Assembly: GCA_016210205.1 (NCBI GenBank)
Contig: JACQUO010000004.1
Span: forward strand, 29,120-93,119
Source of the DNA: Chloroflexota bacterium
Lineage (GTDB): Bacteria; Chloroflexota; Dehalococcoidia; JACQUO01
Direction: 5' to 3'
Length of the DNA: 64,000 nucleotides
The first letter of the stretch is position 1. Every line of letters begins with the position of its first letter. This document shows, in pieces, positions 1-64,000 of the stretch. The notes under the pieces were generated by a model. That model searched no databases, was not told where the DNA came from, and saw nothing but the letters and a program-made list of their open reading frames with translations. The translations under genes were made by a program, and so were the position numbers.

Positions 1-457
1 CCTGCCGCTGAAGATTGCTTTCCCCCATCTCAGAGTGACCCTGGTGGACTCCGTCGCCAAGAAGACCGCCTTCTTGACCCACCTGCTAGCTGCGCTGGGC
101 CTGAATGATGTCTCCGTGAAGACAGAGCGGGCGGAGACCCTGGCGCGCCACCCCGACCACCGAGAGAGCTACGACCTGGCGGTCTCCCGGGCCGTGGCCT
201 CCCTCCCTACCCTGCTGGAGCTCTCCCTGCCCTTCCTGCGGGTGGGAGGGGTGATGGTAGCCCCCAAGAAGGGGGCGGTGGCCGCGGAGGTGGCCCGGGC
301 CGGGCGGGCCCTGACCCTCCTGGGCGGGCGGGTGCACCATGTCACCGAGCTCACCCTGGCGGGCGAGAAGCGGGCCCTGGTGGTAGTGGCCAAGGTATCC
401 CCCGTGCCAGAAGCCTACCCCCGGCGGCCCGGCCTCCCCAAAAAACGCCCCCTCTAA
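1..457 (+). CDS. rsmG: 16S rRNA (guanine-N7)-methyltransferase RsmG/GidB, 5'-truncated by window edge
   Basis: Open frame from position 2; LTLVDSVAKKTAFLTHL, YDLAVSRAVASLPTLLELSLPFLRVGG and MVAPKKG motifs typical of RsmG. Confidence 0.9.
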   Translation, partial: LPLKIAFPHLRVTLVDSVAKKTAFLTHLLAALGLNDVSVKTERAETLARHPDHRESYDLAVSRAVASLPTLLELSLPFLRVGGVMVAPKKGAVAAEVARAGRALTLLGGRVHHVTELTLAGEKRALVVVAKVSPVPEAYPRRPGLPKKRPL

Positions 458-830
458 CAGGCCCTCAGCCCTAAAAATATGCCTTAATTGCTCCTCTGGG
501 CGGTCATACCCCCCGAGCTCAGGTCTTGGCCGGCGCCTTTCTCGCCATGCAGACTGAGCCACCAGTCCCAAGCCATCTCTGAGACTACTCGCCCCAAAAA
601 GTTCCCCGAGCGGACTCGTTGTCCCAGGGCTTGTGAGAGACTGATGACGCCAGTTTTTCTTCAGGCCCAAGGGTATCCCCGGGCCTGAAGGCCCCGCCAC
701 AGTCTGGGACTGCCCGTATCCGCCTGCCTCCACCCATTTCGCTTCTGGCCCAGGGCATGTTGCAAAATACTGTCCCCTGCTTTATAGGTCAGAGCTGATA
801 AAAAGACTGGGAAAAGACTGCTCTGGACTA

Positions 831-859
831 TTGACAGTCCGCAAACGGACTGATATAAT
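831..859 (+). promoter_or_regulatory. Perfect-consensus sigma70 promoter TTGACA-N17-TATAAT with inverted repeat CAGTCCG-CAAA-CGGACTG in the spacer
   Basis: TTGACA 831-836, TATAAT 854-859, spacer 17 nt, 7+7 bp perfect inverted repeat between the boxes. Confidence 0.85.
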
Positions 860-893
860 CCCCCTGCGGACTAAAAACGGAGATGAGTCTAAT

Positions 894-1592
894 ATGGTCA
901 CCGCCACCAAAGAGTCCAGTCCCAAGGAGAAGCGACCCCTCCCCCCCTACGGCCCCGTTGGCGGCATGCTGGAGGGCCTGGGGCTGCTGCAGCGCACTAA
1001 GCCGCCCAAAGTGGACACCGCGTTCCTCCAATCTCAGGGCATCGCCCCCAGGAACGAATACAAGGTGGTCGGTGCCCTGCGCTACCTGGACCTCATCAAC
1101 GACGAGGGGACGCCCACGGAGAAATGCAAGCTGCTGCGAACTCGTGGGCCAGATTACACTCAGGCGCTCCAAGACCTGGTGAAAAGCGCCTATGCCGGGT
1201 TTTTCCGGAACCGGGAGCTCAAGTCCGTCACCGGAGACGCCATCTACAACTACTTCGTGACCGAGGAGGGGCTGGGACCGGAGATGGCCGCCAAGGCCTC
1301 CCGTTTCTTCGTCGCCCTCTGCCAACAGGCCGGCCTCCCCCTGCCCGCCGTGGCCGAGCCCCGGCGGCGCCTCCGCCGCGAGCGGACGGCCCGGCCCGCG
1401 GCCACGCCCCCGCGGCGAGGACAGCGCTCCCCCCGCCAGACCCCAGACATCAAGGGGCCCTTGGCCCCGGCCCCCGACCTGCCCCTGGTCTTCAGCCTCT
1501 CCCCCCTGGAGATGGACCAGCTGGATGACGAACGCCTCACCCAGCTCTTCCGCAAGGTGAGGCAGGCCTGGGAACGCTCCGCCCAGAACTAG
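894..1592 (+). CDS. DUF5343-like protein, possible DNA-binding autoregulator
   Basis: ORF track start (831) is the -35 box; in-frame ATG at 894. Conserved YGPVGGMLEGL..FLQSQGIAPRNEYKVVGALRYLDLINDEGTPTEK; paralogue at 38430. Confidence 0.7.
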   Translation: MVTATKESSPKEKRPLPPYGPVGGMLEGLGLLQRTKPPKVDTAFLQSQGIAPRNEYKVVGALRYLDLINDEGTPTEKCKLLRTRGPDYTQALQDLVKSAYAGFFRNRELKSVTGDAIYNYFVTEEGLGPEMAAKASRFFVALCQQAGLPLPAVAEPRRRLRRERTARPAATPPRRGQRSPRQTPDIKGPLAPAPDLPLVFSLSPLEMDQLDDERLTQLFRKVRQAWERSAQN

Positions 1593-1707
1593 GCCGCCTC
1601 CCGCAGGCCCCACGCCCAGGCTTTCCCTAAGATGGCAACGGCCCTAAGTTCCCCCGCCAACCTGCGTTGCCCCGTCGCCGTCCCCCGTGCTACAATAGCC
1701 CTAAGCC

Positions 1708-2823
1708 ATGTCGGAACTGGGTTATTGGGTCGCCTTCCACCGCATCCCCGGGATTGGACGCCACCGCTTCAACCTTCTGCTGAACCATTTCGGCACCTTG
1801 AAGCAGGCATGGCAGGCCCGGGACAATGAGCTTTACGCTGCGGGGCTGGAAGCCAGGTCAGTCCAGGCCATCGTAAGCCACCGACCGGGGATTTCCCCCC
1901 AAGTGGAGGTGGAGAAGCTGGAACGGGCCGGAATCAGTGCCCTCACCTGGGAGGACCCCGCCTACCCCGCACGGCTGAAGGAGACCCAGGACCCTCCACC
2001 GGTGCTTTACCTCCGGGGCAACCTCACCCCCGCCGACGAATGGTCGGTGGCCGTGGTGGGCACCCGCCGGGCCACCGTCTACGGACGAGAGGCCACGGAG
2101 CGCCTGGCAGGAGACCTGGCCCGGAGCGGCATCACCATCGTCAGCGGCCTAGCCCGGGGCATCGATGCGGTGGCGCACCGGGCCGCCCTGGAGGCCGGGG
2201 GGCGGACCATCGCCGTCTTCGCCTGCGGCCTGGACGTCTGCTATCCCCCAGAGCACAAGGGCCTGGCTCAGGCTGTGGCGGAAAATGGAGCGCTAGTGAG
2301 CGACTATCCCCTGGGAACACGCCCCAGGGCAGAGAACTTCCCTCGGCGCAACCGCATCATGAGCGGCCTCAGCCTGGGGGCCCTGGTCATCGAGGCGGGG
2401 GAGGGCAGCGGGGCCCTCATCACCGCCCGTCTGGCCCTGGAGCAGGGACGGGAGGTCTTCGCCGTGCCGGGGAGCATCCTCTCCCCCCTGAGCCGGGGCG
2501 TCAACCGCCTCATCCAGGACGGGGCCAAGCTGGTCATGGATACCCGGGATGTCCTGGAGGAGCTGAACCTGGCGGTGGTGGGCCAGCAGCTGGAGATGAA
2601 AGAGCTGCTCCCCGAGAATGCCGCCGAGGCGGCCCTGCTCCAGTGCCTCTCCTCCGAGCCCATCCACATCGATATGCTGCGGCGACGCGCCAACCTGCCC
2701 ATGGCAGAGGTGAGCAGCACCCTGGCCATGATGGAGCTGAAGGGGCTGGTCCGCCAGCTGGGCGGTATGCATTATGTAAAGGCACACGAGGCCCAGGTCA
2801 CCTACGAGGTGAGAGCCCGGTAA
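1708..2823 (+). CDS. dprA: DNA processing protein DprA
   Basis: VAVVGTRRATVYGREATERLAGDLARSGITIVSGLARGIDAVAH; GALVIEAGEGSGALITARLALEQGREVFAVPG. Confidence 0.97.
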   Translation: MSELGYWVAFHRIPGIGRHRFNLLLNHFGTLKQAWQARDNELYAAGLEARSVQAIVSHRPGISPQVEVEKLERAGISALTWEDPAYPARLKETQDPPPVLYLRGNLTPADEWSVAVVGTRRATVYGREATERLAGDLARSGITIVSGLARGIDAVAHRAALEAGGRTIAVFACGLDVCYPPEHKGLAQAVAENGALVSDYPLGTRPRAENFPRRNRIMSGLSLGALVIEAGEGSGALITARLALEQGREVFAVPGSILSPLSRGVNRLIQDGAKLVMDTRDVLEELNLAVVGQQLEMKELLPENAAEAALLQCLSSEPIHIDMLRRRANLPMAEVSSTLAMMELKGLVRQLGGMHYVKAHEAQVTYEVRAR

Positions 2824-2850
2824 ACCGTAGTTTGGGAAGTGAGGTGCGCC

Positions 2851-3459
2851 ATGTCAGAACCCTTAGTCATAGAAATCTACTCCGATTATCTCTGCCCCTG
2901 GTGCTACATCGCCTCAATCCGTTTCGATGAGATTAAGGAGGAGTTCAGGGACCAGGTCTCCCTCCGCTGGATGTCCTATCCCCTGCGGCGAGAGGAGCAG
3001 CCGGGACGCCGCCCCAACCCCCGCACGGCCTCCCACATCTCTCGGCCCCAGCAGGAGGAGCCCAGCGCCATCTTCAAGCCCTGGCCCCAGGACAAAGACC
3101 TGCCCTCCTCCAGCCTGTCCGCCCTGGAGGCGGCGAAGTGTGCGGAGCTTCAGGGAGAGGAGCTGGCCCGGCGCTTCCACCTCCGCCTCATGAAGGCCAA
3201 CTTCGAGGAATCCCAGGACATCAGCCAGCGGGAGGTGCTCCTGGGCCTGGCCGCCGAGATAGGTCTAGAGGTCAAGAGCTTACAGCGCCATCTGATCTCG
3301 GGGCAGATGCGCCCCAAGGTGCTCCAGGAATTTGAGAAGGCCCGCTCCCTCAACATCTTCGGCATCCCCACCGCCATCTTCGGCGGCAAGATACGGCTGG
3401 AGGGAGCCGTGCCCATAGACATGTACCGCCGGGCCATCGCCGTCTGCGGCAAAGATTAG
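2851..3459 (+). CDS. DsbA/FrnE-family thioredoxin-like oxidoreductase
   Basis: IEIYSDYLCPWCYIASIRFDEI with CPWC motif; FGIPTAIFGGKIRLEGAVP. Confidence 0.85.
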   Translation: MSEPLVIEIYSDYLCPWCYIASIRFDEIKEEFRDQVSLRWMSYPLRREEQPGRRPNPRTASHISRPQQEEPSAIFKPWPQDKDLPSSSLSALEAAKCAELQGEELARRFHLRLMKANFEESQDISQREVLLGLAAEIGLEVKSLQRHLISGQMRPKVLQEFEKARSLNIFGIPTAIFGGKIRLEGAVPIDMYRRAIAVCGKD

Positions 3460-3476
3460 CCGGGGAAGCCGCCCCA

Positions 3477-3619
3477 GAGGTCGTTTAGAAACGGGGGTTG
3501 CCAGGGGGCAATGCCCCCTGGTCGGGGTTATGGGGGTGTCCCCCAGCTTCATTCAATCCCTCCTTCCGGGCCAGGAAGGAGGTCAGGGGGATGGTCCTAA
3601 GGCGTTACTAAACGACCTC
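3477..3619. repeat. MITE-like interspersed repeat with terminal inverted repeats GAGGTCGTTTAG/CTAAACGACCTC
   Basis: 12-bp perfect terminal inverted repeats (about 17 bp with one mismatch) and internal hairpins CAGGGGGCAATGCCCCCTG, TGGGGGTGTCCCCCA, CTTCCGGGCCAGGAAG. Confidence 0.8.
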
Positions 3620-3667
3620 CCCAACCCCTTTGACAAGGGCTTATAATAAGGCCATGAAGGAGGGCCC

Positions 3668-5785
3668 GTGGCCAAGCCTCTGGTGATAGTGGAGTCCCCC
3701 GCCAAAGCCCGCACCGTGGGCCAGATGTTGGGGGGCCGTTATACGGTCAAGGCCTCGGTGGGACACATCCGAGACCTGCCCAAATCCGAGTTGGGGGTGG
3801 ATGTTGAGAAGGCTTTCACCCCCAAATATGTTATCCCTAAAGAGAAGCGCAAGGTGGTCCAGGAGCTAAAGGACCTGGCCCAAAAGGCTCGTGAGGTCTT
3901 CCTGGCCACCGACCCGGACCGCGAGGGCGAGGCCATCTCCTGGCATCTGTCCCAGGCCATGGGCCTGGACACGGACAAGGCCCGCCGGGTGGTCTTCCAC
4001 GAGATTACCCCAGAAGCCGTAGCCGCCGCCTTCCGCCATCCCCGTTCCATCGACAGCCGCCTGGTGGATGCCCAGCAGGCACGGCGCATCCTGGACCGCC
4101 TGGTGGGATACAAGCTCAGCCCCCTCCTCTGGCGCAAGGTGAAGGGCCGACTCTCCGCGGGGCGGGTGCAGTCCGCGGCCCTGCGCCTGGTAGCCAACCG
4201 AGAGCGGGAGATTGCCGCCCACCAGCCGGAGGAGTACTGGCACATCGAAGCAGAGCTCACCCCCACCGGCCCCCGCGACTGGCCCTTCCGGGCCTTGCTG
4301 GTGGCACTCCAGGGCCAGCGGAAAAAGCTGGAGATAGGGGATGAGGCCACCGCCACGGCCCTGGTGCAGGAGCTGGAGAAAGCCTCCTATCGGGTGTCCT
4401 CCGTGGCCATCAAAGAGACCAAGCGCCGCCCCGCGCCGCCCTTCATCACCAGCACCCTCCAGCAGGAGGCCTGGCGCAAGCTGGGCTTCGCGGCTCAGCG
4501 CACCATGGCCCTGGCCCAGCAGCTCTACGAAGGCCTGCCCCTGGACAAAAAGGGGTCGGCCGGGCTCATCACCTACATGCGCACCGACTCCACCCGGGTG
4601 GCGGCCTCGGCCCTGGAGGAGATTCGGGGCTTCATCGTCGAGAAATACGGCCGAGACTACCTGCCGCCCAAAGCCCGGGTCTTCGCCAAAAAGGCCAAAG
4701 GAGCCCAAGAGGCCCACGAGGCCATCCGCCCCACCGCCATAGACCGCACCCCGGAGGCCCTCAAGCCCTATTTGACCTCCGAGCAGGCCCGGCTCTACGA
4801 GCTTATCTGGAAACGCATGCTGGCCAGCCAGATGGCGGAAGCCCGCCTGGAGCAGACCACCGCCGAGATTGCGGCCCACCCCGCTGCCGGCGGCCGGGAG
4901 TATCTCCTGCGGGCCACGGGGACCAAAGTCCTCTTTCCGGGCTTCCTCACCCTCTACCGCGAGGGTCGGGACGAGGAGGAAGAGGAGGAACGGCCCCCCC
5001 TACCCACCCTGAAAGAGGACGAGACCCTGCGCCTTCTGGGCCTGTTCCCGGCGCAGCATTTCACCCAGCCGCCACCCCACTACTCCGAGGCCAGCCTCAT
5101 CCGCGCCCTGGAAGAGCACGGCGTGGGTCGCCCCAGCACCTATGCCACCATCGTCTCCACCCTGCAGGGGCGGCGCTACCTCCAACGAGAGAAGGGAAAA
5201 CTCCTGACCACAGAGCTGGGCCTCACGGTGAACGACCTCTTGGTGGAGCACTTCCCAGAGATTATGGACATCGCCTTCACCGCCCACCTGGAGGCGGAGC
5301 TGGACGAGATAGCCGCGGGCGACCGGCAGATGGTGTCCACCCTGGAAGAATTCTACCATCCCTTCATCCGCCGCGTGGAGGACGCCCGGACACAGATGAA
5401 GGTGGTGAAGGCCCCACCCCAGCCCACAGGGGAGGCCTGCGAGAAATGCGGCCAACCCCTGGTTCTCAAAGAAGGACGCTTTGGCCCCTTCATTGCCTGC
5501 TCCGGCTTCCCCAAGTGCCGGAACACCAGGCCCGTGAAGACAACCGTGGGCGTCCCCTGCCCCCAGTGCGGCGGGGACATAGTGGAGAGGCGCGGGCGGC
5601 GTGGCCGTCCCTTCTATGGCTGCTCCAATTACCCCAAGTGCGACTTCGCCACCTCCCGCCATCCCCTGCCCCAACCCTGCCCCCACTGTGGCGGCCTCAT
5701 GGTAGAGGACAAGGATGGAGCCAAATGCCTCAAATGCCAGACCCGGACCGCGCCGGCCAAGGCCAAAATCGCGGCGCCGGCCTAA
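3668..5785 (+). CDS. topA: DNA topoisomerase I with C-terminal zinc-finger repeats
   Basis: MAKPLVIVESPAKARTVGQML; LATDPDREGEAISWHL; C-terminal CxxC motif repeats. Confidence 0.98.
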   Translation: MAKPLVIVESPAKARTVGQMLGGRYTVKASVGHIRDLPKSELGVDVEKAFTPKYVIPKEKRKVVQELKDLAQKAREVFLATDPDREGEAISWHLSQAMGLDTDKARRVVFHEITPEAVAAAFRHPRSIDSRLVDAQQARRILDRLVGYKLSPLLWRKVKGRLSAGRVQSAALRLVANREREIAAHQPEEYWHIEAELTPTGPRDWPFRALLVALQGQRKKLEIGDEATATALVQELEKASYRVSSVAIKETKRRPAPPFITSTLQQEAWRKLGFAAQRTMALAQQLYEGLPLDKKGSAGLITYMRTDSTRVAASALEEIRGFIVEKYGRDYLPPKARVFAKKAKGAQEAHEAIRPTAIDRTPEALKPYLTSEQARLYELIWKRMLASQMAEARLEQTTAEIAAHPAAGGREYLLRATGTKVLFPGFLTLYREGRDEEEEEERPPLPTLKEDETLRLLGLFPAQHFTQPPPHYSEASLIRALEEHGVGRPSTYATIVSTLQGRRYLQREKGKLLTTELGLTVNDLLVEHFPEIMDIAFTAHLEAELDEIAAGDRQMVSTLEEFYHPFIRRVEDARTQMKVVKAPPQPTGEACEKCGQPLVLKEGRFGPFIACSGFPKCRNTRPVKTTVGVPCPQCGGDIVERRGRRGRPFYGCSNYPKCDFATSRHPLPQPCPHCGGLMVEDKDGAKCLKCQTRTAPAKAKIAAPA

Positions 5786-5829
5786 ACTCCTACCCAGAGA
5801 CTTTTTATGCTAAAGTGGCGGGGACGAAG

Positions 5830-6276
5830 ATGAAAATATTAGTGGTACACGGGCCTAACCTCAACCTCCTGGGTCACCGCGACGCATCACACTACGGCCG
5901 CCAGACCCTGGCGGAAATCGACGCCCTGGTGCAAAAGCGAGCCCGGGAGCTGGGGGCAAAGGTTGCGACTTTCCAGTCCAACTCCGAAGGGGCACTCATC
6001 GACTTCATCCAAAAAGAGCGCCCCGACTCCCAGGGCATCATCATCAACCCGGGGGCCTACACCCACTACGGGCTGGCCCTGCGGGACGCCCTGGCCGACA
6101 CCGGCCTCCCCATCATCGAGGTGCACCTCTCCAACATCCACGCCCGGGAGGGGTGGCGCCGCCACTCCGTCATCGCCCCCATCGCCCGGGGCCAAATCTC
6201 CGGTCTCAAAGGGCAGGGCTACATCGCCGCCCTGGAGGCCTTGGTGGCCCTGCTCCAGGAGGAAGAGAAACCGTGA
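5830..6276 (+). CDS. aroQ: Type II 3-dehydroquinate dehydratase
   Basis: MKILVVHGPNLNLLGHR; INPGAYTHYGLALRDAL; EVHLSNIHAREGWRRHS. Confidence 0.96.
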   Translation: MKILVVHGPNLNLLGHRDASHYGRQTLAEIDALVQKRARELGAKVATFQSNSEGALIDFIQKERPDSQGIIINPGAYTHYGLALRDALADTGLPIIEVHLSNIHAREGWRRHSVIAPIARGQISGLKGQGYIAALEALVALLQEEEKP

Positions 6277-7343
6277 AGGAACGGCTGGCTCACCTGCGGG
6301 AGCAGCTCAAAGAAGTGGGCCTGGATGCCATCCTCATCTCCGACGACACCAACCGCCGCTACTTCTCCGGCTTCCACGGCACCGCGGGTTTCCTCCTGGT
6401 AAGCCAGAAGCAGGCCATCCTGGCCACCGACTTTCGTTACACGGAGCAGGCCCGCCACCAGGCCCCGGACTTCGAGGTCCTTGAGGTTGAGGGAGGCCTA
6501 TCCCAGTGGTTCCCTAAAGCCGCTAAGGATTTGGGGCGGGCCCGCCTGGGCTTCGAGGCCGACCACATGACCCTGGCCTCCTACAGGCAATGGACCAACG
6601 CCGTGGGCCAGATGGAGCCCAAGCTCCGCCCAGAACTGGTGTCCACTGAAGGAATCGGACTCTCTTTGCGGTCTATCAAAGACCTCGAGGAGATTAGCTA
6701 CCTGGAGCAGGCCGCCGCCCTAGCCGACAGCGCCATCTCCTACGCCAGGACGCTACTCCGGCCGGGGATGAAGGAGTGGGAGCTGGCCTGGGAGCTAGAG
6801 CAGCACCTGCGCCGGCGGGGTAGCGAGTCACTCCCCTTCCCCATCATCGTCGCTGCCGGGCCCAATGCCGCCTCCCCCCACCACCACCCCGGGGATGACA
6901 TCATCATGCCCGGCCAGCCCGTGGTGGTGGATCTGGGGGCGCGGGTCTCCGGCTACTGCTCCGACATCACCCGCACCTTCTGCCTAGAGCCAATCTCGGT
7001 GGACTACCGCCGCATCTATGACATCGTCCTCCGGGCACAGTTGGCGGCCATCTCCGGCCTCCGGACGGGGATGACGGGAGGCGCGGTGGACGGCCTGGCC
7101 CGAAACGCCATCGAAGCCACGGGCTACGGCAAAGACTTCGGCCACGGGCTGGGCCACGGGGTGGGGCTGGAAGAGCACGAGCTGCCGCGCCTGGGCCGCG
7201 GCTCCAGCCACACCCTGGACGAGGGCATGGTCTTCACCATAGAGCCAGGCATCTATCTAAACGGCTGGGGCGGGGTGCGCATCGAGGACATGGTGGCCCT
7301 CACCGGAGGCAAGCCCCACCTCCTCACCAAAGCCGCCAAATAA
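6273..7343 (+). CDS. Xaa-Pro peptidase, M24 family
   Basis: GTG start overlaps aroQ stop; VVVDLGARVSGYCSDITRTF; GHGLGHGVGLEEHELPRL; TIEPGIYL. Confidence 0.95.
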   Translation: MKERLAHLREQLKEVGLDAILISDDTNRRYFSGFHGTAGFLLVSQKQAILATDFRYTEQARHQAPDFEVLEVEGGLSQWFPKAAKDLGRARLGFEADHMTLASYRQWTNAVGQMEPKLRPELVSTEGIGLSLRSIKDLEEISYLEQAAALADSAISYARTLLRPGMKEWELAWELEQHLRRRGSESLPFPIIVAAGPNAASPHHHPGDDIIMPGQPVVVDLGARVSGYCSDITRTFCLEPISVDYRRIYDIVLRAQLAAISGLRTGMTGGAVDGLARNAIEATGYGKDFGHGLGHGVGLEEHELPRLGRGSSHTLDEGMVFTIEPGIYLNGWGGVRIEDMVALTGGKPHLLTKAAK

Positions 7344-7356
7344 GGTTCCTCAAGCC

Positions 7357-8535
7357 ATGGCCGTCTACCTGGTCTCCCAAATCACCACCTACTTAAGGGG
7401 CGTCCTGGAGTCCGACCCCCTCTTGGGGGACCTCTGGGTCCAGGGGGAAATCTCCAACCTGTCCCGGCCCTCATCGGGGCATCAGTACTTTATCCTCAAG
7501 GATGCCGACGCTCAACTAAAAAGCGTCCGCTTCCGACAGCACCGCTTCGGCCTGGAGCCCCTGGATGGCCAGGAGGTGCTGGCCCACGGGCGCATCTCCC
7601 TCTATGAGGCCCGAGGCGACCTCCAGCTCTATGTGGACTTCCTGCAGCCCGCCGGCGTGGGGGCCCAGCGGGCGGAGTTCGAGCTCCTCAAGGCCAGGCT
7701 GGAGGCCGAGGGCCTGTTCGAGGAGACCCGCAAGCGGCCCCTGCCGCTCTTCCCACAGCGCATCGGCGTGGTCACCTCCCCCAGCGGGGCCGTCTTCCAC
7801 GACATCGTCCGGGTGGTGGAGCGCCGCTATCCCCTGGCGGAGCTAGTGCTGGCCCCCACCCCCGTCCAGGGGGAGCGGGCAGCGCCAGGGATTGTAGCCG
7901 CCCTCCAGGCCCTGCATCACCTCGAGGGCATCGATGTCATCATCGTAGCCCGGGGCGGCGGCTCCTGGGAGGAGCTGGCCCCCTTCAACGACGAGACGGT
8001 GGCCCGGGCCATCTTCGGGAGCCACATCCCTGTGGTCACCGGCGTGGGCCACGAGACCGACTTCACCATCGCCGACTTCGTGGCAGACCGCCGCGCCCCC
8101 ACCCCTTCGGCGGCAGCGGAGCTGGTGGTGCCGGATCAGCGTGAGCTCAAAGCCCGCCTGGAGGAGGGCCAGCGGGCCTTGCGCCAGCTGACCCTGGAGC
8201 TAATCACCGCAAGCCGTTCCCACCTGCGGTTGGCCCAAGCCCACCTCATGAGCCAGCAGCCCGACCTGAGCCGTCGGCGACAGCGTTTGGGTGAGCTACT
8301 GCACCAGGCAGGAGAGAGCCTGCGCTCCCAGCTGGCCCTGCGGGGCGAAAGGCTCTCCAGCCACGGCCGGCAGCTGGCGGCCCTTAGCCCCACCCAGACC
8401 CTGGGCCGCGGCTACGCCCTGGTCCAGGCCGGGGCCACCGGTCAGGCCATCACCCAGGTGAGCCAGGCAGTCAGAGGGGAAGCCATCGCCATCACGGTCT
8501 CCGATGGCTCCTTCCCCGCGGAGGTCACGGGCTGA
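7357..8535 (+). CDS. xseA: Exodeoxyribonuclease VII large subunit
   Basis: LWVQGEISNLSRPSSGHQYFILKD; GVVTSPSGAVFHDI; IIVARGGGSWEEL; GVGHETDFTIADFVADRRAPTPSAAAEL. Confidence 0.97.
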   Translation: MAVYLVSQITTYLRGVLESDPLLGDLWVQGEISNLSRPSSGHQYFILKDADAQLKSVRFRQHRFGLEPLDGQEVLAHGRISLYEARGDLQLYVDFLQPAGVGAQRAEFELLKARLEAEGLFEETRKRPLPLFPQRIGVVTSPSGAVFHDIVRVVERRYPLAELVLAPTPVQGERAAPGIVAALQALHHLEGIDVIIVARGGGSWEELAPFNDETVARAIFGSHIPVVTGVGHETDFTIADFVADRRAPTPSAAAELVVPDQRELKARLEEGQRALRQLTLELITASRSHLRLAQAHLMSQQPDLSRRRQRLGELLHQAGESLRSQLALRGERLSSHGRQLAALSPTQTLGRGYALVQAGATGQAITQVSQAVRGEAIAITVSDGSFPAEVTG

Positions 8536-8536
8536 T

Positions 8537-8758
8537 ATGCCACCACAGAAGAAAGAGCTGACCTTCGAGGCGGCCTTCCAGAAGCTGGAGGAGACGGTGC
8601 GCCGCCTGGAGGCCGGCGGGCTGACCCTGGAGGAATCCCTGGCCCTCTACGAGGAGGGTACGCGGCTGGCCCATCTCTGCGGCCAGCGCCTGGAGGAGGC
8701 CAAATTGCGCATCACCCAGCTGGAGCTAGGCCTGGGCCAGGGGGCCAGCTCTGAGTAA
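8537..8758 (+). CDS. xseB: Exodeoxyribonuclease VII small subunit
   Basis: LTFEAAFQKLEETVRRLEAGGLTLEESLALYEEGTRL. Confidence 0.95.
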   Translation: MPPQKKELTFEAAFQKLEETVRRLEAGGLTLEESLALYEEGTRLAHLCGQRLEEAKLRITQLELGLGQGASSE

Positions 8759-9407
8759 GGCCTTCCTGAAGCTCGACCTCCATGTCCATACCGTCTGTTC
8801 TCCAGACTCGTCCATCGCTTTAGAGCAGCTGGAGGGCCGTTTGCGGCAGGTGGGGCTGGACGCCGTGGCCATCACGGACCACAACGCCATCACCGGGGCC
8901 TTGGAGCTTGCTCGCCACACCCCCTTCCTCGTCATCGTGGGCGAGGAGATCATGACCAGCGCCGGCGAAATCATGGGCCTATTTCTTGAAGAGCACATCC
9001 CCCCCGGCCTTAGCCCGGTGGAGACCGCCCAGCGCATCAAAGCCCAGGGAGGGCTGGTCGGCGTGCCCCACCCCTTCGACCGGCTACGGCGTAGCCGCCT
9101 CAAGGAGAGCGCCTGGAGCGACCTCCTGCCCCTGGTAGACCTCATCGAGGTGTTCAACGCCCGCACCCACCTGGCCCGCGACGGCCAGCGGGCCTGCCGC
9201 TTCGCCCAGGAGCACGGGCTGCTCCAGGGGGCGGGGAGCGACAGCCACAGCCTGGGGGAGTTGGGCCGGGCCTATGTGGAGCTGCCCCCCTTCTCCGGGC
9301 CCAAGGAGTTCCGTCGCGCCCTGGCCCAGGGACGGGTAGTGGGGCGGCAGGCCAGCCTCCTGGTGCACCTCCGCAGCACCCTGGCCAAGCTGAGAAGTCG
9401 CCCATGA
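8751..9407 (+). CDS. PHP-domain phosphoesterase (start uncertain, possibly non-ATG)
   Basis: Frame extends upstream of the 8841 ORF through LKLDLHVHTVCSPDSSI; TDHN, GVPHPFDR and GSDSH motifs. Confidence 0.85.
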   Translation: MSKAFLKLDLHVHTVCSPDSSIALEQLEGRLRQVGLDAVAITDHNAITGALELARHTPFLVIVGEEIMTSAGEIMGLFLEEHIPPGLSPVETAQRIKAQGGLVGVPHPFDRLRRSRLKESAWSDLLPLVDLIEVFNARTHLARDGQRACRFAQEHGLLQGAGSDSHSLGELGRAYVELPPFSGPKEFRRALAQGRVVGRQASLLVHLRSTLAKLRSRP

Positions 9408-10225
9408 CCCCAGCCCTAAGGCCAGTCTACCGCATTGGATGGTTCTCCACAGGACGGGATAAAGCCGCCCGGGAGCTGCTGGCGGCCGTGGTGGGGGAGC
9501 AAGCCTCGGGTCGGCTCAAGGCGCAAATCTCCTTCGTCTTCAGCCACTGCGAGCCGGGGGAGTCCCGGGAGAGCGACCACTTTTTCCGCCAGGTGCGGGG
9601 CTACGGCATCCCTCTGGTATGCCTCTCCTCCCGGCTCTCCCTGGGGCGGCAGCGTCCCACCGCGGAGTGGCGTCGTGCCTTCGACCAGCAGGTAATGGAG
9701 CGGCTGGCGGACTTCAGTCTGGACCTGGGGGTGCTGGCGGGCTACATGCTCATCGTGGGGGAGGAAATGTGTCACCGCTATCCCCTGATTAACCTCCACC
9801 CCGCCGCCCCCGGCGGCCCGACGGGCACCTGGCAGGAAGTGGTGTGGCAGCTCATCGAGGAGCGCGCCGGCGAGTCCGGCGTCATGATGCACCGGGCGAC
9901 CCCAGAGCTGGACCGGGGCCCGGTGGCCACCTTCTGCACCTACCCCCTGCGCGGCGGCGACCTCGACCGCGCCTGGCAGGCCATCGCGGGCCGCTCCGTA
10001 GCGGAACTGAAAGCCCAAGAGGGAGAGCGCCTCCCCCTATTCCAGCTCATCCGCCGGGAGGGGGTGCGGCGTGAGCTGCCCCTGATTGTAGCCACCCTGC
10101 GCGCCTTCAGCCGGGGAACGTTGCGCTTCCAGGACGACCAGGTGATGGACGCCCGCGGCAAGCCCATCCCCGGCCTTGACCTCACCGCGGAAATCGAGGC
10201 CGGTCTGAAAAAGGAGCGCGGGTGA
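9404..10225 (+). CDS. PurN-like formyltransferase-family protein of unknown specificity
   Basis: LINLHPAAPGG and GVMMHRATPELDRGPV match the N/H/D catalytic triad; 4-bp overlap with upstream gene. Confidence 0.75.
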   Translation: MTPALRPVYRIGWFSTGRDKAARELLAAVVGEQASGRLKAQISFVFSHCEPGESRESDHFFRQVRGYGIPLVCLSSRLSLGRQRPTAEWRRAFDQQVMERLADFSLDLGVLAGYMLIVGEEMCHRYPLINLHPAAPGGPTGTWQEVVWQLIEERAGESGVMMHRATPELDRGPVATFCTYPLRGGDLDRAWQAIAGRSVAELKAQEGERLPLFQLIRREGVRRELPLIVATLRAFSRGTLRFQDDQVMDARGKPIPGLDLTAEIEAGLKKERG

Positions 10226-11208
10226 AGGCCATCTTCTTCGACCTGGAGGGGCCCCTGACCCCCCAGGACAACGCCTTCGAGCTCATGCGGTCCTTCCCCC
10301 AGGGAGGGCACCTCTTTGCGGCCATCAGCCGCTACGACGACCTCCTGGCCCTGGCAGGGCAGGAGGGCTACGAGCCGGGCACCACCCTGGCTTTGATAGT
10401 CCCCTTCCTCCTTTATCACGGCATCACGGAGGCGAACATCCGCCGCCTGGGGCAGAGCGCGCCCCTGACCCCGGGGGCCGCCACCGCGGTAGCCCAACTG
10501 GCCCAGAACGACTGGCAAACCTTCGCCATCAGCACCGCCTACCACCCCTTCGCCCAGGAGATAGCCCAGCGGGTGGGCCTGGCCCCCCAGCGGCTGGCCT
10601 GCACCCCGATGCCCCTGGACCAAATACGGGCCTCTCTGCGCCAGCCAGACCTGGCGCCCGTCGCCCGGCTGGAGCCAGAACTCCTGCGCCTGGCCCCGGA
10701 TGACGACCGCGCCCTCCGCACGCGCCTGGACACCTTCTACCAAGAGGAGCTGCCCGGCACCCCCCTGGGGGCAGCGGTGAGCCAGATAAAGCCCATGGGC
10801 GGGGGACGCAAGGTGACCGCCCTTGAGGGCTTCGCCTCCTCCCTGGGGCTTTCCCTGGGGGAGGTCGTAGCCGTGGGCGATAGCATCACCGACTGCCGCA
10901 TGCTAGAGGCGGTGTCCCGCGCGGGGGGGCTGGCGGTAGCCTTCAACGCCAATCACTTCGCCCTACCCTGCGCCACCATGGGCCTGGCCTCCCGCAGCCT
11001 TCTGGACCTGCTAGTGGCCACCACGGCCTGGGAGCTGGGGGGCAAGGAAGGGGCAGAAGGCTTGATTCGGGTCAAGGAGGGCCTGGCCGAGCTGGAAGGC
11101 GGGGCCCATTTCCACTGGCTGGAGGGGCACTCAGACCTGACCCCCATCATCGCGCTCCACCAGGAGATGCGGCGCCACCTCCGCCACGACGCCGCCAGCT
11201 TGGGTTAG
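10222..11208 (+). CDS. HAD-superfamily hydrolase with DxE motif I
   Basis: MKAIFFDLEGPLTPQDNAFELM; VGDSITDCRMLEAV. Confidence 0.75.
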   Translation: MKAIFFDLEGPLTPQDNAFELMRSFPQGGHLFAAISRYDDLLALAGQEGYEPGTTLALIVPFLLYHGITEANIRRLGQSAPLTPGAATAVAQLAQNDWQTFAISTAYHPFAQEIAQRVGLAPQRLACTPMPLDQIRASLRQPDLAPVARLEPELLRLAPDDDRALRTRLDTFYQEELPGTPLGAAVSQIKPMGGGRKVTALEGFASSLGLSLGEVVAVGDSITDCRMLEAVSRAGGLAVAFNANHFALPCATMGLASRSLLDLLVATTAWELGGKEGAEGLIRVKEGLAELEGGAHFHWLEGHSDLTPIIALHQEMRRHLRHDAASLG

Positions 11209-11223
11209 TAAAGGCGAGGTGAA

Positions 11224-12195
11224 GTGCAAGAGCCAAGACTGGAGGTCATCGGCCTGGGGGCCATGAACCTGGACCGCTTCTACAGCGTGGGGCGCATCCT
11301 GGCCGATGGCGAGGGCGAAGTGCTGGCGACGACTACCGCCCCCGGCGGCTCTGCCGCCAACACCGTCTTCGCCCTGGCCCGGCTGGGGGTATCCTGCGGC
11401 TTCGTGGGGGCGGTGGGCCGGGACCTGGAGGGGGTGACCCTGGTCCGCGACCTGGAGCGCGCGGGCGTGGACACCAGCCGCATCAGGGTCAAGGCCCGAG
11501 ACGCCACCGGCGCCGTCATCTGCCTCACCGACCGGGAGGGCCGCCGCTCCCTCTATGTCTCGCCGGGGGCCAACCGACTCCTGGGCTGGCGGGATCTTGA
11601 CCTGGCCTACCTGGGGCAGGCTCGGTTCCTGCACCTTTCATCCTTCGTCCACCGCAGGCAACTCCACCTGCAGACCCGCCTGGCCCAGGAGCTGCCGCAA
11701 ACGGCCCTGAGCCTGTCCCTGGGCGCCCTTTACGCCGCCCTGGGCCTGAGAGCCCTGCGGCCCCTGCTGGCCCGGACCCGCCTCCTGTTCCTGAACCAGG
11801 AGGAGTTGCAGCAGCTTACAGACCAGGATTTGCCCCAGGGGGCGGCGAGACTGCGGGCGGAGGGCTGCCACACGGTAGTAGTCACGCTGGGGGCCGGCGC
11901 CCGCCGCTACGGACGGCGCACCGCCGCCTACATCGACTCCCAGGATGGGCAGTGCCTGGTGGAGGTCTCCGAGGGCGCACCCAACCTCGTGGACGCCACC
12001 GGGGCCGGGGATGCCTTTGCCGCGGGGTTCCTGCTGGGGCAGCTTAAGGGGATGAGCCTGCTGGAGTGCGGCTGTTTGGGAGACCTGGTGGCCCAGCGGG
12101 CCATCTCCTCCTTGGGAGCGAGGGGAGGGCTGCCCACCAGGGATGAACTGGCGCCGCTCTACCGAGAGGCCTACGGGGAGAATCTGCGGCTCTAG
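11224..12195 (+). CDS. PfkB-family carbohydrate/nucleoside kinase
   Basis: GGSAANTVFALARLG; GRDLEGVTLVRDLERAGVDTS; DATGAGDAFAAGFL. Confidence 0.9.
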   Translation: MQEPRLEVIGLGAMNLDRFYSVGRILADGEGEVLATTTAPGGSAANTVFALARLGVSCGFVGAVGRDLEGVTLVRDLERAGVDTSRIRVKARDATGAVICLTDREGRRSLYVSPGANRLLGWRDLDLAYLGQARFLHLSSFVHRRQLHLQTRLAQELPQTALSLSLGALYAALGLRALRPLLARTRLLFLNQEELQQLTDQDLPQGAARLRAEGCHTVVVTLGAGARRYGRRTAAYIDSQDGQCLVEVSEGAPNLVDATGAGDAFAAGFLLGQLKGMSLLECGCLGDLVAQRAISSLGARGGLPTRDELAPLYREAYGENLRL

Positions 12196-12219
12196 CGCCA
12201 TCGCCAGGAGGCCACAACC

Positions 12220-13506
12220 TCAGGCGGACTGCTTCTTCGCCGGCTCCTCCACGGGCACTCCGGAGCTATTCAAGAGCAAGGGCCGCTTCCGCCCCCTGAT
12301 GGTGTCGGCGTTGACCACGCACTTCTGCACATCCTTGAGGGACGGGATGTCGTACATGACCTCCAGGAGGGTGTCCTCCAGGATGGAGCGCAGGCCCCGG
12401 GCCCCACTCCCCTGCTTGAGAGACTCCTCGGCGATGATCTCCAGGGCCTCGGGAGCGAAGGCCAACTCCACCTCGTCCAGAGCGAAGGAGCGCTGATATT
12501 GCTTCACCAGGGCATTCTTAGGCTCCGTCAGCACCCGCACCAGGGCCTCTTGGCCCAAGGCCTCCAAGTTCACCCGCACAGGGAAGCGGCCGATGAACTC
12601 CGGGATGAAGCCAAACTGATAGAAGTCCTGGGACATGAGGTGCCGCAGGGGGTTCTCCACCGCCGCGCCCGCGGGCCCTTTGAAGCCCAGAGACCGCTTC
12701 CCTCTCCCCAGGCGCCGCTCCACCATCCCCTCTAGGCCCTCGAAAGTGCCCCCGCCGATGAAGAGGATGTTGCTGGTGTTGAGCTGGATGAACTCCTGCT
12801 GGGGGTGTTTGCGCCCGCCGTGAGGGGGCACATTGGCGGTGACGCCCTCCAGGATTTTCAGCAAGCCCTGCTGAACACCTTCGCCGGAGACATCTCGAGT
12901 GATGGAGGGGTTGGCGGCCTTGCGGGTGATTTTATCGATTTCGTCGATGTAGATGATGCCCCGCTCGGCCCGGGCCAGATCGAAGTCCGCCGCCTGGATG
13001 AGCCGCAGGAGGATGGTCTCCACATCCTCGCCCACATAGCCGGCCTCGGTGAGAGAGGTGGCATCCGAGATGCTGAAGGGGACATCCAGGATGCGCGCCA
13101 GGGTCCGGGCCAGCAGGGTCTTGCCGCTGCCCGTGGGCCCCACCATGAGGATGTTGGTCTTCTCCAGCTCCACATCCTCGCCCTTGACGTTGGAGCCGAT
13201 GCGCTTATAGTGATTATAGACCGCAACACTCAAGACCCTTTTGGCCTGCTCCTGGCCGATGACATATTCGCTTAGCTGCTGGTAGATTTTCCGGGGGGTC
13301 AGTTGGGGAACACCGGCAGGCGGAGCGCCCTTGGGTTTGGCGGGGACAACCGCCTGGTCGTCCTGGACAATCTCCCGGCACAACTCTACACACTCATCAC
13401 AGATATAGACCGCATTGGGGCCTGCGATGAGGCGCTTCACCTCATCCTGAGTCTTCCCGCAGAAGGAGCATTGGTAATAGGGACGAGTGCTCTTACCGCT
13501 GGCCAT
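12220..13506 (-). CDS. clpX: ATP-dependent Clp protease ATP-binding subunit ClpX
   Basis: [45 protein letters not shown]. Confidence 0.98.
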
Positions 13507-13511
13507 GATGT

Positions 13512-14138
13512 CTAGCCCCCACCTCCGCTGACCGCCTTGACCCCCGGCTTCACCAGGATTTCATCGATGACCCCGTACTCCAGGGCCTGCTCAGAGCTGA
13601 GAAAGAAGTCCCGGTCCGAGTCCCGGGCGATTTTCTCCTTGGTCTGCCCCGTATGCCTGGCCAGGATGGAGCGGATAATGTCCTGCATCCGCAGAATCTC
13701 CCGTGCGGCAATCTCAATGTCCGAAGCCTGCCCCTGGGCACCGCCGATGGGCTGGTGCATGTGGATGGTGGAGTGGGGCAGGGCAAAACGCTTGCCCTTG
13801 GTCCCTGCCGCCAGCAAGACCGTGCCCATGCTGGCCGCCAGCCCCACGCAGATGGTGGAGATGTCCGGCTTCACCAGCTGCATGGTGTCGTAGATGGCCA
13901 GGCCGGCGCTGATGATGCCGCCGGGGCAATGGATATAGACACTGATGTCCTTATCCGGGTCCTCCCGCTCCAGGTAGAGGAGCTGGGCGATGATAAGGTT
14001 GGCAATCTGGTCGTTGATGGGGGTCCCTAAGAAGACGATGCGCTCTTTGAGGAGGAGGGAGTAGATATCGAAAGCCCGCTCTCCCCGGGCGCCGCTCTCA
14101 ATGACCATGGGGATGATGTTCGCTGGCCCTGGATTCAT
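13512..14138 (-). CDS. clpP: ATP-dependent Clp protease proteolytic subunit
   Basis: [34 protein letters not shown]. Confidence 0.98.
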
Positions 14139-14200
14139 TATAAGACCTCCTGCTGGCCGTAATCGGGCCTTACCCCGGGGGTGAAACGATACTTTTTCGC

Positions 14201-15619
14201 CTACGGCTGCGGCTGGGAAGGCGGCTCCTCAGCCGGCCGCTGGGCCTTGACCTCGCCCCCGGGGGTCCAAAGGGTCACCCCCGGCTCCTGGGGGCCTTTG
14301 GCCTTCTCCTCGGGAGTCCAAAGGCCCGCCCGCGCCCGGTAGCCCCGGGTGGCAATGGCCGCCAGCCTCTCCGCCGCCCGGCGCGGTCCCAGGTTGCTCT
14401 TCACCGACTCACGACCGCCTGGAGTCTGGAGAAGCCTCAGCATCTCCTCCCGCTGCTCCGCCGCCCCCACGATGAGACGGTCGATTTCGGCATTCACCTC
14501 CGCCTCGGTTATCTCTATTTTCTCCACTTCCTGGAGCTTGTCAAGGACCAGGCTCCTCAAGACCCGGGCCTTGGCCTGGGGCCGGAGCTCCTCCTTGACC
14601 TGCTCCAGGGTGGTATTGCGGCTCTTCAGATAGTCCTCCAGGCGGCTGCCCTGGCTGCGTACCAAAGTATCCTGGTCCTGGAGGATGTGCTCCAGCTCCC
14701 ACTCCTCCATAATCTCCGGGTATTCTATTTGGGACATCTGAATAGTGGCCTCGATGGCCCGGTCCTCCACGCGGCGCTGGGCCTCCGCCTCCTTCCGAGC
14801 ACGGAGATTGCCCTCCAAGTTCTGCCGCAGCCCCTCCAGGTTCAGGATGCCTTGCCCGAAGATGCGGGCGAAATCATCGTTCACTTCGGGGAGGCGTTTG
14901 GACTTGATTTCTTTGACCGATACGGAAAAGTCGAACTTTTTGCCCGCCAGGCTGGCGATGCCGTAGTCCGAAGCAAACTCAATGGTGAAGGCTCGCTTCT
15001 CCCCGGAGGCAGCTCCCTCCAGCTTCTCCGCGAAGCCGGGGACCGGGACGCCAGAGCCCGCCACCAACTGGTACTGGATGTTGCTCTCCTGCAAGATAGC
15101 CTCTCCCCCCGAGACACCCCGGACATCCATGGTGAGGAGGTCACCCATCTGGCACGCCCGCTCCACCGGCTCCCAGGGCGCCCGAAGGGAGCGCAGTTGC
15201 TCCACCACCTGGTCCACCTCCTCTGGGGTCACGGCTACCTTGTCCGGCTCCAGATTCAGGCTGTTATAGTCCCCCAGGGTGATGACAGGCCGGACCGCCA
15301 CCGTGGCCTTGAAGGCCACCGGCTCCCGCTGGAGCATCTCTATCTGGGGCTGGGCGATGGCATCGATGTTCTGCTCTTTGATGGCCCGGTTGTAAGCCTC
15401 GGGCACCAGGATTTCGATAGCCTCCTCCACCAGGGCCTCCCGGCCCACATGGCGCTCCAGGGTGGTGCGAGGGGCTTTCCCCTTGCGGAAGCCCGGCACC
15501 GCCACCCGGTCCACCAGCCGCCGGTAGGCCTTGTCCAGGGACGCCTCCATCTCCTGGGACTCCGCTTCCACATGGAGGAGCGCCCGGCTTTGAGGCAGTT
15601 TTTCCGTGGTCACCTTCAT
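14201..15619 (-). CDS. tig: Trigger factor
   Basis: [19 protein letters not shown]; ribosome-binding, PPIase-like and C-terminal domains; directly upstream of clpP-clpX. Confidence 0.95.
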
Positions 15620-15689
15620 CAGACTACAACTCCAAGCTCACATTATAGCATAGCTAGGGGAAAAACAAAGAGGGCCATATTCGCCCCAA

Positions 15690-15912
15690 GAAAAAGGGCC
15701 GCCTTGGCAGCCCTTTGATTTTATAACCCGCCATGTCGTGTGACCTGAGATTTTTGAACCGTATCAGCCAGGTGGGGACATCCCATTGAAGCAGGCCTTT
15801 CCGCGCCCAGGCGGCCTAGGCCGCACCGCCGGAGACCGCGTCCCCCTACATCGTTATGTTGGGCTCAAAATCACCGGTAGCATCACGAGCACGGCAGGCA
15901 GAGCCCTTCTGT
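15690..15912 (-). ncRNA. Candidate structured ncRNA, 6S-like, with own promoter and terminator
   Basis: Minus strand: TTGCGA-N17-TAGGAT promoter; closing stem GCCGTG.TCGTG/CACGA.CATGGC plus GAG/CTC; large internal loop; inner stem GGGGGAC/GTCCCC; AAAGGGC..GCCCTTT hairpin then T-rich tract. Confidence 0.5.
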
Positions 15913-15957
15913 CAGCTAATCCTAGCAAAAAGCGCCCTCCCTCGCAAGGGCCTTGAC

Positions 15958-16090
15958 GGAGAGCGTTTAGAAACGGGGAGCACAAGGGGCCTCTCCCCTT
16001 GTCGGGGTCCCCCCAACCTCACTCAATCCCCCCTTCCTGGCCCAGGAAGGGGGTCAGGGGGATGGTCGCCAGGCGCTGCTGAACGACCCC
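15958..16090. repeat. MITE-like interspersed repeat (diverged copy)
   Basis: Left GGAGAGCGTTTAGAAACG, right GGCGCTGCTGAACGACCCC; internal hairpins including CCTTCCTGGCCCAGGAAGG. Confidence 0.7.
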
Positions 16091-16103
16091 TCGTCTAGGC
16101 GCA

Positions 16104-17897
16104 CTAGGGGCCATTTTTGCCCTCAGGCCAGGCCTCATCCCTGATGGCCAGATGCAGCTCCCGAAGCTGCGCCTCGGACACGGGGGAGGGGGAGCCGGTC
16201 ATGGGGTCCGTGGCGCTCTTGGACTTGGGGAAGGCGATGACCTCCCGGATATTATCCTCCCGGGCCAGGAGCATGGCCAGGCGATCGATGCCTGGGGCAA
16301 TGCCACCATGGGGTGGCGCCCCGTACTGGAAGGCCTCCAGGAGGTGGCCAAAACGCTCCTGGATTTCCTCCGCGTTATAGCCCAAAAGAGAGAATATCTT
16401 CTCCTGGAGCGGGGCCTGATGGATGCGGATGCTGCCGCTGGAGAGTTCGTAGCCGTTGCAGACCAGGTCGTAATGCTGTGAACGGACTTTGTCAGGGGCG
16501 GAGTCCAGGAGCGGGATGTCCTCGGGCACCGGGGCGGTGAAGGGATGGTGCACTGGCTCCCAGCGCCGTTCCTCGGGCCGCCACTCCAGCAGGGGGAAGT
16601 TCCGCACAAAAGCAAAGGCCAAAAGGTTAGGGTCAGCCAAGCTCAGGCGGCGGGCCAGCTCCTGGCGCAGGGCGCTCAGGGCGGCATCGGCCACGGGCCG
16701 CGGGCCGGCGACTATGAGAAGCAGGTCACCTCGGCTGGCCCCGAGACGGGCCGCCAGGGCCTGCACCAGCTCCGGAGTCAAATATCGGGCGGCGGCGGAG
16801 CGGTATGCTCCTTCTGGGTCCAGGGCGATGGTCACCAGGCCCGCCGCCCCCCGAGCACGGGCCAGCTCCGTCAGCTCCTCCAGCTGGCGGCGGGTGTAGC
16901 CAGCGCCCTGGGGCAGCGCCAGGCCCCGGACCGCGCCCCCGGCCGCCAAGACCGCGCGGAAGACCTGGAACTCACTGCCCGCCACCAGGTCGGAGAGGTC
17001 AGCCAACTCCAGGCCGTAGCGCAGGTCGGGCTTGTCGATGCCGAAACGCTCCAGGCAATCCCCATAGGAGAGACGCGGAAAGGGCTTGATGATGCGGAAT
17101 CCGGGGGCCACCGCCTCCACCAGGGAGATGACCAGCTCCTCGGTGAGGGCCAGGATATCATCCTCCTCCACGAAGGACATCTCCAGGTCAAGTTGGGTGA
17201 ACTCCGGCTGGCGGTCCGCCCGCTGGTCCTCATCCCGAAAGCAACGGGCAATCTGATAGTAGCGCTCCAGGCCGGCCACCATGAGAAGCTGCTTGAGCTG
17301 CTGGGGAGATTGGGGCAAGGCGTAGAACTTCCCCGGATAGAGGCGGCTGGGCACCAGGTAGTCCCGCGCCCCCTCGGGGGTGCTCTTGAGCAGGATTGGC
17401 GTCTCCACCTCCACGAAATCGCGGGCGTCCAGGAAGGCGCGGATGAACTTGACCATGCGGTGGCGCAGGAGCAGGTTGTCCCGCAGGCGCGGACGGCGCA
17501 GGTCCAGGTAGCGGTAGCGCAGCCGCACCATCTCGTCCACCTCCCCATCCTCGGTGATGCTGAAGGGCGGAGTCTTGGCGGCGTTGAGGACCTGGACGCT
17601 GCGGGCCTGAACCTCCACCTTCCCGGTGGGGAGATTGAGGTTGACAGTGCCGGCGGGCCGCGGGATGACCTCCCCCACCACCTGGAGCACAAACTCGCTC
17701 CGGGCCTGGCCCGCGGCCCGGTGGGCCTCGGGAGCGGCCTCCGGATTCACCACCACCTGGACCAGACCCCCCCGGTCTCGCAGGTCCAGGAAGATGAGGC
17801 CGCCGTGGTCACGCCGGCGGTGCACCCAGCCCGCCAGGGTCACCCTCTGGCCAATATGGCTCTCGCGGATTTCGCCGCAGCTGTGGGTTTTAAGCAA
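16104..17897 (-). CDS. aspS: Aspartyl-tRNA synthetase, bacterial type
   Basis: [56 protein letters not shown]. Confidence 0.98.
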
Positions 17898-17990
17898 GGT
17901 GCCCTCCTCAGGGCCGCATTATAGCCCAAGGCCCACCCCTTTTCAAAAGAGGCCAGCCATGAACACCTGAGCCCACTGCCTCCGAGGCCT

Positions 17991-18470
17991 GAGGCTATTT
18001 AGCAACTGGGGGGCAGGGCAAGACCCAGACCCCTGGGTTCTTGCCTCTCTCCCTACCCGGGAGTCCAGAGGGGCTGCCCCCTCTGCCGGGAGCCAGAGGG
18101 CCGGCTCTCCGTGGGGGTGCTAGGAGTCGTGGGGCAATGCCTGCCTTTCTTTCGTCCAGTTCGGGGGAACCCCAGCGGTTGCATGGATGAAACCCAACTC
18201 AGGCGGGCCAGGGGCCTGGGGGTGCCCCCCAGCCTCCTCTCCCTTCCCTATTCGGCGGGGGGAGTCCAGAGCGGGCGCTACCCCCTCTGGCGCGGGCCTG
18301 GGGCCTGCCCTTTCGTAGGGGGTGCAGGGGGAACGCCCCCTGCCAGGGGCCTGGGGGTGCCCCCCAGCCTCCTCTCCCTTCCCCCTCTCCTTCCAGGAGA
18401 AGGGGATAGGGGGTGAGGTGACCAGAAGACCGAGAGATTTAGGGAGCGGACAAGCCTTGCTAAACTCTCC
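17991..18470. repeat. Long composite member of the hairpin-rich interspersed repeat family
   Basis: Ends carry TTTAGCAA/TTGCTAAA; contains the GGGGTGCAGGGGGAACGCCCCCTGCC...GGGGGTGCCCCCCAGC core. Confidence 0.7.
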
Positions 18471-18529
18471 CCGGGTCTCCGACTTGCTTTTTTTGAGCCA
18501 TTATGTTACGGTCAAGGCGAGGTCACTAA

Positions 18530-18721
18530 ATGCCATTTCGCATCGGGCCCATGGAGTTGATTATTGTCTTGGTCATCGTCCTCGTCGTCTTCGGCGTGGG
18601 CCGACTGCCGGAGGTGGGCGGGGCTTTGGGCAAAGGCATAAAGGAATTCCGCAAGGCCTCCTCGAGCGAAAGCGAAAGCAAAACGCCCGCGGGGGAACAG
18701 CCCAAAGACAAGAAGGCCTGA
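18530..18721 (+). CDS. tatA: Sec-independent protein translocase TatA/TatE
   Basis: [36 protein letters not shown]. Confidence 0.93.
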
Positions 18722-18778
18722 GCCTCCCCGGCCAATGGAGGACTGCCCTCTAGAAGCGGGAGTCTAGCCAGCCGTGAT

Positions 18779-18811
18779 GCCAGCTATTGCTTGCGATAGC
18801 TGGCTTTTTTT
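18779..18811 (+). terminator. Rho-independent terminator after tatA
   Basis: GCCAGCTAT-N8-ATAGCTGGC followed by TTTTTTT. Confidence 0.93.
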
Positions 18812-18845
18812 GTCGGGTAGAAAGTAGAAGGAAGAGAGGGGCGCT

Positions 18846-19829
18846 ATGTTCGAGACCAGGCTCACCCGAATGCTGGGCATCAAGTATCCCATCCTCTGCG
18901 GCGGCATGGCGCAGCTGGCCAAGGCCGAGCTGGTGGCGGCCGTGGGCAACGCCGGCGGCCTGGGATTCCTCATCGGCAGTTCCTTCCGGACCCCCAGCGC
19001 CCTAAGCGACGAGATAAAGCGGACCAAGGGCCTCACCGACAAACCCTTCGGCGTGAACATCGGCATCTTCCGGGGCACCCAGCCGGAGCGGGTTCTGGGC
19101 CTCATCGACACCCTGGCGGCGGAAGGCGTGCGGGTGGTGGAGACCGCGGGCCAGAGCCCGGAGCCCTACATCGAGCGCTTCCACGCCGCCGGCATCAAGG
19201 TCATCCACAAAGTGCCCGCGGTGCGATTCGCCCGCACCGCCGAGCGAGTGGGGGTGGACGCCATCACCCTCGTAGGCTTCGAGTGCGGCGGCGCCCTGGG
19301 CAACGACGATGTCACCACCTTCATCCTTATCCCCCGCGCCGTGGATGCGGTGAAAATCCCCGTCGTCGCCGGGGGCGGCGTTGGCGACGCCCGGGGCTTC
19401 GTGGCGGCCCTGGCCCTGGGAGCCGAGGCGGTCATCATGGGCACCCGGTTCATGGCCACCACCGAGTGCCCCGCCCACCCCAAGTTCAAAGAGGCCCTTT
19501 TAGCCCTCCAGGAGACCGATACCGTCGTAGTGGAGCGCCCCCGCAACACCCACCGGGTGATTCGGGGCGAGATGGTGCAGAAAGTCCTCGACCTGGAGAA
19601 GGACGGCGCCGCCCCCGAAGAGATAGCCAGGGTACGCGGCGACATGGTGGGCCGGGCGGCCACCGACGGCAACCTGAACCTCTCCCTCGTGCCCTGCGGC
19701 CAGGTGGTGGGCCTGGTCTCTCAGATAAAGCCCGTGGCCGAGGTCATGCAGGAGATAATCCAGGGCGCTCAGGCGCTGGTGGGGCGCCTGGGTCAGGCCT
19801 CCTTTATACCAGCGAGAACCAGCGCCTGA
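18846..19829 (+). CDS. Nitronate monooxygenase / FabK-like FMN-dependent protein
   Basis: TRMLGIKYPILCGGMAQLA; PVVAGGGVGDARGFVAALALGAEAVIMGTRFMATTEC. Confidence 0.88.
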   Translation: MFETRLTRMLGIKYPILCGGMAQLAKAELVAAVGNAGGLGFLIGSSFRTPSALSDEIKRTKGLTDKPFGVNIGIFRGTQPERVLGLIDTLAAEGVRVVETAGQSPEPYIERFHAAGIKVIHKVPAVRFARTAERVGVDAITLVGFECGGALGNDDVTTFILIPRAVDAVKIPVVAGGGVGDARGFVAALALGAEAVIMGTRFMATTECPAHPKFKEALLALQETDTVVVERPRNTHRVIRGEMVQKVLDLEKDGAAPEEIARVRGDMVGRAATDGNLNLSLVPCGQVVGLVSQIKPVAEVMQEIIQGAQALVGRLGQASFIPARTSA

Positions 19830-19849
19830 GCACATCCCCCCGGGTGCTG

Positions 19850-20000
19850 GGGCCAAGCTCCGCCTGGGGGCGAGCCCCTACGTAGGGGTGCAGGGTTCCC
19901 CCTGCCGGGGGCTGGGGGGTGTCCCCCAAATACCGCCTATTCCCCCTTCTCCTGCAGGAGAAGGGGGCCAGGGGGATGAGGTATCCCCCAGAGGAAAAGA
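19850..20000. repeat. Hairpin-rich interspersed repeat family copy
   Basis: GGGGTGCAGGGTTCCCCCTGCCGGGGGCTGGGGGGTGTCCCCC...CCTTCTCCTGCAGGAGAAGG. Confidence 0.7.
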
Positions 20001-20051
20001 CCCTGTCTGAAGCTTCAGGCGCTGGCACCCCCTGCTAGAAAGAACCATCCT

Positions 20052-21038
20052 ATGACCACCATCCAGGTCGCCCCCGGCGTCCATCAGCTCAAGGTCCCCA
20101 TCCCCAACAACCCCCTAGAGTATCTCCTCTCATACCTCATCGAGGGGGAGAAGGGCTGGCTCATGGTGGACACCGGCTGGCCCGGGGAGCGCGCCCTGGA
20201 ATCGGTGCTGGAGTCCCTCCAGTCCCTGGGGCTATCCCAGAAGAGGCTCAGCGCCATCCTGGTGACCCACGCCCACCCCGACCACTACGGGCTGGCGGGC
20301 CGCCTCCGCGAGCTGAGCGGGGCGCCCCTGGCCATGTACCAGCGGGAGGCGGAGTTCAGCCAGGGCCAGTTCGGAGGCGGGCCCTCCCAGCATCCCGCCA
20401 TCGACATGGCCCGCTGGCTGCTGGAGCACGGCATGCCCCGCCCCGAGGTGGCGGGCCTGGGCTTCCCCAACCCCCACGGCCGCCCCTTCTTCGCCGCCCC
20501 GGATGTCCTCCTCCAAGAGGGGCCGCAGCGCATCGACGGCGTCCTCCTGGAAATCATCTGGACGCCGGGCCACTCCCCAGGGCACATGTGCCTCTACGAC
20601 CCCCAGCGCCAGCTCCTCTTCGCCGGCGACCATGTCCTCCCCGTCATCACCCCCCATGTGAGCCTGCTGGCCCAGCCCCAGGGCAACCCCCTGGGCGACT
20701 TCCTGGCCTCCCTGGACAAGGTGGCAGACCTGCCCGTGGGCCAGGTGCTCCCCGCCCACGAGCACGCCTTCCCCGACCTGCGAGGGCGCATCGCCCAGAT
20801 TAAGACGCACCACGAGCGGCGGATGGAAACCATGCTGGCCGTCCTGGCCGAAGGCCCCAAGACGGCCTACGAGGTGGCCTCCAAGGTGAAATGGGATGTG
20901 GGGGCGTGGTCAACCATGGGAGTGTGGCTGCGGCGGGCGGCCCTGGGCGAGACCCTGGCCCACCTGGAGCACCTGCGCCGGCAAGGCCGGGTGGCCACCG
21001 AGACGCGCGACGGCCTGGTGCGCTATGTTAGAATGTGA
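20052..21038 (+). CDS. Metallo-beta-lactamase fold hydrolase
   Basis: ILVTHAHPDHYGLAGRL; TPGHSPGHMCLY; FAGDHV. Confidence 0.9.
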   Translation: MTTIQVAPGVHQLKVPIPNNPLEYLLSYLIEGEKGWLMVDTGWPGERALESVLESLQSLGLSQKRLSAILVTHAHPDHYGLAGRLRELSGAPLAMYQREAEFSQGQFGGGPSQHPAIDMARWLLEHGMPRPEVAGLGFPNPHGRPFFAAPDVLLQEGPQRIDGVLLEIIWTPGHSPGHMCLYDPQRQLLFAGDHVLPVITPHVSLLAQPQGNPLGDFLASLDKVADLPVGQVLPAHEHAFPDLRGRIAQIKTHHERRMETMLAVLAEGPKTAYEVASKVKWDVGAWSTMGVWLRRAALGETLAHLEHLRRQGRVATETRDGLVRYVRM

Positions 21039-21055
21039 GGCAGTAGGAGTTCGGC

Positions 21056-21898
21056 ATGAAACCATCGTTGCTCTGGAGATGGGGAATAGTGGCGCTGCTG
21101 CCCTTCCTCCTCGCCGCCTGCGGCGGGAGCACCTCCACCCCCGCAGTCGCACTACCCCCTCAGGCTACCCCTCCCCCCACACCCACCCCCATGGTGCCCG
21201 AAGCTACCTACAGGGGCAACCCCCCGGGCTATTGGATTAAAGCCCTCAAAGACAACGATGAGGCCACCCGACGCGAGGCCGCCCTCGCCCTCGGCGAAAT
21301 CGGCCCCCAGGCCAAAACCGCCACCCCCGCCCTCGCCGAGGCCCTGAGCGATAAATCCCCAGCCGTCCGCCGCCTGGCCGCCCTCGCCCTGGGAGCCATC
21401 GGCCCCGACGCCAGAGCCGCCGTCCCCGCCCTCATCGCCGCCCTGCGCGACCCCGACCGGGACGTCCGCCAGGCCGCCGCTGCCGCCCTCGGCGAAATCG
21501 GCCCCGACGCCAAAGCTGCCATACCTCCCCTCATCGCCGCCCTGGGCGACGACGCCTGGAATGTCCGCAGCAACGCCGCCGACGCCCTGGTGCAGATTGG
21601 CTCTGCCTCCGTCCCTGCCCTGGCCAAGGCCATGAGCGACAGGGACTGGGACGTCCATCGGCGGGCCGCGGAGGCTCTAGGGAGAATAGGGCCAGAGGCT
21701 AAAGCCGCCGTCCCCGCCCTCATCGAGGCCCTGCGGAACAGCGACGGAGACCTGCGCGGGAAAGCCGCCTTCGCCCTGGGGATGATTGGCCCCGGGGCCG
21801 AGGCCGCCCTCCCCGCCCTCACCGACGCCCTCAAAGACCCCAACGAGGGCGTCCGCCAGATGGCCGACTTCGCCCTCAACCGAATTCGCCCCAGGTAG
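21056..21898 (+). CDS. HEAT-repeat lipoprotein
   Basis: Lipobox LLAACGG; repeated LIAALRD..VRQAAAAALGEIGPDAKAA units. Confidence 0.88.
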   Translation: MKPSLLWRWGIVALLPFLLAACGGSTSTPAVALPPQATPPPTPTPMVPEATYRGNPPGYWIKALKDNDEATRREAALALGEIGPQAKTATPALAEALSDKSPAVRRLAALALGAIGPDARAAVPALIAALRDPDRDVRQAAAAALGEIGPDAKAAIPPLIAALGDDAWNVRSNAADALVQIGSASVPALAKAMSDRDWDVHRRAAEALGRIGPEAKAAVPALIEALRNSDGDLRGKAAFALGMIGPGAEAALPALTDALKDPNEGVRQMADFALNRIRPR

Positions 21899-21915
21899 AG
21901 CCTCGGCCCACCCTT

Positions 21916-22080
21916 GCAGGGTGCTGAAAAAGGGGTGTTCAGAGGGGCGAAGCCCCTTTGACGGAGGCCTGGGGCCTGCCCTTGAGCGAAGCGAAGGGGT
22001 GTCCCCCAGCTCTAAATCCAACCCCGAAGGGGCTCCCTTGAACCCCTTTGAGGGGGTTGGGGGGGGGTTCAGCAGCCTGC
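21916..22080. repeat. MITE-like repeat with 13-bp terminal inverted repeats
   Basis: Left GCAGGGTGCTGAA, right TTCAGCAGCCTGC (12/13 complementary); family hairpin core inside. Confidence 0.7.
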
Positions 22081-22733
22081 TACAGCGCCGCCTCCAGCGC
22101 CAGGATTTGCGTGGGCGGCGGCAGCAGGCTCGGGCTGAGCCGCACCTCGGAGACCCCCGCTCGCAGCACGCTCTTCTTCCCCTTGATGAAGTCCTCCACC
22201 CCATACTTGGGAAAAGCGCACTTCTGGTTGCGGAAGTGCATGGGGATGACCACCCGCGGCTTCAGGCGCTGCACCAGGGCCTCGGCCTCAGACAGCTCCA
22301 GGGTGGGGGTAGGCCCGCCCGTGGGCAGCATGAGGATGTCCACCGCCCCAATCGCCTTCAGCTGCTCCGCGCTCAGGGGATGGCCCAGGTCCCCCAGGTG
22401 GCAAAGGCGCATCCCGTCTACCGAAAAACAGAAGATGGTGTTGGGGCCGCGCTCGCCCCCGCCCTTGGCGTCGTGGAAGGAGCCGATGCCCCGGAACTCG
22501 ATGCCCCTGGCCTTATGGCTCCCCACGCCGCGCACCACCTGGGGGCCGCCCTGCACCGCCGCGGTATTGGCGTGGTCGCCGTGCTCGTGGCTCACCGTGA
22601 CCACCTCCGCCGCCTCGTCGATTTCCCCGTAGTCCAGGCGGCCCGGGTTGGGCTTATAGGGGTCGCAGAGAATACGAGTGCCGTTGGCCGCCGTGATGAG
22701 AAACGCCGCATGTCCCAGCCATTTCAGCTTCAC
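22080..22733 (-). CDS. Metal-dependent hydrolase, MBL fold (UPF0173/UlaG-like)
   Basis: MKLKWLGHAAFLITAANGTRILCDPY; VTVSHEHGDHANT. Confidence 0.88.
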   Translation of the reverse strand: MKLKWLGHAAFLITAANGTRILCDPYKPNPGRLDYGEIDEAAEVVTVSHEHGDHANTAAVQGGPQVVRGVGSHKARGIEFRGIGSFHDAKGGGERGPNTIFCFSVDGMRLCHLGDLGHPLSAEQLKAIGAVDILMLPTGGPTPTLELSEAEALVQRLKPRVVIPMHFRNQKCAFPKYGVEDFIKGKKSVLRAGVSEVRLSPSLLPPPTQILALEAAL

Positions 22734-22826
22734 TTTCCCCCTCCTGTGTTAGCTCACCGAACGGCCAAGCCTCTTACCAGAGATAGCCCCCGCAGATGGC
22801 GCCCGCTACGTCGGCGCACCAGGCGG

Positions 22827-23795
22827 CTACTTCCCAAGTACCTTCAACGATTCGAAGAGGTGGACAGCCAGTTCCTTCTTCTTCTCCCAGGTCTCTCTCA
22901 TGGGCACATAGACAACCTGCCCGTTGCGCTGCCCTACCATGTGTCCGTGCTTGCCCTTGAGAATTCCCTCCACGGCGGCAGCGCCCAACCTGGTGGCCAG
23001 GACCCTGTCCTTAGCCGTAGGGGCGCCACCACGCTGCAAGTGCCCTAAAACGCACGCCCGACAACTGGTATTCAGGCGATTCTCGACATATTGGGCAATT
23101 TGGAGGGAATGCCCAAGCTTGTTCCCCTCCGCCACCACGACGATATTGCTCCGTTTGCCCCGCTTGAAGTTATCGCTCAAGGTTCGGCAGAGCTGGTCTA
23201 GGTCCGTTTTCTGCTCCGGGACAATCACCTCGGCAGCCCCGGCGGCGACAGCCACCTGAAGAGCGATGAAGCCGGCATCCCTGCCCATGACCTCAACAAA
23301 GAATATCCTCTCGAAGGCATCAGCGGTATCCCGGACCTTGTCGATGGCTTCCATGGCGGTGTTGACGGCGGTGTCGAAGCCGATGGTGTAGTCAATGCCA
23401 TACACATCGTTGTCAATGGTGGCAGGGACGCCGATAACCATTGTGGAGGTCTCTTCCATCAAGGCAGAAGCCCCACGAAAGCTGCCGTCGCCGCCGACTA
23501 TCACCAAACCATCGATGCCATTTTGCTCCAGGACCACGGCGGCGTCTCTTCTCCCCTCGGGCTTCAGGAAATCAGCACACCGCGAGGTTTCCAATATAGT
23601 GCCGCCCCGTTGGATGATGTTGGCAACACTCCTGAAGTTAAGCTTGACCACCTCGCCTGCCAGAAGACCGCTGTAGCCGCGCCGGATTCCCATCACCTCC
23701 AACCCTTCGTTGAGGGCATGGCGCACTACCGCCCTGATGCAGGCGTTCATCCCCGGAGCATCGCCGCCGCTTGTCAGTATGCCCAGCCTATTCAT
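22827..23795 (-). CDS. pfkA: 6-phosphofructokinase
   Basis: LGILTSGGDAPGMNACIRAVVRHA; IVGGDGSFRGA; IDNDVYGIDYTIGFDTAVN; EVMGRDAGFIAL. Confidence 0.96.
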   Translation of the reverse strand: MNRLGILTSGGDAPGMNACIRAVVRHALNEGLEVMGIRRGYSGLLAGEVVKLNFRSVANIIQRGGTILETSRCADFLKPEGRRDAAVVLEQNGIDGLVIVGGDGSFRGASALMEETSTMVIGVPATIDNDVYGIDYTIGFDTAVNTAMEAIDKVRDTADAFERIFFVEVMGRDAGFIALQVAVAAGAAEVIVPEQKTDLDQLCRTLSDNFKRGKRSNIVVVAEGNKLGHSLQIAQYVENRLNTSCRACVLGHLQRGGAPTAKDRVLATRLGAAAVEGILKGKHGHMVGQRNGQVVYVPMRETWEKKKELAVHLFESLKVLGK

Positions 23796-24037
23796 ACACT
23801 GCCCGGACCTTTCGGCAAGAGAAATATTGAAGTGCCCCCGTGCTCTAGAAAGGGATGGGATGGCCTTAAGAGCGTCTCCCTCCGTGTCACTGGTGGCCTA
23901 CACCTGTGGGTCAGGCTCAAGCCTCGGGTATGATACCATATCTGCGTTCTGAAAGCGCCTCCTCTCGGGCCCGCCCCCAACGCCAGCCCCAGCAGGCGTC
24001 GCCCCAAGACGCAAGCGCCAGCGCTAGCACCACATCC

Positions 24038-25084
24038 CTACGGCCCCACCACCACCGCGGCCGGGTCCACCGCCCCCGCCGCCTTTTTCCCCTGGATAGT
24101 GATGGCAGAGAAGGTGAAAGTGGCGCCCCCGTCCCGGCTCACCGCCACCCCCAGGTCGGGCGGCGGGAAGTCCGGGCGGGGCGACAGGCCGTTGTAGTAA
24201 ACATAGATTGTGCCGTTGTAATACACCGCCCCCGGCACCGAGCCCCTGCCCACGAAGCGATTCTCGCGGTGCTGAGACCAGACCACGCCGTCGCTGGAGG
24301 TGGCCAGGTAAATCTCGTGCTCCGTGGGGGGCGCGCTGGGAGAGGCGGCGTACTTGTAGAACATGAGATACTGGCCCTCCACCTGAATCACCGAGGGGTC
24401 GGCTAAAAAGCCCGAGGGCGGTGCCAGCAGCGCGACGCCCGTATAGCTCAAAGCGCCCTTGCTCTGGTCATAGGTCGCCCTCCGGATGCCGCCCTGGGAG
24501 GGGACGAAGGTTCGCACCGTGCCACCGAAGTTATAGGAGCCAGAGACCCCGCCGCCGCTCCACCGGAAGAACTCATCGAGGGTAAAGTCCCCCGTCGATG
24601 TGGGGGCGACGGCCTTGAGCAGGTTGGTGCCCAGGCTGAGGAACATCAGCCACGAGCCATCATCCAAGCGCACCACATCAGGGTCGGTGATGCCGAAGGC
24701 CGACCTGGTGTCGTAGGAGAAACGCACCCCCGGCTCTTCCCGAAAGCTGAGTCCGTCGCTGGAGGTGGCGCTGAAGATGGAATGCGCCCCGGGCAGGGCC
24801 GCCGGGTCGCCCCCGATGGATGCGGGGCCGTAGTAGTAAAGCCGAATGACCTTATCGTTGACGGGGGTGGGGGTAGGGGTCGGCCTTGGGGTGGGCGTGG
24901 GCGAAGGGGTGAGCCTCACCGGCGTCGCCGTCGACGCGGGAGCAGGTGTCGCGGTGAGCGCCGGGGTCGCCGTGGGACTGGGGGTAGGCGCGGGAGGCAC
25001 AAGAGTCGGCGTGGGAGCCGGGGCCGCGCAGCCCAGCGCCAGACCCAGAGCCAAAAGGAGTCCCAGGAGCAGTCTCAGCTTCAT
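24038..25084 (-). CDS. Lipoprotein with Thr/Pro-rich linker and putative beta-propeller (GH43/sialidase-like) domain
   Basis: MKLRLLLGLLLALGLALGCAAPAPTPT signal/lipobox, TP-rich linker, repeated DPDVVRLDDGSWLMFLS / DPSVIQVEGQYLMFYKYA motifs. Confidence 0.7.
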   Translation of the reverse strand: MKLRLLLGLLLALGLALGCAAPAPTPTLVPPAPTPSPTATPALTATPAPASTATPVRLTPSPTPTPRPTPTPTPVNDKVIRLYYYGPASIGGDPAALPGAHSIFSATSSDGLSFREEPGVRFSYDTRSAFGITDPDVVRLDDGSWLMFLSLGTNLLKAVAPTSTGDFTLDEFFRWSGGGVSGSYNFGGTVRTFVPSQGGIRRATYDQSKGALSYTGVALLAPPSGFLADPSVIQVEGQYLMFYKYAASPSAPPTEHEIYLATSSDGVVWSQHRENRFVGRGSVPGAVYYNGTIYVYYNGLSPRPDFPPPDLGVAVSRDGGATFTFSAITIQGKKAAGAVDPAAVVVGP

Positions 25085-25100
25085 ATGAGTCAACCTCAAT

Positions 25101-25122
25101 TCATATCACCAGCATGGCATCC
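25101..25122 (-). repeat. Third copy of queA 3' terminus (short)
   Basis: CACCAGCATGGCATCC 25107-25122 identical to queA end; minus-strand reading ends ADAMLVI-stop. Confidence 0.6.
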
Positions 25123-25156
25123 GCCAAAGCGCTCTGGAGGCCTCTGGGCCACCCCA

Positions 25157-25591
25157 CTAGTCCTTCAGGCCCGCGAGGAACTGCGCGGGCGTAACGATGC
25201 GCAGCCCCGCCTCCTCCACGATAGCGTGAGCAAAGAAGCGCCGGTCTCCCGTGACCAGACAGTCGGCCCGAGCCGCCACTGCCGCCGCCAGGATGGCCGC
25301 ATCCCCCCGAGCCAGCGCCCCGGCCCATGTTACCACCTCCCCAAGCGGCGGGTCCGCCACGATTTCCGGCGGGGCGCTCTCCAGCAGCCGCCGCAGGGCC
25401 GGTAGAGCCACCGGTAGCTTCTCCCCCACGGTGCGCACCACCTCCTCCAGCACCTGCTGCGAGATGACCACCCCTATCCGGCCCGCCAGGAAATGCTCCA
25501 GGATTTGTCCCGGCGCCCCCTGCGCCGAATAAAGCCCAGAGAAAATCACATTGCTGTCCAGGAAGACCCGGGGCCTAGCCTTTGGCCCCAT
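25157..25591 (-). CDS. PIN-domain toxin
   Basis: VFLDSNVIFSGLYS; GDAAILAAAVAARADCLVTGDRRF. Confidence 0.88.
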   Translation of the reverse strand: MGPKARPRVFLDSNVIFSGLYSAQGAPGQILEHFLAGRIGVVISQQVLEEVVRTVGEKLPVALPALRRLLESAPPEIVADPPLGEVVTWAGALARGDAAILAAAVAARADCLVTGDRRFFAHAIVEEAGLRIVTPAQFLAGLKD

Positions 25592-25874
25592 AGCGCTCCC
25601 TGGCCACTTGGCGCCTCGCCCGGGCCCCCGTGGCTTGTAGCTCCGCCGCGGCGATACCCGAGCGCTGGAAGGCCGCCTGAATCTCCCGCAGCGCCTCCAG
25701 GGCCACGGACCTCTTGGGACGAGCCACCAAGGCCGAGCCTTCCAGGGCCAGCTCCAGCCTATCCCCCGGCCCTATCCCCAACTCCTCGCAGATTTCCCTG
25801 GGCAGGGTGAGTTGGCGTTTGGGCCGCAGCACCACCTCATTTTTCCCCTTGTCTCTCATACCAGTGTCCTCCAT
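25575..25874 (-). CDS. AbrB/SpoVT-like antitoxin
   Basis: VVLRPKRQLTLPREICEELGIGPGDRLELALEGSALV; overlaps PIN gene start. Confidence 0.85.
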   Translation of the reverse strand: MEDTGMRDKGKNEVVLRPKRQLTLPREICEELGIGPGDRLELALEGSALVARPKRSVALEALREIQAAFQRSGIAAAELQATGARARRQVARERYGAKG

Positions 25875-25947
25875 CGTCAGAAGTAAGACATCTTACATCT
25901 TACATCTTACTTCCCATTATCCCTTACGGCCCCAGGGATGTCAACCC

Positions 25948-26017
25948 TCACACCACCAGCATGGCATCCCCGAAGGAGTAGAAGCGGTAGCCCTCCCGTA
26001 TGGCCTCAGCGTAGGCC
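25948..26017 (-). repeat. Second copy of queA 3' terminus
   Basis: 25950-25993 identical (44 bp) to 26857-26900; reads AYAEAIREGYRFYSFGDAMLVV-stop versus QueA AYNEAIRAGYRFYSFGDAMLVV-stop. Confidence 0.9.
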
Positions 26018-26086
26018 GCCAGCGTCCACAGCTTGGCCTGAGTCTGCGCCGCCACCTCCCGGCGCCGCCGCCTGGACCCGAGAGGG

Positions 26087-26506
26087 CTACGCCTCCGGCT
26101 CCACCCTCTGTAGCCCCTCCACGCCGTCGAAGTCCCTGTCGTAGCTATAGACTTCGCGGAGCCCCCGGGCCTCCATGTAAGCGGCATTGTAGGCGTCGGT
26201 GAAGCTGACCTTCCCCCCACAGTACAGGTCAAAGGCCCGCGCATAGAGGGACTTCCGGGGCAGCCTGAGTCCCCGCAGAGCTATGACCGGCTCCAGCAGT
26301 TGGCGGATGCGCTCCCGGGAGAGGCCATACTGCCGGCGCGACTGCAGGGTGAACACCGTCTCCGCCATGACCAGGTCCGAGCTCACCACCACCTCCTCGC
26401 CCCGCTCCACCCGCAACAGCAGGGCCAAGCACGCCGCGGCCTTCTCCTCATCGTCCCGCGTCAAGTAGCGCAAAAGGATGTTAGTGTCCAGAAAGCGAGG
26501 CATCAT
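26087..26506 (-). CDS. PIN-domain toxin (VapC-like)
   Basis: RFLDTNILLRYLTRDD; VSSDLVMAETVFTL; VSFTDAYNAAYMEARGLREVYSYDRDFDGVEGLQRVEP. Confidence 0.92.
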   Translation of the reverse strand: MMPRFLDTNILLRYLTRDDEEKAAACLALLLRVERGEEVVVSSDLVMAETVFTLQSRRQYGLSRERIRQLLEPVIALRGLRLPRKSLYARAFDLYCGGKVSFTDAYNAAYMEARGLREVYSYDRDFDGVEGLQRVEPEA

Positions 26507-26772
26507 CCCTCCCTGGCAGCCCCCTCACCCATCTCCTCCTCTACCTCGCGCCGAATCCGGCGGAAGTCCTCGGGCCTCTTCCTGGACCTCACCGCCCCAT
26601 AGCCCGCCATCACCCGCGAGCCCACCAGCCGCAGCCGAATCTCCCCGTTCACCATCACAAAGGAGACCTTGTCCTTGGGCTGGATTTTCAGCGCCCGCCT
26701 TATGGCGCCCGGGATAGTGACCTGCCCTTTCAAGGTGACTGTCGTCGTGACCGTCGTCGCTCGCTCTTCCAT
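26503..26772 (-). CDS. AbrB-like antitoxin
   Basis: TTVTLKGQVTIPGAIRRALKIQPKDKVSFVMVNGEIRL; 4-bp overlap with PIN gene. Confidence 0.88.
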   Translation of the reverse strand: MEERATTVTTTVTLKGQVTIPGAIRRALKIQPKDKVSFVMVNGEIRLRLVGSRVMAGYGAVRSRKRPEDFRRIRREVEEEMGEGAAREG

Positions 26773-26854
26773 GTTTGCTTCCCCTTTGCGTAATACTCCA
26801 TCTTGGTGTAATACTATCATATCATGTCATTACCTGCAACAGTGACAAGCACGA

Positions 26855-27949
26855 CTACACCACCAGCATGGCATCCCCGAAGGAGTAGAAGCGGTAGCCC
26901 GCCCGTATGGCTTCATTATACGCCGCCAGCGCCCGCTCCCGCCTCGCGAAGGCGCACACCAGCATCAGCAGCGTGGAGCGCGGCAGATGGAAGTTGGTGA
27001 CCAGGCCGTCCACGGCCCGGAAGGCATATCCGGGGCGGATGAAGAGGTCGGCCCAACCCGAATAGGCCGCCAGCACCCTGTCACCAGGCGAGGCAAGCGA
27101 AGCCTGCTCCAGGGCGCGCACCGTCGTAGTCCCCACCGCCAGCACCCTTCGTCCCTCCGCCCGGGCCTCGCTCACCGCCGCCGCCGTCTCCGGGCGAACC
27201 TCCACCCACTCCCGGTGGATGGGATGCAGGGCCGGGTCCTCGGACTCCACCGGCTTGAAGGAGTCCAGCCCCACATGCAGCGTCACGAAGGCTAAGCGCA
27301 CGCCCCGTCCTTCCATCTCCCCCATGAGCCGAGGGGTGAAGTGCAGCCCCGCCGTGGGCGCCGCCACGCTCCCCGGGGCGCTGGCATAGACCGTCTGGTA
27401 ACGCTCCCGGTCCGCCAGCGGCGTGTGGACATAGGGGGGCAGGGGCACCTCCCCCACCTCCTCCAGACCCTCTTCAGAAGAGAGGCGTAGCCGACGCACG
27501 CCCCCTTCCTCCCGCCCCACCACCTCGATGGAGAGGGGCACGGCCTCCGGGCAGCCCGGCGACGACATTATGTCAACGATTGTTCCCACGGGCAGGCGAC
27601 GCCCCGGCCGCACCAGCCCCTCCCACAGGCCAGGCTCCAGACGCCGCAGGAGGAGCACCTCCGCCCGCCCGCCGTTGCCCGCCTTGCGGCCTCGCAGCCG
27701 CGCCGGGATGACCCGGCTGTCGTTGCCCACCAGAAGGTCGCCCTCCCGCAGATAATCGCCCATCTCAGCGAAGCGGCGGTGCTGGAGGGGGCCGCCGTCC
27801 CGGGGCAGCACCAGCAGGCGAGAGGAGTCCCGGGGCTCCGCCGGCGTCTGGGCGATGCGCTCCGGGGGCAGATAGTAATCGAAGTCGCTGGTCTTCGTCG
27901 CCGCGGGGGCTTGCGGGCCGGGCCTGGGGCTGCCATGCGCTTCCATCAT
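26855..27949 (-). CDS. queA: S-adenosylmethionine:tRNA ribosyltransferase-isomerase QueA
   Basis: FDYYLPPERIAQTPAEPRDSSRLLVL; APTAGLHFTPRLM; ATGTTTVRALEQ-like segment; YRFYSFGDAMLVV C-terminus. Confidence 0.97.
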   Translation of the reverse strand: MMEAHGSPRPGPQAPAATKTSDFDYYLPPERIAQTPAEPRDSSRLLVLPRDGGPLQHRRFAEMGDYLREGDLLVGNDSRVIPARLRGRKAGNGGRAEVLLLRRLEPGLWEGLVRPGRRLPVGTIVDIMSSPGCPEAVPLSIEVVGREEGGVRRLRLSSEEGLEEVGEVPLPPYVHTPLADRERYQTVYASAPGSVAAPTAGLHFTPRLMGEMEGRGVRLAFVTLHVGLDSFKPVESEDPALHPIHREWVEVRPETAAAVSEARAEGRRVLAVGTTTVRALEQASLASPGDRVLAAYSGWADLFIRPGYAFRAVDGLVTNFHLPRSTLLMLVCAFARRERALAAYNEAIRAGYRFYSFGDAMLVV

Positions 27950-28029
27950 GGGGCCATTATAGGCCGCCCCAGGCAGAGGCGTCCAGGCTCAGAGGTTCCT
28001 TCTCCCCTAACCCAAGATTATTTCTGTTA

Positions 28030-28142
28030 ACAATTGGGGGGTGCAGGGGCGCTGCCCCTGCCAGCGGGCCGGGGGTGCCCCCCAGTCTTCCTTATCGTCC
28101 CCCGCTCCTGGGAGGAGAGGGGGGCCAAGGGGGTGAGGCATA
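28030..28142. repeat. Hairpin-rich interspersed repeat family copy
   Basis: GGGGTGCAGGGGCGCTGCCCCTGCC...GGGGGTGCCCCCCAG...GGGCCAAGGGGGTGAGG. Confidence 0.7.
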
Positions 28143-28221
28143 CACCCTTTACACTTGACTTCCCGGCGAGGCTTTGCTACCCTCAAGGGCTGTTGACACA
28201 TCCTCAAGGAGCAATAAATCC

Positions 28222-28884
28222 ATGGCGCGACTGAAAGTTAAAGCGACGAAACGACAGGTCCTGGGCAAGCAGGTCAAGGCCCTGCGCCGGGAGGGCTTCA
28301 CCCCGGCCAACCTGTATGGACGGGGCCAGGAGTCCGTGGCCATCCAAATCGAGACCCCCGTGCTCCAGAAGGCCCTGGCCCGGGTGGGGCGCACCACCCT
28401 CCTGGACCTGCAGGTGGGCCAGGGCCACGCCCAGGTGGTCCTGGTGAAGGAAGTGCAAATCCATCCGGTCTACCGGAATCTCATCCATGTGGAGTTCTAC
28501 CAGGTGGACATGGCCCAAAAGATGCGGGTGGCAGTCCCCCTGGCCTTCTTGGGGAAGGCCCCAGCCCTGGATGTGAGCGGAGCCCTGTTCCTGCCCAACC
28601 TGAACTCCATCGAAGTCGAATGCCTCCCCGCGGACCTGCCCTCCCGGGTGGAAGTGGACATCTCTGGCCTGATGGAAATCAACGCCTCCATCTATGTCCG
28701 CGACCTCGCCCTGGGGACCGGGGTGATGGCCGTGGCCGACCCCGACCAGGTGGTGGCCAAGATAGGCCTGGCTAAGATAGTCGAGGAGGAGGCGCCCAAG
28801 GCTGAGGCAGCCGTGGCCGAGGCCGAGGCCGAGGCCAAGCCGGAGGAGGCCGCCGGAGAAGAGGCCAAGACGCCAGGCGCTTAG
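28222..28884 (+). CDS. rplY: 50S ribosomal protein L25/Ctc (TL5-type, with C-terminal domain)
   Basis: ARLKVKATKRQVLGKQVKALRREGFTPANLYGRG; VQIHPVYRNLIHVEFYQV. Confidence 0.93.
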   Translation: MARLKVKATKRQVLGKQVKALRREGFTPANLYGRGQESVAIQIETPVLQKALARVGRTTLLDLQVGQGHAQVVLVKEVQIHPVYRNLIHVEFYQVDMAQKMRVAVPLAFLGKAPALDVSGALFLPNLNSIEVECLPADLPSRVEVDISGLMEINASIYVRDLALGTGVMAVADPDQVVAKIGLAKIVEEEAPKAEAAVAEAEAEAKPEEAAGEEAKTPGA

Positions 28885-29936
28885 CCCTGGCGGGCCTGCC
28901 ATTGGCCTCGCAGCTGGCCGCATCCCGCCTGGATGTCCAGGCCGCGAGAGGCCCGTACCGTGGCGGCCAGGCCCAGGCCCTGCAGCTCCTGCTGGAAGGC
29001 CGCGACCCGAACCCGGGGCGAGGGCCGGAAGCGAAGGGCGGCGGAGGGATTGCCGGGAATCAAGTTCACATGGCAAGGCATCTCCCCCAGGAGCTGGGCC
29101 AAGGCCCTGGCCTCCCTGGGGGAGTCGTTTATCCCGACGAAGAGAGCATACTCGAAGGTGACGCGCCTCCTCGTGGTTTCAAAGTAGTAACGGCAGGCGG
29201 CCATGAGCTCCTTCAGGGGATACTTCCGGTTCACCGGAGCCAGGGTATCCCGTAGGGCATCGGTAGGGGCATGGAGGGAGACCGCCAGCCCCACCTGAAG
29301 CTGCTCCTGGGCCAGGCGGCGGATTTGCGGCGCCAGCCCCACCGTGGAGATGGTGATGCGCCGAGCCCCCAACTTCAGCCCCGCCGGCTCCATAAAGATG
29401 CCAATGCCTTTGAGCACCTCCTCGTAGTTAGCCAGCGGCTCCCCCATCCCCATGAAGACCACATGCTGCACCCGCACCTTGCGGGCGAAGAAGAGATACT
29501 GCTCCACCATCTCCCCCGCCCGCAAGTCCCGGACGAAGCCGGCCTGCCCCGTGGCGCAGAAGGGGCAGGCGTAGGCGCAGCCCACCTGGGAGGAAAGACA
29601 AACGGTGTTCCAGTCCCGGCTCTCCCCTTCGTGCTCCATGAGCACGGACTCGATGGCCTGGCCGTCCGCCAGGCGGAAGAGCGCCTTGCGGGTCTTGCCG
29701 TCGCTGGAGGCCGCTTCCTCGAGCCTCTCGAGGCAGGGCAGGAGCAGGCTATCCGCCAGCCGCTCCCGCAGAGCCTGGGGCAGGTCCGTCAGCCCCTGGA
29801 AGGACTCCGCCAGGCGCTGGTAGATGCCATGATACACCTGGCGGGCCCGGTAAGGCGGGCAGCCCCAATCGGCCATGAGCCCCTGGAGCTCCCCCAGAGT
29901 TAAGTCAGCGAAGGCCAATCTAGTCTGTTCCGGCAA
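28881..29936 (-). CDS. rlmN: Dual-specificity rRNA/tRNA adenine-C2 methyltransferase RlmN
   Basis: CLSSQVGCAYACPFCATGQAGFVRDLRAGEMVEQ; VVFMGMGEPLANYEEV. Confidence 0.97.
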   Translation of the reverse strand: MPEQTRLAFADLTLGELQGLMADWGCPPYRARQVYHGIYQRLAESFQGLTDLPQALRERLADSLLLPCLERLEEAASSDGKTRKALFRLADGQAIESVLMEHEGESRDWNTVCLSSQVGCAYACPFCATGQAGFVRDLRAGEMVEQYLFFARKVRVQHVVFMGMGEPLANYEEVLKGIGIFMEPAGLKLGARRITISTVGLAPQIRRLAQEQLQVGLAVSLHAPTDALRDTLAPVNRKYPLKELMAACRYYFETTRRRVTFEYALFVGINDSPREARALAQLLGEMPCHVNLIPGNPSAALRFRPSPRVRVAAFQQELQGLGLAATVRASRGLDIQAGCGQLRGQWQARQG

Positions 29937-29964
29937 ACACTTGCTCCAAGCCTGGTTAAAGGGG

Positions 29965-30172
29965 ATGCCAGGGGCCTGGGGGTATCCCCCAGCCCTCCTC
30001 TCTCTTCCCTATGCGGGGAGTCCAGGGGGGGCGCTACCCCCTCTGGCGCGGGCCTGGGGCCTGCCCTTTCGTAGGGGGTGCAGGGGGAACGCCCCCTGCC
30101 GGGGGCCTGGGGGCGTCCCCCAGAATACCCTATCTCCCCCTCTCCTGCAGGAGAGGGGGCAGGGGGTGAGGT
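29965..30172. repeat. Hairpin-rich interspersed repeat, near-identical core to 18225-18425
   Basis: About 70 bp from GCGCTACCCCCTCTGGCGCGGGCC to GCCCCCTGCC identical to the block near 18273. Confidence 0.8.
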
Positions 30173-30278
30173 ATAGACCCTAGAAAAGGATGCCCACAGT
30201 CTACCATGCTTTCGAGACGCTCTATCAGCCAGACCCCGCCGGGTTCATTCCCCCCCCACCCTTTAGCGGGCATGAAAT

Positions 30279-30299
30279 AAGGGGCCCGTTGGGGCCCCT
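30279..30299 (-). terminator. Hairpin terminator-like element after the PNPOx-UbiA gene
   Basis: AGGGGCCC-GTTG-GGGCCCCT stem, followed by TTATTT on the minus strand. Confidence 0.65.
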
Positions 30300-30324
30300 C
30301 ATCCGTCAAGCTTATCCTGGGCCC

Positions 30325-31857
30325 TTATCGCATGGCCTTTCGCAGGCCCAGGAAGATGTTCTTCTGCCGCTCTACATGCCAATACATATAGGCGGTGAAA
30401 CCCAGGAAGATGACACCCAGCCCAGCCACGAACCCTATCCCCGCCAGACCCAGCCCCTGCCAAACATAAGCCAGGACCAGGAGCAACCCGGTGCCCAGGT
30501 GGGTCACCACGGTTAGGGCATTGGCCGGCACCAGGTCGAAGGAGGAGGAGTGATGCCGCCGGGCATAGAGCACCGCTCGCACCGTCAGGGGCAAGGTGGC
30601 CAGGCCGATGACGGCGGACAAGGGTAGCACCCCCAGGGCCACGCCGCCCAGCAGAGACACATAGACCCCCACCATCATCAGCACATAGGGCGCCACAGAG
30701 CCGGCCCGCCCCAGGCGCACCACCAGGGTATCCTTGCCCACCTGCTTGTCCGCGGCGTAGTCGGGAAGCTCATTGATATAAAGGACAGCGGTGATGAGCA
30801 GGGCCAGGGGCAGAGCGCCCACCAGCGGCTGCCAGGCCAGGCTCTGGGTCTGGACATAGTAGGCGCCCAGGGTCATGAGCAGGCCGTAATTGATGAAGAC
30901 CATAAGCTCGCCCAGACCCCGGTTGGCCCACTTGAAAGGCCCGCCCACATAGAAGACGCCCCCCAGCAGCCCCATGGCCCCCAGGACCAGAATCCAGGGG
31001 CCGCGGGCCCAGGCCAGATAGAACCCGATGGCGCTGCCCACCACCAGGAAGAGTAACGCCCCCAAAAGCACTTCCAGGGGTGAGAGCAGACCCGACTGTA
31101 TCACCCGGCTGCCGCCGGAGAAGGGGCGCACGAACTCCCGGTTCACCTCATCGTTGCCGCTCTTGTGGTCAAAGTAATCGTTGATGACATTGGTGCCCAG
31201 CTGAAGACATAGACCACCCAGGAGAGTCAGGGCGAAGTAGCCCCAGTGGATGTTACCCGCAGCCAGCCAGCCCATGGCGGTGCCCAGAAGGATGGCCAAG
31301 GCGCTGGCAGTGCAGAAGGACCAGCGCAGGGCGAAGCCCCAGTTCTTGAGCTTCATCCGGGCCAGATACCAGTCGCTGACGGCGAAGCGGTTCTTGGGGA
31401 ACTCCAGCACCGTGGGCGGCGCCCCCTGGGCAATCTCCCCGAAAATCCGGTACTTGATGGTGTCCGGGGCGATTTTGACACAGTCCAGCATCCCAGCGTT
31501 GCCGCTGCTCACCATATAGGCCACCACCGGCGACTTGACGGCGGTGAGGGCCAGGGCCCGCTCCCGCTCTGCAGCGTCCCGCACCAAAAGGGCCTTGCCG
31601 GTGAGCTCCACCTCGGAGGACTGGTTGATGTCCGCAGAGGGCCGGTGAACCAGGATAGAGACCGAGGGATGGTGGGTCATCTGCACCGTCTTGGGGTCGC
31701 CCTTCATGGAGGCCACATAGACCGTGAAGTCGTCGGCCACGGCGAAGTGCATCATGCGGGTGCGCAGGGTGTCCCCCGCCAGGGTGGCTACAGCGCCCAC
31801 CTCGGCGCCCTTGAGGAGCGTTAGGACTTCATCTCGGCTGTGTCTGGCCATGGACAT
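30325..31857 (-). CDS. Fusion: N-terminal PNPOx-like split-barrel domain + C-terminal UbiA/MenA-family prenyltransferase
   Basis: N-term GAVATLAGDTLRTRMMHFAVADDFTVYVASMKGDPKTVQMTHHPSVSILV; C-term NVINDYFDHKSGNDEVNREFVRPFSGGSRVIQSG and NELPDYAADKQVGKDTLVVRLG. Confidence 0.85.
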   Translation of the reverse strand: MSMARHSRDEVLTLLKGAEVGAVATLAGDTLRTRMMHFAVADDFTVYVASMKGDPKTVQMTHHPSVSILVHRPSADINQSSEVELTGKALLVRDAAERERALALTAVKSPVVAYMVSSGNAGMLDCVKIAPDTIKYRIFGEIAQGAPPTVLEFPKNRFAVSDWYLARMKLKNWGFALRWSFCTASALAILLGTAMGWLAAGNIHWGYFALTLLGGLCLQLGTNVINDYFDHKSGNDEVNREFVRPFSGGSRVIQSGLLSPLEVLLGALLFLVVGSAIGFYLAWARGPWILVLGAMGLLGGVFYVGGPFKWANRGLGELMVFINYGLLMTLGAYYVQTQSLAWQPLVGALPLALLITAVLYINELPDYAADKQVGKDTLVVRLGRAGSVAPYVLMMVGVYVSLLGGVALGVLPLSAVIGLATLPLTVRAVLYARRHHSSSFDLVPANALTVVTHLGTGLLLVLAYVWQGLGLAGIGFVAGLGVIFLGFTAYMYWHVERQKNIFLGLRKAMR

Positions 31858-31934
31858 ACCTCAGCGTTCTTGTTGGAAATACCAACTGATTATACTACCA
31901 AAGACCTGGCGCTGCCAGCGCCCTGGCGCTCCCC

Positions 31935-32204
31935 CTAGTGTTTCTTAGTGTCCTTAAAGGTCTCCCGGCGCCAGGAAGCCCAGCGCTCCCGAAGCCAGGC
32001 GACGATGAGGAGCACCGTCCCCACCATCATCAGGGGGACGGAGAGACGGAGGAGCAAAGGCAACGAGGGGTTGCCGAAGAACTCCGAGAAGGAGATGGCC
32101 GCGGCATATCCCACGATGATGAAGGCCCCCAGGACGAAGAGCAACCCGCCTACAAACAGCAGCATACTACCTCCAGCCCCTTTTAGGGCTAGCCCCATTA
32201 TCAT
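31935..32204 (-). CDS. Small membrane protein of unknown function (ATG at 32165 also possible)
   Basis: MLLFVGGLLFVLGAFIIVGYAAAISF and LLLRLSVPLMMVGTVLLIVAWL hydrophobic segments. Confidence 0.5.
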   Translation of the reverse strand: MIMGLALKGAGGSMLLFVGGLLFVLGAFIIVGYAAAISFSEFFGNPSLPLLLRLSVPLMMVGTVLLIVAWLRERWASWRRETFKDTKKH

Positions 32205-32319
32205 GGCCCAATGGGGCCATAGTCAAGGGGGGGCCTTAGTGCAAAAGGGAGGGGCCAGGGCAATCCCAAATAAGAGCTTGGTTTGAGACAGGAAGCGTCC
32301 TGTGCTAATATCGGGAAGC

Positions 32320-33258
32320 ATGCGCATAGTCTTTTTAGGGACCCCCCAATTTGCGGTGCCGGTGCTCCAGGCCCTCTTGGCCAGCCCCCACCAGGTGGCG
32401 GCGGCCTACACCCAGCCGGACCGCCCCTCAGGGCGGGGACGACACGCTATCCCGCCCCCGGTGAAGCGGCTGGCCCTGGAGCACGGCGTCCCCGTGGCCC
32501 AGCCCCGCCGGCTCCGGGCCCCGGAGGAGGTGGCGCGCCTGCGGGAGCTGGCCCCGGAGCTCATGGTGGTGGCCGCCTTCGGCCAAATCCTGAGCCAGGA
32601 GGTGCTGGACATCCCGCCCCTGGGCGTCCTGAATGTGCATCCCTCGCTCCTCCCCCGGCACCGGGGGGCCACCCCCATCCCCGCCGCCATCCTGGCAGGG
32701 GACGCCGAGACCGGGGCCACCATCATGCTCTTGGACGCCGGCATGGACACCGGCCCCCTCCTCCGCCAAGAGCGCATCCCCATCGGCCCCGCGGACACCA
32801 CCGCCTCCCTGGGCGAGCGCCTGTCCGCCCTGGGAGCCCGTCTGCTCCTGGAGTCCATCCCCCCGTGGGCGGCGGGCCAAATCCAGCCCCAGCCCCAGGA
32901 CAGCTCGAAGGCCACCTACTGCAAGCCCCTGGCCAAAGAAGAAGGTGAACTGGACTGGAAGCAGCCAGCAGTGACGCTGGGGCGGAGGGTGCGGGCCCTG
33001 GACCCCTGGCCAGGCACCTTTACCCGCTGGCAGGGCAAGTTGCTCAAAGTCCTGGAGGCCCGCCCCCTGCCCTCGCAGCCGGGCCTGGCCCCAGGGCAGG
33101 TGGTGGCCCATCCCGGGAAGGGCCTGGCGGCGGGGGTGGCCACCGGCGACGGCATCCTGGGATTGCTACGAGTGCAGCTGGAGGGGAAGCGGCCCCTCAC
33201 GGGGGAGGAGTTCCTGCGGGGTCAGCGGGGCTTCCAGAGGGCGCTGCTGCCCTCTTAA
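32320..33258 (+). CDS. fmt: Methionyl-tRNA formyltransferase
   Basis: [52 protein letters not shown]. Confidence 0.97.
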   Translation: MRIVFLGTPQFAVPVLQALLASPHQVAAAYTQPDRPSGRGRHAIPPPVKRLALEHGVPVAQPRRLRAPEEVARLRELAPELMVVAAFGQILSQEVLDIPPLGVLNVHPSLLPRHRGATPIPAAILAGDAETGATIMLLDAGMDTGPLLRQERIPIGPADTTASLGERLSALGARLLLESIPPWAAGQIQPQPQDSSKATYCKPLAKEEGELDWKQPAVTLGRRVRALDPWPGTFTRWQGKLLKVLEARPLPSQPGLAPGQVVAHPGKGLAAGVATGDGILGLLRVQLEGKRPLTGEEFLRGQRGFQRALLPS

Positions 33259-33345
33259 ATCCTTGCACCCCTATATAGTCCGTGATAGTATGAATTGGCG
33301 GCAAAAAGCCCCCTGGTGTGGCGGCAGCCAACACGGAGGCCCAAA

Positions 33346-34068
33346 ATGTTCTTTAGCCCTCTATATTTCGTCTTCGCCCTACCCCCCCTGTTCCTGATGA
33401 TATACGCCCAACTCAAGGTGAAGAGCGCCTACGGCAAATACTCCAAAATCGCAAACCAAAAGGGCCTCACCGGCTTCAAAACAGCCCAAATGCTGCTGAG
33501 GGCCAACGGGCTGGAGCGGGTGTCCCGACAGGCTCAAGATGAAAAAGGGGTCGGCATCGAGGCGACAGAGGGGACTCTGTCCGACCATTATGACCCCCGC
33601 ACCAAGGTGCTGCGCCTCTCCCGCAGGGTGGGGGAGGGGGCCTCGGTAGCCTCCCTGGGCATCGTGGCCCATGAGGTGGGCCATGCCGTGCAGGACCACA
33701 CCGGCTACTTCTTCTTCCAGGCGCGGAGCCGCCTGGTGCCCGTGGCCAACCTCGGCTCCACCCTGGGGTATATCCTCTTCTTCCTCGGCTTCCTCATCGG
33801 CCTGACGGGCCTTGTGTGGCTGGGAATCATCCTCTTCAGCGCCGCCGTGCTCTTCACCCTCATCACCCTGCCCGTGGAGCTGGACGCCTCCAGCCGGGCC
33901 CGGGTCATGCTCCAGAGCCAGGGGCTGGTGACCGCCGAGGAATACCAGGGCGCCAGCGCCGTGCTTTCGGCGGCCGCCCTGACCTACCTGGCCTCCATGC
34001 TCCAGGCGGTCTCCAACCTGCTCTACTACATCCTGCTAGCCATGGGCATGGGCAAGCGGGAAGACTAA
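33346..34068 (+). CDS. Neutral zinc metallopeptidase, YugP-like
   Basis: DHYDPRTKVLRLSRRVGEGASVASLGIVAHEVGHAVQD (HEVGH) with transmembrane segments. Confidence 0.92.
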   Translation: MFFSPLYFVFALPPLFLMIYAQLKVKSAYGKYSKIANQKGLTGFKTAQMLLRANGLERVSRQAQDEKGVGIEATEGTLSDHYDPRTKVLRLSRRVGEGASVASLGIVAHEVGHAVQDHTGYFFFQARSRLVPVANLGSTLGYILFFLGFLIGLTGLVWLGIILFSAAVLFTLITLPVELDASSRARVMLQSQGLVTAEEYQGASAVLSAAALTYLASMLQAVSNLLYYILLAMGMGKRED

Positions 34069-34091
34069 GACCAGACAGGCCAACGAACTAT

Positions 34092-34115
34092 GGGGGCGGG
34101 TTATAACCCGCCCCC
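34092..34115. terminator. Perfect 24-bp palindrome, probable terminator
   Basis: GGGGGCGGGTTATAACCCGCCCCC downstream of the YugP-like gene. Confidence 0.7.
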
Positions 34116-34215
34116 ACGATTTTCACCACGGGCCTAAACCCCTCATTCCCCCTTCATGGCCCCCACATAGGCATCGGCCCGGCCGCAGCCCGCGCCGGGG
34201 ATAGCGCCACCACGG

Positions 34216-34437
34216 CTATCTCAGGCGTATGATGAGGAGCGAGAGGGCGACGAAGCCTACCGCCAGGCCGATGGTGGCCTGAAACAGCAGCTTCTCCAGG
34301 CCGCGGCGGGTGCGGAAGACGCCCCCCGTCTCCTGGCCGAAGACGCCCCCCAGACCCGCGCTCCGGGTCTGCATCAGCACCGCCAGCACCAGGAGCACAG
34401 CCAACACGATTTGAGCGATGAGGAGAATGGTGTTCAC
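34216..34437 (-). CDS. secG: Preprotein translocase subunit SecG
   Basis: LLIAQIVLAVLLVLAVLMQTRSAGLGGVFGQETGGVFRTRRGLEK. Confidence 0.92.
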   Translation of the reverse strand: MNTILLIAQIVLAVLLVLAVLMQTRSAGLGGVFGQETGGVFRTRRGLEKLLFQATIGLAVGFVALSLLIIRLR

Positions 34438-34636
34438 ATCAACCTCTTAGCAGATAGATTGTCAGGGCCAACCCCAGGCTAGCCCAAGAAATGTATCATA
34501 GCATAACGGCAGGCTGCAACCCAATCTCGAGAAATCTACGAGGCCCAGGAGTTCGCGCCCTATTTAGCAGCACAACGGCGGGCTGCCTCCCAATCTTGCG
34601 AACCCCTCAGGAACAAGATGCTGAGCAGAATAAATA

Positions 34637-34915
34637 TCAAGAGCTCGCTACCCTGGCCCGGCAATCCTCTACCACCTCCCTGGGGACCATCAGCAGGGCC
34701 CCCGCCACCAGAGCCGGCACGATGATTATGTCGTCCAACTGGCCGAGAATCGGTATGAAGTCCGGGATGAGGTCAAAGGGCAGGAGCGCATACCCCACGG
34801 CCAGCCAGAGGAGAATCTTCGCCCGCCTTGGCGTCCGCCTGTCTTGCATCACAAGCTGATATACTTTAACCTCGCGTTTTATCCTCCTCCCCGCCGCTTT
34901 CAGGCTGGAAAACAT
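34637..34915 (-). CDS. DUF1232 (YkvA-like) membrane protein
   Basis: [43 protein letters not shown]. Confidence 0.9.
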
Positions 34916-34986
34916 GCGCCCTCTTTCGCCACGGTTAGCTGCAGATTACCCAGCATTTCTATCATCATAAATCCGGGCCTGCCCCG

Positions 34987-36462
34987 TTATGTCGGGCGGA
35001 GACGCTCCCGAAGGCGCTCCCGCACGGCCTGGGGGTCGGCCCGGCCCCCGCTGGCCCGCATCACCTGGCCCATGAGGAAGGACAGGGCCTGCTCCTTGCC
35101 CGCCCGGTAGTCGGCCACGGGCCTGGGGTTGGCGGCGATGGCCTGCTCCACCAGGGTCGCCAGCGCCTCCTGGTCGCTGATTTGGGCCAGCCCCTTCTCC
35201 GCCACGACTTGCTCCGGGGCCTGGCCCGTGCGGAACATCTCCTCGAAGGCCTGCTTGGCGTTAGCCAGGGTGATGGCCCCCTCCTCCACCAGCCCCATGA
35301 GCCGCACCAGGCCCGCGGGGCTGACCCGGGCCTGCTCCACCTCCAGCTCGCCCGCGTTGAGGAGGCGCAGGAACTCCCCCAGGAGCCAGTTGCTGACCTC
35401 CTTGGCCTTCTTCGGCAAAGTCTCCGGTTTATCCTTAGCTCCAGCCAGGGTCAGACAACTCTCGAAGTAGTCGGCCAAGGCCTTGCCGGCGGTGAGGAGC
35501 CCGGCGTCATAGGGGGAAAGCCCGTAGTGGGAGATGAAGCGCTCCCCTCGGGCCTCGGGGAGCTCGGGCAGGCTGGCCCGAATTTCCTCCACCCAGGCGG
35601 GGCTCAGGGCCAGGGGGGGCAGGTCTGGCTCCGGGAAGTAGCGGTAGTCGTGGGCCTCTTCCTTGCTCCGCTGGCTCACCGTGACACCCCTGTCCTCCAC
35701 CCAGCCCCGGGTCTCCTGGACGATACGCTCGCCCCGCCCCAGGACTTGCTGCTGGCGCTCCACCTCATACTGAAGGGCGCGGAAAACGGCCCGAAAGCTG
35801 TTCATGTTCTTCACTTCCACCTTGGACAGATATTCGCTGGTGCCCAGGGGGCGGAGGCTGACATTGGCGTCGCAGCGGAATGACCCCTCCTCCATGTTGC
35901 CCGTGGAGACCCCCAGGTACTGCAGGATGGTGCGGAGCTTCATGAGATAGCGGCGGGCCTCCTCCGGGGAGCGCAGGTCCGGCTCGGAGACAATCTCCAT
36001 GAGAGGCACGCCGGAGCGGTTCACATCCACCAGGCTGTAGGTCTCCCCCCCTGGCTCGTTCCGGTGGAGGAGCTTGGCGGTGTCCTCCTCCAGATGCACC
36101 CGGGTGATGCCGATGCGGCGGGTGGCGCCGTCGGCCTCTACGGCCAGCCAGCCCTGGTGGGAGATGGGCGTGTCATACTGGGAGATTTGATAGCCCTTCA
36201 CCAGGTCTGGATAGGGGTAGTTCTTGCGGTCGAACTTGGTGACGCCAGCGATGGCGCAGTTCAGGGCTAGGGCCGTCATCACCGTGTAGCGGATAGCCTG
36301 CTCGTTGATGACGGGGAGCACCCCGGGCAGGCCCAGGCAGACGGGGCAGACATGGGTGTTGGGGGGGGCCGCCGCGTAGTCGGCGCTGCAGCGGCAGAAC
36401 ATCTTGCTTCTGGTGAGAAGCTGGGCATGGACCTCCAGCCCGATGACAGTCTCGTATTCCAT
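34987..36462 (-). CDS. gatB: Aspartyl/glutamyl-tRNA amidotransferase subunit B
   Basis: [63 protein letters not shown]. Confidence 0.98.
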
Positions 36463-36546
36463 ATATATACTAGTATCCGGCGGGGTTTTCCTGTGAGTAT
36501 AGCAGTCCCCCTGCCTAGGGGCAAGGCATCCCGTAGCGGCGACCTC

Positions 36547-36720
36547 GGAGGGCGTTTAGCGATAGGGGAGTCCAGAGGGCGACCTCCCTCGGTGAGAGTC
36601 CGGAGCCACCTCTCTCGCAGGGGTGCAGGGTTCCCCTGCCGGGGGTCTGGGGGTGTCCCCCAGCCCTCTTCTCCTTCCCCCTCTCCTGGCAGGAGAGGGG
36701 GACCAAGGGGGTGAGGCGTC
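36547..36720. repeat. Hairpin-rich interspersed repeat family copy
   Basis: GGAGGGCGTTTAGC left end; GGGGTGCAGGGTTCCCCTGCC; GGGGGTGTCCCCCAGC; CTCTCCTGGCAGGAGAG. Confidence 0.7.
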
Positions 36721-36795
36721 AAGAAGACTGGATGGATTGGGAGACTTGAAAGGCATCCTTAGCCGCTCTCGGCCCAAGATGAGAGGCTCGACCCC

Positions 36796-36843
36796 TTGAC
36801 AGGGACCACGGAGATACTATATAGTAATATAGAACAAATGTTT
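36796..36843 (+). promoter_or_regulatory. sigma70 promoter with LexA-box-like GAACAAATGTTT
   Basis: TTGACA 36796-36801, TATAGT 36820-36825; GAAC-AAAT-GTTT 36832-36843 resembles GAAC-N4-GTTC. Confidence 0.55.
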
Positions 36844-36860
36844 CGCTCAGGAGTTCGCCC

Positions 36861-37406
36861 ATGGGCTTCAACGCCAGCCGCTACCTCATCCAGCTGAAGG
36901 GCCGCGACTACCTGGAGGTCAAGTGGCGCCTCCTCTGGCTCCGCACCGAGCATCCCGAGGCCCTGGTCGAGACGGAGCTGAAGGAAAGCGGGCAGGACCG
37001 GGCGGTCTTCATGGCCCACCTCGCCATCCCCGGCGGAGGAAGCGCCACCGGCTGGGGCAGCGAGACCGCCGAGGACTTCCCCGACTACCTGGAGAAGGCC
37101 GAGACCAAGGCCCTGGGCCGGGCCCTGGCTGCCTTGGGCTACGGCACCCAGTTCTGCGAGGACTTCGCCTTCTTCAGCGAGGAGCACAGCAAGGTGGTGG
37201 ACGCCCCCGTCCAGCGCCCCACCCCCGGCGGACCTAAGGCCACCCCGGCCCAGGTCACGGCCATCTACACCATTGGCCGGGAGGTGCACCACTTGGGCCA
37301 AGAAGAAGTAGCCCAGCGCTGCCGGGAGCGTTGCGGTCGGCCCCCCGAGGAGCTCAGCAAACGGGAGGCCTCCCAGTTCATTGACCAGCTAAAAGCCCCT
37401 CGCTGA
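36861..37406 (+). CDS. Putative Rad52-like single-strand annealing protein
   Basis: YLEVKWRLLWLRTEHPEALVETEL..GWGSETAEDFPDYLEKAETKALGRALAALGYGTQF; C-terminal ELSKREASQFIDQLK helix pattern. Confidence 0.6.
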   Translation: MGFNASRYLIQLKGRDYLEVKWRLLWLRTEHPEALVETELKESGQDRAVFMAHLAIPGGGSATGWGSETAEDFPDYLEKAETKALGRALAALGYGTQFCEDFAFFSEEHSKVVDAPVQRPTPGGPKATPAQVTAIYTIGREVHHLGQEEVAQRCRERCGRPPEELSKREASQFIDQLKAPR

Positions 37407-37465
37407 AGGGCCTCCGGAAAAATAAAAAAACCAAACAATCAAACTTCCTTATATATAGCCCCTGC

Positions 37466-38140
37466 CTAAAAGTCAGGGGCTGATGGGCCCCAGTAGCGGT
37501 CCTCGGCCTCGCCCCAGGCCCCCTCCCCCACCAGAGGCACAAAGCGACACGGCCCCAGATTGTGCACCTTGATGCCATGCTCCTCCCTTATCACCTTGAG
37601 CAGCTCCTGCTCCCACAGGCTGCCCACGGGGATGACCAGCCGTCCTCCCAGGGCCAGCTGCCCCAAAAGCGCCTGGGGTATGCGGGGAGCGCCGGCAGTG
37701 ACAATGATGGCATCATAAGGAGCGTCCTGGGGCCAGCCCAGGGCCTTCTCGGCCTCGTGAATATGGACATTCCTATATCCCAAGCGCGCCAGCGCCTCTC
37801 GGGCTCGGGCCGCCAGGGGCAAGTAGCGCTCCACCGATACCACCTCCCGGGCCAGCTCCGCCAGGATGGCCGCCTGATAGCCAGAACCCGTCCCTAGCTC
37901 CAGCACCTTCTCCTGACCGGACAGCTCCAGGGCCTCCGTCATCAGGGCCACGATGAAGGGCTGCGAGATGGTCTGCCCGTGGCCGACGGGCAGGGGAATG
38001 TCCTCATAGGCCAGATGCCGGCTGTGCTCCGGGACGAAGGCCTCCCGGGGCACCCGCAGCATGGCCACCAGCACCCGCTCGTCCCGGATTTCCCGTCGCA
38101 GCTGCTGTATCAGCCTCTGTCTTTCCCAAGCCAGCGTCAT
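37466..38140 (-). CDS. pcm: Protein-L-isoaspartate O-methyltransferase
   Basis: VLELGTGSGYQAAILAELAREVVSVER; PLPVGHGQTISQPFIVALM. Confidence 0.96.
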   Translation of the reverse strand: MTLAWERQRLIQQLRREIRDERVLVAMLRVPREAFVPEHSRHLAYEDIPLPVGHGQTISQPFIVALMTEALELSGQEKVLELGTGSGYQAAILAELAREVVSVERYLPLAARAREALARLGYRNVHIHEAEKALGWPQDAPYDAIIVTAGAPRIPQALLGQLALGGRLVIPVGSLWEQELLKVIREEHGIKVHNLGPCRFVPLVGEGAWGEAEDRYWGPSAPDF

Positions 38141-38326
38141 AGTTCCCTCACAGCGACCTTATCATACTCGCCCCGGCCCGACAACCTCCCCGGCCAAGGG
38201 TCTTACCAGGGAGCCGCATCAACCCTGGTAATCATAAAAGTCAATGGTGATTACGTCGGATAATCATCCGTTTGCTAGCCGTTTACGCCACTTTTCATCC
38301 ACAATAAATATCCGTTGATGGGGGTA

Positions 38327-38394
38327 TTGACAAGATAATCAAACATAATTATAATACAGGCACTAGGTAATCAAAGGCAAATGGTCTGATTATC
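38327..38394 (+). promoter_or_regulatory. Perfect-consensus sigma70 promoter TTGACA-N17-TATAAT with GATAATC-like operator sites
   Basis: TTGACA 38327-38332, TATAAT 38350-38355; GATAATC 38334, GGTAATC 38366, CTGATTATCAG around 38390; more copies upstream at 38227 and 38259. Confidence 0.85.
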
Positions 38395-38429
38395 AGAGCA
38401 AGAGGAGACGCAAGGAAGGGGCGCTTAAT

Positions 38430-39182
38430 ATGGTAGAAAGAGGACGGAAGCCCAGTCAGCCTTCCACGCCACCCTATGCGCCCTGGTCAGAGATGCAGAA
38501 AGTGCTGCAGCGGCTGCGGGGCTTCACCCCACCCCGGGTGGATTTGTCCTACCTGCGCACCTACGGCATCGCCTCCCACAACGAGCGAGCGGTAATCAAT
38601 GCCCTGAAGTTCCTGGGCCTGATAAATGAGACCGGCGTCCCCACCCCACGGCTCCCCCTCCTCCAGGTCAAGGGCGATGCCTACCGGGAGAACTTGAGCC
38701 AAATTGTCCGGGAGGTCTATCGCGACCTCCTGGAGCGCGTGGACCTGGCAGATGCCACCCCAGAGACCATCCTCAACTATTTCCGCACCCGGCGCATCGG
38801 CGGCAGCGTGGCTCCCAAATGCGCCCGCTTCTTCCTGGGCATCATCCGGGAAACGGATATGGCGAGAGGAGCCATGGCCCAAGCGCCCAAGCGCGCCGTC
38901 GCGGCAGAGTTCCGGCCAGAGAAGCGACCCAGCCATCCCGGCCGAGCCGCCAGGGAGCGCTTGATTGAGAAACGGGCTCAGCAGGCATCCAAACCGGCGT
39001 CCCTGATGGAGGCCAAGCTGAAGCTTTTCGAAAAACTGCCGAGCTTCGACGCAACCTGGAAGCCTGAAGCCATCAAGCTAATCTTTGAGGAGCTCCACCG
39101 CTTGGCCGACCGCCTGGAAGAAGGGATGGCCGAGGAAGACAAGGTAGGAGCCCGAGCCGGCAACGGCCGAGGGCGACGCTGA
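38430..39182 (+). CDS. DUF5343-like protein, paralogue of 894-1592
   Basis: PYAPWSEMQKVLQRLRGFTPPRVDLSYLRTYGIASHNERAVINALKFLGLINETGVPTPRLPLL aligns by eye with the first copy. Confidence 0.7.
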   Translation: MVERGRKPSQPSTPPYAPWSEMQKVLQRLRGFTPPRVDLSYLRTYGIASHNERAVINALKFLGLINETGVPTPRLPLLQVKGDAYRENLSQIVREVYRDLLERVDLADATPETILNYFRTRRIGGSVAPKCARFFLGIIRETDMARGAMAQAPKRAVAAEFRPEKRPSHPGRAARERLIEKRAQQASKPASLMEAKLKLFEKLPSFDATWKPEAIKLIFEELHRLADRLEEGMAEEDKVGARAGNGRGRR

Positions 39183-39286
39183 GGCGCAAACTCATTGACA
39201 GGCACGTTTCCGTGGCCTATATTCGTAGGGGAAGACCGTAATCAGCCCATAAGGCTTGAGGTGCACCGGGGAACCGGGAGAAACCG

Positions 39287-41011
39287 ATGATGCAGAAGCC
39301 CATCGCAACAGGGACCAGAAAGAAGCTAGGGGAAATCCTCCTGGAGGGGGCTTTCGTCACCCCCGAACAGCTCCAGAAGGGCCTTGAGGCTGCCCGGACC
39401 TCTGGGCGCAAGCTGGGTGAGGTTTTGGTAGAGCAGAACGCCCTCACCATCGAGACCCTGGCCACCGTCCTCAGCTTCCAGCTCAATATCCCCATCATCG
39501 AGCTCCGGCAGTTCAAGGTGAACGCCGATATTCTGAAGCTCATCCCCGAGAACATCGCCCGGGAGCACAATGTGTTGCCCCTCTCCGTGGACGGGAGTGT
39601 GCTCCGGGTGGCCATGGAGGATCCCACTGACCTCGAGCTCATCGACACCCTCACCGCCCTCACCCGAATGACCATCCAGCCCGCCTTCCCCCTCCGCGGC
39701 GGGCTGCGGGAAATCGTAAACTCCAGCTACAGGCTCACCGCCCGCATCACTGAGGAGGCAGCCCAGGTGCCCGGCCTGGCCCCGGTCGAGGCGCGGCCCG
39801 CGGCTCGGGGGCTTGCCGAGCCCCTCATCGAACCCTCAGCCATCGCCCAAGCCCCCCTGGTGCGGGCCGTAGACATGATTATCACCCAGGCGGTTCGGGA
39901 CCGGGCCTCCGACATCCACATCATCCCCACCGCCGAAAACCTCAAGATTAAATACCGCATTGACGGCGCCCTCCACGACGCCGTGAGCTTGCCCCTGGGC
40001 GTGCACCAGGCCCTTATCTCCCGCATCAAGGTCCTGTCCAATATGAACATCGCCGAGCGACGCCGGCCCCAGGACGGCCAGTTCGCCCTCAGGGTGGGCG
40101 AGCGGGACATCGACTTCCGCGTGGCCACCGTGGACACCAAACACGGGGAGATGGTAGTGCTCCGCGTCCTGGACAAGTCCACGTCCCTGCTCTCCCTGGA
40201 CCAGTTGGGATTACAGCCCGGGCCCCTCCAGCTTTACCTGCGTCTCCTGGAGTCCCCCTTCGGCATGATTATGGTAAGCGGGCCCACCGGCTCTGGCAAG
40301 ACCACCACCCTCTACGGCTCCCTGAACAAGGTCATGGGCCGGGGTCAGAACATCATGACCATCGAAGACCCCGTGGAATACCAGGTGGAGGGAGTCAACC
40401 AAATTCAGGTCAACCGCGCCGCCGACATCACCTTCCCCGTGGGGCTGCGAGCTATCATGCGCCTGGACCCCGACATCATCCTGGTGGGCGAGATTCGTGA
40501 CCAGGAGACCGCCAACACCGCCGTCCAGGCCGCCCTCACCGGCCACCTGGTCCTCACCACCATCCACGCCAACGATGCCGCCGGCGCCCTGGTGCGGCTG
40601 GTGGACATGGGGGTAGAGCCCTTCCTGGTCACCTCCGGCGTCATCGCCTCCGTCACCCAGCGTCTGGTGCGGCGGATTTGCCCCTACTGCCGCCAACTGG
40701 GCCCGGTGAGCCCACCCGAAGCCATGGCCTACCAGCAGGAGATGGGAGAGGTCCGCACCGACTTTTACTCCGGGCGGGGCTGCAACTTCTGCTCCCACAC
40801 CGGCTACTTGGGCCGCGTGGGCGTCTATGAGGTGATGCCCGTGAGCGACAACGTCAGGACCCTGGTCAATAAGGGGGCCACCTCCCAGGAAATCAAGGAG
40901 CAGGCCATCAAAGAGGGCATGATAACCCTGCGGCGCGACGGCATGCTCAAGGCCAAAGACGGCATCACCACCGTCTCCGAGGTCATCCGCAGCGTTCACA
41001 CCATCGTTTAA
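39287..41011 (+). CDS. pilB: Type IV pilus assembly ATPase PilB/GspE
   Basis: [56 protein letters not shown]-like; CPYCRQ..CNFCSHTGYLGR zinc motif. Confidence 0.96.
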   Translation: MMQKPIATGTRKKLGEILLEGAFVTPEQLQKGLEAARTSGRKLGEVLVEQNALTIETLATVLSFQLNIPIIELRQFKVNADILKLIPENIAREHNVLPLSVDGSVLRVAMEDPTDLELIDTLTALTRMTIQPAFPLRGGLREIVNSSYRLTARITEEAAQVPGLAPVEARPAARGLAEPLIEPSAIAQAPLVRAVDMIITQAVRDRASDIHIIPTAENLKIKYRIDGALHDAVSLPLGVHQALISRIKVLSNMNIAERRRPQDGQFALRVGERDIDFRVATVDTKHGEMVVLRVLDKSTSLLSLDQLGLQPGPLQLYLRLLESPFGMIMVSGPTGSGKTTTLYGSLNKVMGRGQNIMTIEDPVEYQVEGVNQIQVNRAADITFPVGLRAIMRLDPDIILVGEIRDQETANTAVQAALTGHLVLTTIHANDAAGALVRLVDMGVEPFLVTSGVIASVTQRLVRRICPYCRQLGPVSPPEAMAYQQEMGEVRTDFYSGRGCNFCSHTGYLGRVGVYEVMPVSDNVRTLVNKGATSQEIKEQAIKEGMITLRRDGMLKAKDGITTVSEVIRSVHTIV

Positions 41012-41137
41012 AGTATGCTTGTTCCGGAGAGAAGCGCCCTAAGTCTGCGAGCCGCCGGCCGGGGCACAAAACCCAAGTGGGCTGCCGCCCTCTCCGCTCT
41101 CGGCAAGGACTGGCGCGGATGCGCAAGCAAGAAAGAA

Positions 41138-41165
41138 GGCCTGGCGCAGAGCCAGGCCGTTTTTT
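41138..41165 (+). terminator. Rho-independent terminator between pilB and pilC
   Basis: GGCCTGGC-GCAGA-GCCAGGCC-GTTTTTT. Confidence 0.92.
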
Positions 41166-41179
41166 AAGCGGGATACACC

Positions 41180-42388
41180 ATGGCCATCAAGTATGTAGCT
41201 TACGACCAGCAGGGCCAAGAAGTGAAGGGCCTCCTCGAGGTGGACAATAACCAGGAGGCGGAGGAAATCCTCTGGCAGTCCAACCTAACTATCGTAAGCC
41301 TGCATAAAGAGCGCACGCCCATAAACTTGTACGAGCTTTTCCCCACTATTTTTGGGGTTAAAAAGCCACACCTCATCCTCTTCACCCGCCAGCTGGCCGA
41401 GCTCTTGAAATCCGGCATCTCTCTGCTCCCCGCCATCTCGGCCCTGCAAACCCAGGTGGAGAGCCCCATCTTCAAGAATGTCCTCACAAAAATAACCCGG
41501 GACATCCAGCAGGGCAGCCTCTTCTCCCAAGCGTGCGAGAAGCACCCCGATGTCTTCCCAGAGTTCTACCGCCGCCTCATGCAGGTGGGAGAGGCTACAG
41601 GACGGCTGGACATGGTCCTGAGCCGCCTGTCCACCTACATGGAGAAGGACGAGCAGATTTCCTCCAAAGTGAAGCAGTCCCTGGCCTACCCCGCCTTCGT
41701 GCTGGGACTGGGCGTGATGGCCGCCATCGTTCTCCTCACCTTCTCGCTGCCCGCCATGGTGGACCTCTTCAAGGAATGGGGCGCCGAGCTTCCTTTGCCC
41801 ACCCGCATCCTGGTGTGGGTGGGGTCTTTTCTTAAGGAATGGGGCCTTATCCTCTTCTCCGTTATCATCATGTTCATCATCCTGGGCTTTTTCTACGGTA
41901 GGACGCCCGCGGGGCAGAGGCGGTTCTATAGCTTCTTGACCAAGGTCCCCTTAATCCGAGGCGCGGTGGCCAAGACCCAGATGGCTCGCTTCTCCAGCAT
42001 TGTCCACACCCTCATGGCCGCCGGGCTGCCCCTGACGGAGGTGATGGACCTGGCCATCAGCTCCACCGCCAACATCTCGGTGCGAGAGGCCTTAGGCCGC
42101 GTCAAAGCCAAACTCCTCACGGGGGAGACCCTCTCCCAGTCCTTATCCGTAGAACCAGTCTTCTCGCCCATCTTCGTCCAGATGGTGTCGGTGGGCGAAC
42201 AGACAGGCAACCTGGTGGACAACCTGTCCTCTTTGACTGTATTCTATGAGGCCGAGGCCGACCGGGCCATGTCCCGGCTAACGGGCATGATTGGGCCCTT
42301 CCTTATTATTATGGTAGGCCTTATGGTGGGTTTTGTGGCTGTTTCCGTCATCACGCCCATGTACTCCATCATCGGCCAAATTCGCTGA
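41180..42388 (+). CDS. pilC: Type IV pilus inner membrane platform protein PilC/GspF
   Basis: LFTRQLAELLKSGISLLPAISALQTQ; FPEFYRRLMQVGEATGRLDMVLSRLSTYMEK; MVSVGEQTGNLVDNLSSLTVFYEAEADRAMSRLTGMIGPFLIIMVGLMVGFVAVSVITPMY. Confidence 0.96.
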   Translation: MAIKYVAYDQQGQEVKGLLEVDNNQEAEEILWQSNLTIVSLHKERTPINLYELFPTIFGVKKPHLILFTRQLAELLKSGISLLPAISALQTQVESPIFKNVLTKITRDIQQGSLFSQACEKHPDVFPEFYRRLMQVGEATGRLDMVLSRLSTYMEKDEQISSKVKQSLAYPAFVLGLGVMAAIVLLTFSLPAMVDLFKEWGAELPLPTRILVWVGSFLKEWGLILFSVIIMFIILGFFYGRTPAGQRRFYSFLTKVPLIRGAVAKTQMARFSSIVHTLMAAGLPLTEVMDLAISSTANISVREALGRVKAKLLTGETLSQSLSVEPVFSPIFVQMVSVGEQTGNLVDNLSSLTVFYEAEADRAMSRLTGMIGPFLIIMVGLMVGFVAVSVITPMYSIIGQIR

Positions 42389-42477
42389 GCGCAAAACCGT
42401 CCCGATAGGGGTGAACTATCCGATTCCTGCAACGGGCCGCCCCCCAGCCCTACCAGCGCATACCCAATATCGACTTC

Positions 42478-43005
42478 ATGCCTGCAGAACTGAGACATCA
42501 GCGGATAACGCAGTTCCAGGCTGTATTAATCCTGGTAATCGCTCTGGGGTTGTCCCTGTCCTATCCCTTGTTCCTCTTGAAAGGGCCGGAGGAGCAACTC
42601 GCCGCCGCCATCAAGACACAGGCCCTTCAGTTGGAGCGTCAAATCCGGGACATGGGCCCCCTCCAGAACGAGGCCACCAAGCTGCGCCAAGATATAGCGG
42701 AGGCGAAAAAGGCCGATGATGAGGCCCGGAAATCCTACCAGAGCCTCATTGGCAACCTCCGCATCCCCTGGTCTGTCCTCATCGGCGATGCCACGAGCAG
42801 GCTTCCCCCTGGGATAACCGTCAACTCCATGGTCGTCAACAATATGACTTTAGAAATCCATGGCGTGGCCCAGACCTTCGATGGCCTCATTACCTATCAG
42901 GAGCAGCTCATGACCCTCAAGGGCGTGCAGCAGGTCAGCATCAACACCCTGGCCAACGACCAGTTTATCCTGCTGGTGCAAGCTAAGCCCGGAGGGCTTC
43001 CTTGA
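42478..43005 (+). CDS. PilN-like pilus assembly protein
   Basis: N-terminal TM, coiled coil, PWSVLIGDATSRLPPGITVNSMVVNNMTLEIHGVAQTFDGLITYQEQL. Confidence 0.75.
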   Translation: MPAELRHQRITQFQAVLILVIALGLSLSYPLFLLKGPEEQLAAAIKTQALQLERQIRDMGPLQNEATKLRQDIAEAKKADDEARKSYQSLIGNLRIPWSVLIGDATSRLPPGITVNSMVVNNMTLEIHGVAQTFDGLITYQEQLMTLKGVQQVSINTLANDQFILLVQAKPGGLP

Positions 43006-43556
43006 GAAACCGCCTGGCCGTCCTCACCCCCATGGACCGAGTCCTGCTTCTCCTGGCCGCAGCTGTGCTGGCCCTGGCGGCTTACATGGCCTACTCGTAC
43101 ACCAACGCCATCAACCAGCAGGATGAGGGGGAGACCAAGCTCCGACGGAATACGGCTGAGTTGGGCCGGCTGCGGGAGGCCACCGACATACCACAATTGC
43201 AGGGGGAGCTGACGAAGGTCAAAGCCTCTTTGAGCAGCCTGAAACTTCCCCGCCTGGAGACTGCCACGGCGGTGGCCACCGCGATAGTAAACGAGGCTGA
43301 CCGAGAAAGCCTTGCTCTGCGAGAGCTCCGAACTTCCCAGTCGCTCCAGAAGTTCGGGGGCAGAGATTATTTCCTAATACGGTACAGCTTCGTGGTCTCC
43401 GGCGATTTTCCCAGCCTCATCCAATTCATTGATGGCCTGGAGCAGATACCGGTAAACTCCGTCGCGCTGGAACGCCTGGTCACCGAGGCCAAAGGGGGAA
43501 AGATTTGGGAATCCCGGGTGGACTTGTTGGTCTATTTCGAGCGGACTCCTCAATAG
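43002..43556 (+). CDS. PilO-like pilus assembly protein
   Basis: N-terminal TM, coiled coil, YSFVVSGDFPSLIQFIDGLEQIPVNSVALERL; overlaps upstream gene. Confidence 0.75.
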   Translation: MRNRLAVLTPMDRVLLLLAAAVLALAAYMAYSYTNAINQQDEGETKLRRNTAELGRLREATDIPQLQGELTKVKASLSSLKLPRLETATAVATAIVNEADRESLALRELRTSQSLQKFGGRDYFLIRYSFVVSGDFPSLIQFIDGLEQIPVNSVALERLVTEAKGGKIWESRVDLLVYFERTPQ

Positions 43557-43584
43557 ATTACCAGGCTCGATTTAATGGCAGCTT

Positions 43585-44493
43585 ATGCAAGATAGAATCA
43601 CAGAGATACTGAAGGGCCTACCCATACCTTCAGACCACCGCACCGCCGTCACCTTGGAGGGCAACGCAGTGCGGGTGGTCAGCGCTCGGGGACGGCGGGT
43701 GGTGTCCTGGTCTTCCCTGCTCATCCCTCCGGGCCTGGTGCGGAGCGGGCTCATCTCGGACACCAAGGCCATGGCCGACCTCCTTCGCACCGCCCTGGGC
43801 GATGCCAAGAAGGGCAAGGTCGTGGCGGCCCTACCGGGGCTAAACACCGTCTCCCGCATCATCACCGCGCCCCAGGCGCGCGGGGTGAACCTCAAGGAGC
43901 TGGCTCACCGTGAGGCGCGTCGGCTTCTCTCTGTGAAGCTGGAGGAGAGCTATATCTATTGGGTCTCCCTGAGACAGCGGGCTGCCCAGCAGCGCATCCT
44001 GTTGGTGATGGTGCCACGAATCATGACGGCTCAGTACGTGGAAGCCCTCTACGAGGCGGGGGTGAGCCTCTCCCAGCTGGAGCTCAAGCCCTTCGCCCTG
44101 GCCCGGGCCGCCAATGCCACCCAGGGCGTGGTGGTCAACCTGGAGGAAAGCGGCATGGATTTCGTCATCCTCCAGGACGGGTTCCCCACCACCTACCGCA
44201 GCCTCTCTTTTGGAGGAGAGAATCTAGCCCTGGAAGTCCTTTTCCCGCGGCTGCTGAATGAGCTCACCCGCTACATCAACTTCCACAACAGCGCCAATCC
44301 GGGAAATATCCTCAGGACTGAAGCGCCCCTCTTCCTGTGCGGGGCCACTACCCTGCCCCCGGAGCATCGGCAGGCCCTGGAGCAGGCGGCGGGTCGCCCC
44401 ACCGCCCCCTTTGCGTCTCCCCTCACCTTCCCACCGGACTTCCCGGCGGGCTCCCTGGCGGTGAATTTGGGCCTGCTCCTCAAGGGCCTGTGA
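43585..44493 (+). CDS. PilM-like actin-fold pilus assembly protein
   Basis: VVAALPGLNTVSRIITAPQ; LKELAHREARRLLSVKLEESYIYW; LSQLELKPFALARAA. Confidence 0.75.
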   Translation: MQDRITEILKGLPIPSDHRTAVTLEGNAVRVVSARGRRVVSWSSLLIPPGLVRSGLISDTKAMADLLRTALGDAKKGKVVAALPGLNTVSRIITAPQARGVNLKELAHREARRLLSVKLEESYIYWVSLRQRAAQQRILLVMVPRIMTAQYVEALYEAGVSLSQLELKPFALARAANATQGVVVNLEESGMDFVILQDGFPTTYRSLSFGGENLALEVLFPRLLNELTRYINFHNSANPGNILRTEAPLFLCGATTLPPEHRQALEQAAGRPTAPFASPLTFPPDFPAGSLAVNLGLLLKGL

Positions 44494-45260
44494 CCGCCGC
44501 CCTCGTCAGCGGGGGCCTGGTTTTCCTTTTCGGCGCCGCCCTGGGCAGCTTCCTCAATGTGGTCATCGACCGTATCCCGGCGGGGCGCTCCCTCCTCTCC
44601 CCTCCCTCCCACTGCGACTCTTGCCAGCGCCGTCTGGGCGTCCTGGAGCTGGTGCCCATCCTCTCCTACCTGGCCCTGAGGGGCCGCTGCCGCCACTGCG
44701 GCGCCGCCATCCCCCGGCGCATCCTCCTGGTGGAACTGGGCACGGGAGCCATGCTGCTCTGGCTCTGGGCCATCCTGGGCTTGGGGCCGCTGTTTCTACG
44801 GGCGGCCTTCTGCTGGTCGGCGCTCCTGGTCCTTTCGATTATCGACTTGAAGACGGGCCTTTTGCCCGACCGCATCATCTTTCCTGTCTCCGCGGTCGCC
44901 CTAATCACTTCCTCGCTATGGGGCCCTGGCCCCCTGATGACCCTGGCCGGCGGCCTCGCGGGCTTCCTCATCCTTTTCGTCCCCGCCATCCTTTCCCGCG
45001 GCTCCATGGGCTGGGGCGATGTGAAGATGGCGGGGATGCTGGGGCTCATGGCGGGTTTTCCCCTGGTCCTCCTTTCCCTGGCCCTAGGCTCCATCTCCGG
45101 CGGCCTCTTCGCCGCCTTCCTATTACTTTCGCGCCGACGGGGACGCAAGGACCCCATGCCCTTCGGGCCTTTCCTCGCTTTCGGCACGGCTTTGTCCCTG
45201 GTCTGGGGCGAGCCCCTGTTTTCCTCCTACCTGCTCTTGCTCGCCGGGCTGTCCCGATAG
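44490..45260 (+). CDS. pilD: Prepilin peptidase (GTG start)
   Basis: GAALGSFLNVVIDRIP; CxxC pairs CDSCQRRL and CRHCGAAI; IIDLKTGLLPD; GMGWGDVKMAGMLG-like segment. Confidence 0.95.
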   Translation: MTAALVSGGLVFLFGAALGSFLNVVIDRIPAGRSLLSPPSHCDSCQRRLGVLELVPILSYLALRGRCRHCGAAIPRRILLVELGTGAMLLWLWAILGLGPLFLRAAFCWSALLVLSIIDLKTGLLPDRIIFPVSAVALITSSLWGPGPLMTLAGGLAGFLILFVPAILSRGSMGWGDVKMAGMLGLMAGFPLVLLSLALGSISGGLFAAFLLLSRRRGRKDPMPFGPFLAFGTALSLVWGEPLFSSYLLLLAGLSR

Positions 45261-45480
45261 CTTTTTCTATGCCAACGTTCACCGCACCATTATCATGCGA
45301 TTTGACAGTTTTATAGCCCTTACATGCCTGTATATCTCTATCATCGCCTGTAAACGCCCGTAGTTTCGCTTTACAGTATCATTACATATATGTTATCTTG
45401 CTGGCAAATGGCCAACAGGCCTTGAAATAAACCGGTAATCATGGTATCCTGAACATAGAGAGGAACAGGAGGAGGGGAAA

Positions 45481-46032
45481 ATGTCCCAGAGAACTGACAG
45501 GCAGCGCGGATTCACCCTTATGGAGCTCATGGTGGTCATGGCCATCATAGCCGTGCTGGCGGGCATCGTCGCCCCCGGCGTCACCGGCACCAAGGACGTC
45601 AGCGAGAGTGCCCAGTCCAAGTCCGACCGCCAGGGGGTTCAGACCGCCGCCAGCAACTTCAACAACGCCTCCACCAGCGCGGGCTGGCCCGAGGCGGCCT
45701 CTGACTACGCCGTGGCCTCAGGCGGCATCCCCCTTTACGCCAGCAATGGCACCACCGTCATCGCCGCCGCGGGCGCCACCGCCACCGGCTACCGCCTGGT
45801 GGACTTCGCCGCCACCACTGACACCCGGGACTCCACCGGCAACATCGTCGAAAAGACCTTCGTCCCCGACTTCCTGGACCGGGCCCCGACCTCCGAAGCG
45901 GCGATGAGCGGCGGCGTGAATGTTTACTTGTGGACCCTGAAGCAGGGCACCAGCGACGCCTCGGGCCAGACCCGCACCGTCTGGGTCTTCAAGCTGAACG
46001 ACGCCGGCGACAAGTACATCCGGGAGAAGTAA
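45481..46032 (+). CDS. Type IV prepilin-like protein
   Basis: QRGFTLMELMVVMAIIAVLAGIVAPGVTG prepilin motif. Confidence 0.93.
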   Translation: MSQRTDRQRGFTLMELMVVMAIIAVLAGIVAPGVTGTKDVSESAQSKSDRQGVQTAASNFNNASTSAGWPEAASDYAVASGGIPLYASNGTTVIAAAGATATGYRLVDFAATTDTRDSTGNIVEKTFVPDFLDRAPTSEAAMSGGVNVYLWTLKQGTSDASGQTRTVWVFKLNDAGDKYIREK

Positions 46033-46114
46033 GAGCATGAGTGGGATAGATTAACTTCGTGCTCACTCACAAAGTTGACCCAAAAGCCCCGCTCACCCAA
46101 AGGAGAACAAAGCC

Positions 46115-46672
46115 ATGAAAGCGATACGCAAGTTCTTCAGCAGCAAGCGGGATGAGCGGGGCTTCACCCTGGTGGAAATCCTCATCGTCCTGGCGGTGCT
46201 GGCAGTCCTGGGCGCCGTGGTGGTGCCCCAGGTCACCGGCTTCCTGGGCCGCGGCAAGGAACGCGCCTTCGACGCTGACCGCCGCATCCTCCAGGCCGCC
46301 GTGGACGCCTGGCGCACCGATGTGGCCAACCGCTCCGGCAACCCCTGGCCCACCGTGGGCGGGGTCAAGGGCGCCCTGGCCGACTCCGGCTCCGACGGCG
46401 TGGACATCGGCACCGACTCCACCGTCATCAAGATAAGCCTGCTGAACACCGGCAACTACATCAAGGGCACCGACTCGGTGAAATCCTTCGCCTACAGCAC
46501 TGGCACCGGCACCGGGGCTACCAACAGCCCCGTGGGGTCGTATATCTGGTATATTGACACCAACGGGGTGGTCCAGGGCAATCGCTGGACCGACACCGCC
46601 ACCGGCGCCGGGATTGTCAACCTGGCCGAGAAGGCCGCCAGCGACGGCTTCGCCACCGATGTCTATCCGTGA
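46115..46672 (+). CDS. Type IV prepilin-like protein (duplicate A)
   Basis: ERGFTLVEILIVLAVLAVLGAVVVPQVTGFLGRGKERAFDADRR. Confidence 0.93.
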   Translation: MKAIRKFFSSKRDERGFTLVEILIVLAVLAVLGAVVVPQVTGFLGRGKERAFDADRRILQAAVDAWRTDVANRSGNPWPTVGGVKGALADSGSDGVDIGTDSTVIKISLLNTGNYIKGTDSVKSFAYSTGTGTGATNSPVGSYIWYIDTNGVVQGNRWTDTATGAGIVNLAEKAASDGFATDVYP

Positions 46673-46722
46673 GGCATTGCCTCATTAATGAATGCAAGGG
46701 TGAACCAACCAGGAGAGCAAAT

Positions 46723-47181
46723 ATGAAAGCGATACGCAAGTTCTTCAGCGGGAAAAAAAGCGAGCGCGGCTTCACCCTGGTGGAAATCCTCATCGTCCTG
46801 GCGGTGCTGGCGGTCCTGGGCGCCGTGGTGGTGCCCCAGGTCACCGGCTTCCTGGGCCGCGGCAAGGAACGCGCCTACGACGGCGACCGCCGCATCCTCC
46901 AGGCCGCCGTGGACGCCTGGCGCACCGATGTGCGCTCCCGCGTGGGCAACCCCTGGCCCACCATCGGCGGCACCGTGGGCGCAGCCGCCACGGCTACCTA
47001 TATTGACATCGGGGCCCTGGCCACCGGGAACTACCTCAAAGGAGCCGATGTGGTGGCCTCTGCGGACAAGACCAAGAACACCACCGCCACCCAGACGGTG
47101 AGCGGCAGCTACGGCTGGTACCTCGACACCGGCGGCGTCGTGAAATCCGACCCCGTCTTCGCCGCAGACACCTATCCGTAA
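46723..47181 (+). CDS. Type IV prepilin-like protein (duplicate B; ATG at 46723)
   Basis: MKAIRKFFSGKKSERGFTLVEILIVLAVLAVLGAVVVPQVTGFLGRGKERAYDGDRR. Confidence 0.93.
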   Translation: MKAIRKFFSGKKSERGFTLVEILIVLAVLAVLGAVVVPQVTGFLGRGKERAYDGDRRILQAAVDAWRTDVRSRVGNPWPTIGGTVGAAATATYIDIGALATGNYLKGADVVASADKTKNTTATQTVSGSYGWYLDTGGVVKSDPVFAADTYP

Positions 47182-47213
47182 GGTGACCCTTGGGGGAGCA
47201 AAGTGTGCTAACC

Positions 47214-47244
47214 GAGGCCCCGAGGATGACATCCTCCGGGCCTC
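47214..47244. terminator. Strong hairpin after prepilin duplicate B
   Basis: GAGGCCCCGAGGATG-A-CATCCTCCGGGCCTC, 15-bp stem with one mismatch; weak T tract. Confidence 0.6.
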
Positions 47245-47301
47245 TACTGTTGCCGAAAGGCGCGAAGTCCGATACACTCTCCTGGTGAGGGCGAGAGAGC
47301 C

Positions 47302-48702
47302 GTGGGAAAAACCGTCTTCCTCGATGTAGCCAAAGGGACCCTGCGGCTGCGGCTGCTGGGAGCCCTGGTGCTCGCCCTGGCGCTGTTCCTGTTCCAGGAG
47401 AGTCTGCCCTCCCTGCTCTTCGCCGGCGGTATTGTCCTCTATCTGATCTACATCGGCGTCCTCTACCTTTGGGTCATCCCCCGTTTCTACTTCCCCTCTC
47501 TGATTTACGGGATGGTTCTGGTGGACACGGCCCTGGCCGTGCTGCTCCTGGCCGCCTTCGGGGTGGGGAGTGCGGCAGTCATCGTCCTGCCCCTGCTCAT
47601 CATCTTCTACGCCATGCACCTGGCCTATATCGGCAGCCTGCTCACCGCCACCCTGGGCTCCCTGGCTTACGCCGCCATCGTTATCCTGCGCCAAGAGCCC
47701 GGTTTCATCATCCTCCAGGCAGCCTACCAAATACCTCTCTTCTACCTGGTGGCCATCTTCACGGGCTACCTGGCCCAGCAGCGACTGAAAGAGCGGGAGG
47801 AGCGGCTGACCCTCCAGGAGATGGTGCTGGTGGAGAAAGGGACGCAGAACCTCCTGGCCCTGGTGCGCACCCTGCAGCACGACCTGAGCCTGGAGCAGAC
47901 CCTGCCGGAGTTGGTGAGCAACGCCGTCAAAATCACCGGCTTCCCTCACTGCGTGCTGGCTCTGGCCGAGGATGGTCAGGAAACCCTGGTGGGCCGGGCT
48001 ACTACCCTGGACCTGAAGGCTCTGGGCATCCGAAACCTCGCCCGGCTGGTCCCCGAAGGCAGCGAAAGCCTAGCCCGGCAAAGTCGGGAGGGCAACCTGC
48101 CCCGCATCATCACCCCGAAAGAGCAGCGCCTCTGGCCCAAGGAGCCTTATAAGCTGACCCTAATCTCGCCCCTTTCCTTTGACCAGCGTTTTTTGGGGGC
48201 GCTGTATTTCCTGGCCGACCAGGACCAGGCCCTCGCCGGCGCCCAAATTGCCGCCGCGGAGGGCGTGGCCGACGTGGCGGCGGCCGCCATCGCCAACGCC
48301 CAGCGCTTCGAGCAGTTGGAGCATCACAGCTCCCAGCTCCTACACGAGCTGGACGCCGCCCTCCGCCGAGTGGGCTACGGTCGGCGCGCCCGGCAGCGCC
48401 AGGCCCTGCGCTTCGACGGCTTGGCCATAGAGCCCGAGGCACAGCAGGTGTCCACCGATGGGAAGCCCATCTCCCTGTCCCCCACGGAGTTCGAGGTGCT
48501 CTACTTCCTGGCGGAGCACGCGGACCAGGCGGTGCGGCCCGAGACCCTCCTGCGCGAGGTCTGGGGTGAGGCCGCTCAGCGCAGCCCCAGCGTGGTAGAT
48601 GTCTGCGTCCACCGCCTGCGCAAGAAGCTGCGGCCCTTCATCCTCAAGGAAGACCTCATCGCCACGGTGCGGGGCACGGGATACCGGTTCAACCGGCCCT
48701 GA
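47302..48702 (+). CDS. Membrane-bound transcriptional regulator: about 6 TM + GAF-like domain + C-terminal OmpR/PhoB winged helix
   Basis: N-terminal hydrophobic segments; GAF-like ELVSNAVKITGFPHCVLALAED...; C-terminal ISLSPTEFEVLYFLAEHADQAVRPETLLREVWGEAAQRSPSVVDVCVHRLRKKLRPF..ATVRGTGYRF. Confidence 0.88.
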   Translation: MGKTVFLDVAKGTLRLRLLGALVLALALFLFQESLPSLLFAGGIVLYLIYIGVLYLWVIPRFYFPSLIYGMVLVDTALAVLLLAAFGVGSAAVIVLPLLIIFYAMHLAYIGSLLTATLGSLAYAAIVILRQEPGFIILQAAYQIPLFYLVAIFTGYLAQQRLKEREERLTLQEMVLVEKGTQNLLALVRTLQHDLSLEQTLPELVSNAVKITGFPHCVLALAEDGQETLVGRATTLDLKALGIRNLARLVPEGSESLARQSREGNLPRIITPKEQRLWPKEPYKLTLISPLSFDQRFLGALYFLADQDQALAGAQIAAAEGVADVAAAAIANAQRFEQLEHHSSQLLHELDAALRRVGYGRRARQRQALRFDGLAIEPEAQQVSTDGKPISLSPTEFEVLYFLAEHADQAVRPETLLREVWGEAAQRSPSVVDVCVHRLRKKLRPFILKEDLIATVRGTGYRFNRP

Positions 48703-48742
48703 GGCCATGCGAAGGCTTAAGCCTGGGGTATAGGGATGTAAA

Positions 48743-49129
48743 TTGGTGAAAGATAAAGAGCGCGGCTTCACCCTGGTGGAGGCCCTCATCCTGCTGGCCA
48801 TCGCCTCCGTGGCGCTGCCGGCTTTGCTCACCGCCGTATCCACAACTGCCCAAGTGACGGACAACGCCTACGACCGCTCCCTCCTCTTCGAGCTGGCCCA
48901 AAGTCAGTTCGAAGATGTGCAGCGACAAACCTTCCAAACCAGCCCCGCGAGCTACACGCTCATCTCCATGCCCACGGGCTACTCCGTAGCGGTCACCACC
49001 GTGTCCGCGGTCACCTACACCTATCCGGCGCCCAGCTCCACCGCCACTGCGGAAACCGTCCAGCAGGTCACGGTCACGGTGACGGGCGTCCGCGGCAACC
49101 TCACATTCATCGGATACAAGGTGCGTTAG
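48743..49129 (+). CDS. PilV-like minor prepilin
   Basis: KERGFTLVEALILLAIASVALPALLTAVSTTAQ. Confidence 0.88.
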   Translation: MVKDKERGFTLVEALILLAIASVALPALLTAVSTTAQVTDNAYDRSLLFELAQSQFEDVQRQTFQTSPASYTLISMPTGYSVAVTTVSAVTYTYPAPSSTATAETVQQVTVTVTGVRGNLTFIGYKVR

Positions 49130-49130
49130 C

Positions 49131-50216
49131 GTGTGCCGAAACCAACGGGGGATGACCCTCATCGAGCTTGTCATCGCCATGGCCATCGTGACGCTGCTCT
49201 TCGGCGGGATGGTCGGCGCGCTGGGGCTGATACTGCAGAAGGTCCCCACTGGGAGCGCCCAACTGGCGGTGGAGAACCAGCAGCAACTGGCCCGATATTG
49301 GATTATCAGGGACGCCAACTCCGCCGAAGACTTCACCGCGGGCTCTGGTGTGACCTATGGGACCTTCTCCTGGCGCGACTACTCTGTGGCCCCCAGCGCG
49401 GCGACGCCAACCCCGCCGCCCACGCCTATACCCACACCCACGCCAGCCGTCAATACCTGGGCTATCCGCTACTACTACGACGGCACCCTCAAGACCCTCA
49501 TGCGCGAGGAGAAGAAAAACAACGTCACCCAGCAGACCTTCCAGGTGGCAGCCGACATCCTCGCCCAGGGCGATGTGACGTTCACCTGGAATCCAGGGCA
49601 GCTCAAGGTGACGGTGACCGTCAAGCCGACGCTCCAGGAGGCCGCGGCGATCGGCGACATCAGCCGCACAGCCACGTTGGTCGCCTTCCTGCGCTTCAGG
49701 GGAGAGTCTCTGGTGTCCGTGCCAGCGCTCACTCCAATCCCCACCCCGATCCCCGGCTCGGTGACCTACACCGTGGCCGCGAACCCCGTTGTCATCGCCG
49801 GCACCTATGTGTCTGGCAACGCCGCCTCCCTCACCACCGTTGACACCGACTACTACCGGGTGGACTCCTCCACCGGCAGCCCCAAGGAGGTCGTCTGGAC
49901 GGTCTTAAGCAATACCATCACCTCCCCCACCACCATCGGCTCGATTCAAGTGCGCTGGAGCGGTGTGGACGATAAAGCGAACACTTCCATCGAATTGTTC
50001 GTCAAGACCTCCGCCGGCGCCAGCTACGACGCCTTCGCGGACTCCGCTTATACCTCGGTCACAGCCGACGTCGAGTCCACCTACTTCTTCTTCGTGCCCG
50101 ATGCCAAGGTAGCCGCAATCAACACCAGCAGGGTGATCTACCTCAAGGCGAGAGGGGTAGCCTCGGCCAACAACAGGCTCTCCGCTAACCAGTTGATCTT
50201 CGTCGTAAGCCCGTAG
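49131..50216 (+). CDS. PilW-like minor prepilin with Pro/Thr-rich linker
   Basis: QRGMTLIELVIAMAIVTLLFGGMVGALGLILQKV. Confidence 0.85.
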   Translation: MCRNQRGMTLIELVIAMAIVTLLFGGMVGALGLILQKVPTGSAQLAVENQQQLARYWIIRDANSAEDFTAGSGVTYGTFSWRDYSVAPSAATPTPPPTPIPTPTPAVNTWAIRYYYDGTLKTLMREEKKNNVTQQTFQVAADILAQGDVTFTWNPGQLKVTVTVKPTLQEAAAIGDISRTATLVAFLRFRGESLVSVPALTPIPTPIPGSVTYTVAANPVVIAGTYVSGNAASLTTVDTDYYRVDSSTGSPKEVVWTVLSNTITSPTTIGSIQVRWSGVDDKANTSIELFVKTSAGASYDAFADSAYTSVTADVESTYFFFVPDAKVAAINTSRVIYLKARGVASANNRLSANQLIFVVSP

Positions 50217-50289
50217 GAGCAATGGTCGCAGTGATGACGAATAACAAGCATGGCTGGAGTGAGAAAAAGGTACAGGGAACTCTGGTTCA

Positions 50290-50370
50290 CTGTCGGGGGT
50301 CTGGGGGTACCACCCTGATCTCCTTTTCTCTCCCCCCCTCCTTCAAGAAAAGGGGGGCAAGGGGGTGAGG
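50290..50370. repeat. Partial hairpin-rich interspersed repeat
   Basis: GTCGGGGGTCTGGGGGTACCACC..CTCCTTCAAGAAAAGGGGGGCAAGGGGGTGAGG. Confidence 0.6.
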
Positions 50371-51393
50371 ATGACCTCGAAGGGCTCTAAGGGCCACGTC
50401 GTGACCCTGGCTAGCATCGTTCAGCCGCAGGACGGCCAGGCGGTGATTACCGTGGCGCTGATACTCATGGTGGCCGGCACCTTCATCCTCTTACCCTTCC
50501 TGGCCCTGCTCCCCACGGCGTTGACGAAAGGCCAAGTGGAAAGGGAGCAACGATACAAAATCCTGGCCGCGGAGGCGGGGATGAACCGGGTCATAGCCGA
50601 CCTGATTCGCGGGGCCGACGGGGTAGCCACTACCTACACCACCACCGAGCCCCACACCGGCGGCACCTTCCAGACCTACACCATCACCACCGCTTACACG
50701 CCGCCCGCGGTCACGGTGAACGACTACACCCCCACCGTCACCCTCTCGCTGCCCACTGCCAGCCAGGCCCAGCCCACTATCCAGCAGAGCTACGTGGACC
50801 CGGGCGTAACCCACCCCGGTCTGGCCACTGTCGCGGGTAACCAGGCCTACATGATGCGCCTGTACAACGTCAAGGCGGGCACCCTCCAGGTCAACTGGGC
50901 CTACAGCCCAGCGAGCTCTAGCCAGATCAAGGTCTGGGCCGGGATACCCGCGGAAAATGGCGTGCCCATCCCCGCCGGGGCGCTCGCCAGCGCGCCCCAA
51001 CTCAACCCCATCCTGGATACCGGCACCACCAATTCCAGTGCCGTCTACGTCCGCAGCGCGCCTCTCACCGTGGACCCGGCCACCGACGGCAGCGGCGGGG
51101 TCTACACCATTGTCTTCGACAACAAGTCGAACTCGACCAAGACCACGGCGGCCTTCGCACCCTCGGGCGGCACCAGCGACACCTGGATCTACATCCAGGC
51201 CCGCAAGGACTACATAGTCACCTCCAGCGTGGGCGGCGTCAGCGTCTCCGCCTACCTGCGGCAGGTGCCGGGATTCACGGAGCCGCCCGCCGTCGCCCTG
51301 GTCAGCGGCAACAGCTACAGCTACACCTTCGCCACCAACAACGTCAGCTTCATCACCAACGAGGTCTCCGTATACTCCTGGATTATCCCCTGA
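50371..51393 (+). CDS. PilX-like pilus-associated protein
   Basis: Single N-terminal TM PQDGQAVITVALILMVAGTFILLPFLALLPTAL; position in prepilin operon. Confidence 0.6.
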   Translation: MTSKGSKGHVVTLASIVQPQDGQAVITVALILMVAGTFILLPFLALLPTALTKGQVEREQRYKILAAEAGMNRVIADLIRGADGVATTYTTTEPHTGGTFQTYTITTAYTPPAVTVNDYTPTVTLSLPTASQAQPTIQQSYVDPGVTHPGLATVAGNQAYMMRLYNVKAGTLQVNWAYSPASSSQIKVWAGIPAENGVPIPAGALASAPQLNPILDTGTTNSSAVYVRSAPLTVDPATDGSGGVYTIVFDNKSNSTKTTAAFAPSGGTSDTWIYIQARKDYIVTSSVGGVSVSAYLRQVPGFTEPPAVALVSGNSYSYTFATNNVSFITNEVSVYSWIIP

Positions 51394-51429
51394 GCAGCCT
51401 CAAGGTGCTCCTTCGCCACCCTCATCTTC

Positions 51430-51511
51430 GAGTGGTTGAGCCACGGGGGTTACCAGGGGTCAAAGCGCCCCGGTCGGGAAGATAGTCGGAAGGCGTTGCT
51501 AAACAACCTCC
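51430..51511. repeat. Short MITE-like repeat copy
   Basis: Right end GTCGGAAGGCGTTGCTAAACAACCTCC matches the right ends at 3619 and 16090. Confidence 0.6.
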
Positions 51512-51631
51512 GTCTTCCCCATTTGCCTGGGGCGAGTCCCTGTTATATAATTGGACTAAGTGCGATTTGCCCCGTTGCGCCCTCTTTCGGGCGAATTCGG
51601 GCCCCAGGGCAGCCCCAGGACAGGAGGAAGG

Positions 51632-53038
51632 ATGCCAGGCCAGAACAAACCCCGGACCATCGGCGAGCTGCGCAAGAGCAAATACCAGGTGCAGTCAGTG
51701 AAGGCGGAACTGCGCCGCAACCTCATCGAGAAGATGAAGCGGGGAGAGGAGCATTTCCCCGGCATCATTGGCTTCGAGGAGACGGTGATACCGCAAATAG
51801 AGAATGCCATCCTGGCGGGACAGGACATCATCCTCCTGGGCGAGCGGGGCCAGGCCAAGACCCGCATCATTCGCTCCCTGATAAACCTCCTGGACGAAGA
51901 AGTCCCCATCATCGCCGGTTGCGAGATAAACGACAACCCCTTCAAGCCCATCTGCATGCAGTGCCGCGAGAAGGTGGCCCACCAGGGCGATGAGGTGGAG
52001 ATAGCCTGGCTGGGGCGGGAGCATCGCTACGGCGAGAAGCTGGCCACCCCCGACATCACCATCGCCGACCTCATCGGCGAGGTGGACCCCATCAAGGTGG
52101 CCGAGGGCCGCTACCTCTCCGACGAGTTCACCATCCACTACGGCCTCATCCCCCGCACCAACCGGGGCATCTTCGCCATGAACGAGCTCCCTGACCTGGC
52201 GGAGCGCATCCAGGTGGGCCTCTTCAACATCATGGAGGAGCGGGATGTGCAAATTCGGGGCTACAAAATCCGCCTGCCCCTGGATGTATATCTAGTGGCC
52301 AGCGCCAACCCGGAGGACTACACCAACCGCGGCCGTATCATCACGCCCCTCAAGGACCGCTACGGGGCCCAAATCCGCACCCATTACCCCAAGACCATGG
52401 AGCACGAGATAGCCATCATGGAGATGGAGCGCACCAACTTTGAGGACAAGGACCTCAAGGTCAGCGTGCCGCCCTACATGCGTGACATCGTGGCCGAGCT
52501 CACCAGCCTGGCCCGCCGCAGCCCCGACATCAACCAACGCTCCGGGGTCAGCGTGCGGGTGTCCATTGCCAACTTTGAGAGCATGGTGGCCAACGCCCAG
52601 CGGCGAGCCATCCGCCTGGGCGAGCGGCAGGTCTCCCCGCGCGTCAGTGACCTGCCCTTCCTGCTGGCCTCCACCGCCGGCAAGATTGAGCTAGAGACCG
52701 CGGAGGATGGCCGCGAGGAGAAGGTGCTGGAGGACCTCACCCGCAAGGCAGTCCTCAATGTCTTCAACCGCTTCTTCCGCCCCGCGGACTTCGATGACCT
52801 GCTCGCCAAATTCGAGGCTGGCCTGGCCATAGAGGTCTCCGACCTGCAGCTGTCTTCAGATTATGTAAAGCTAGTCCGAGAGAGCGCCTCCCTGAGGGAG
52901 GGCGTCAAGAAGCTGGGCGGCGGCGAGGACCCCGCCGCCATCGCCTCGGCCATCGAGTTCATCCTGGAGGGCCTACACCTGCACCGCCGACTCAACAAGG
53001 ACAAGCTGGCGGGCAAGGCCAGGTACCGGACGCCTTAA
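51632..53038 (+). CDS. MoxR/magnesium-chelatase-type AAA+ ATPase
   Basis: IILLGERGQAKTRIIRSLI; GLIPRTNRGIFAMNELPDLAERIQVGLFNIMEERDVQIRG; ASANPEDYTNRGRIITPLKDRY. Confidence 0.9.
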   Translation: MPGQNKPRTIGELRKSKYQVQSVKAELRRNLIEKMKRGEEHFPGIIGFEETVIPQIENAILAGQDIILLGERGQAKTRIIRSLINLLDEEVPIIAGCEINDNPFKPICMQCREKVAHQGDEVEIAWLGREHRYGEKLATPDITIADLIGEVDPIKVAEGRYLSDEFTIHYGLIPRTNRGIFAMNELPDLAERIQVGLFNIMEERDVQIRGYKIRLPLDVYLVASANPEDYTNRGRIITPLKDRYGAQIRTHYPKTMEHEIAIMEMERTNFEDKDLKVSVPPYMRDIVAELTSLARRSPDINQRSGVSVRVSIANFESMVANAQRRAIRLGERQVSPRVSDLPFLLASTAGKIELETAEDGREEKVLEDLTRKAVLNVFNRFFRPADFDDLLAKFEAGLAIEVSDLQLSSDYVKLVRESASLREGVKKLGGGEDPAAIASAIEFILEGLHLHRRLNKDKLAGKARYRTP

Positions 53039-53039
53039 C

Positions 53040-55103
53040 GTGCTGCGCTCCTACCGCTACTCCAACTGGGACGGGACGCAGGAGTTCCCCGAGCTGGGCG
53101 CCGATGACATCATGGCGGAGCTCTCCGATGACCTGCTGTCCTACGGAGACCTCTCTTATGCCCTGCAGCGCCTGATGCAGCGGGGCATGACGGGCCAGAT
53201 GAACCCCCGAATGCGGGGGCTCCAGGACCTGCTCCAGCAGCTCCGCAACCGCAAGCAGGAAACCCTGCACAAGCACAACCTCAACTCCATCCTGGACGAC
53301 ATCCAGGAGCGCCTGGCCCAAATCGAGAAGGCGGAGCGGGCCGGCATCGACCGCCGCCTGGAGGAGGCCCGCCAGCGGCACCAGGAGGGCCAGGCCGCGG
53401 AGCAGGCCGGCGCCCCACCCAAGCTCTCCCCCGAGCAGGCCCAGAAGCTCATGCAAAACCTGGAGTCCATGGCCTCCAAGAACTTGGAATTCCTGGACAA
53501 CCTCCCCCGGGATGTGGGCGGCGCCATCAAAGAGCTCTCCGAGTATGAGTTCATGGATAGCGACGCCAAGGCCCAGTTCGATGAGCTCATGGAGATGCTC
53601 AAACAGCGGGCCATGGAGTCCTACTTCCGGGATATGATGAGCAAAATGCAGTCCATGTCCCCGGATCAGATGGGCGCCATGAACCAGATGATTTCCGACC
53701 TGAACAAGATGCTCCGGGACAAAATCCTGGGCCGAGAGCCGGACTTCCAGGGCTTCATGGATAAGTGGGGCGGCTTCTTCGGGGCCAACCCGCCCCAGAG
53801 CCTGGAGGAGTTGGTGGAGAAGCTCCAGCGGGACCTCGCCCAGATGCAGTCCCTCCTGGAGAGCCTCCCCGAGGACCTGCGCCGCTCCCTGGAGGAGATG
53901 ATTGAGTCGGCCCTGGACGACGAGACCCGCCAGCAGCTGGCCCAGATGGCCGCCAGCCTGGACTACCTCTTCCCCTCCAGCGAGCTCAAGAACCAGTACC
54001 CCTTCTGGGGTGATGAGCCCATCTCCATGAGCGAGGCCCTCAAGCTCATGGAGCAGCTCCAGAAGATGGACGAGCTGGAGCGCCAGCTCCGCAAGGTACA
54101 GCCCGGCTCCGACCTGAGCGAGGTGAACGAAGAGTCCCTCAAGGAGCTCCTGGGGCCAGAGGCAGCCAACTCCTGGGAGCAGCTCAAGGAGTTACTCAAA
54201 CGCCTGGAGGAGGCCGGGTATGTGAAGAAGACGCGGGACCGCCTGGAGCTGACCCCAAAAGGGATGCGCAAGATTGGCCAGAAGGCGCTCCTGGACATCT
54301 TCCAGCAGCTGAAGAAGGAACACTTCGGCAAACACGAGACCGCGGACACGGGAGCCAGCACCCAGCGGGAGGAGGACACCAAACCCTACCAGTTCGGCGA
54401 CCCCTTCTACCTGAGTCTGGAGAAGACCCTCATGAACGCGGTCAAGCGCGGTGAGTCCGAAGGGGTGCCTATCCAGCTCAAGGGGGAGGACTTCGAGGTT
54501 TACCGCACCCAGCACCTCACCCAGTCAGCCACGGTGCTCATGCTGGACCTCTCCCTCTCCATGCCCATGCGGGGCAACTTCTTCGCCGCCAAGAAAGTGG
54601 CCCTGGCCCTGGACAGCCTCATCCGCACCCAGTTCCCCCGGGACAAGCTCTTCCTTGTCGGCTTCGCGGACATCGCCCGGGAACTGAGCCGGGAGACCCT
54701 CTCCCAGGTGACCTGGAACGAGTATGTCTATGGCACCAATATGCAGCACGCCTTCATGCTGGGGCGCAAGCTCCTGGGGCGGGAGCGCACCCAGAACAAG
54801 CAGTTCATCGTCATCACCGACGGCGAGCCCACGGCCCACCTGGAGGGGGACCGGCCCTTCTTCGCCTATCCGCCCGCCCTCAAGACCATCCAGGAGACCC
54901 TGAAGGAGGTGCGACGCTGCACCAAGGAGGACATCCGCATCAATGTGTTCATGCTGGACCGCAGCCGCTATCTCACCGACTTCATCCACCACCTCACCAA
55001 GATTAACAAGGGCCGGGTCTTATTCACCACCGCCGACTCCCTGGGCCAGTATATCCTGGTGGACTACCTGTCCAACAAGCGCAAGCACATCCTTTCTTCT
55101 TAA
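53040..55103 (+). CDS. VWA-domain protein with long helical N-terminal region
   Basis: MIDAS VLMLDLSLSMPMRGNFFAAKKVALALDSLIRTQFPRDKLFLVGFAD; adjacent to MoxR gene. Confidence 0.9.
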   Translation: MLRSYRYSNWDGTQEFPELGADDIMAELSDDLLSYGDLSYALQRLMQRGMTGQMNPRMRGLQDLLQQLRNRKQETLHKHNLNSILDDIQERLAQIEKAERAGIDRRLEEARQRHQEGQAAEQAGAPPKLSPEQAQKLMQNLESMASKNLEFLDNLPRDVGGAIKELSEYEFMDSDAKAQFDELMEMLKQRAMESYFRDMMSKMQSMSPDQMGAMNQMISDLNKMLRDKILGREPDFQGFMDKWGGFFGANPPQSLEELVEKLQRDLAQMQSLLESLPEDLRRSLEEMIESALDDETRQQLAQMAASLDYLFPSSELKNQYPFWGDEPISMSEALKLMEQLQKMDELERQLRKVQPGSDLSEVNEESLKELLGPEAANSWEQLKELLKRLEEAGYVKKTRDRLELTPKGMRKIGQKALLDIFQQLKKEHFGKHETADTGASTQREEDTKPYQFGDPFYLSLEKTLMNAVKRGESEGVPIQLKGEDFEVYRTQHLTQSATVLMLDLSLSMPMRGNFFAAKKVALALDSLIRTQFPRDKLFLVGFADIARELSRETLSQVTWNEYVYGTNMQHAFMLGRKLLGRERTQNKQFIVITDGEPTAHLEGDRPFFAYPPALKTIQETLKEVRRCTKEDIRINVFMLDRSRYLTDFIHHLTKINKGRVLFTTADSLGQYILVDYLSNKRKHILSS

Positions 55104-55142
55104 GTTAAGCAAGCAGGGCCACAGCCCAGCTCAAAGTAACCA

Positions 55143-55175
55143 AAGGGGGGCGGACCTAGAAGTCCCGCCCCCCTT
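55143..55175. terminator. Bidirectional terminator between convergent genes
   Basis: AAGGGGGGCGG...CCGCCCCCCTT. Confidence 0.75.
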
Positions 55176-55193
55176 AGCGTCTTCCGTTCCAGC

Positions 55194-55949
55194 TTACGGG
55201 TCGTAGAGCGCCTGGGTGCCGCTGATGTCCCCCACTTCCAGGGAGATTTTCCTGGTCTCCCCCTTGGAAGAGTAGCCGTACATGGTCAGGTCCCGGTAGG
55301 CATCGCTGTAAAGGTCATCCAGGCCCACCACATGGCCGCCCTCGTGGGTGGCGATGTTGCGCACATCATAGACCTTTATTTTCGTAGGCCCTTCGCCATC
55401 GGGGTCGATACCCCAGCGAACGCTGGTGTTGAAGACCATGTCGGTCTCCAGGACTTCGTCCCCCGCCGACATGGTGCCAGAGCCATCGTTGTCCTGGTAC
55501 CACACCCACACCCCGGCGATGACCCGTCCATCGCCGATGACCTGCCAGGAAACATTGTTCTTGCCATCCAGCTTCCCCCACCAGCTATTGGAATCGATGG
55601 TGGGGCTGTCGTTGAACAGCTCAACCCCCGTGGCCGCATCCCAGGCCTCAAGGCCAGCCCTCACCTCGGCCACCGCCCCTGCCGGCCCCCCCGAGGGGTT
55701 GACGATGTAAGGGACGCCGGAGGGGTATTTAGCCAAATCCCACTTGGGCCCCAGCAACTGGTAGTAAGTGTTATCCACGGGCGTGGGGGTAGGCGCGGGG
55801 CGCCCCCCCTTGGCCGGCTCTTCGTAGTGGATGAAAACCGCCTCCAACACCTTGGGAGTAATTGGCTTCCCGGGCTTGGCCATAGCCACGGGCGCCGCCA
55901 GGGAGAGCATCAGGCCTGCCACGGCGACAGCAACTAAAAATCGCTTCAT
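55194..55949 (-). CDS. Secreted matrixin-like zinc metalloprotease
   Basis: Signal peptide MKRFLVAVAVAGLMLSLAAPVAMA; IATHEGGHVVGLDDLYSD zinc motif. Confidence 0.85.
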   Translation of the reverse strand: MKRFLVAVAVAGLMLSLAAPVAMAKPGKPITPKVLEAVFIHYEEPAKGGRPAPTPTPVDNTYYQLLGPKWDLAKYPSGVPYIVNPSGGPAGAVAEVRAGLEAWDAATGVELFNDSPTIDSNSWWGKLDGKNNVSWQVIGDGRVIAGVWVWYQDNDGSGTMSAGDEVLETDMVFNTSVRWGIDPDGEGPTKIKVYDVRNIATHEGGHVVGLDDLYSDAYRDLTMYGYSSKGETRKISLEVGDISGTQALYDP

Positions 55950-55987
55950 AAGGACCTCCTTGGCGCGAAAGGGGGGCGCATATTTTC

Positions 55988-56011
55988 TGCCAAGATACTT
56001 GCCAAGATACT
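55988..56011. repeat. Perfect 12-bp tandem repeat upstream of the matrixin gene
   Basis: TGCCAAGATACT x2. Confidence 0.9.
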
Positions 56012-56128
56012 CCCTGGGCAAGGCGCTGTCAAGGCAAAAAGGCCTGTCTCTCCCGGCTCTTTTCGCATTAATGAGCAAAAAGCGCTGTAAGGCCTCGCCA
56101 GGGCTTACCCTCTAAGGGCCATCATCTT

Positions 56129-57955
56129 CTACAGGGCCTCCTGGAGGCGCTGGGCCAGCTTCAGGGTCATACTCGGCGCCGCAGCCAGCTCCTCCAGGGA
56201 GGCCTCCTTCAGCCTCTTCAGGGAGCCGAAGTGGCGCAGGAGGCCCCGCTTGCGCTTGGGGCCGATGCCCGGCACGCTGTCCAGGGGGGAGGCCAGGGCC
56301 GCCTGGCGCCGCACCTTCTGGTGGTAGGCCAGGGCGAAGCGGTGGGCCTCGTCCCGCACCCGCTGCACCAGATGCAGGGCGGGGGAGCGGGGGGGCAAGA
56401 CCACCGGTTCCGCTAGCTCCGGCACGAAAAGCTCCTCCCGCTCCTTAGCCAGGCTGGCCACGGGGATGCCCACCACGCGCAGGTCCGCCAGGGCCTCCAG
56501 GGCGGCGTTGAGCTGGCCCTTGCCGCCGTCGATGAGGAGAAGGTCTGGGGTTTTGACCCAGGGCTGGCCCTCCTCTGGGGCAGCAGCGGCCCGGCGGCGG
56601 AAGCGGCGCTTCAACACCTCCCTGAGCATAGCGTAGTCGTCCGCGCCAGCCACGGTCTTGATGCGGAAGCGGCGGTAGTCGGCCTTCCGGGGGCGGCCCT
56701 CCTGGAAGGCCACCAGGCTGCCCACGGCGGAGGTTCCCCCCAGGTTAGAGATGTCATAGGCCTCAATTCGCTGGGGCAGGCGGGGCAGCTGAAGCTGCTC
56801 CTGGAACTCCAGGAGGGCCGCGGCGGTGCGCCCGCTATCTAGCTGTCGCTGGGCCTGGAGCTGGGCCAGGGCCTGGCGGGCGTTCTCCTCCGCCAGGGCC
56901 ACCAGCTCCCGCTTCTGGCCCCGCCGGGGCGCCACCAGGCGCACGGGACCGGGGCGGCGTTCCTCCAACCAGCGGCTCAAGGTGGGCGCCTCCTGGGGGA
57001 TGACGCCCAGAAGCAACACCGGGGGTATCCGAGAGGCGGAGAGATAGAACTGGCGCAGGAACTGGGCCATAATCTCTTCCGCGGGCTCGTCCTGGACACC
57101 CTCCAGGAGGAAGTGGTCGCCGCCCATGAGCTTGCCCTCCCGGATGAAGAACACCTGGGCTAGGGCCTCGTCGGTGTTCCGGGCCAGGGCGACCACATCC
57201 TCGTCCTCGCCCCTGGTGGAGACCACCTTCTGGCGCAGGGCCACCTTCTCGATAGCCTGAATCTGGTCTCGGAGCACCGCCGCCCGCTCGAACTCCAACT
57301 TCTCCGAGGCCTCCTCCATCTTAACCTTGAGCTCGGCCAAGACTTTGCCGTGCTTGCCCTCCAGGAATAGGATGACTTGGCGGATGACCTCTCGATACTC
57401 CTCCCGGCTCACCACCCCGATGCAGGGGCCTACGCAGCGGTGGAGGTGGTAGTCCAGGCAGGGGCGGCGGTCCTGGCCGGTGATGGGCTTGGTGCAGGAG
57501 CGGTAGGGGAAGAGCTTCTTGACCAGATCCAAAGAAGTTCGGACCGAAGCGGCGCTGGCGAAAGGTCCGAAGTAGAGCCCGCCATCCTTTTCCAGCTTGC
57601 GGGTGATGTAGACCCGGGCCCAGTCCTCATCCACCATGATTTTGAGATAGGGGTAGTTCTTGTCGTCCTTGAGGCGCACATTGTAGCGGGGGTGATGGTG
57701 CTTGATGAGGGTGCATTCCAGCATCAAGGCTTCCATCTCGTTGTCGGTGATCACAGTCTCCACCCGCCGCACCCGCTCCCTCAGGCTCTGGAGCTTGGGG
57801 GTGAGGGCAGCGGCCCGCCCAAAGTAGGAACGCACCCGGCTGCGCAGGCTGGCGGCCTTGCCTACATAGAGGACCTGGCCCTGCTCATCCCGAAAGAGAT
57901 AGACCCCAGGCTTTACGGGGAGGGACTTTATCTGGACGAGGAGGGGGGAGACCAT
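56129..57955 (-). CDS. uvrC: Excinuclease ABC subunit C
   Basis: LPVKPGVYLFRDEQGQVLYVGKAASLRSRVRSYF; RIEAYDISNLGGTSAVGSLVAF; LLIDGGKGQLNAAL. Confidence 0.98.
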   Translation of the reverse strand: MVSPLLVQIKSLPVKPGVYLFRDEQGQVLYVGKAASLRSRVRSYFGRAAALTPKLQSLRERVRRVETVITDNEMEALMLECTLIKHHHPRYNVRLKDDKNYPYLKIMVDEDWARVYITRKLEKDGGLYFGPFASAASVRTSLDLVKKLFPYRSCTKPITGQDRRPCLDYHLHRCVGPCIGVVSREEYREVIRQVILFLEGKHGKVLAELKVKMEEASEKLEFERAAVLRDQIQAIEKVALRQKVVSTRGEDEDVVALARNTDEALAQVFFIREGKLMGGDHFLLEGVQDEPAEEIMAQFLRQFYLSASRIPPVLLLGVIPQEAPTLSRWLEERRPGPVRLVAPRRGQKRELVALAEENARQALAQLQAQRQLDSGRTAAALLEFQEQLQLPRLPQRIEAYDISNLGGTSAVGSLVAFQEGRPRKADYRRFRIKTVAGADDYAMLREVLKRRFRRRAAAAPEEGQPWVKTPDLLLIDGGKGQLNAALEALADLRVVGIPVASLAKEREELFVPELAEPVVLPPRSPALHLVQRVRDEAHRFALAYHQKVRRQAALASPLDSVPGIGPKRKRGLLRHFGSLKRLKEASLEELAAAPSMTLKLAQRLQEAL

Positions 57956-60165
57956 GACGAATGCTGCTGGTGAACGCCGTCCTGGATGCGGGTGGCGCTC
58001 ATGATGCCCCGCACCCCTTCCAGGCGGGCGAGCACCCGGCTGAGTTGGTCGATGCCGGTAATCTCCAGGGTGAGGTTGATGGTGATGGCCCCGTCCTGGC
58101 GGGCCACGCTCTGAACCAGGACGATGTTGACCTTCTCCTCCGAGACCACGGTGGAGAGGTCCCGGAGCAGGCCCACCCGATCCCAGGCGTCCACCTGGAC
58201 GGACACGGGGTATTTCTGCTCCCGCTTGCCCCAGTCCACCCGCACCAGGCGCTCCTTCTCCTCGGCGCGGACGATGTTGGGGCAGTCGCGGCGGTGGATG
58301 GTGACCCCCCGAGCGCGGGTGACATAGCCGATGATGTCATCGCCAGGAAGAGGGTGACAGCACTGGGCAAGGTGGGTCAGAAGGTCACCCACCCCCATGA
58401 CCTGGATGGAGGGCGAGACGGGCGTCGCCCCTGGGGGTGGGGTGGCGGAGGGTAACGGCGCAGCCACGGGCGGGCGCTCCCGGGCAGCCAGCTTCTCGGC
58501 GATGTTCCGGGGGTTCACCTCGCCGATGCCGATGTCGGCGCGGAAGTCCTCCAGGCTCTTGTACTCCAGGAGCGTGGCGATGTTCTCCTGCTCGGCGAGG
58601 CTGATGCCCAAACGCTTCAGCTCCTTCTCCAGGAGCTCCTTACCCTGGCGGATGCTCTCGGCCCGGGCCTGACGCCGGAACCAGTGGCGTATCTTGGAGC
58701 GGGCCTCGGCGGTGGAGACGAAGCCCAGGTCGGGGTTGAGCCAGTCCAGGCTGGGACCCCGCTCTCCTTTGGTGGCCATAATCTCCACCGTGTCGCCGTT
58801 GACCAGCTTGTAGCCGAGACTCACCAGACGGCCATTGACCTTAGACCCAATGCAGCGGTGGCCCAGGTCGGTGTGGATGCGGTAGGCGAAGTCCAGGGGG
58901 GTAGAGCCCGCAGGCAAATCCACGATGTCGCCCTTGGGAGTGAAGACGAAGACCTGGTCTTGGAAGACATCGGTGCGGACGGACTCTAGAAACTCGGCGC
59001 TGGAGAGCTCCCGTTGCCAGTCCAACAGCTGGCGCAGCCAGGACATGCGCTCCTCATAGCGCATATCCTTGGAGCCGCCCTCCTTGTAGCGCCAGTGGGC
59101 CGCCACGCCGTACTCCGCCACCCGGTGCATCTCGTTGGTGCGGATTTGAATCTCCAGGGGCTTGCCCTCCAGGGCCATCACTGTGGTGTGGAGGGACTGG
59201 TACATATTGTCTTTCCTGGTGGCGATGTAGTCGTCGAAGGTGCCGGGGATGGGCCGCCACAGGTTGTGGATTAGGCCCAAAGCGGTGTAGCAGTCTTTGA
59301 CCTCGGACACCAGGACCCTCAGCGCCAAGAGGTCGTATATCTCGCTCAGCTTCCTCCCCTGCTGGGCGTACTTCTCCATCTTCTGGTAGATGCTGAAGAA
59401 ACTCTTGGGGCGGCCGCTCATCTCAACCTTAAGCCCAGCCCCCTCCAACTCGCCGCGAATGGCCTTGATGGCTTCCTCCACATATTGCTCCCGGGCCTCG
59501 CGGGTAGAGGCCACCAGCTCGGCCACCTCCCGGTACTTCTCCGGGTTGAGATATCGGAAGGCCAGATCCTCCAGCTGCCACTTGAAATGCCAAATCCCCA
59601 GGCGATGGGCCAAGGGGGCATAAATATCCAGGGTCTCCTGAGCGATGAGGCGACGCCGGTGCGGGGGAAGGGCGCCCAGGGTGCGCAGGTTGTGGAGGCG
59701 ATCCGCTAGCTTGATGAAGACCACCCGTACATCCTCGGCCATGGCCAAGAACATGCGACGCAGGTTGACGGCCTGGGCCTCGGCCTCCACGGCCCGGCGT
59801 TCCTTCACCGCCGCAGCCATGGCGATTTTCCCCACCTTGGTGACGCCGTCCACCAGCTTGGCCACTTCCGAGCCGAACTGCCGGTCTATCTCCTCCATGG
59901 GGATGCCACAGTCCTCGGGGACATCGTGGAGGAGGCCCGCGGCCAAGGCGGTGGCATCCAGGTGAAGCTCGGCCAGGAGGAGGGCGGTGGCCAGGGGGTG
60001 CTCCATGAAGGGTTCGCCGGAGAGTCGTCGCTGGTTCTGGTGGGCCTTGAGGGCGAACTCGTAGGCCCGGCGGACCAGCCCCAGCTTGTCCTCGCCGAGA
60101 TAGCTGTGTGCCCTGGCCCAGAGCTCCTCGAATCCCGCCCTAGGGGTGACCTCCAAGGTTTCCAT
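57928..60165 (-). CDS. rel: Bifunctional (p)ppGpp synthetase/hydrolase RelA/SpoT
   Basis: HD: AAGLLHDVPEDCG; synthetase: GTFDDYIATRKDNMYQSLHTTVM..IQIRTNEMHRVAEYGVAAHWRYKEG; TGS and ACT domains. Confidence 0.96.
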   Translation of the reverse strand: METLEVTPRAGFEELWARAHSYLGEDKLGLVRRAYEFALKAHQNQRRLSGEPFMEHPLATALLLAELHLDATALAAGLLHDVPEDCGIPMEEIDRQFGSEVAKLVDGVTKVGKIAMAAAVKERRAVEAEAQAVNLRRMFLAMAEDVRVVFIKLADRLHNLRTLGALPPHRRRLIAQETLDIYAPLAHRLGIWHFKWQLEDLAFRYLNPEKYREVAELVASTREAREQYVEEAIKAIRGELEGAGLKVEMSGRPKSFFSIYQKMEKYAQQGRKLSEIYDLLALRVLVSEVKDCYTALGLIHNLWRPIPGTFDDYIATRKDNMYQSLHTTVMALEGKPLEIQIRTNEMHRVAEYGVAAHWRYKEGGSKDMRYEERMSWLRQLLDWQRELSSAEFLESVRTDVFQDQVFVFTPKGDIVDLPAGSTPLDFAYRIHTDLGHRCIGSKVNGRLVSLGYKLVNGDTVEIMATKGERGPSLDWLNPDLGFVSTAEARSKIRHWFRRQARAESIRQGKELLEKELKRLGISLAEQENIATLLEYKSLEDFRADIGIGEVNPRNIAEKLAARERPPVAAPLPSATPPPGATPVSPSIQVMGVGDLLTHLAQCCHPLPGDDIIGYVTRARGVTIHRRDCPNIVRAEEKERLVRVDWGKREQKYPVSVQVDAWDRVGLLRDLSTVVSEEKVNIVLVQSVARQDGAITINLTLEITGIDQLSRVLARLEGVRGIMSATRIQDGVHQQHSSWSPPSSSR

Positions 60166-60314
60166 TTCCCACTCCCCATGAGGTAGTATAACCCAGGAAC
60201 AAGGGCAGGGCAACGCCTTTGCTTTACAACCCCTAGAGCATGGTGTATCCTTCTAGTCCAGACCGGCTCACCATCATGGAGCCAAGGCGGTTTTAGAGCG
60301 GGGAGAGGCTATAT

Positions 60315-61574
60315 TTGTATCGGGCGCCCCGGGGCACAGAAGACCTCTTGCCCCAGGAACAACCCTACTGGCGCTACATCGAGGAGCACGCGGCGGCCCT
60401 CTGCCGCCGTTACGGCTATGGGCGCATCGACACCCCCATCTTCGAGGAGGCCGGCCTCTTCGACCGCACCGTGGGGACTGACACGGATATCGTGGCCAAA
60501 GAGGTCTATACCTTCCCCGACCGCGGGGGCACCATGATGACCCTTCGCCCCGAGGGGACCGCCCCCGTGTGCCGTGCCTACCTCGAGCACGGGATGCACA
60601 CCCTGCCCCAACCCGTGAAGCTCTGCTACCTCGCCCCCATCTTCCGCTATGAGCGTCCCCAGGCGGGCCGCTACCGCCAGCACCACCAGTTCGGCTTCGA
60701 GGTCATCGGCGAGGGCAGCCCCGCCCTGGACGCCGAAGTCATGGAGATGGCCTGGGTTTTCTTCGCCGAGATGGGGCTGAGGCGACTCCATCTGGTGCTC
60801 AACAGCATCGGCTGCCGCCAGTGCCGCCCCGTTTACCTGGCCCGTCTGAAGGAATACTACCGACCTCGGGCCCAGGAGCTCTGCGGCGATTGCCGCCAGC
60901 GCCTGGAGCGCAACCCCCTGCGCCTCCTGGACTGCAAGAAGGAGGGCTGCCTGGCAGTGGGCCTGGAGGCTCCTCGCAGCGTCGACTCCTTGTGCCCAGA
61001 CTGCGCTGAGCACTACACAAGCCTGAAATCCTATCTCACCAACCTAAGCCTGCCCTTCAAAGAGGACCACCACCTGGTGCGGGGCCTGGATTATTACACC
61101 AGGACAGTGTTTGAAGTCCAGCCGGAGGTGGAGGGCGCCCAGAGCACCTTGGGGGGCGGGGGCCGCTACGATGACCTCATCGCCCAGCTGGGTGGGCAGC
61201 CCACCCCGGCCGTAGGCTTCGCCACGGGGATAGAGCGCATCATCCTGAACCTCAAACGCCAGGGCTGCGCCCCTCCCACTCCGGAGGGCCTGCGGGTCTT
61301 CGCCGCCATCACCGGCGGCCTGTCGCCCGGGGAGGGCCTGGCCTTGGTCTCCGCCCTACGCCGCCAGGGCCTGGCGGCCACCACCGCCTACAACCCTAGC
61401 TCCCTCAAGGCTCAACTGCGTCGCGCCCAGGCCTGGGGAGCCAGCCATGCCCTCATCCTGGGCCCGGAGGAGCTGGCTAAAGGGACTTTAGTCTTACGGG
61501 ACATGGCAAGAGGGGAACAGGAGGAGTTGCCGCGGGAGCGGGCCTTAGCTAAACTGAAAGAGGCCAACGCCTAG
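60315..61574 (+). CDS. hisS: Histidyl-tRNA synthetase (TTG start)
   Basis: YRAPRGTEDLLPQEQPYWRYIE; MMTLRPEGTAPVCRAYLEH; RYRQHHQFGFEVIGE; VRGLDYYTRTVFE. Confidence 0.97.
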   Translation: MYRAPRGTEDLLPQEQPYWRYIEEHAAALCRRYGYGRIDTPIFEEAGLFDRTVGTDTDIVAKEVYTFPDRGGTMMTLRPEGTAPVCRAYLEHGMHTLPQPVKLCYLAPIFRYERPQAGRYRQHHQFGFEVIGEGSPALDAEVMEMAWVFFAEMGLRRLHLVLNSIGCRQCRPVYLARLKEYYRPRAQELCGDCRQRLERNPLRLLDCKKEGCLAVGLEAPRSVDSLCPDCAEHYTSLKSYLTNLSLPFKEDHHLVRGLDYYTRTVFEVQPEVEGAQSTLGGGGRYDDLIAQLGGQPTPAVGFATGIERIILNLKRQGCAPPTPEGLRVFAAITGGLSPGEGLALVSALRRQGLAATTAYNPSSLKAQLRRAQAWGASHALILGPEELAKGTLVLRDMARGEQEELPRERALAKLKEANA

Positions 61575-61601
61575 AATGACATCCAAGGCATACTAGAAAA
61601 C

Positions 61602-64000
61602 ATGACATCCTACGCCATTTTCTTCCTCCTGGGCATCTTCTCCCTAGTGCTGGTGATGTCCTTCGGGGCCATGGGACTCGTCCTCGGCCTCTTGGTCTGG
61701 GGTATCTTTTTGTTCTACCGGCTCCGGGGGATGGACTACATCCGGGCAGCGCGGAGAGGTCGGCAGGTTGTGCGGCCCCAGCGGGTGCCCCGCATGGCGC
61801 CCCCACCGCCCGACCCCAGCTTCGTGGGCCGGGAGCAAGAGCTGGAGCAGGTCTTCCGGGCAGCCTTCTCCCGACAGCCCATCGCCCTCTGGGGCCCCGT
61901 GGGCAGTGGCCGTGCCCAGGTGGTGGCCTGGGCGCTCCAGCACCGGCGACTCCTGGTTCAATACCGGGAGGGCATCTACTGGTGCCCAGCCCACGGGCAG
62001 GCAGAGGATGTGGTGGACCGCCTGGCCCGAGCCTTGGGGGCCACCTCTGTCCCCTCCTTTAAGACGCTCAAGAACAAGGTCCAGGCCCTAAAACAGGTGC
62101 TTCTGGACCGAAAAATCCTCATCGTGCTGGCAGGGGTGGAGGATATCACCCTGGCCCGCACCTTCTGCCTGGAGGTGAGCCCCCAGACCATCGTCACCTG
62201 CCTCAAGCCCGTGCCCGATGTGGAGTCGGTGGAAATAACCCCTCTGCCGCTGGATAAATGCCGCCCCCTCCTCTTCGACAAACTCCCCGCCGAGTGGCAT
62301 GTCCAGGAGGCCGACCTGGATGCCGTTGCCAACGCCCTGGCTCGCTACCCCATGGCCATGGTCCTAGCCGCAGGGTCGGCCAAGGGCATGGCCCTCTCCG
62401 CCTTTCGGGAGCGGGTGCAGGCCCCTGGAGAGCTGCCCCAGGCCGTCGAGGGCATACCGCCGGTGGCGCTGAAGGCCTACGGTCTGGCCCTCGAGCGCCT
62501 GGACGACGATGAGAGAAAGCTCCTGGCCCTCTCCGCCCGGCTTGAGGGGCCCTTCAGCCTGATAGCGGTGGAGGCGGTCTATGGCGGCGCCACCGAGGCC
62601 CGGATGTACCGCCTGGTGGAGCGCTACCTGCTCTCTTATGACGGCAAGCTCTACTTCATGCACCCCACTATCCGCACCCTGGCCCGGCATCTACCCATGG
62701 ACGAGCGGGCCCAGGAGGCCCTGGCGGAGCATTTCCTGGCCTACGCCCGCCCCCGGGCGGGGAAGGATTTCACCGCCATGGAGGAGCTGGAGGCAGAATG
62801 GGGCAATCTACGCAGCGCCTTTGAGTTCTATCGCCGCTCCTCCACAGGGGAAACAGGAACCGAGGCAGCCCGCCGCGGGGTAGAGCTTTACCAGTGTCTC
62901 ACCAACCTCATGGAGACTCGGAGCTACTGGACGGAGGCCATCCCTCTGGGAGAGGCCGCCCTGGAGATGGCCCGCCGCGCTGGAGGGGAGATGCTGGTCA
63001 TTGGGTCTGCTTCCCACCTGGCCCTGGCCTACCGCCAGGAGGGCCGTAGCGAGGAAGCCGAGGCGCTGCTCCAGGAGGCCAAGGGGCTGGCGCAAAAGCT
63101 GGAGGACAAAACCCCCCTGGCAGAGACCAACTACCAGTTGGGGCACCTGCACCTCCAGCACAAGCGCTTCGATAAAGCCCGGGGCTTCTTCCAAGAGAGC
63201 CAGAACCTCTTCACCCAGTTGGGCGACCAGGAGGGCAGGGCCCGCTCCCTAATCTATGTTGGCAGTATCCTGCGGGAGACCGGCAAACGCCAGGAGGCCA
63301 ACACCAGCATCCAAGAGGGACTCAACATCTTCCGGGAGCTAGGCGACTCCCGCGGCTTGGCCCTGGGGCTCCATCAACTGGGGCTGTTGGCCTTCCAGGT
63401 GGGCCAGAACGAGGACGCCGGGCGACTCTACGAAGAGAGCTTCCGCTACTTCCGCGCCGTGGGGGACGAGGCGGCCATCGCCGACATCCTCTATGAGGTG
63501 GGCAACCGCGCCCTGGAGCGCGGCCTGGTGCAGGAGAGCAAGAACATGCTCTTGGGGGCCGTGGAGAACTACCAGGAGCTGGGCAACCTGAAACAGCTGG
63601 CTAACACCCTCTACCGCCTGGGTAACATCGCCACCATCGAAGTGAAGATAAAAGACGCCCTCAAACTCTACAACCGCGCCCTGGACATCCACCGGGAGGT
63701 TGAGGACTACGGCGGCGTGGGGTCCGTCTCCTTCCAGTTGGGTAAAATCTTCTTCCAGACCAACAAGCACGACGATTCTCGCAACGCCTATAATGAAAGC
63801 CTCCGCGCCTATCAGCGCATCAACGACAAGAACGGCTGGGCCCGCTGCCTCCACGGCCTGGGGGTTTTGGCCCAGGACCTGAAGGACTACGACGAGGCCC
63901 GGAAATGCCTACGGGAAGGCCTAGCCCTCGACCGGGAGCTGGGGGACCAGGAGAATATCGGCACCCCCCTGGGCCAGCTTGGGCTCCTGGCGGAGGTGGA
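61602..64000 (+). CDS. Membrane-anchored STAND/NB-ARC-like NTPase with TPR repeats, 3'-truncated by window edge
   Basis: N-terminal TM MTSYAIFFLLGIFSLVLVMSFGAMGLVLGLLVWGIFLFY; FVGREQELEQVF; degenerate P-loop GPVGSGRA; many TPRs; open to 64000, absent from ORF track because no stop. Confidence 0.88.
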   Translation, partial: MTSYAIFFLLGIFSLVLVMSFGAMGLVLGLLVWGIFLFYRLRGMDYIRAARRGRQVVRPQRVPRMAPPPPDPSFVGREQELEQVFRAAFSRQPIALWGPVGSGRAQVVAWALQHRRLLVQYREGIYWCPAHGQAEDVVDRLARALGATSVPSFKTLKNKVQALKQVLLDRKILIVLAGVEDITLARTFCLEVSPQTIVTCLKPVPDVESVEITPLPLDKCRPLLFDKLPAEWHVQEADLDAVANALARYPMAMVLAAGSAKGMALSAFRERVQAPGELPQAVEGIPPVALKAYGLALERLDDDERKLLALSARLEGPFSLIAVEAVYGGATEARMYRLVERYLLSYDGKLYFMHPTIRTLARHLPMDERAQEALAEHFLAYARPRAGKDFTAMEELEAEWGNLRSAFEFYRRSSTGETGTEAARRGVELYQCLTNLMETRSYWTEAIPLGEAALEMARRAGGEMLVIGSASHLALAYRQEGRSEEAEALLQEAKGLAQKLEDKTPLAETNYQLGHLHLQHKRFDKARGFFQESQNLFTQLGDQEGRARSLIYVGSILRETGKRQEANTSIQEGLNIFRELGDSRGLALGLHQLGLLAFQVGQNEDAGRLYEESFRYFRAVGDEAAIADILYEVGNRALERGLVQESKNMLLGAVENYQELGNLKQLANTLYRLGNIATIEVKIKDALKLYNRALDIHREVEDYGGVGSVSFQLGKIFFQTNKHDDSRNAYNESLRAYQRINDKNGWARCLHGLGVLAQDLKDYDEARKCLREGLALDRELGDQENIGTPLGQLGLLAEV

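Follow-up and report, generated by a model that had tools for sequence, protein, structure and literature searches.

Conserved inverted GGACT half-sites at the promoters of DUF5343 genes suggest an autorepressor in Chloroflexota

The window analysed here is a 64-kb stretch of DNA from a Chloroflexota bacterium. Near its start, the gene at 894-1592 (plus strand) encodes a 232 aa protein that Pfam profile searching assigned to PF17278 (DUF5343; E = 5.9e-11, 43.3 bits, above the curated cut-off of 27 bits), in agreement with the DUF5343-like call of the initial annotation. The perfect TTGACA-17-TATAAT promoter that had been described ahead of this gene is present at 831-859 and matches the consensus at 12/12 positions. 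Around it lie a series of short half-sites, GGACT or its complement AGTCC, and the locus is composed of the following features:

612-616: further upstream half-site GGACT
707-711, plus strand: upstream half-site GGACT, at -124 from the -35
804-809 and 815-820, plus strand: degenerate half-sites AGACTG, 11 bp apart
825-840, no strand assigned: putative core operator GGACT-ATTGAC-AGTCC, whose inverted half-sites span the -35
831-836, plus strand: -35 hexamer TTGACA, sharing its final two bases with the conserved half-site CAGTCC (835-840)
835-852, no strand assigned: palindrome CAGTCCG-CAAA-CGGACTG, arms 835-841 and 846-852 with 4 nt between
847-851, plus strand: extra half-site GGACT within the spacer
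854-859, plus strand: -10 hexamer TATAAT, after a 17-nt spacer and with TG ahead of it
865-872: TGCGGACT, after the -10, containing the GGACT half-site at position 868
868-872, plus strand: half-site GGACT just after the -10, near the expected transcription start
913-922, minus strand: AGTCC-AGTCC, a pair of half-sites within the first codons of the DUF5343 gene
1708-2823, plus strand: dprA, the next gene, starting 116 bp past the DUF5343 stop codon

The initial annotation had taken a full-consensus promoter as a sign of tight repression. The 12/12 match is real, but it is not rare: the 1.42-Mb genome contains ten such matches, and 68 when up to one mismatch is allowed (reversed control, 1), so a perfect promoter is not remarkable by itself. 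Two of the ten belong to DUF5343 genes, and a different repeated word accompanies each. The other eight (G000:C9:3548-3576, C11:28674-28702, C12:524-552, C18:98888-98916, C19:211949-211977, C23:18338-18366, C30:25774-25802 and C34:26419-26447) have no surrounding repeated word as strong as that of the second DUF5343 gene. The half-sites that had been noted on either side of the promoter are present, both TGCGGACT after the -10 and, ahead of the -35, AGACTG at 804 and 815 and GGACT at 825. This GGACT/AGTCC cluster is the densest of the window, with six copies in 140 bp compared with three in the next best place. The most frequent 6-mer at the locus, however, is not significant on its own (P = 0.06-0.09 versus shuffles), so the window locus is only suggestive and the case depends on orthologues.

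Relatives were collected by searching 60 genomes of the class, 25 of which carried them, and by searching named genomes, which yielded 26 loci, almost all from metagenome-assembled genomes, under the titles Chloroflexi, Chloroflexota, Dehalococcoidia or Dehalococcoidaceae. Positions in 28 distinct orthologues were counted from the first base of the -35. Upstream of the orthologues, 2-12 copies of GGACT/AGTCC were counted per 300 bp, with 7-10 being common, compared with the 0.3-0.9 predicted from the remainder of most loci, and in an unbiased 6-mer test CAGTCC/GGACTG or an overlapping word was the top word in many of them. The best promoter scored 11-12/12 in 19 of the 28. The most conserved arrangement places GGACT at approximately -6 and AGTCC (or AGTCT) at +5, giving GGACT-N6-AGTCC over the -35 in 19/28 orthologues from many families. 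In most orthologues a further GGACT lies at +33 to +43, matching the window site at 868, and AGTCC recurs nearer the start codon at +41 to +69; many also feature a pair near -100/-77. The spacing of inverted half-sites shows peaks at 11, 18-20 and 29 bp. The array is weaker or shifted in orthologues L004, L007, L012-L015, L071 and L075. In one orthologue (L109/L122; G026:C102:9152-9219), GGACTGTTGACAGTC occurs a second time, some 50 bp upstream and on the other strand, and this copy is possibly a divergent promoter or simply operators.

The specificity of this arrangement was assessed by a motif-first, gene-blind scan of 393 genomes of the class with the pattern GGACTNNTGACAGTC. This returned 22 places, 17 of which are directly upstream of a DUF5343 reading frame, while four of the remaining five are without TTGACA. 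The reversed pattern gave about 18 scattered matches; as this total is similar, the telling point is the association with one gene and not the number of places. A longer array pattern, run on 27 genomes selected for carrying a DUF5343 gene, identified 27 places, 22 of them at DUF5343 genes, where some were counted once per strand, and five elsewhere, against 36 scattered matches for its reversed control. Unlinked dprA genes had no array upstream, with 0-3 scattered sites in about 1 kb. The array travels with DUF5343, which points to autoregulation, and it looks like a dedicated autoregulatory element rather than the mark of a regulon. A regulon beyond the DUF5343 gene was rejected on the same figures, given that only 5/27 array places in the 27 genomes lie elsewhere and unlinked dprA genes are without the array.

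The second perfect promoter of the window that precedes a DUF5343 gene provides a comparison within one genome:

38229-38392: six TAATCA/TGATTA half-sites around the promoter, at 38229 (+), 38248 (-), 38261 (+), 38336 (+), 38368 (+) and 38387 (-)
38327-38355, plus strand: perfect promoter TTGACA-17-TATAAT of the paralogue, 12/12
38430-39182, plus strand: DUF5343 paralogue, 250 aa, sharing 35% identity with the 894-1592 product across the domain (PF17278 match, 51.1 bits)

Six of the 19 TAATCA/TGATTA copies in the window sit around this promoter, a concentration that 0/200 shuffles reached. The paralogue, whose top relatives belong to the GGACT clade, has 19-bp inverted TAATCA pairs at -98/-79 and +41/+60, compared with -96/-77 and +38/+57 in GGACT-clade orthologues. 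The core site differs, with a single TAATCA copy inside the spacer, and the spacing match to the GGACT clade is thus partial. Outside that clade, several further DUF5343 genes carry a repeated word of their own (L018, with ATTTCA 12 times, L019, L016, L028 and L189), whereas many others showed no significant repeat in the 6-mer test; dozens of such tests were run, and a few weaker words are expected by chance. At L189, which is located elsewhere in the phylum, the four CAAGGT/ACCTTG copies upstream form two inverted pairs. The gene after the paralogue, pilB, has an 11/12 promoter at 39195-39223 with a CACG-TTTC-CGTG palindrome in its spacer; one TAATCA half-site follows the -10 of that promoter (39239-39244) and two more lie within pilB (39876 and 40266). 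These features raise the possibility that the pilus operon is a target of the paralogue. A conserved partnership between the paralogue and the type IV pilus operon was rejected, since no clear orthologue of the paralogue was found and its best relatives are 30-44% identical.

The 894-1592 product has a predicted helix-turn-helix, formed by helices 42-47 and 55-64 and followed by a hairpin. In the AlphaFold2 model, the core (pLDDT 94) consists of helices 8-20, 28-33 and 41-50 (core numbering), short hairpin strands and then a helical bundle, and this order of helices and strands is that of a winged helix. Foldseek comparison of both models with the PDB found no confident relative and no match with E below 0.001, so that the winged-helix fold that we infer is a reading of secondary structure; sequence searches likewise gave no convincing PDB relatives. 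All members of the GGACT clade retain the motif NEYKV within predicted helix 55-64, and the paralogues differ there, the pattern expected if this helix reads DNA. Membership of known repressor families (TetR, LacI, MarR, XRE and LexA) was rejected because Pfam and NCBIfam matched DUF5343 only, and both a phage repressor and a phage or plasmid origin were rejected because there was no match in PHROGs, phage genomes or the plasmid comparison. Pfam lists PF17278 as a family of unknown function, for which the present analysis offers a functional lead, and no mention of DUF5343 or PDC-M34 was found in the literature searched. Both DUF5343 proteins of the window match the PADLOC profile PDC-M34A (component A of the candidate phage defence system PDC-M34; E about 1e-11) over the DUF5343 domain. 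The neighbours here, however, are housekeeping genes (gidB, dprA and topA), and beyond the profile match nothing points to defence.

Which element of the promoter would serve as the operator, and what would bind it, can be weighed against four alternatives. The initial annotation had placed the operator in the spacer palindrome CAGTCCG-CAAA-CGGACTG. Its perfect 7-nt arms are indeed present, and none of the other promoters among the genome's 20 best, all examined for this feature, has arms of that length in its spacer region. Nevertheless, phylogenetic footprinting showed that the half-site array is conserved and the right arm is not, since the GGACT inside the spacer is found in the window only (1/28 orthologues). 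The palindrome is two adjacent half-sites, the left conserved and the right private to this genome, and the left arm CAGTCC has its conserved partner in the GGACT that precedes the -35 (825-829), not in the spacer arm. It is therefore highly improbable that the palindrome alone is the operator. A control at the RNA level, in which leader GGACU...AGUCC hairpins would govern translation or transcript stability, would fit the pairs at +38 and +52 to +58 and the AGTCC beside the ribosome-binding site, all of which are transcribed. Identical half-sites with the same 5-6 nt complementarity nonetheless lie over the -35 and at -100/-77, where they are untranscribed; the leader stems do not exceed the others in length (mean inner extension 0.8 versus 1.1 and 1.6), their sequence is fixed rather than compensated and their loops range from 3 to about 26 nt. 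We regard an RNA mechanism as very unlikely.

If a protein binds the array, it could instead be another cellular regulator, such as a LexA-type global repressor with DUF5343 among its targets. Which protein binds cannot be read from conservation of the sequence alone, and the downstream dprA and topA would suit a DNA-stress regulon. Yet the array occurs almost only ahead of DUF5343 and is absent at unlinked dprA genes, and a shared global regulator would not explain why the paralogue in the same genome has a different half-site; we consider this explanation unlikely. It is also quite unlikely that the DUF5343 protein is an activator or a structural, nucleoid-like protein whose binding represses only incidentally. 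Activators, too, can work from the distances at which the upstream pairs near -100/-77 lie, and these pairs may have such a role, but the most conserved site covers the -35 and the next is at the transcription start, which are classical repressor positions, and a promoter at or near consensus needs no activator.

The reading that we favour, with a probability of roughly 80%, is that the DUF5343 protein acts as a sequence-specific DNA-binding autorepressor at its own promoter. What the sequences show is the array with its position, its conservation and its near-exclusive place ahead of DUF5343, together with the different array of the paralogue; the identity of the binder and the repressive effect are inferred. 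The tight repression and autoregulation that had been suggested for the encoded protein gain strong support from the phylogenetic footprinting, the motif-first search and the paralogue, while the spacer palindrome drops out as the operator. In the proposed mechanism, the protein would recognise inverted pairs of GGACT(G) half-sites at as many as three positions in its promoter. One covers the -35, another falls between the -10 and the start codon, and a third is often present near -100/-77. Once bound, it would block RNA polymerase at a near-perfect promoter, leaving a gene that is strong but shut, with its level set by its own product and with quick release once titration or inactivation removes the protein. 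Negatively autoregulated repressors whose operators overlap the -35 and -10 include the TetR-, LacI- and phage CI-type proteins. The DUF5343 arrangement would resemble theirs in having inverted half-sites at the -35 and close to the start, a strong promoter, its own gene as target and several putative operators at roughly helical-turn spacing. Unlike these systems, the DUF5343 protein falls in none of their families by Pfam, NCBIfam or PHROGs, and its array, with 5-6 nt half-sites at flexible spacing, appears private to its own gene.

Where dprA follows DUF5343, it would be carried along. In 13 of 23 assessable relatives dprA comes next after DUF5343, frequently right against it, and topA commonly lies behind; dprA is probably co-transcribed and co-regulated with DUF5343. 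The array is also kept in relatives where dprA is not the next gene, which makes dprA control more likely a consequence of the array than the reason for it. We would give about even odds to a broader reading, in which DUF5343 proteins form a family of sequence-specific DNA-binding autorepressors, each with a private half-site in a shared layout, and one member controls dprA in many Dehalococcoidia-like Chloroflexota. The half-sites would be GGACTG in the dprA-linked clade, TAATCA for the window paralogue, and possibly ATTTCA, AGGCAA, TTCCAA and ACCTTG in others. If this is true, control of dprA would amount to control of DNA processing or uptake.

The kind of system proposed is ordinary, whereas the role would be new for the DUF5343 family. 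For this phylum, literature searches turned up next to nothing about how DNA uptake or recombination is regulated, and the DUF5343-dprA unit would offer a lead to such regulation in Chloroflexota. A domain of unknown function would gain a testable role together with a ready DNA target, and the paralogues with their private half-sites would provide a natural set from which to work out how the protein reads DNA.
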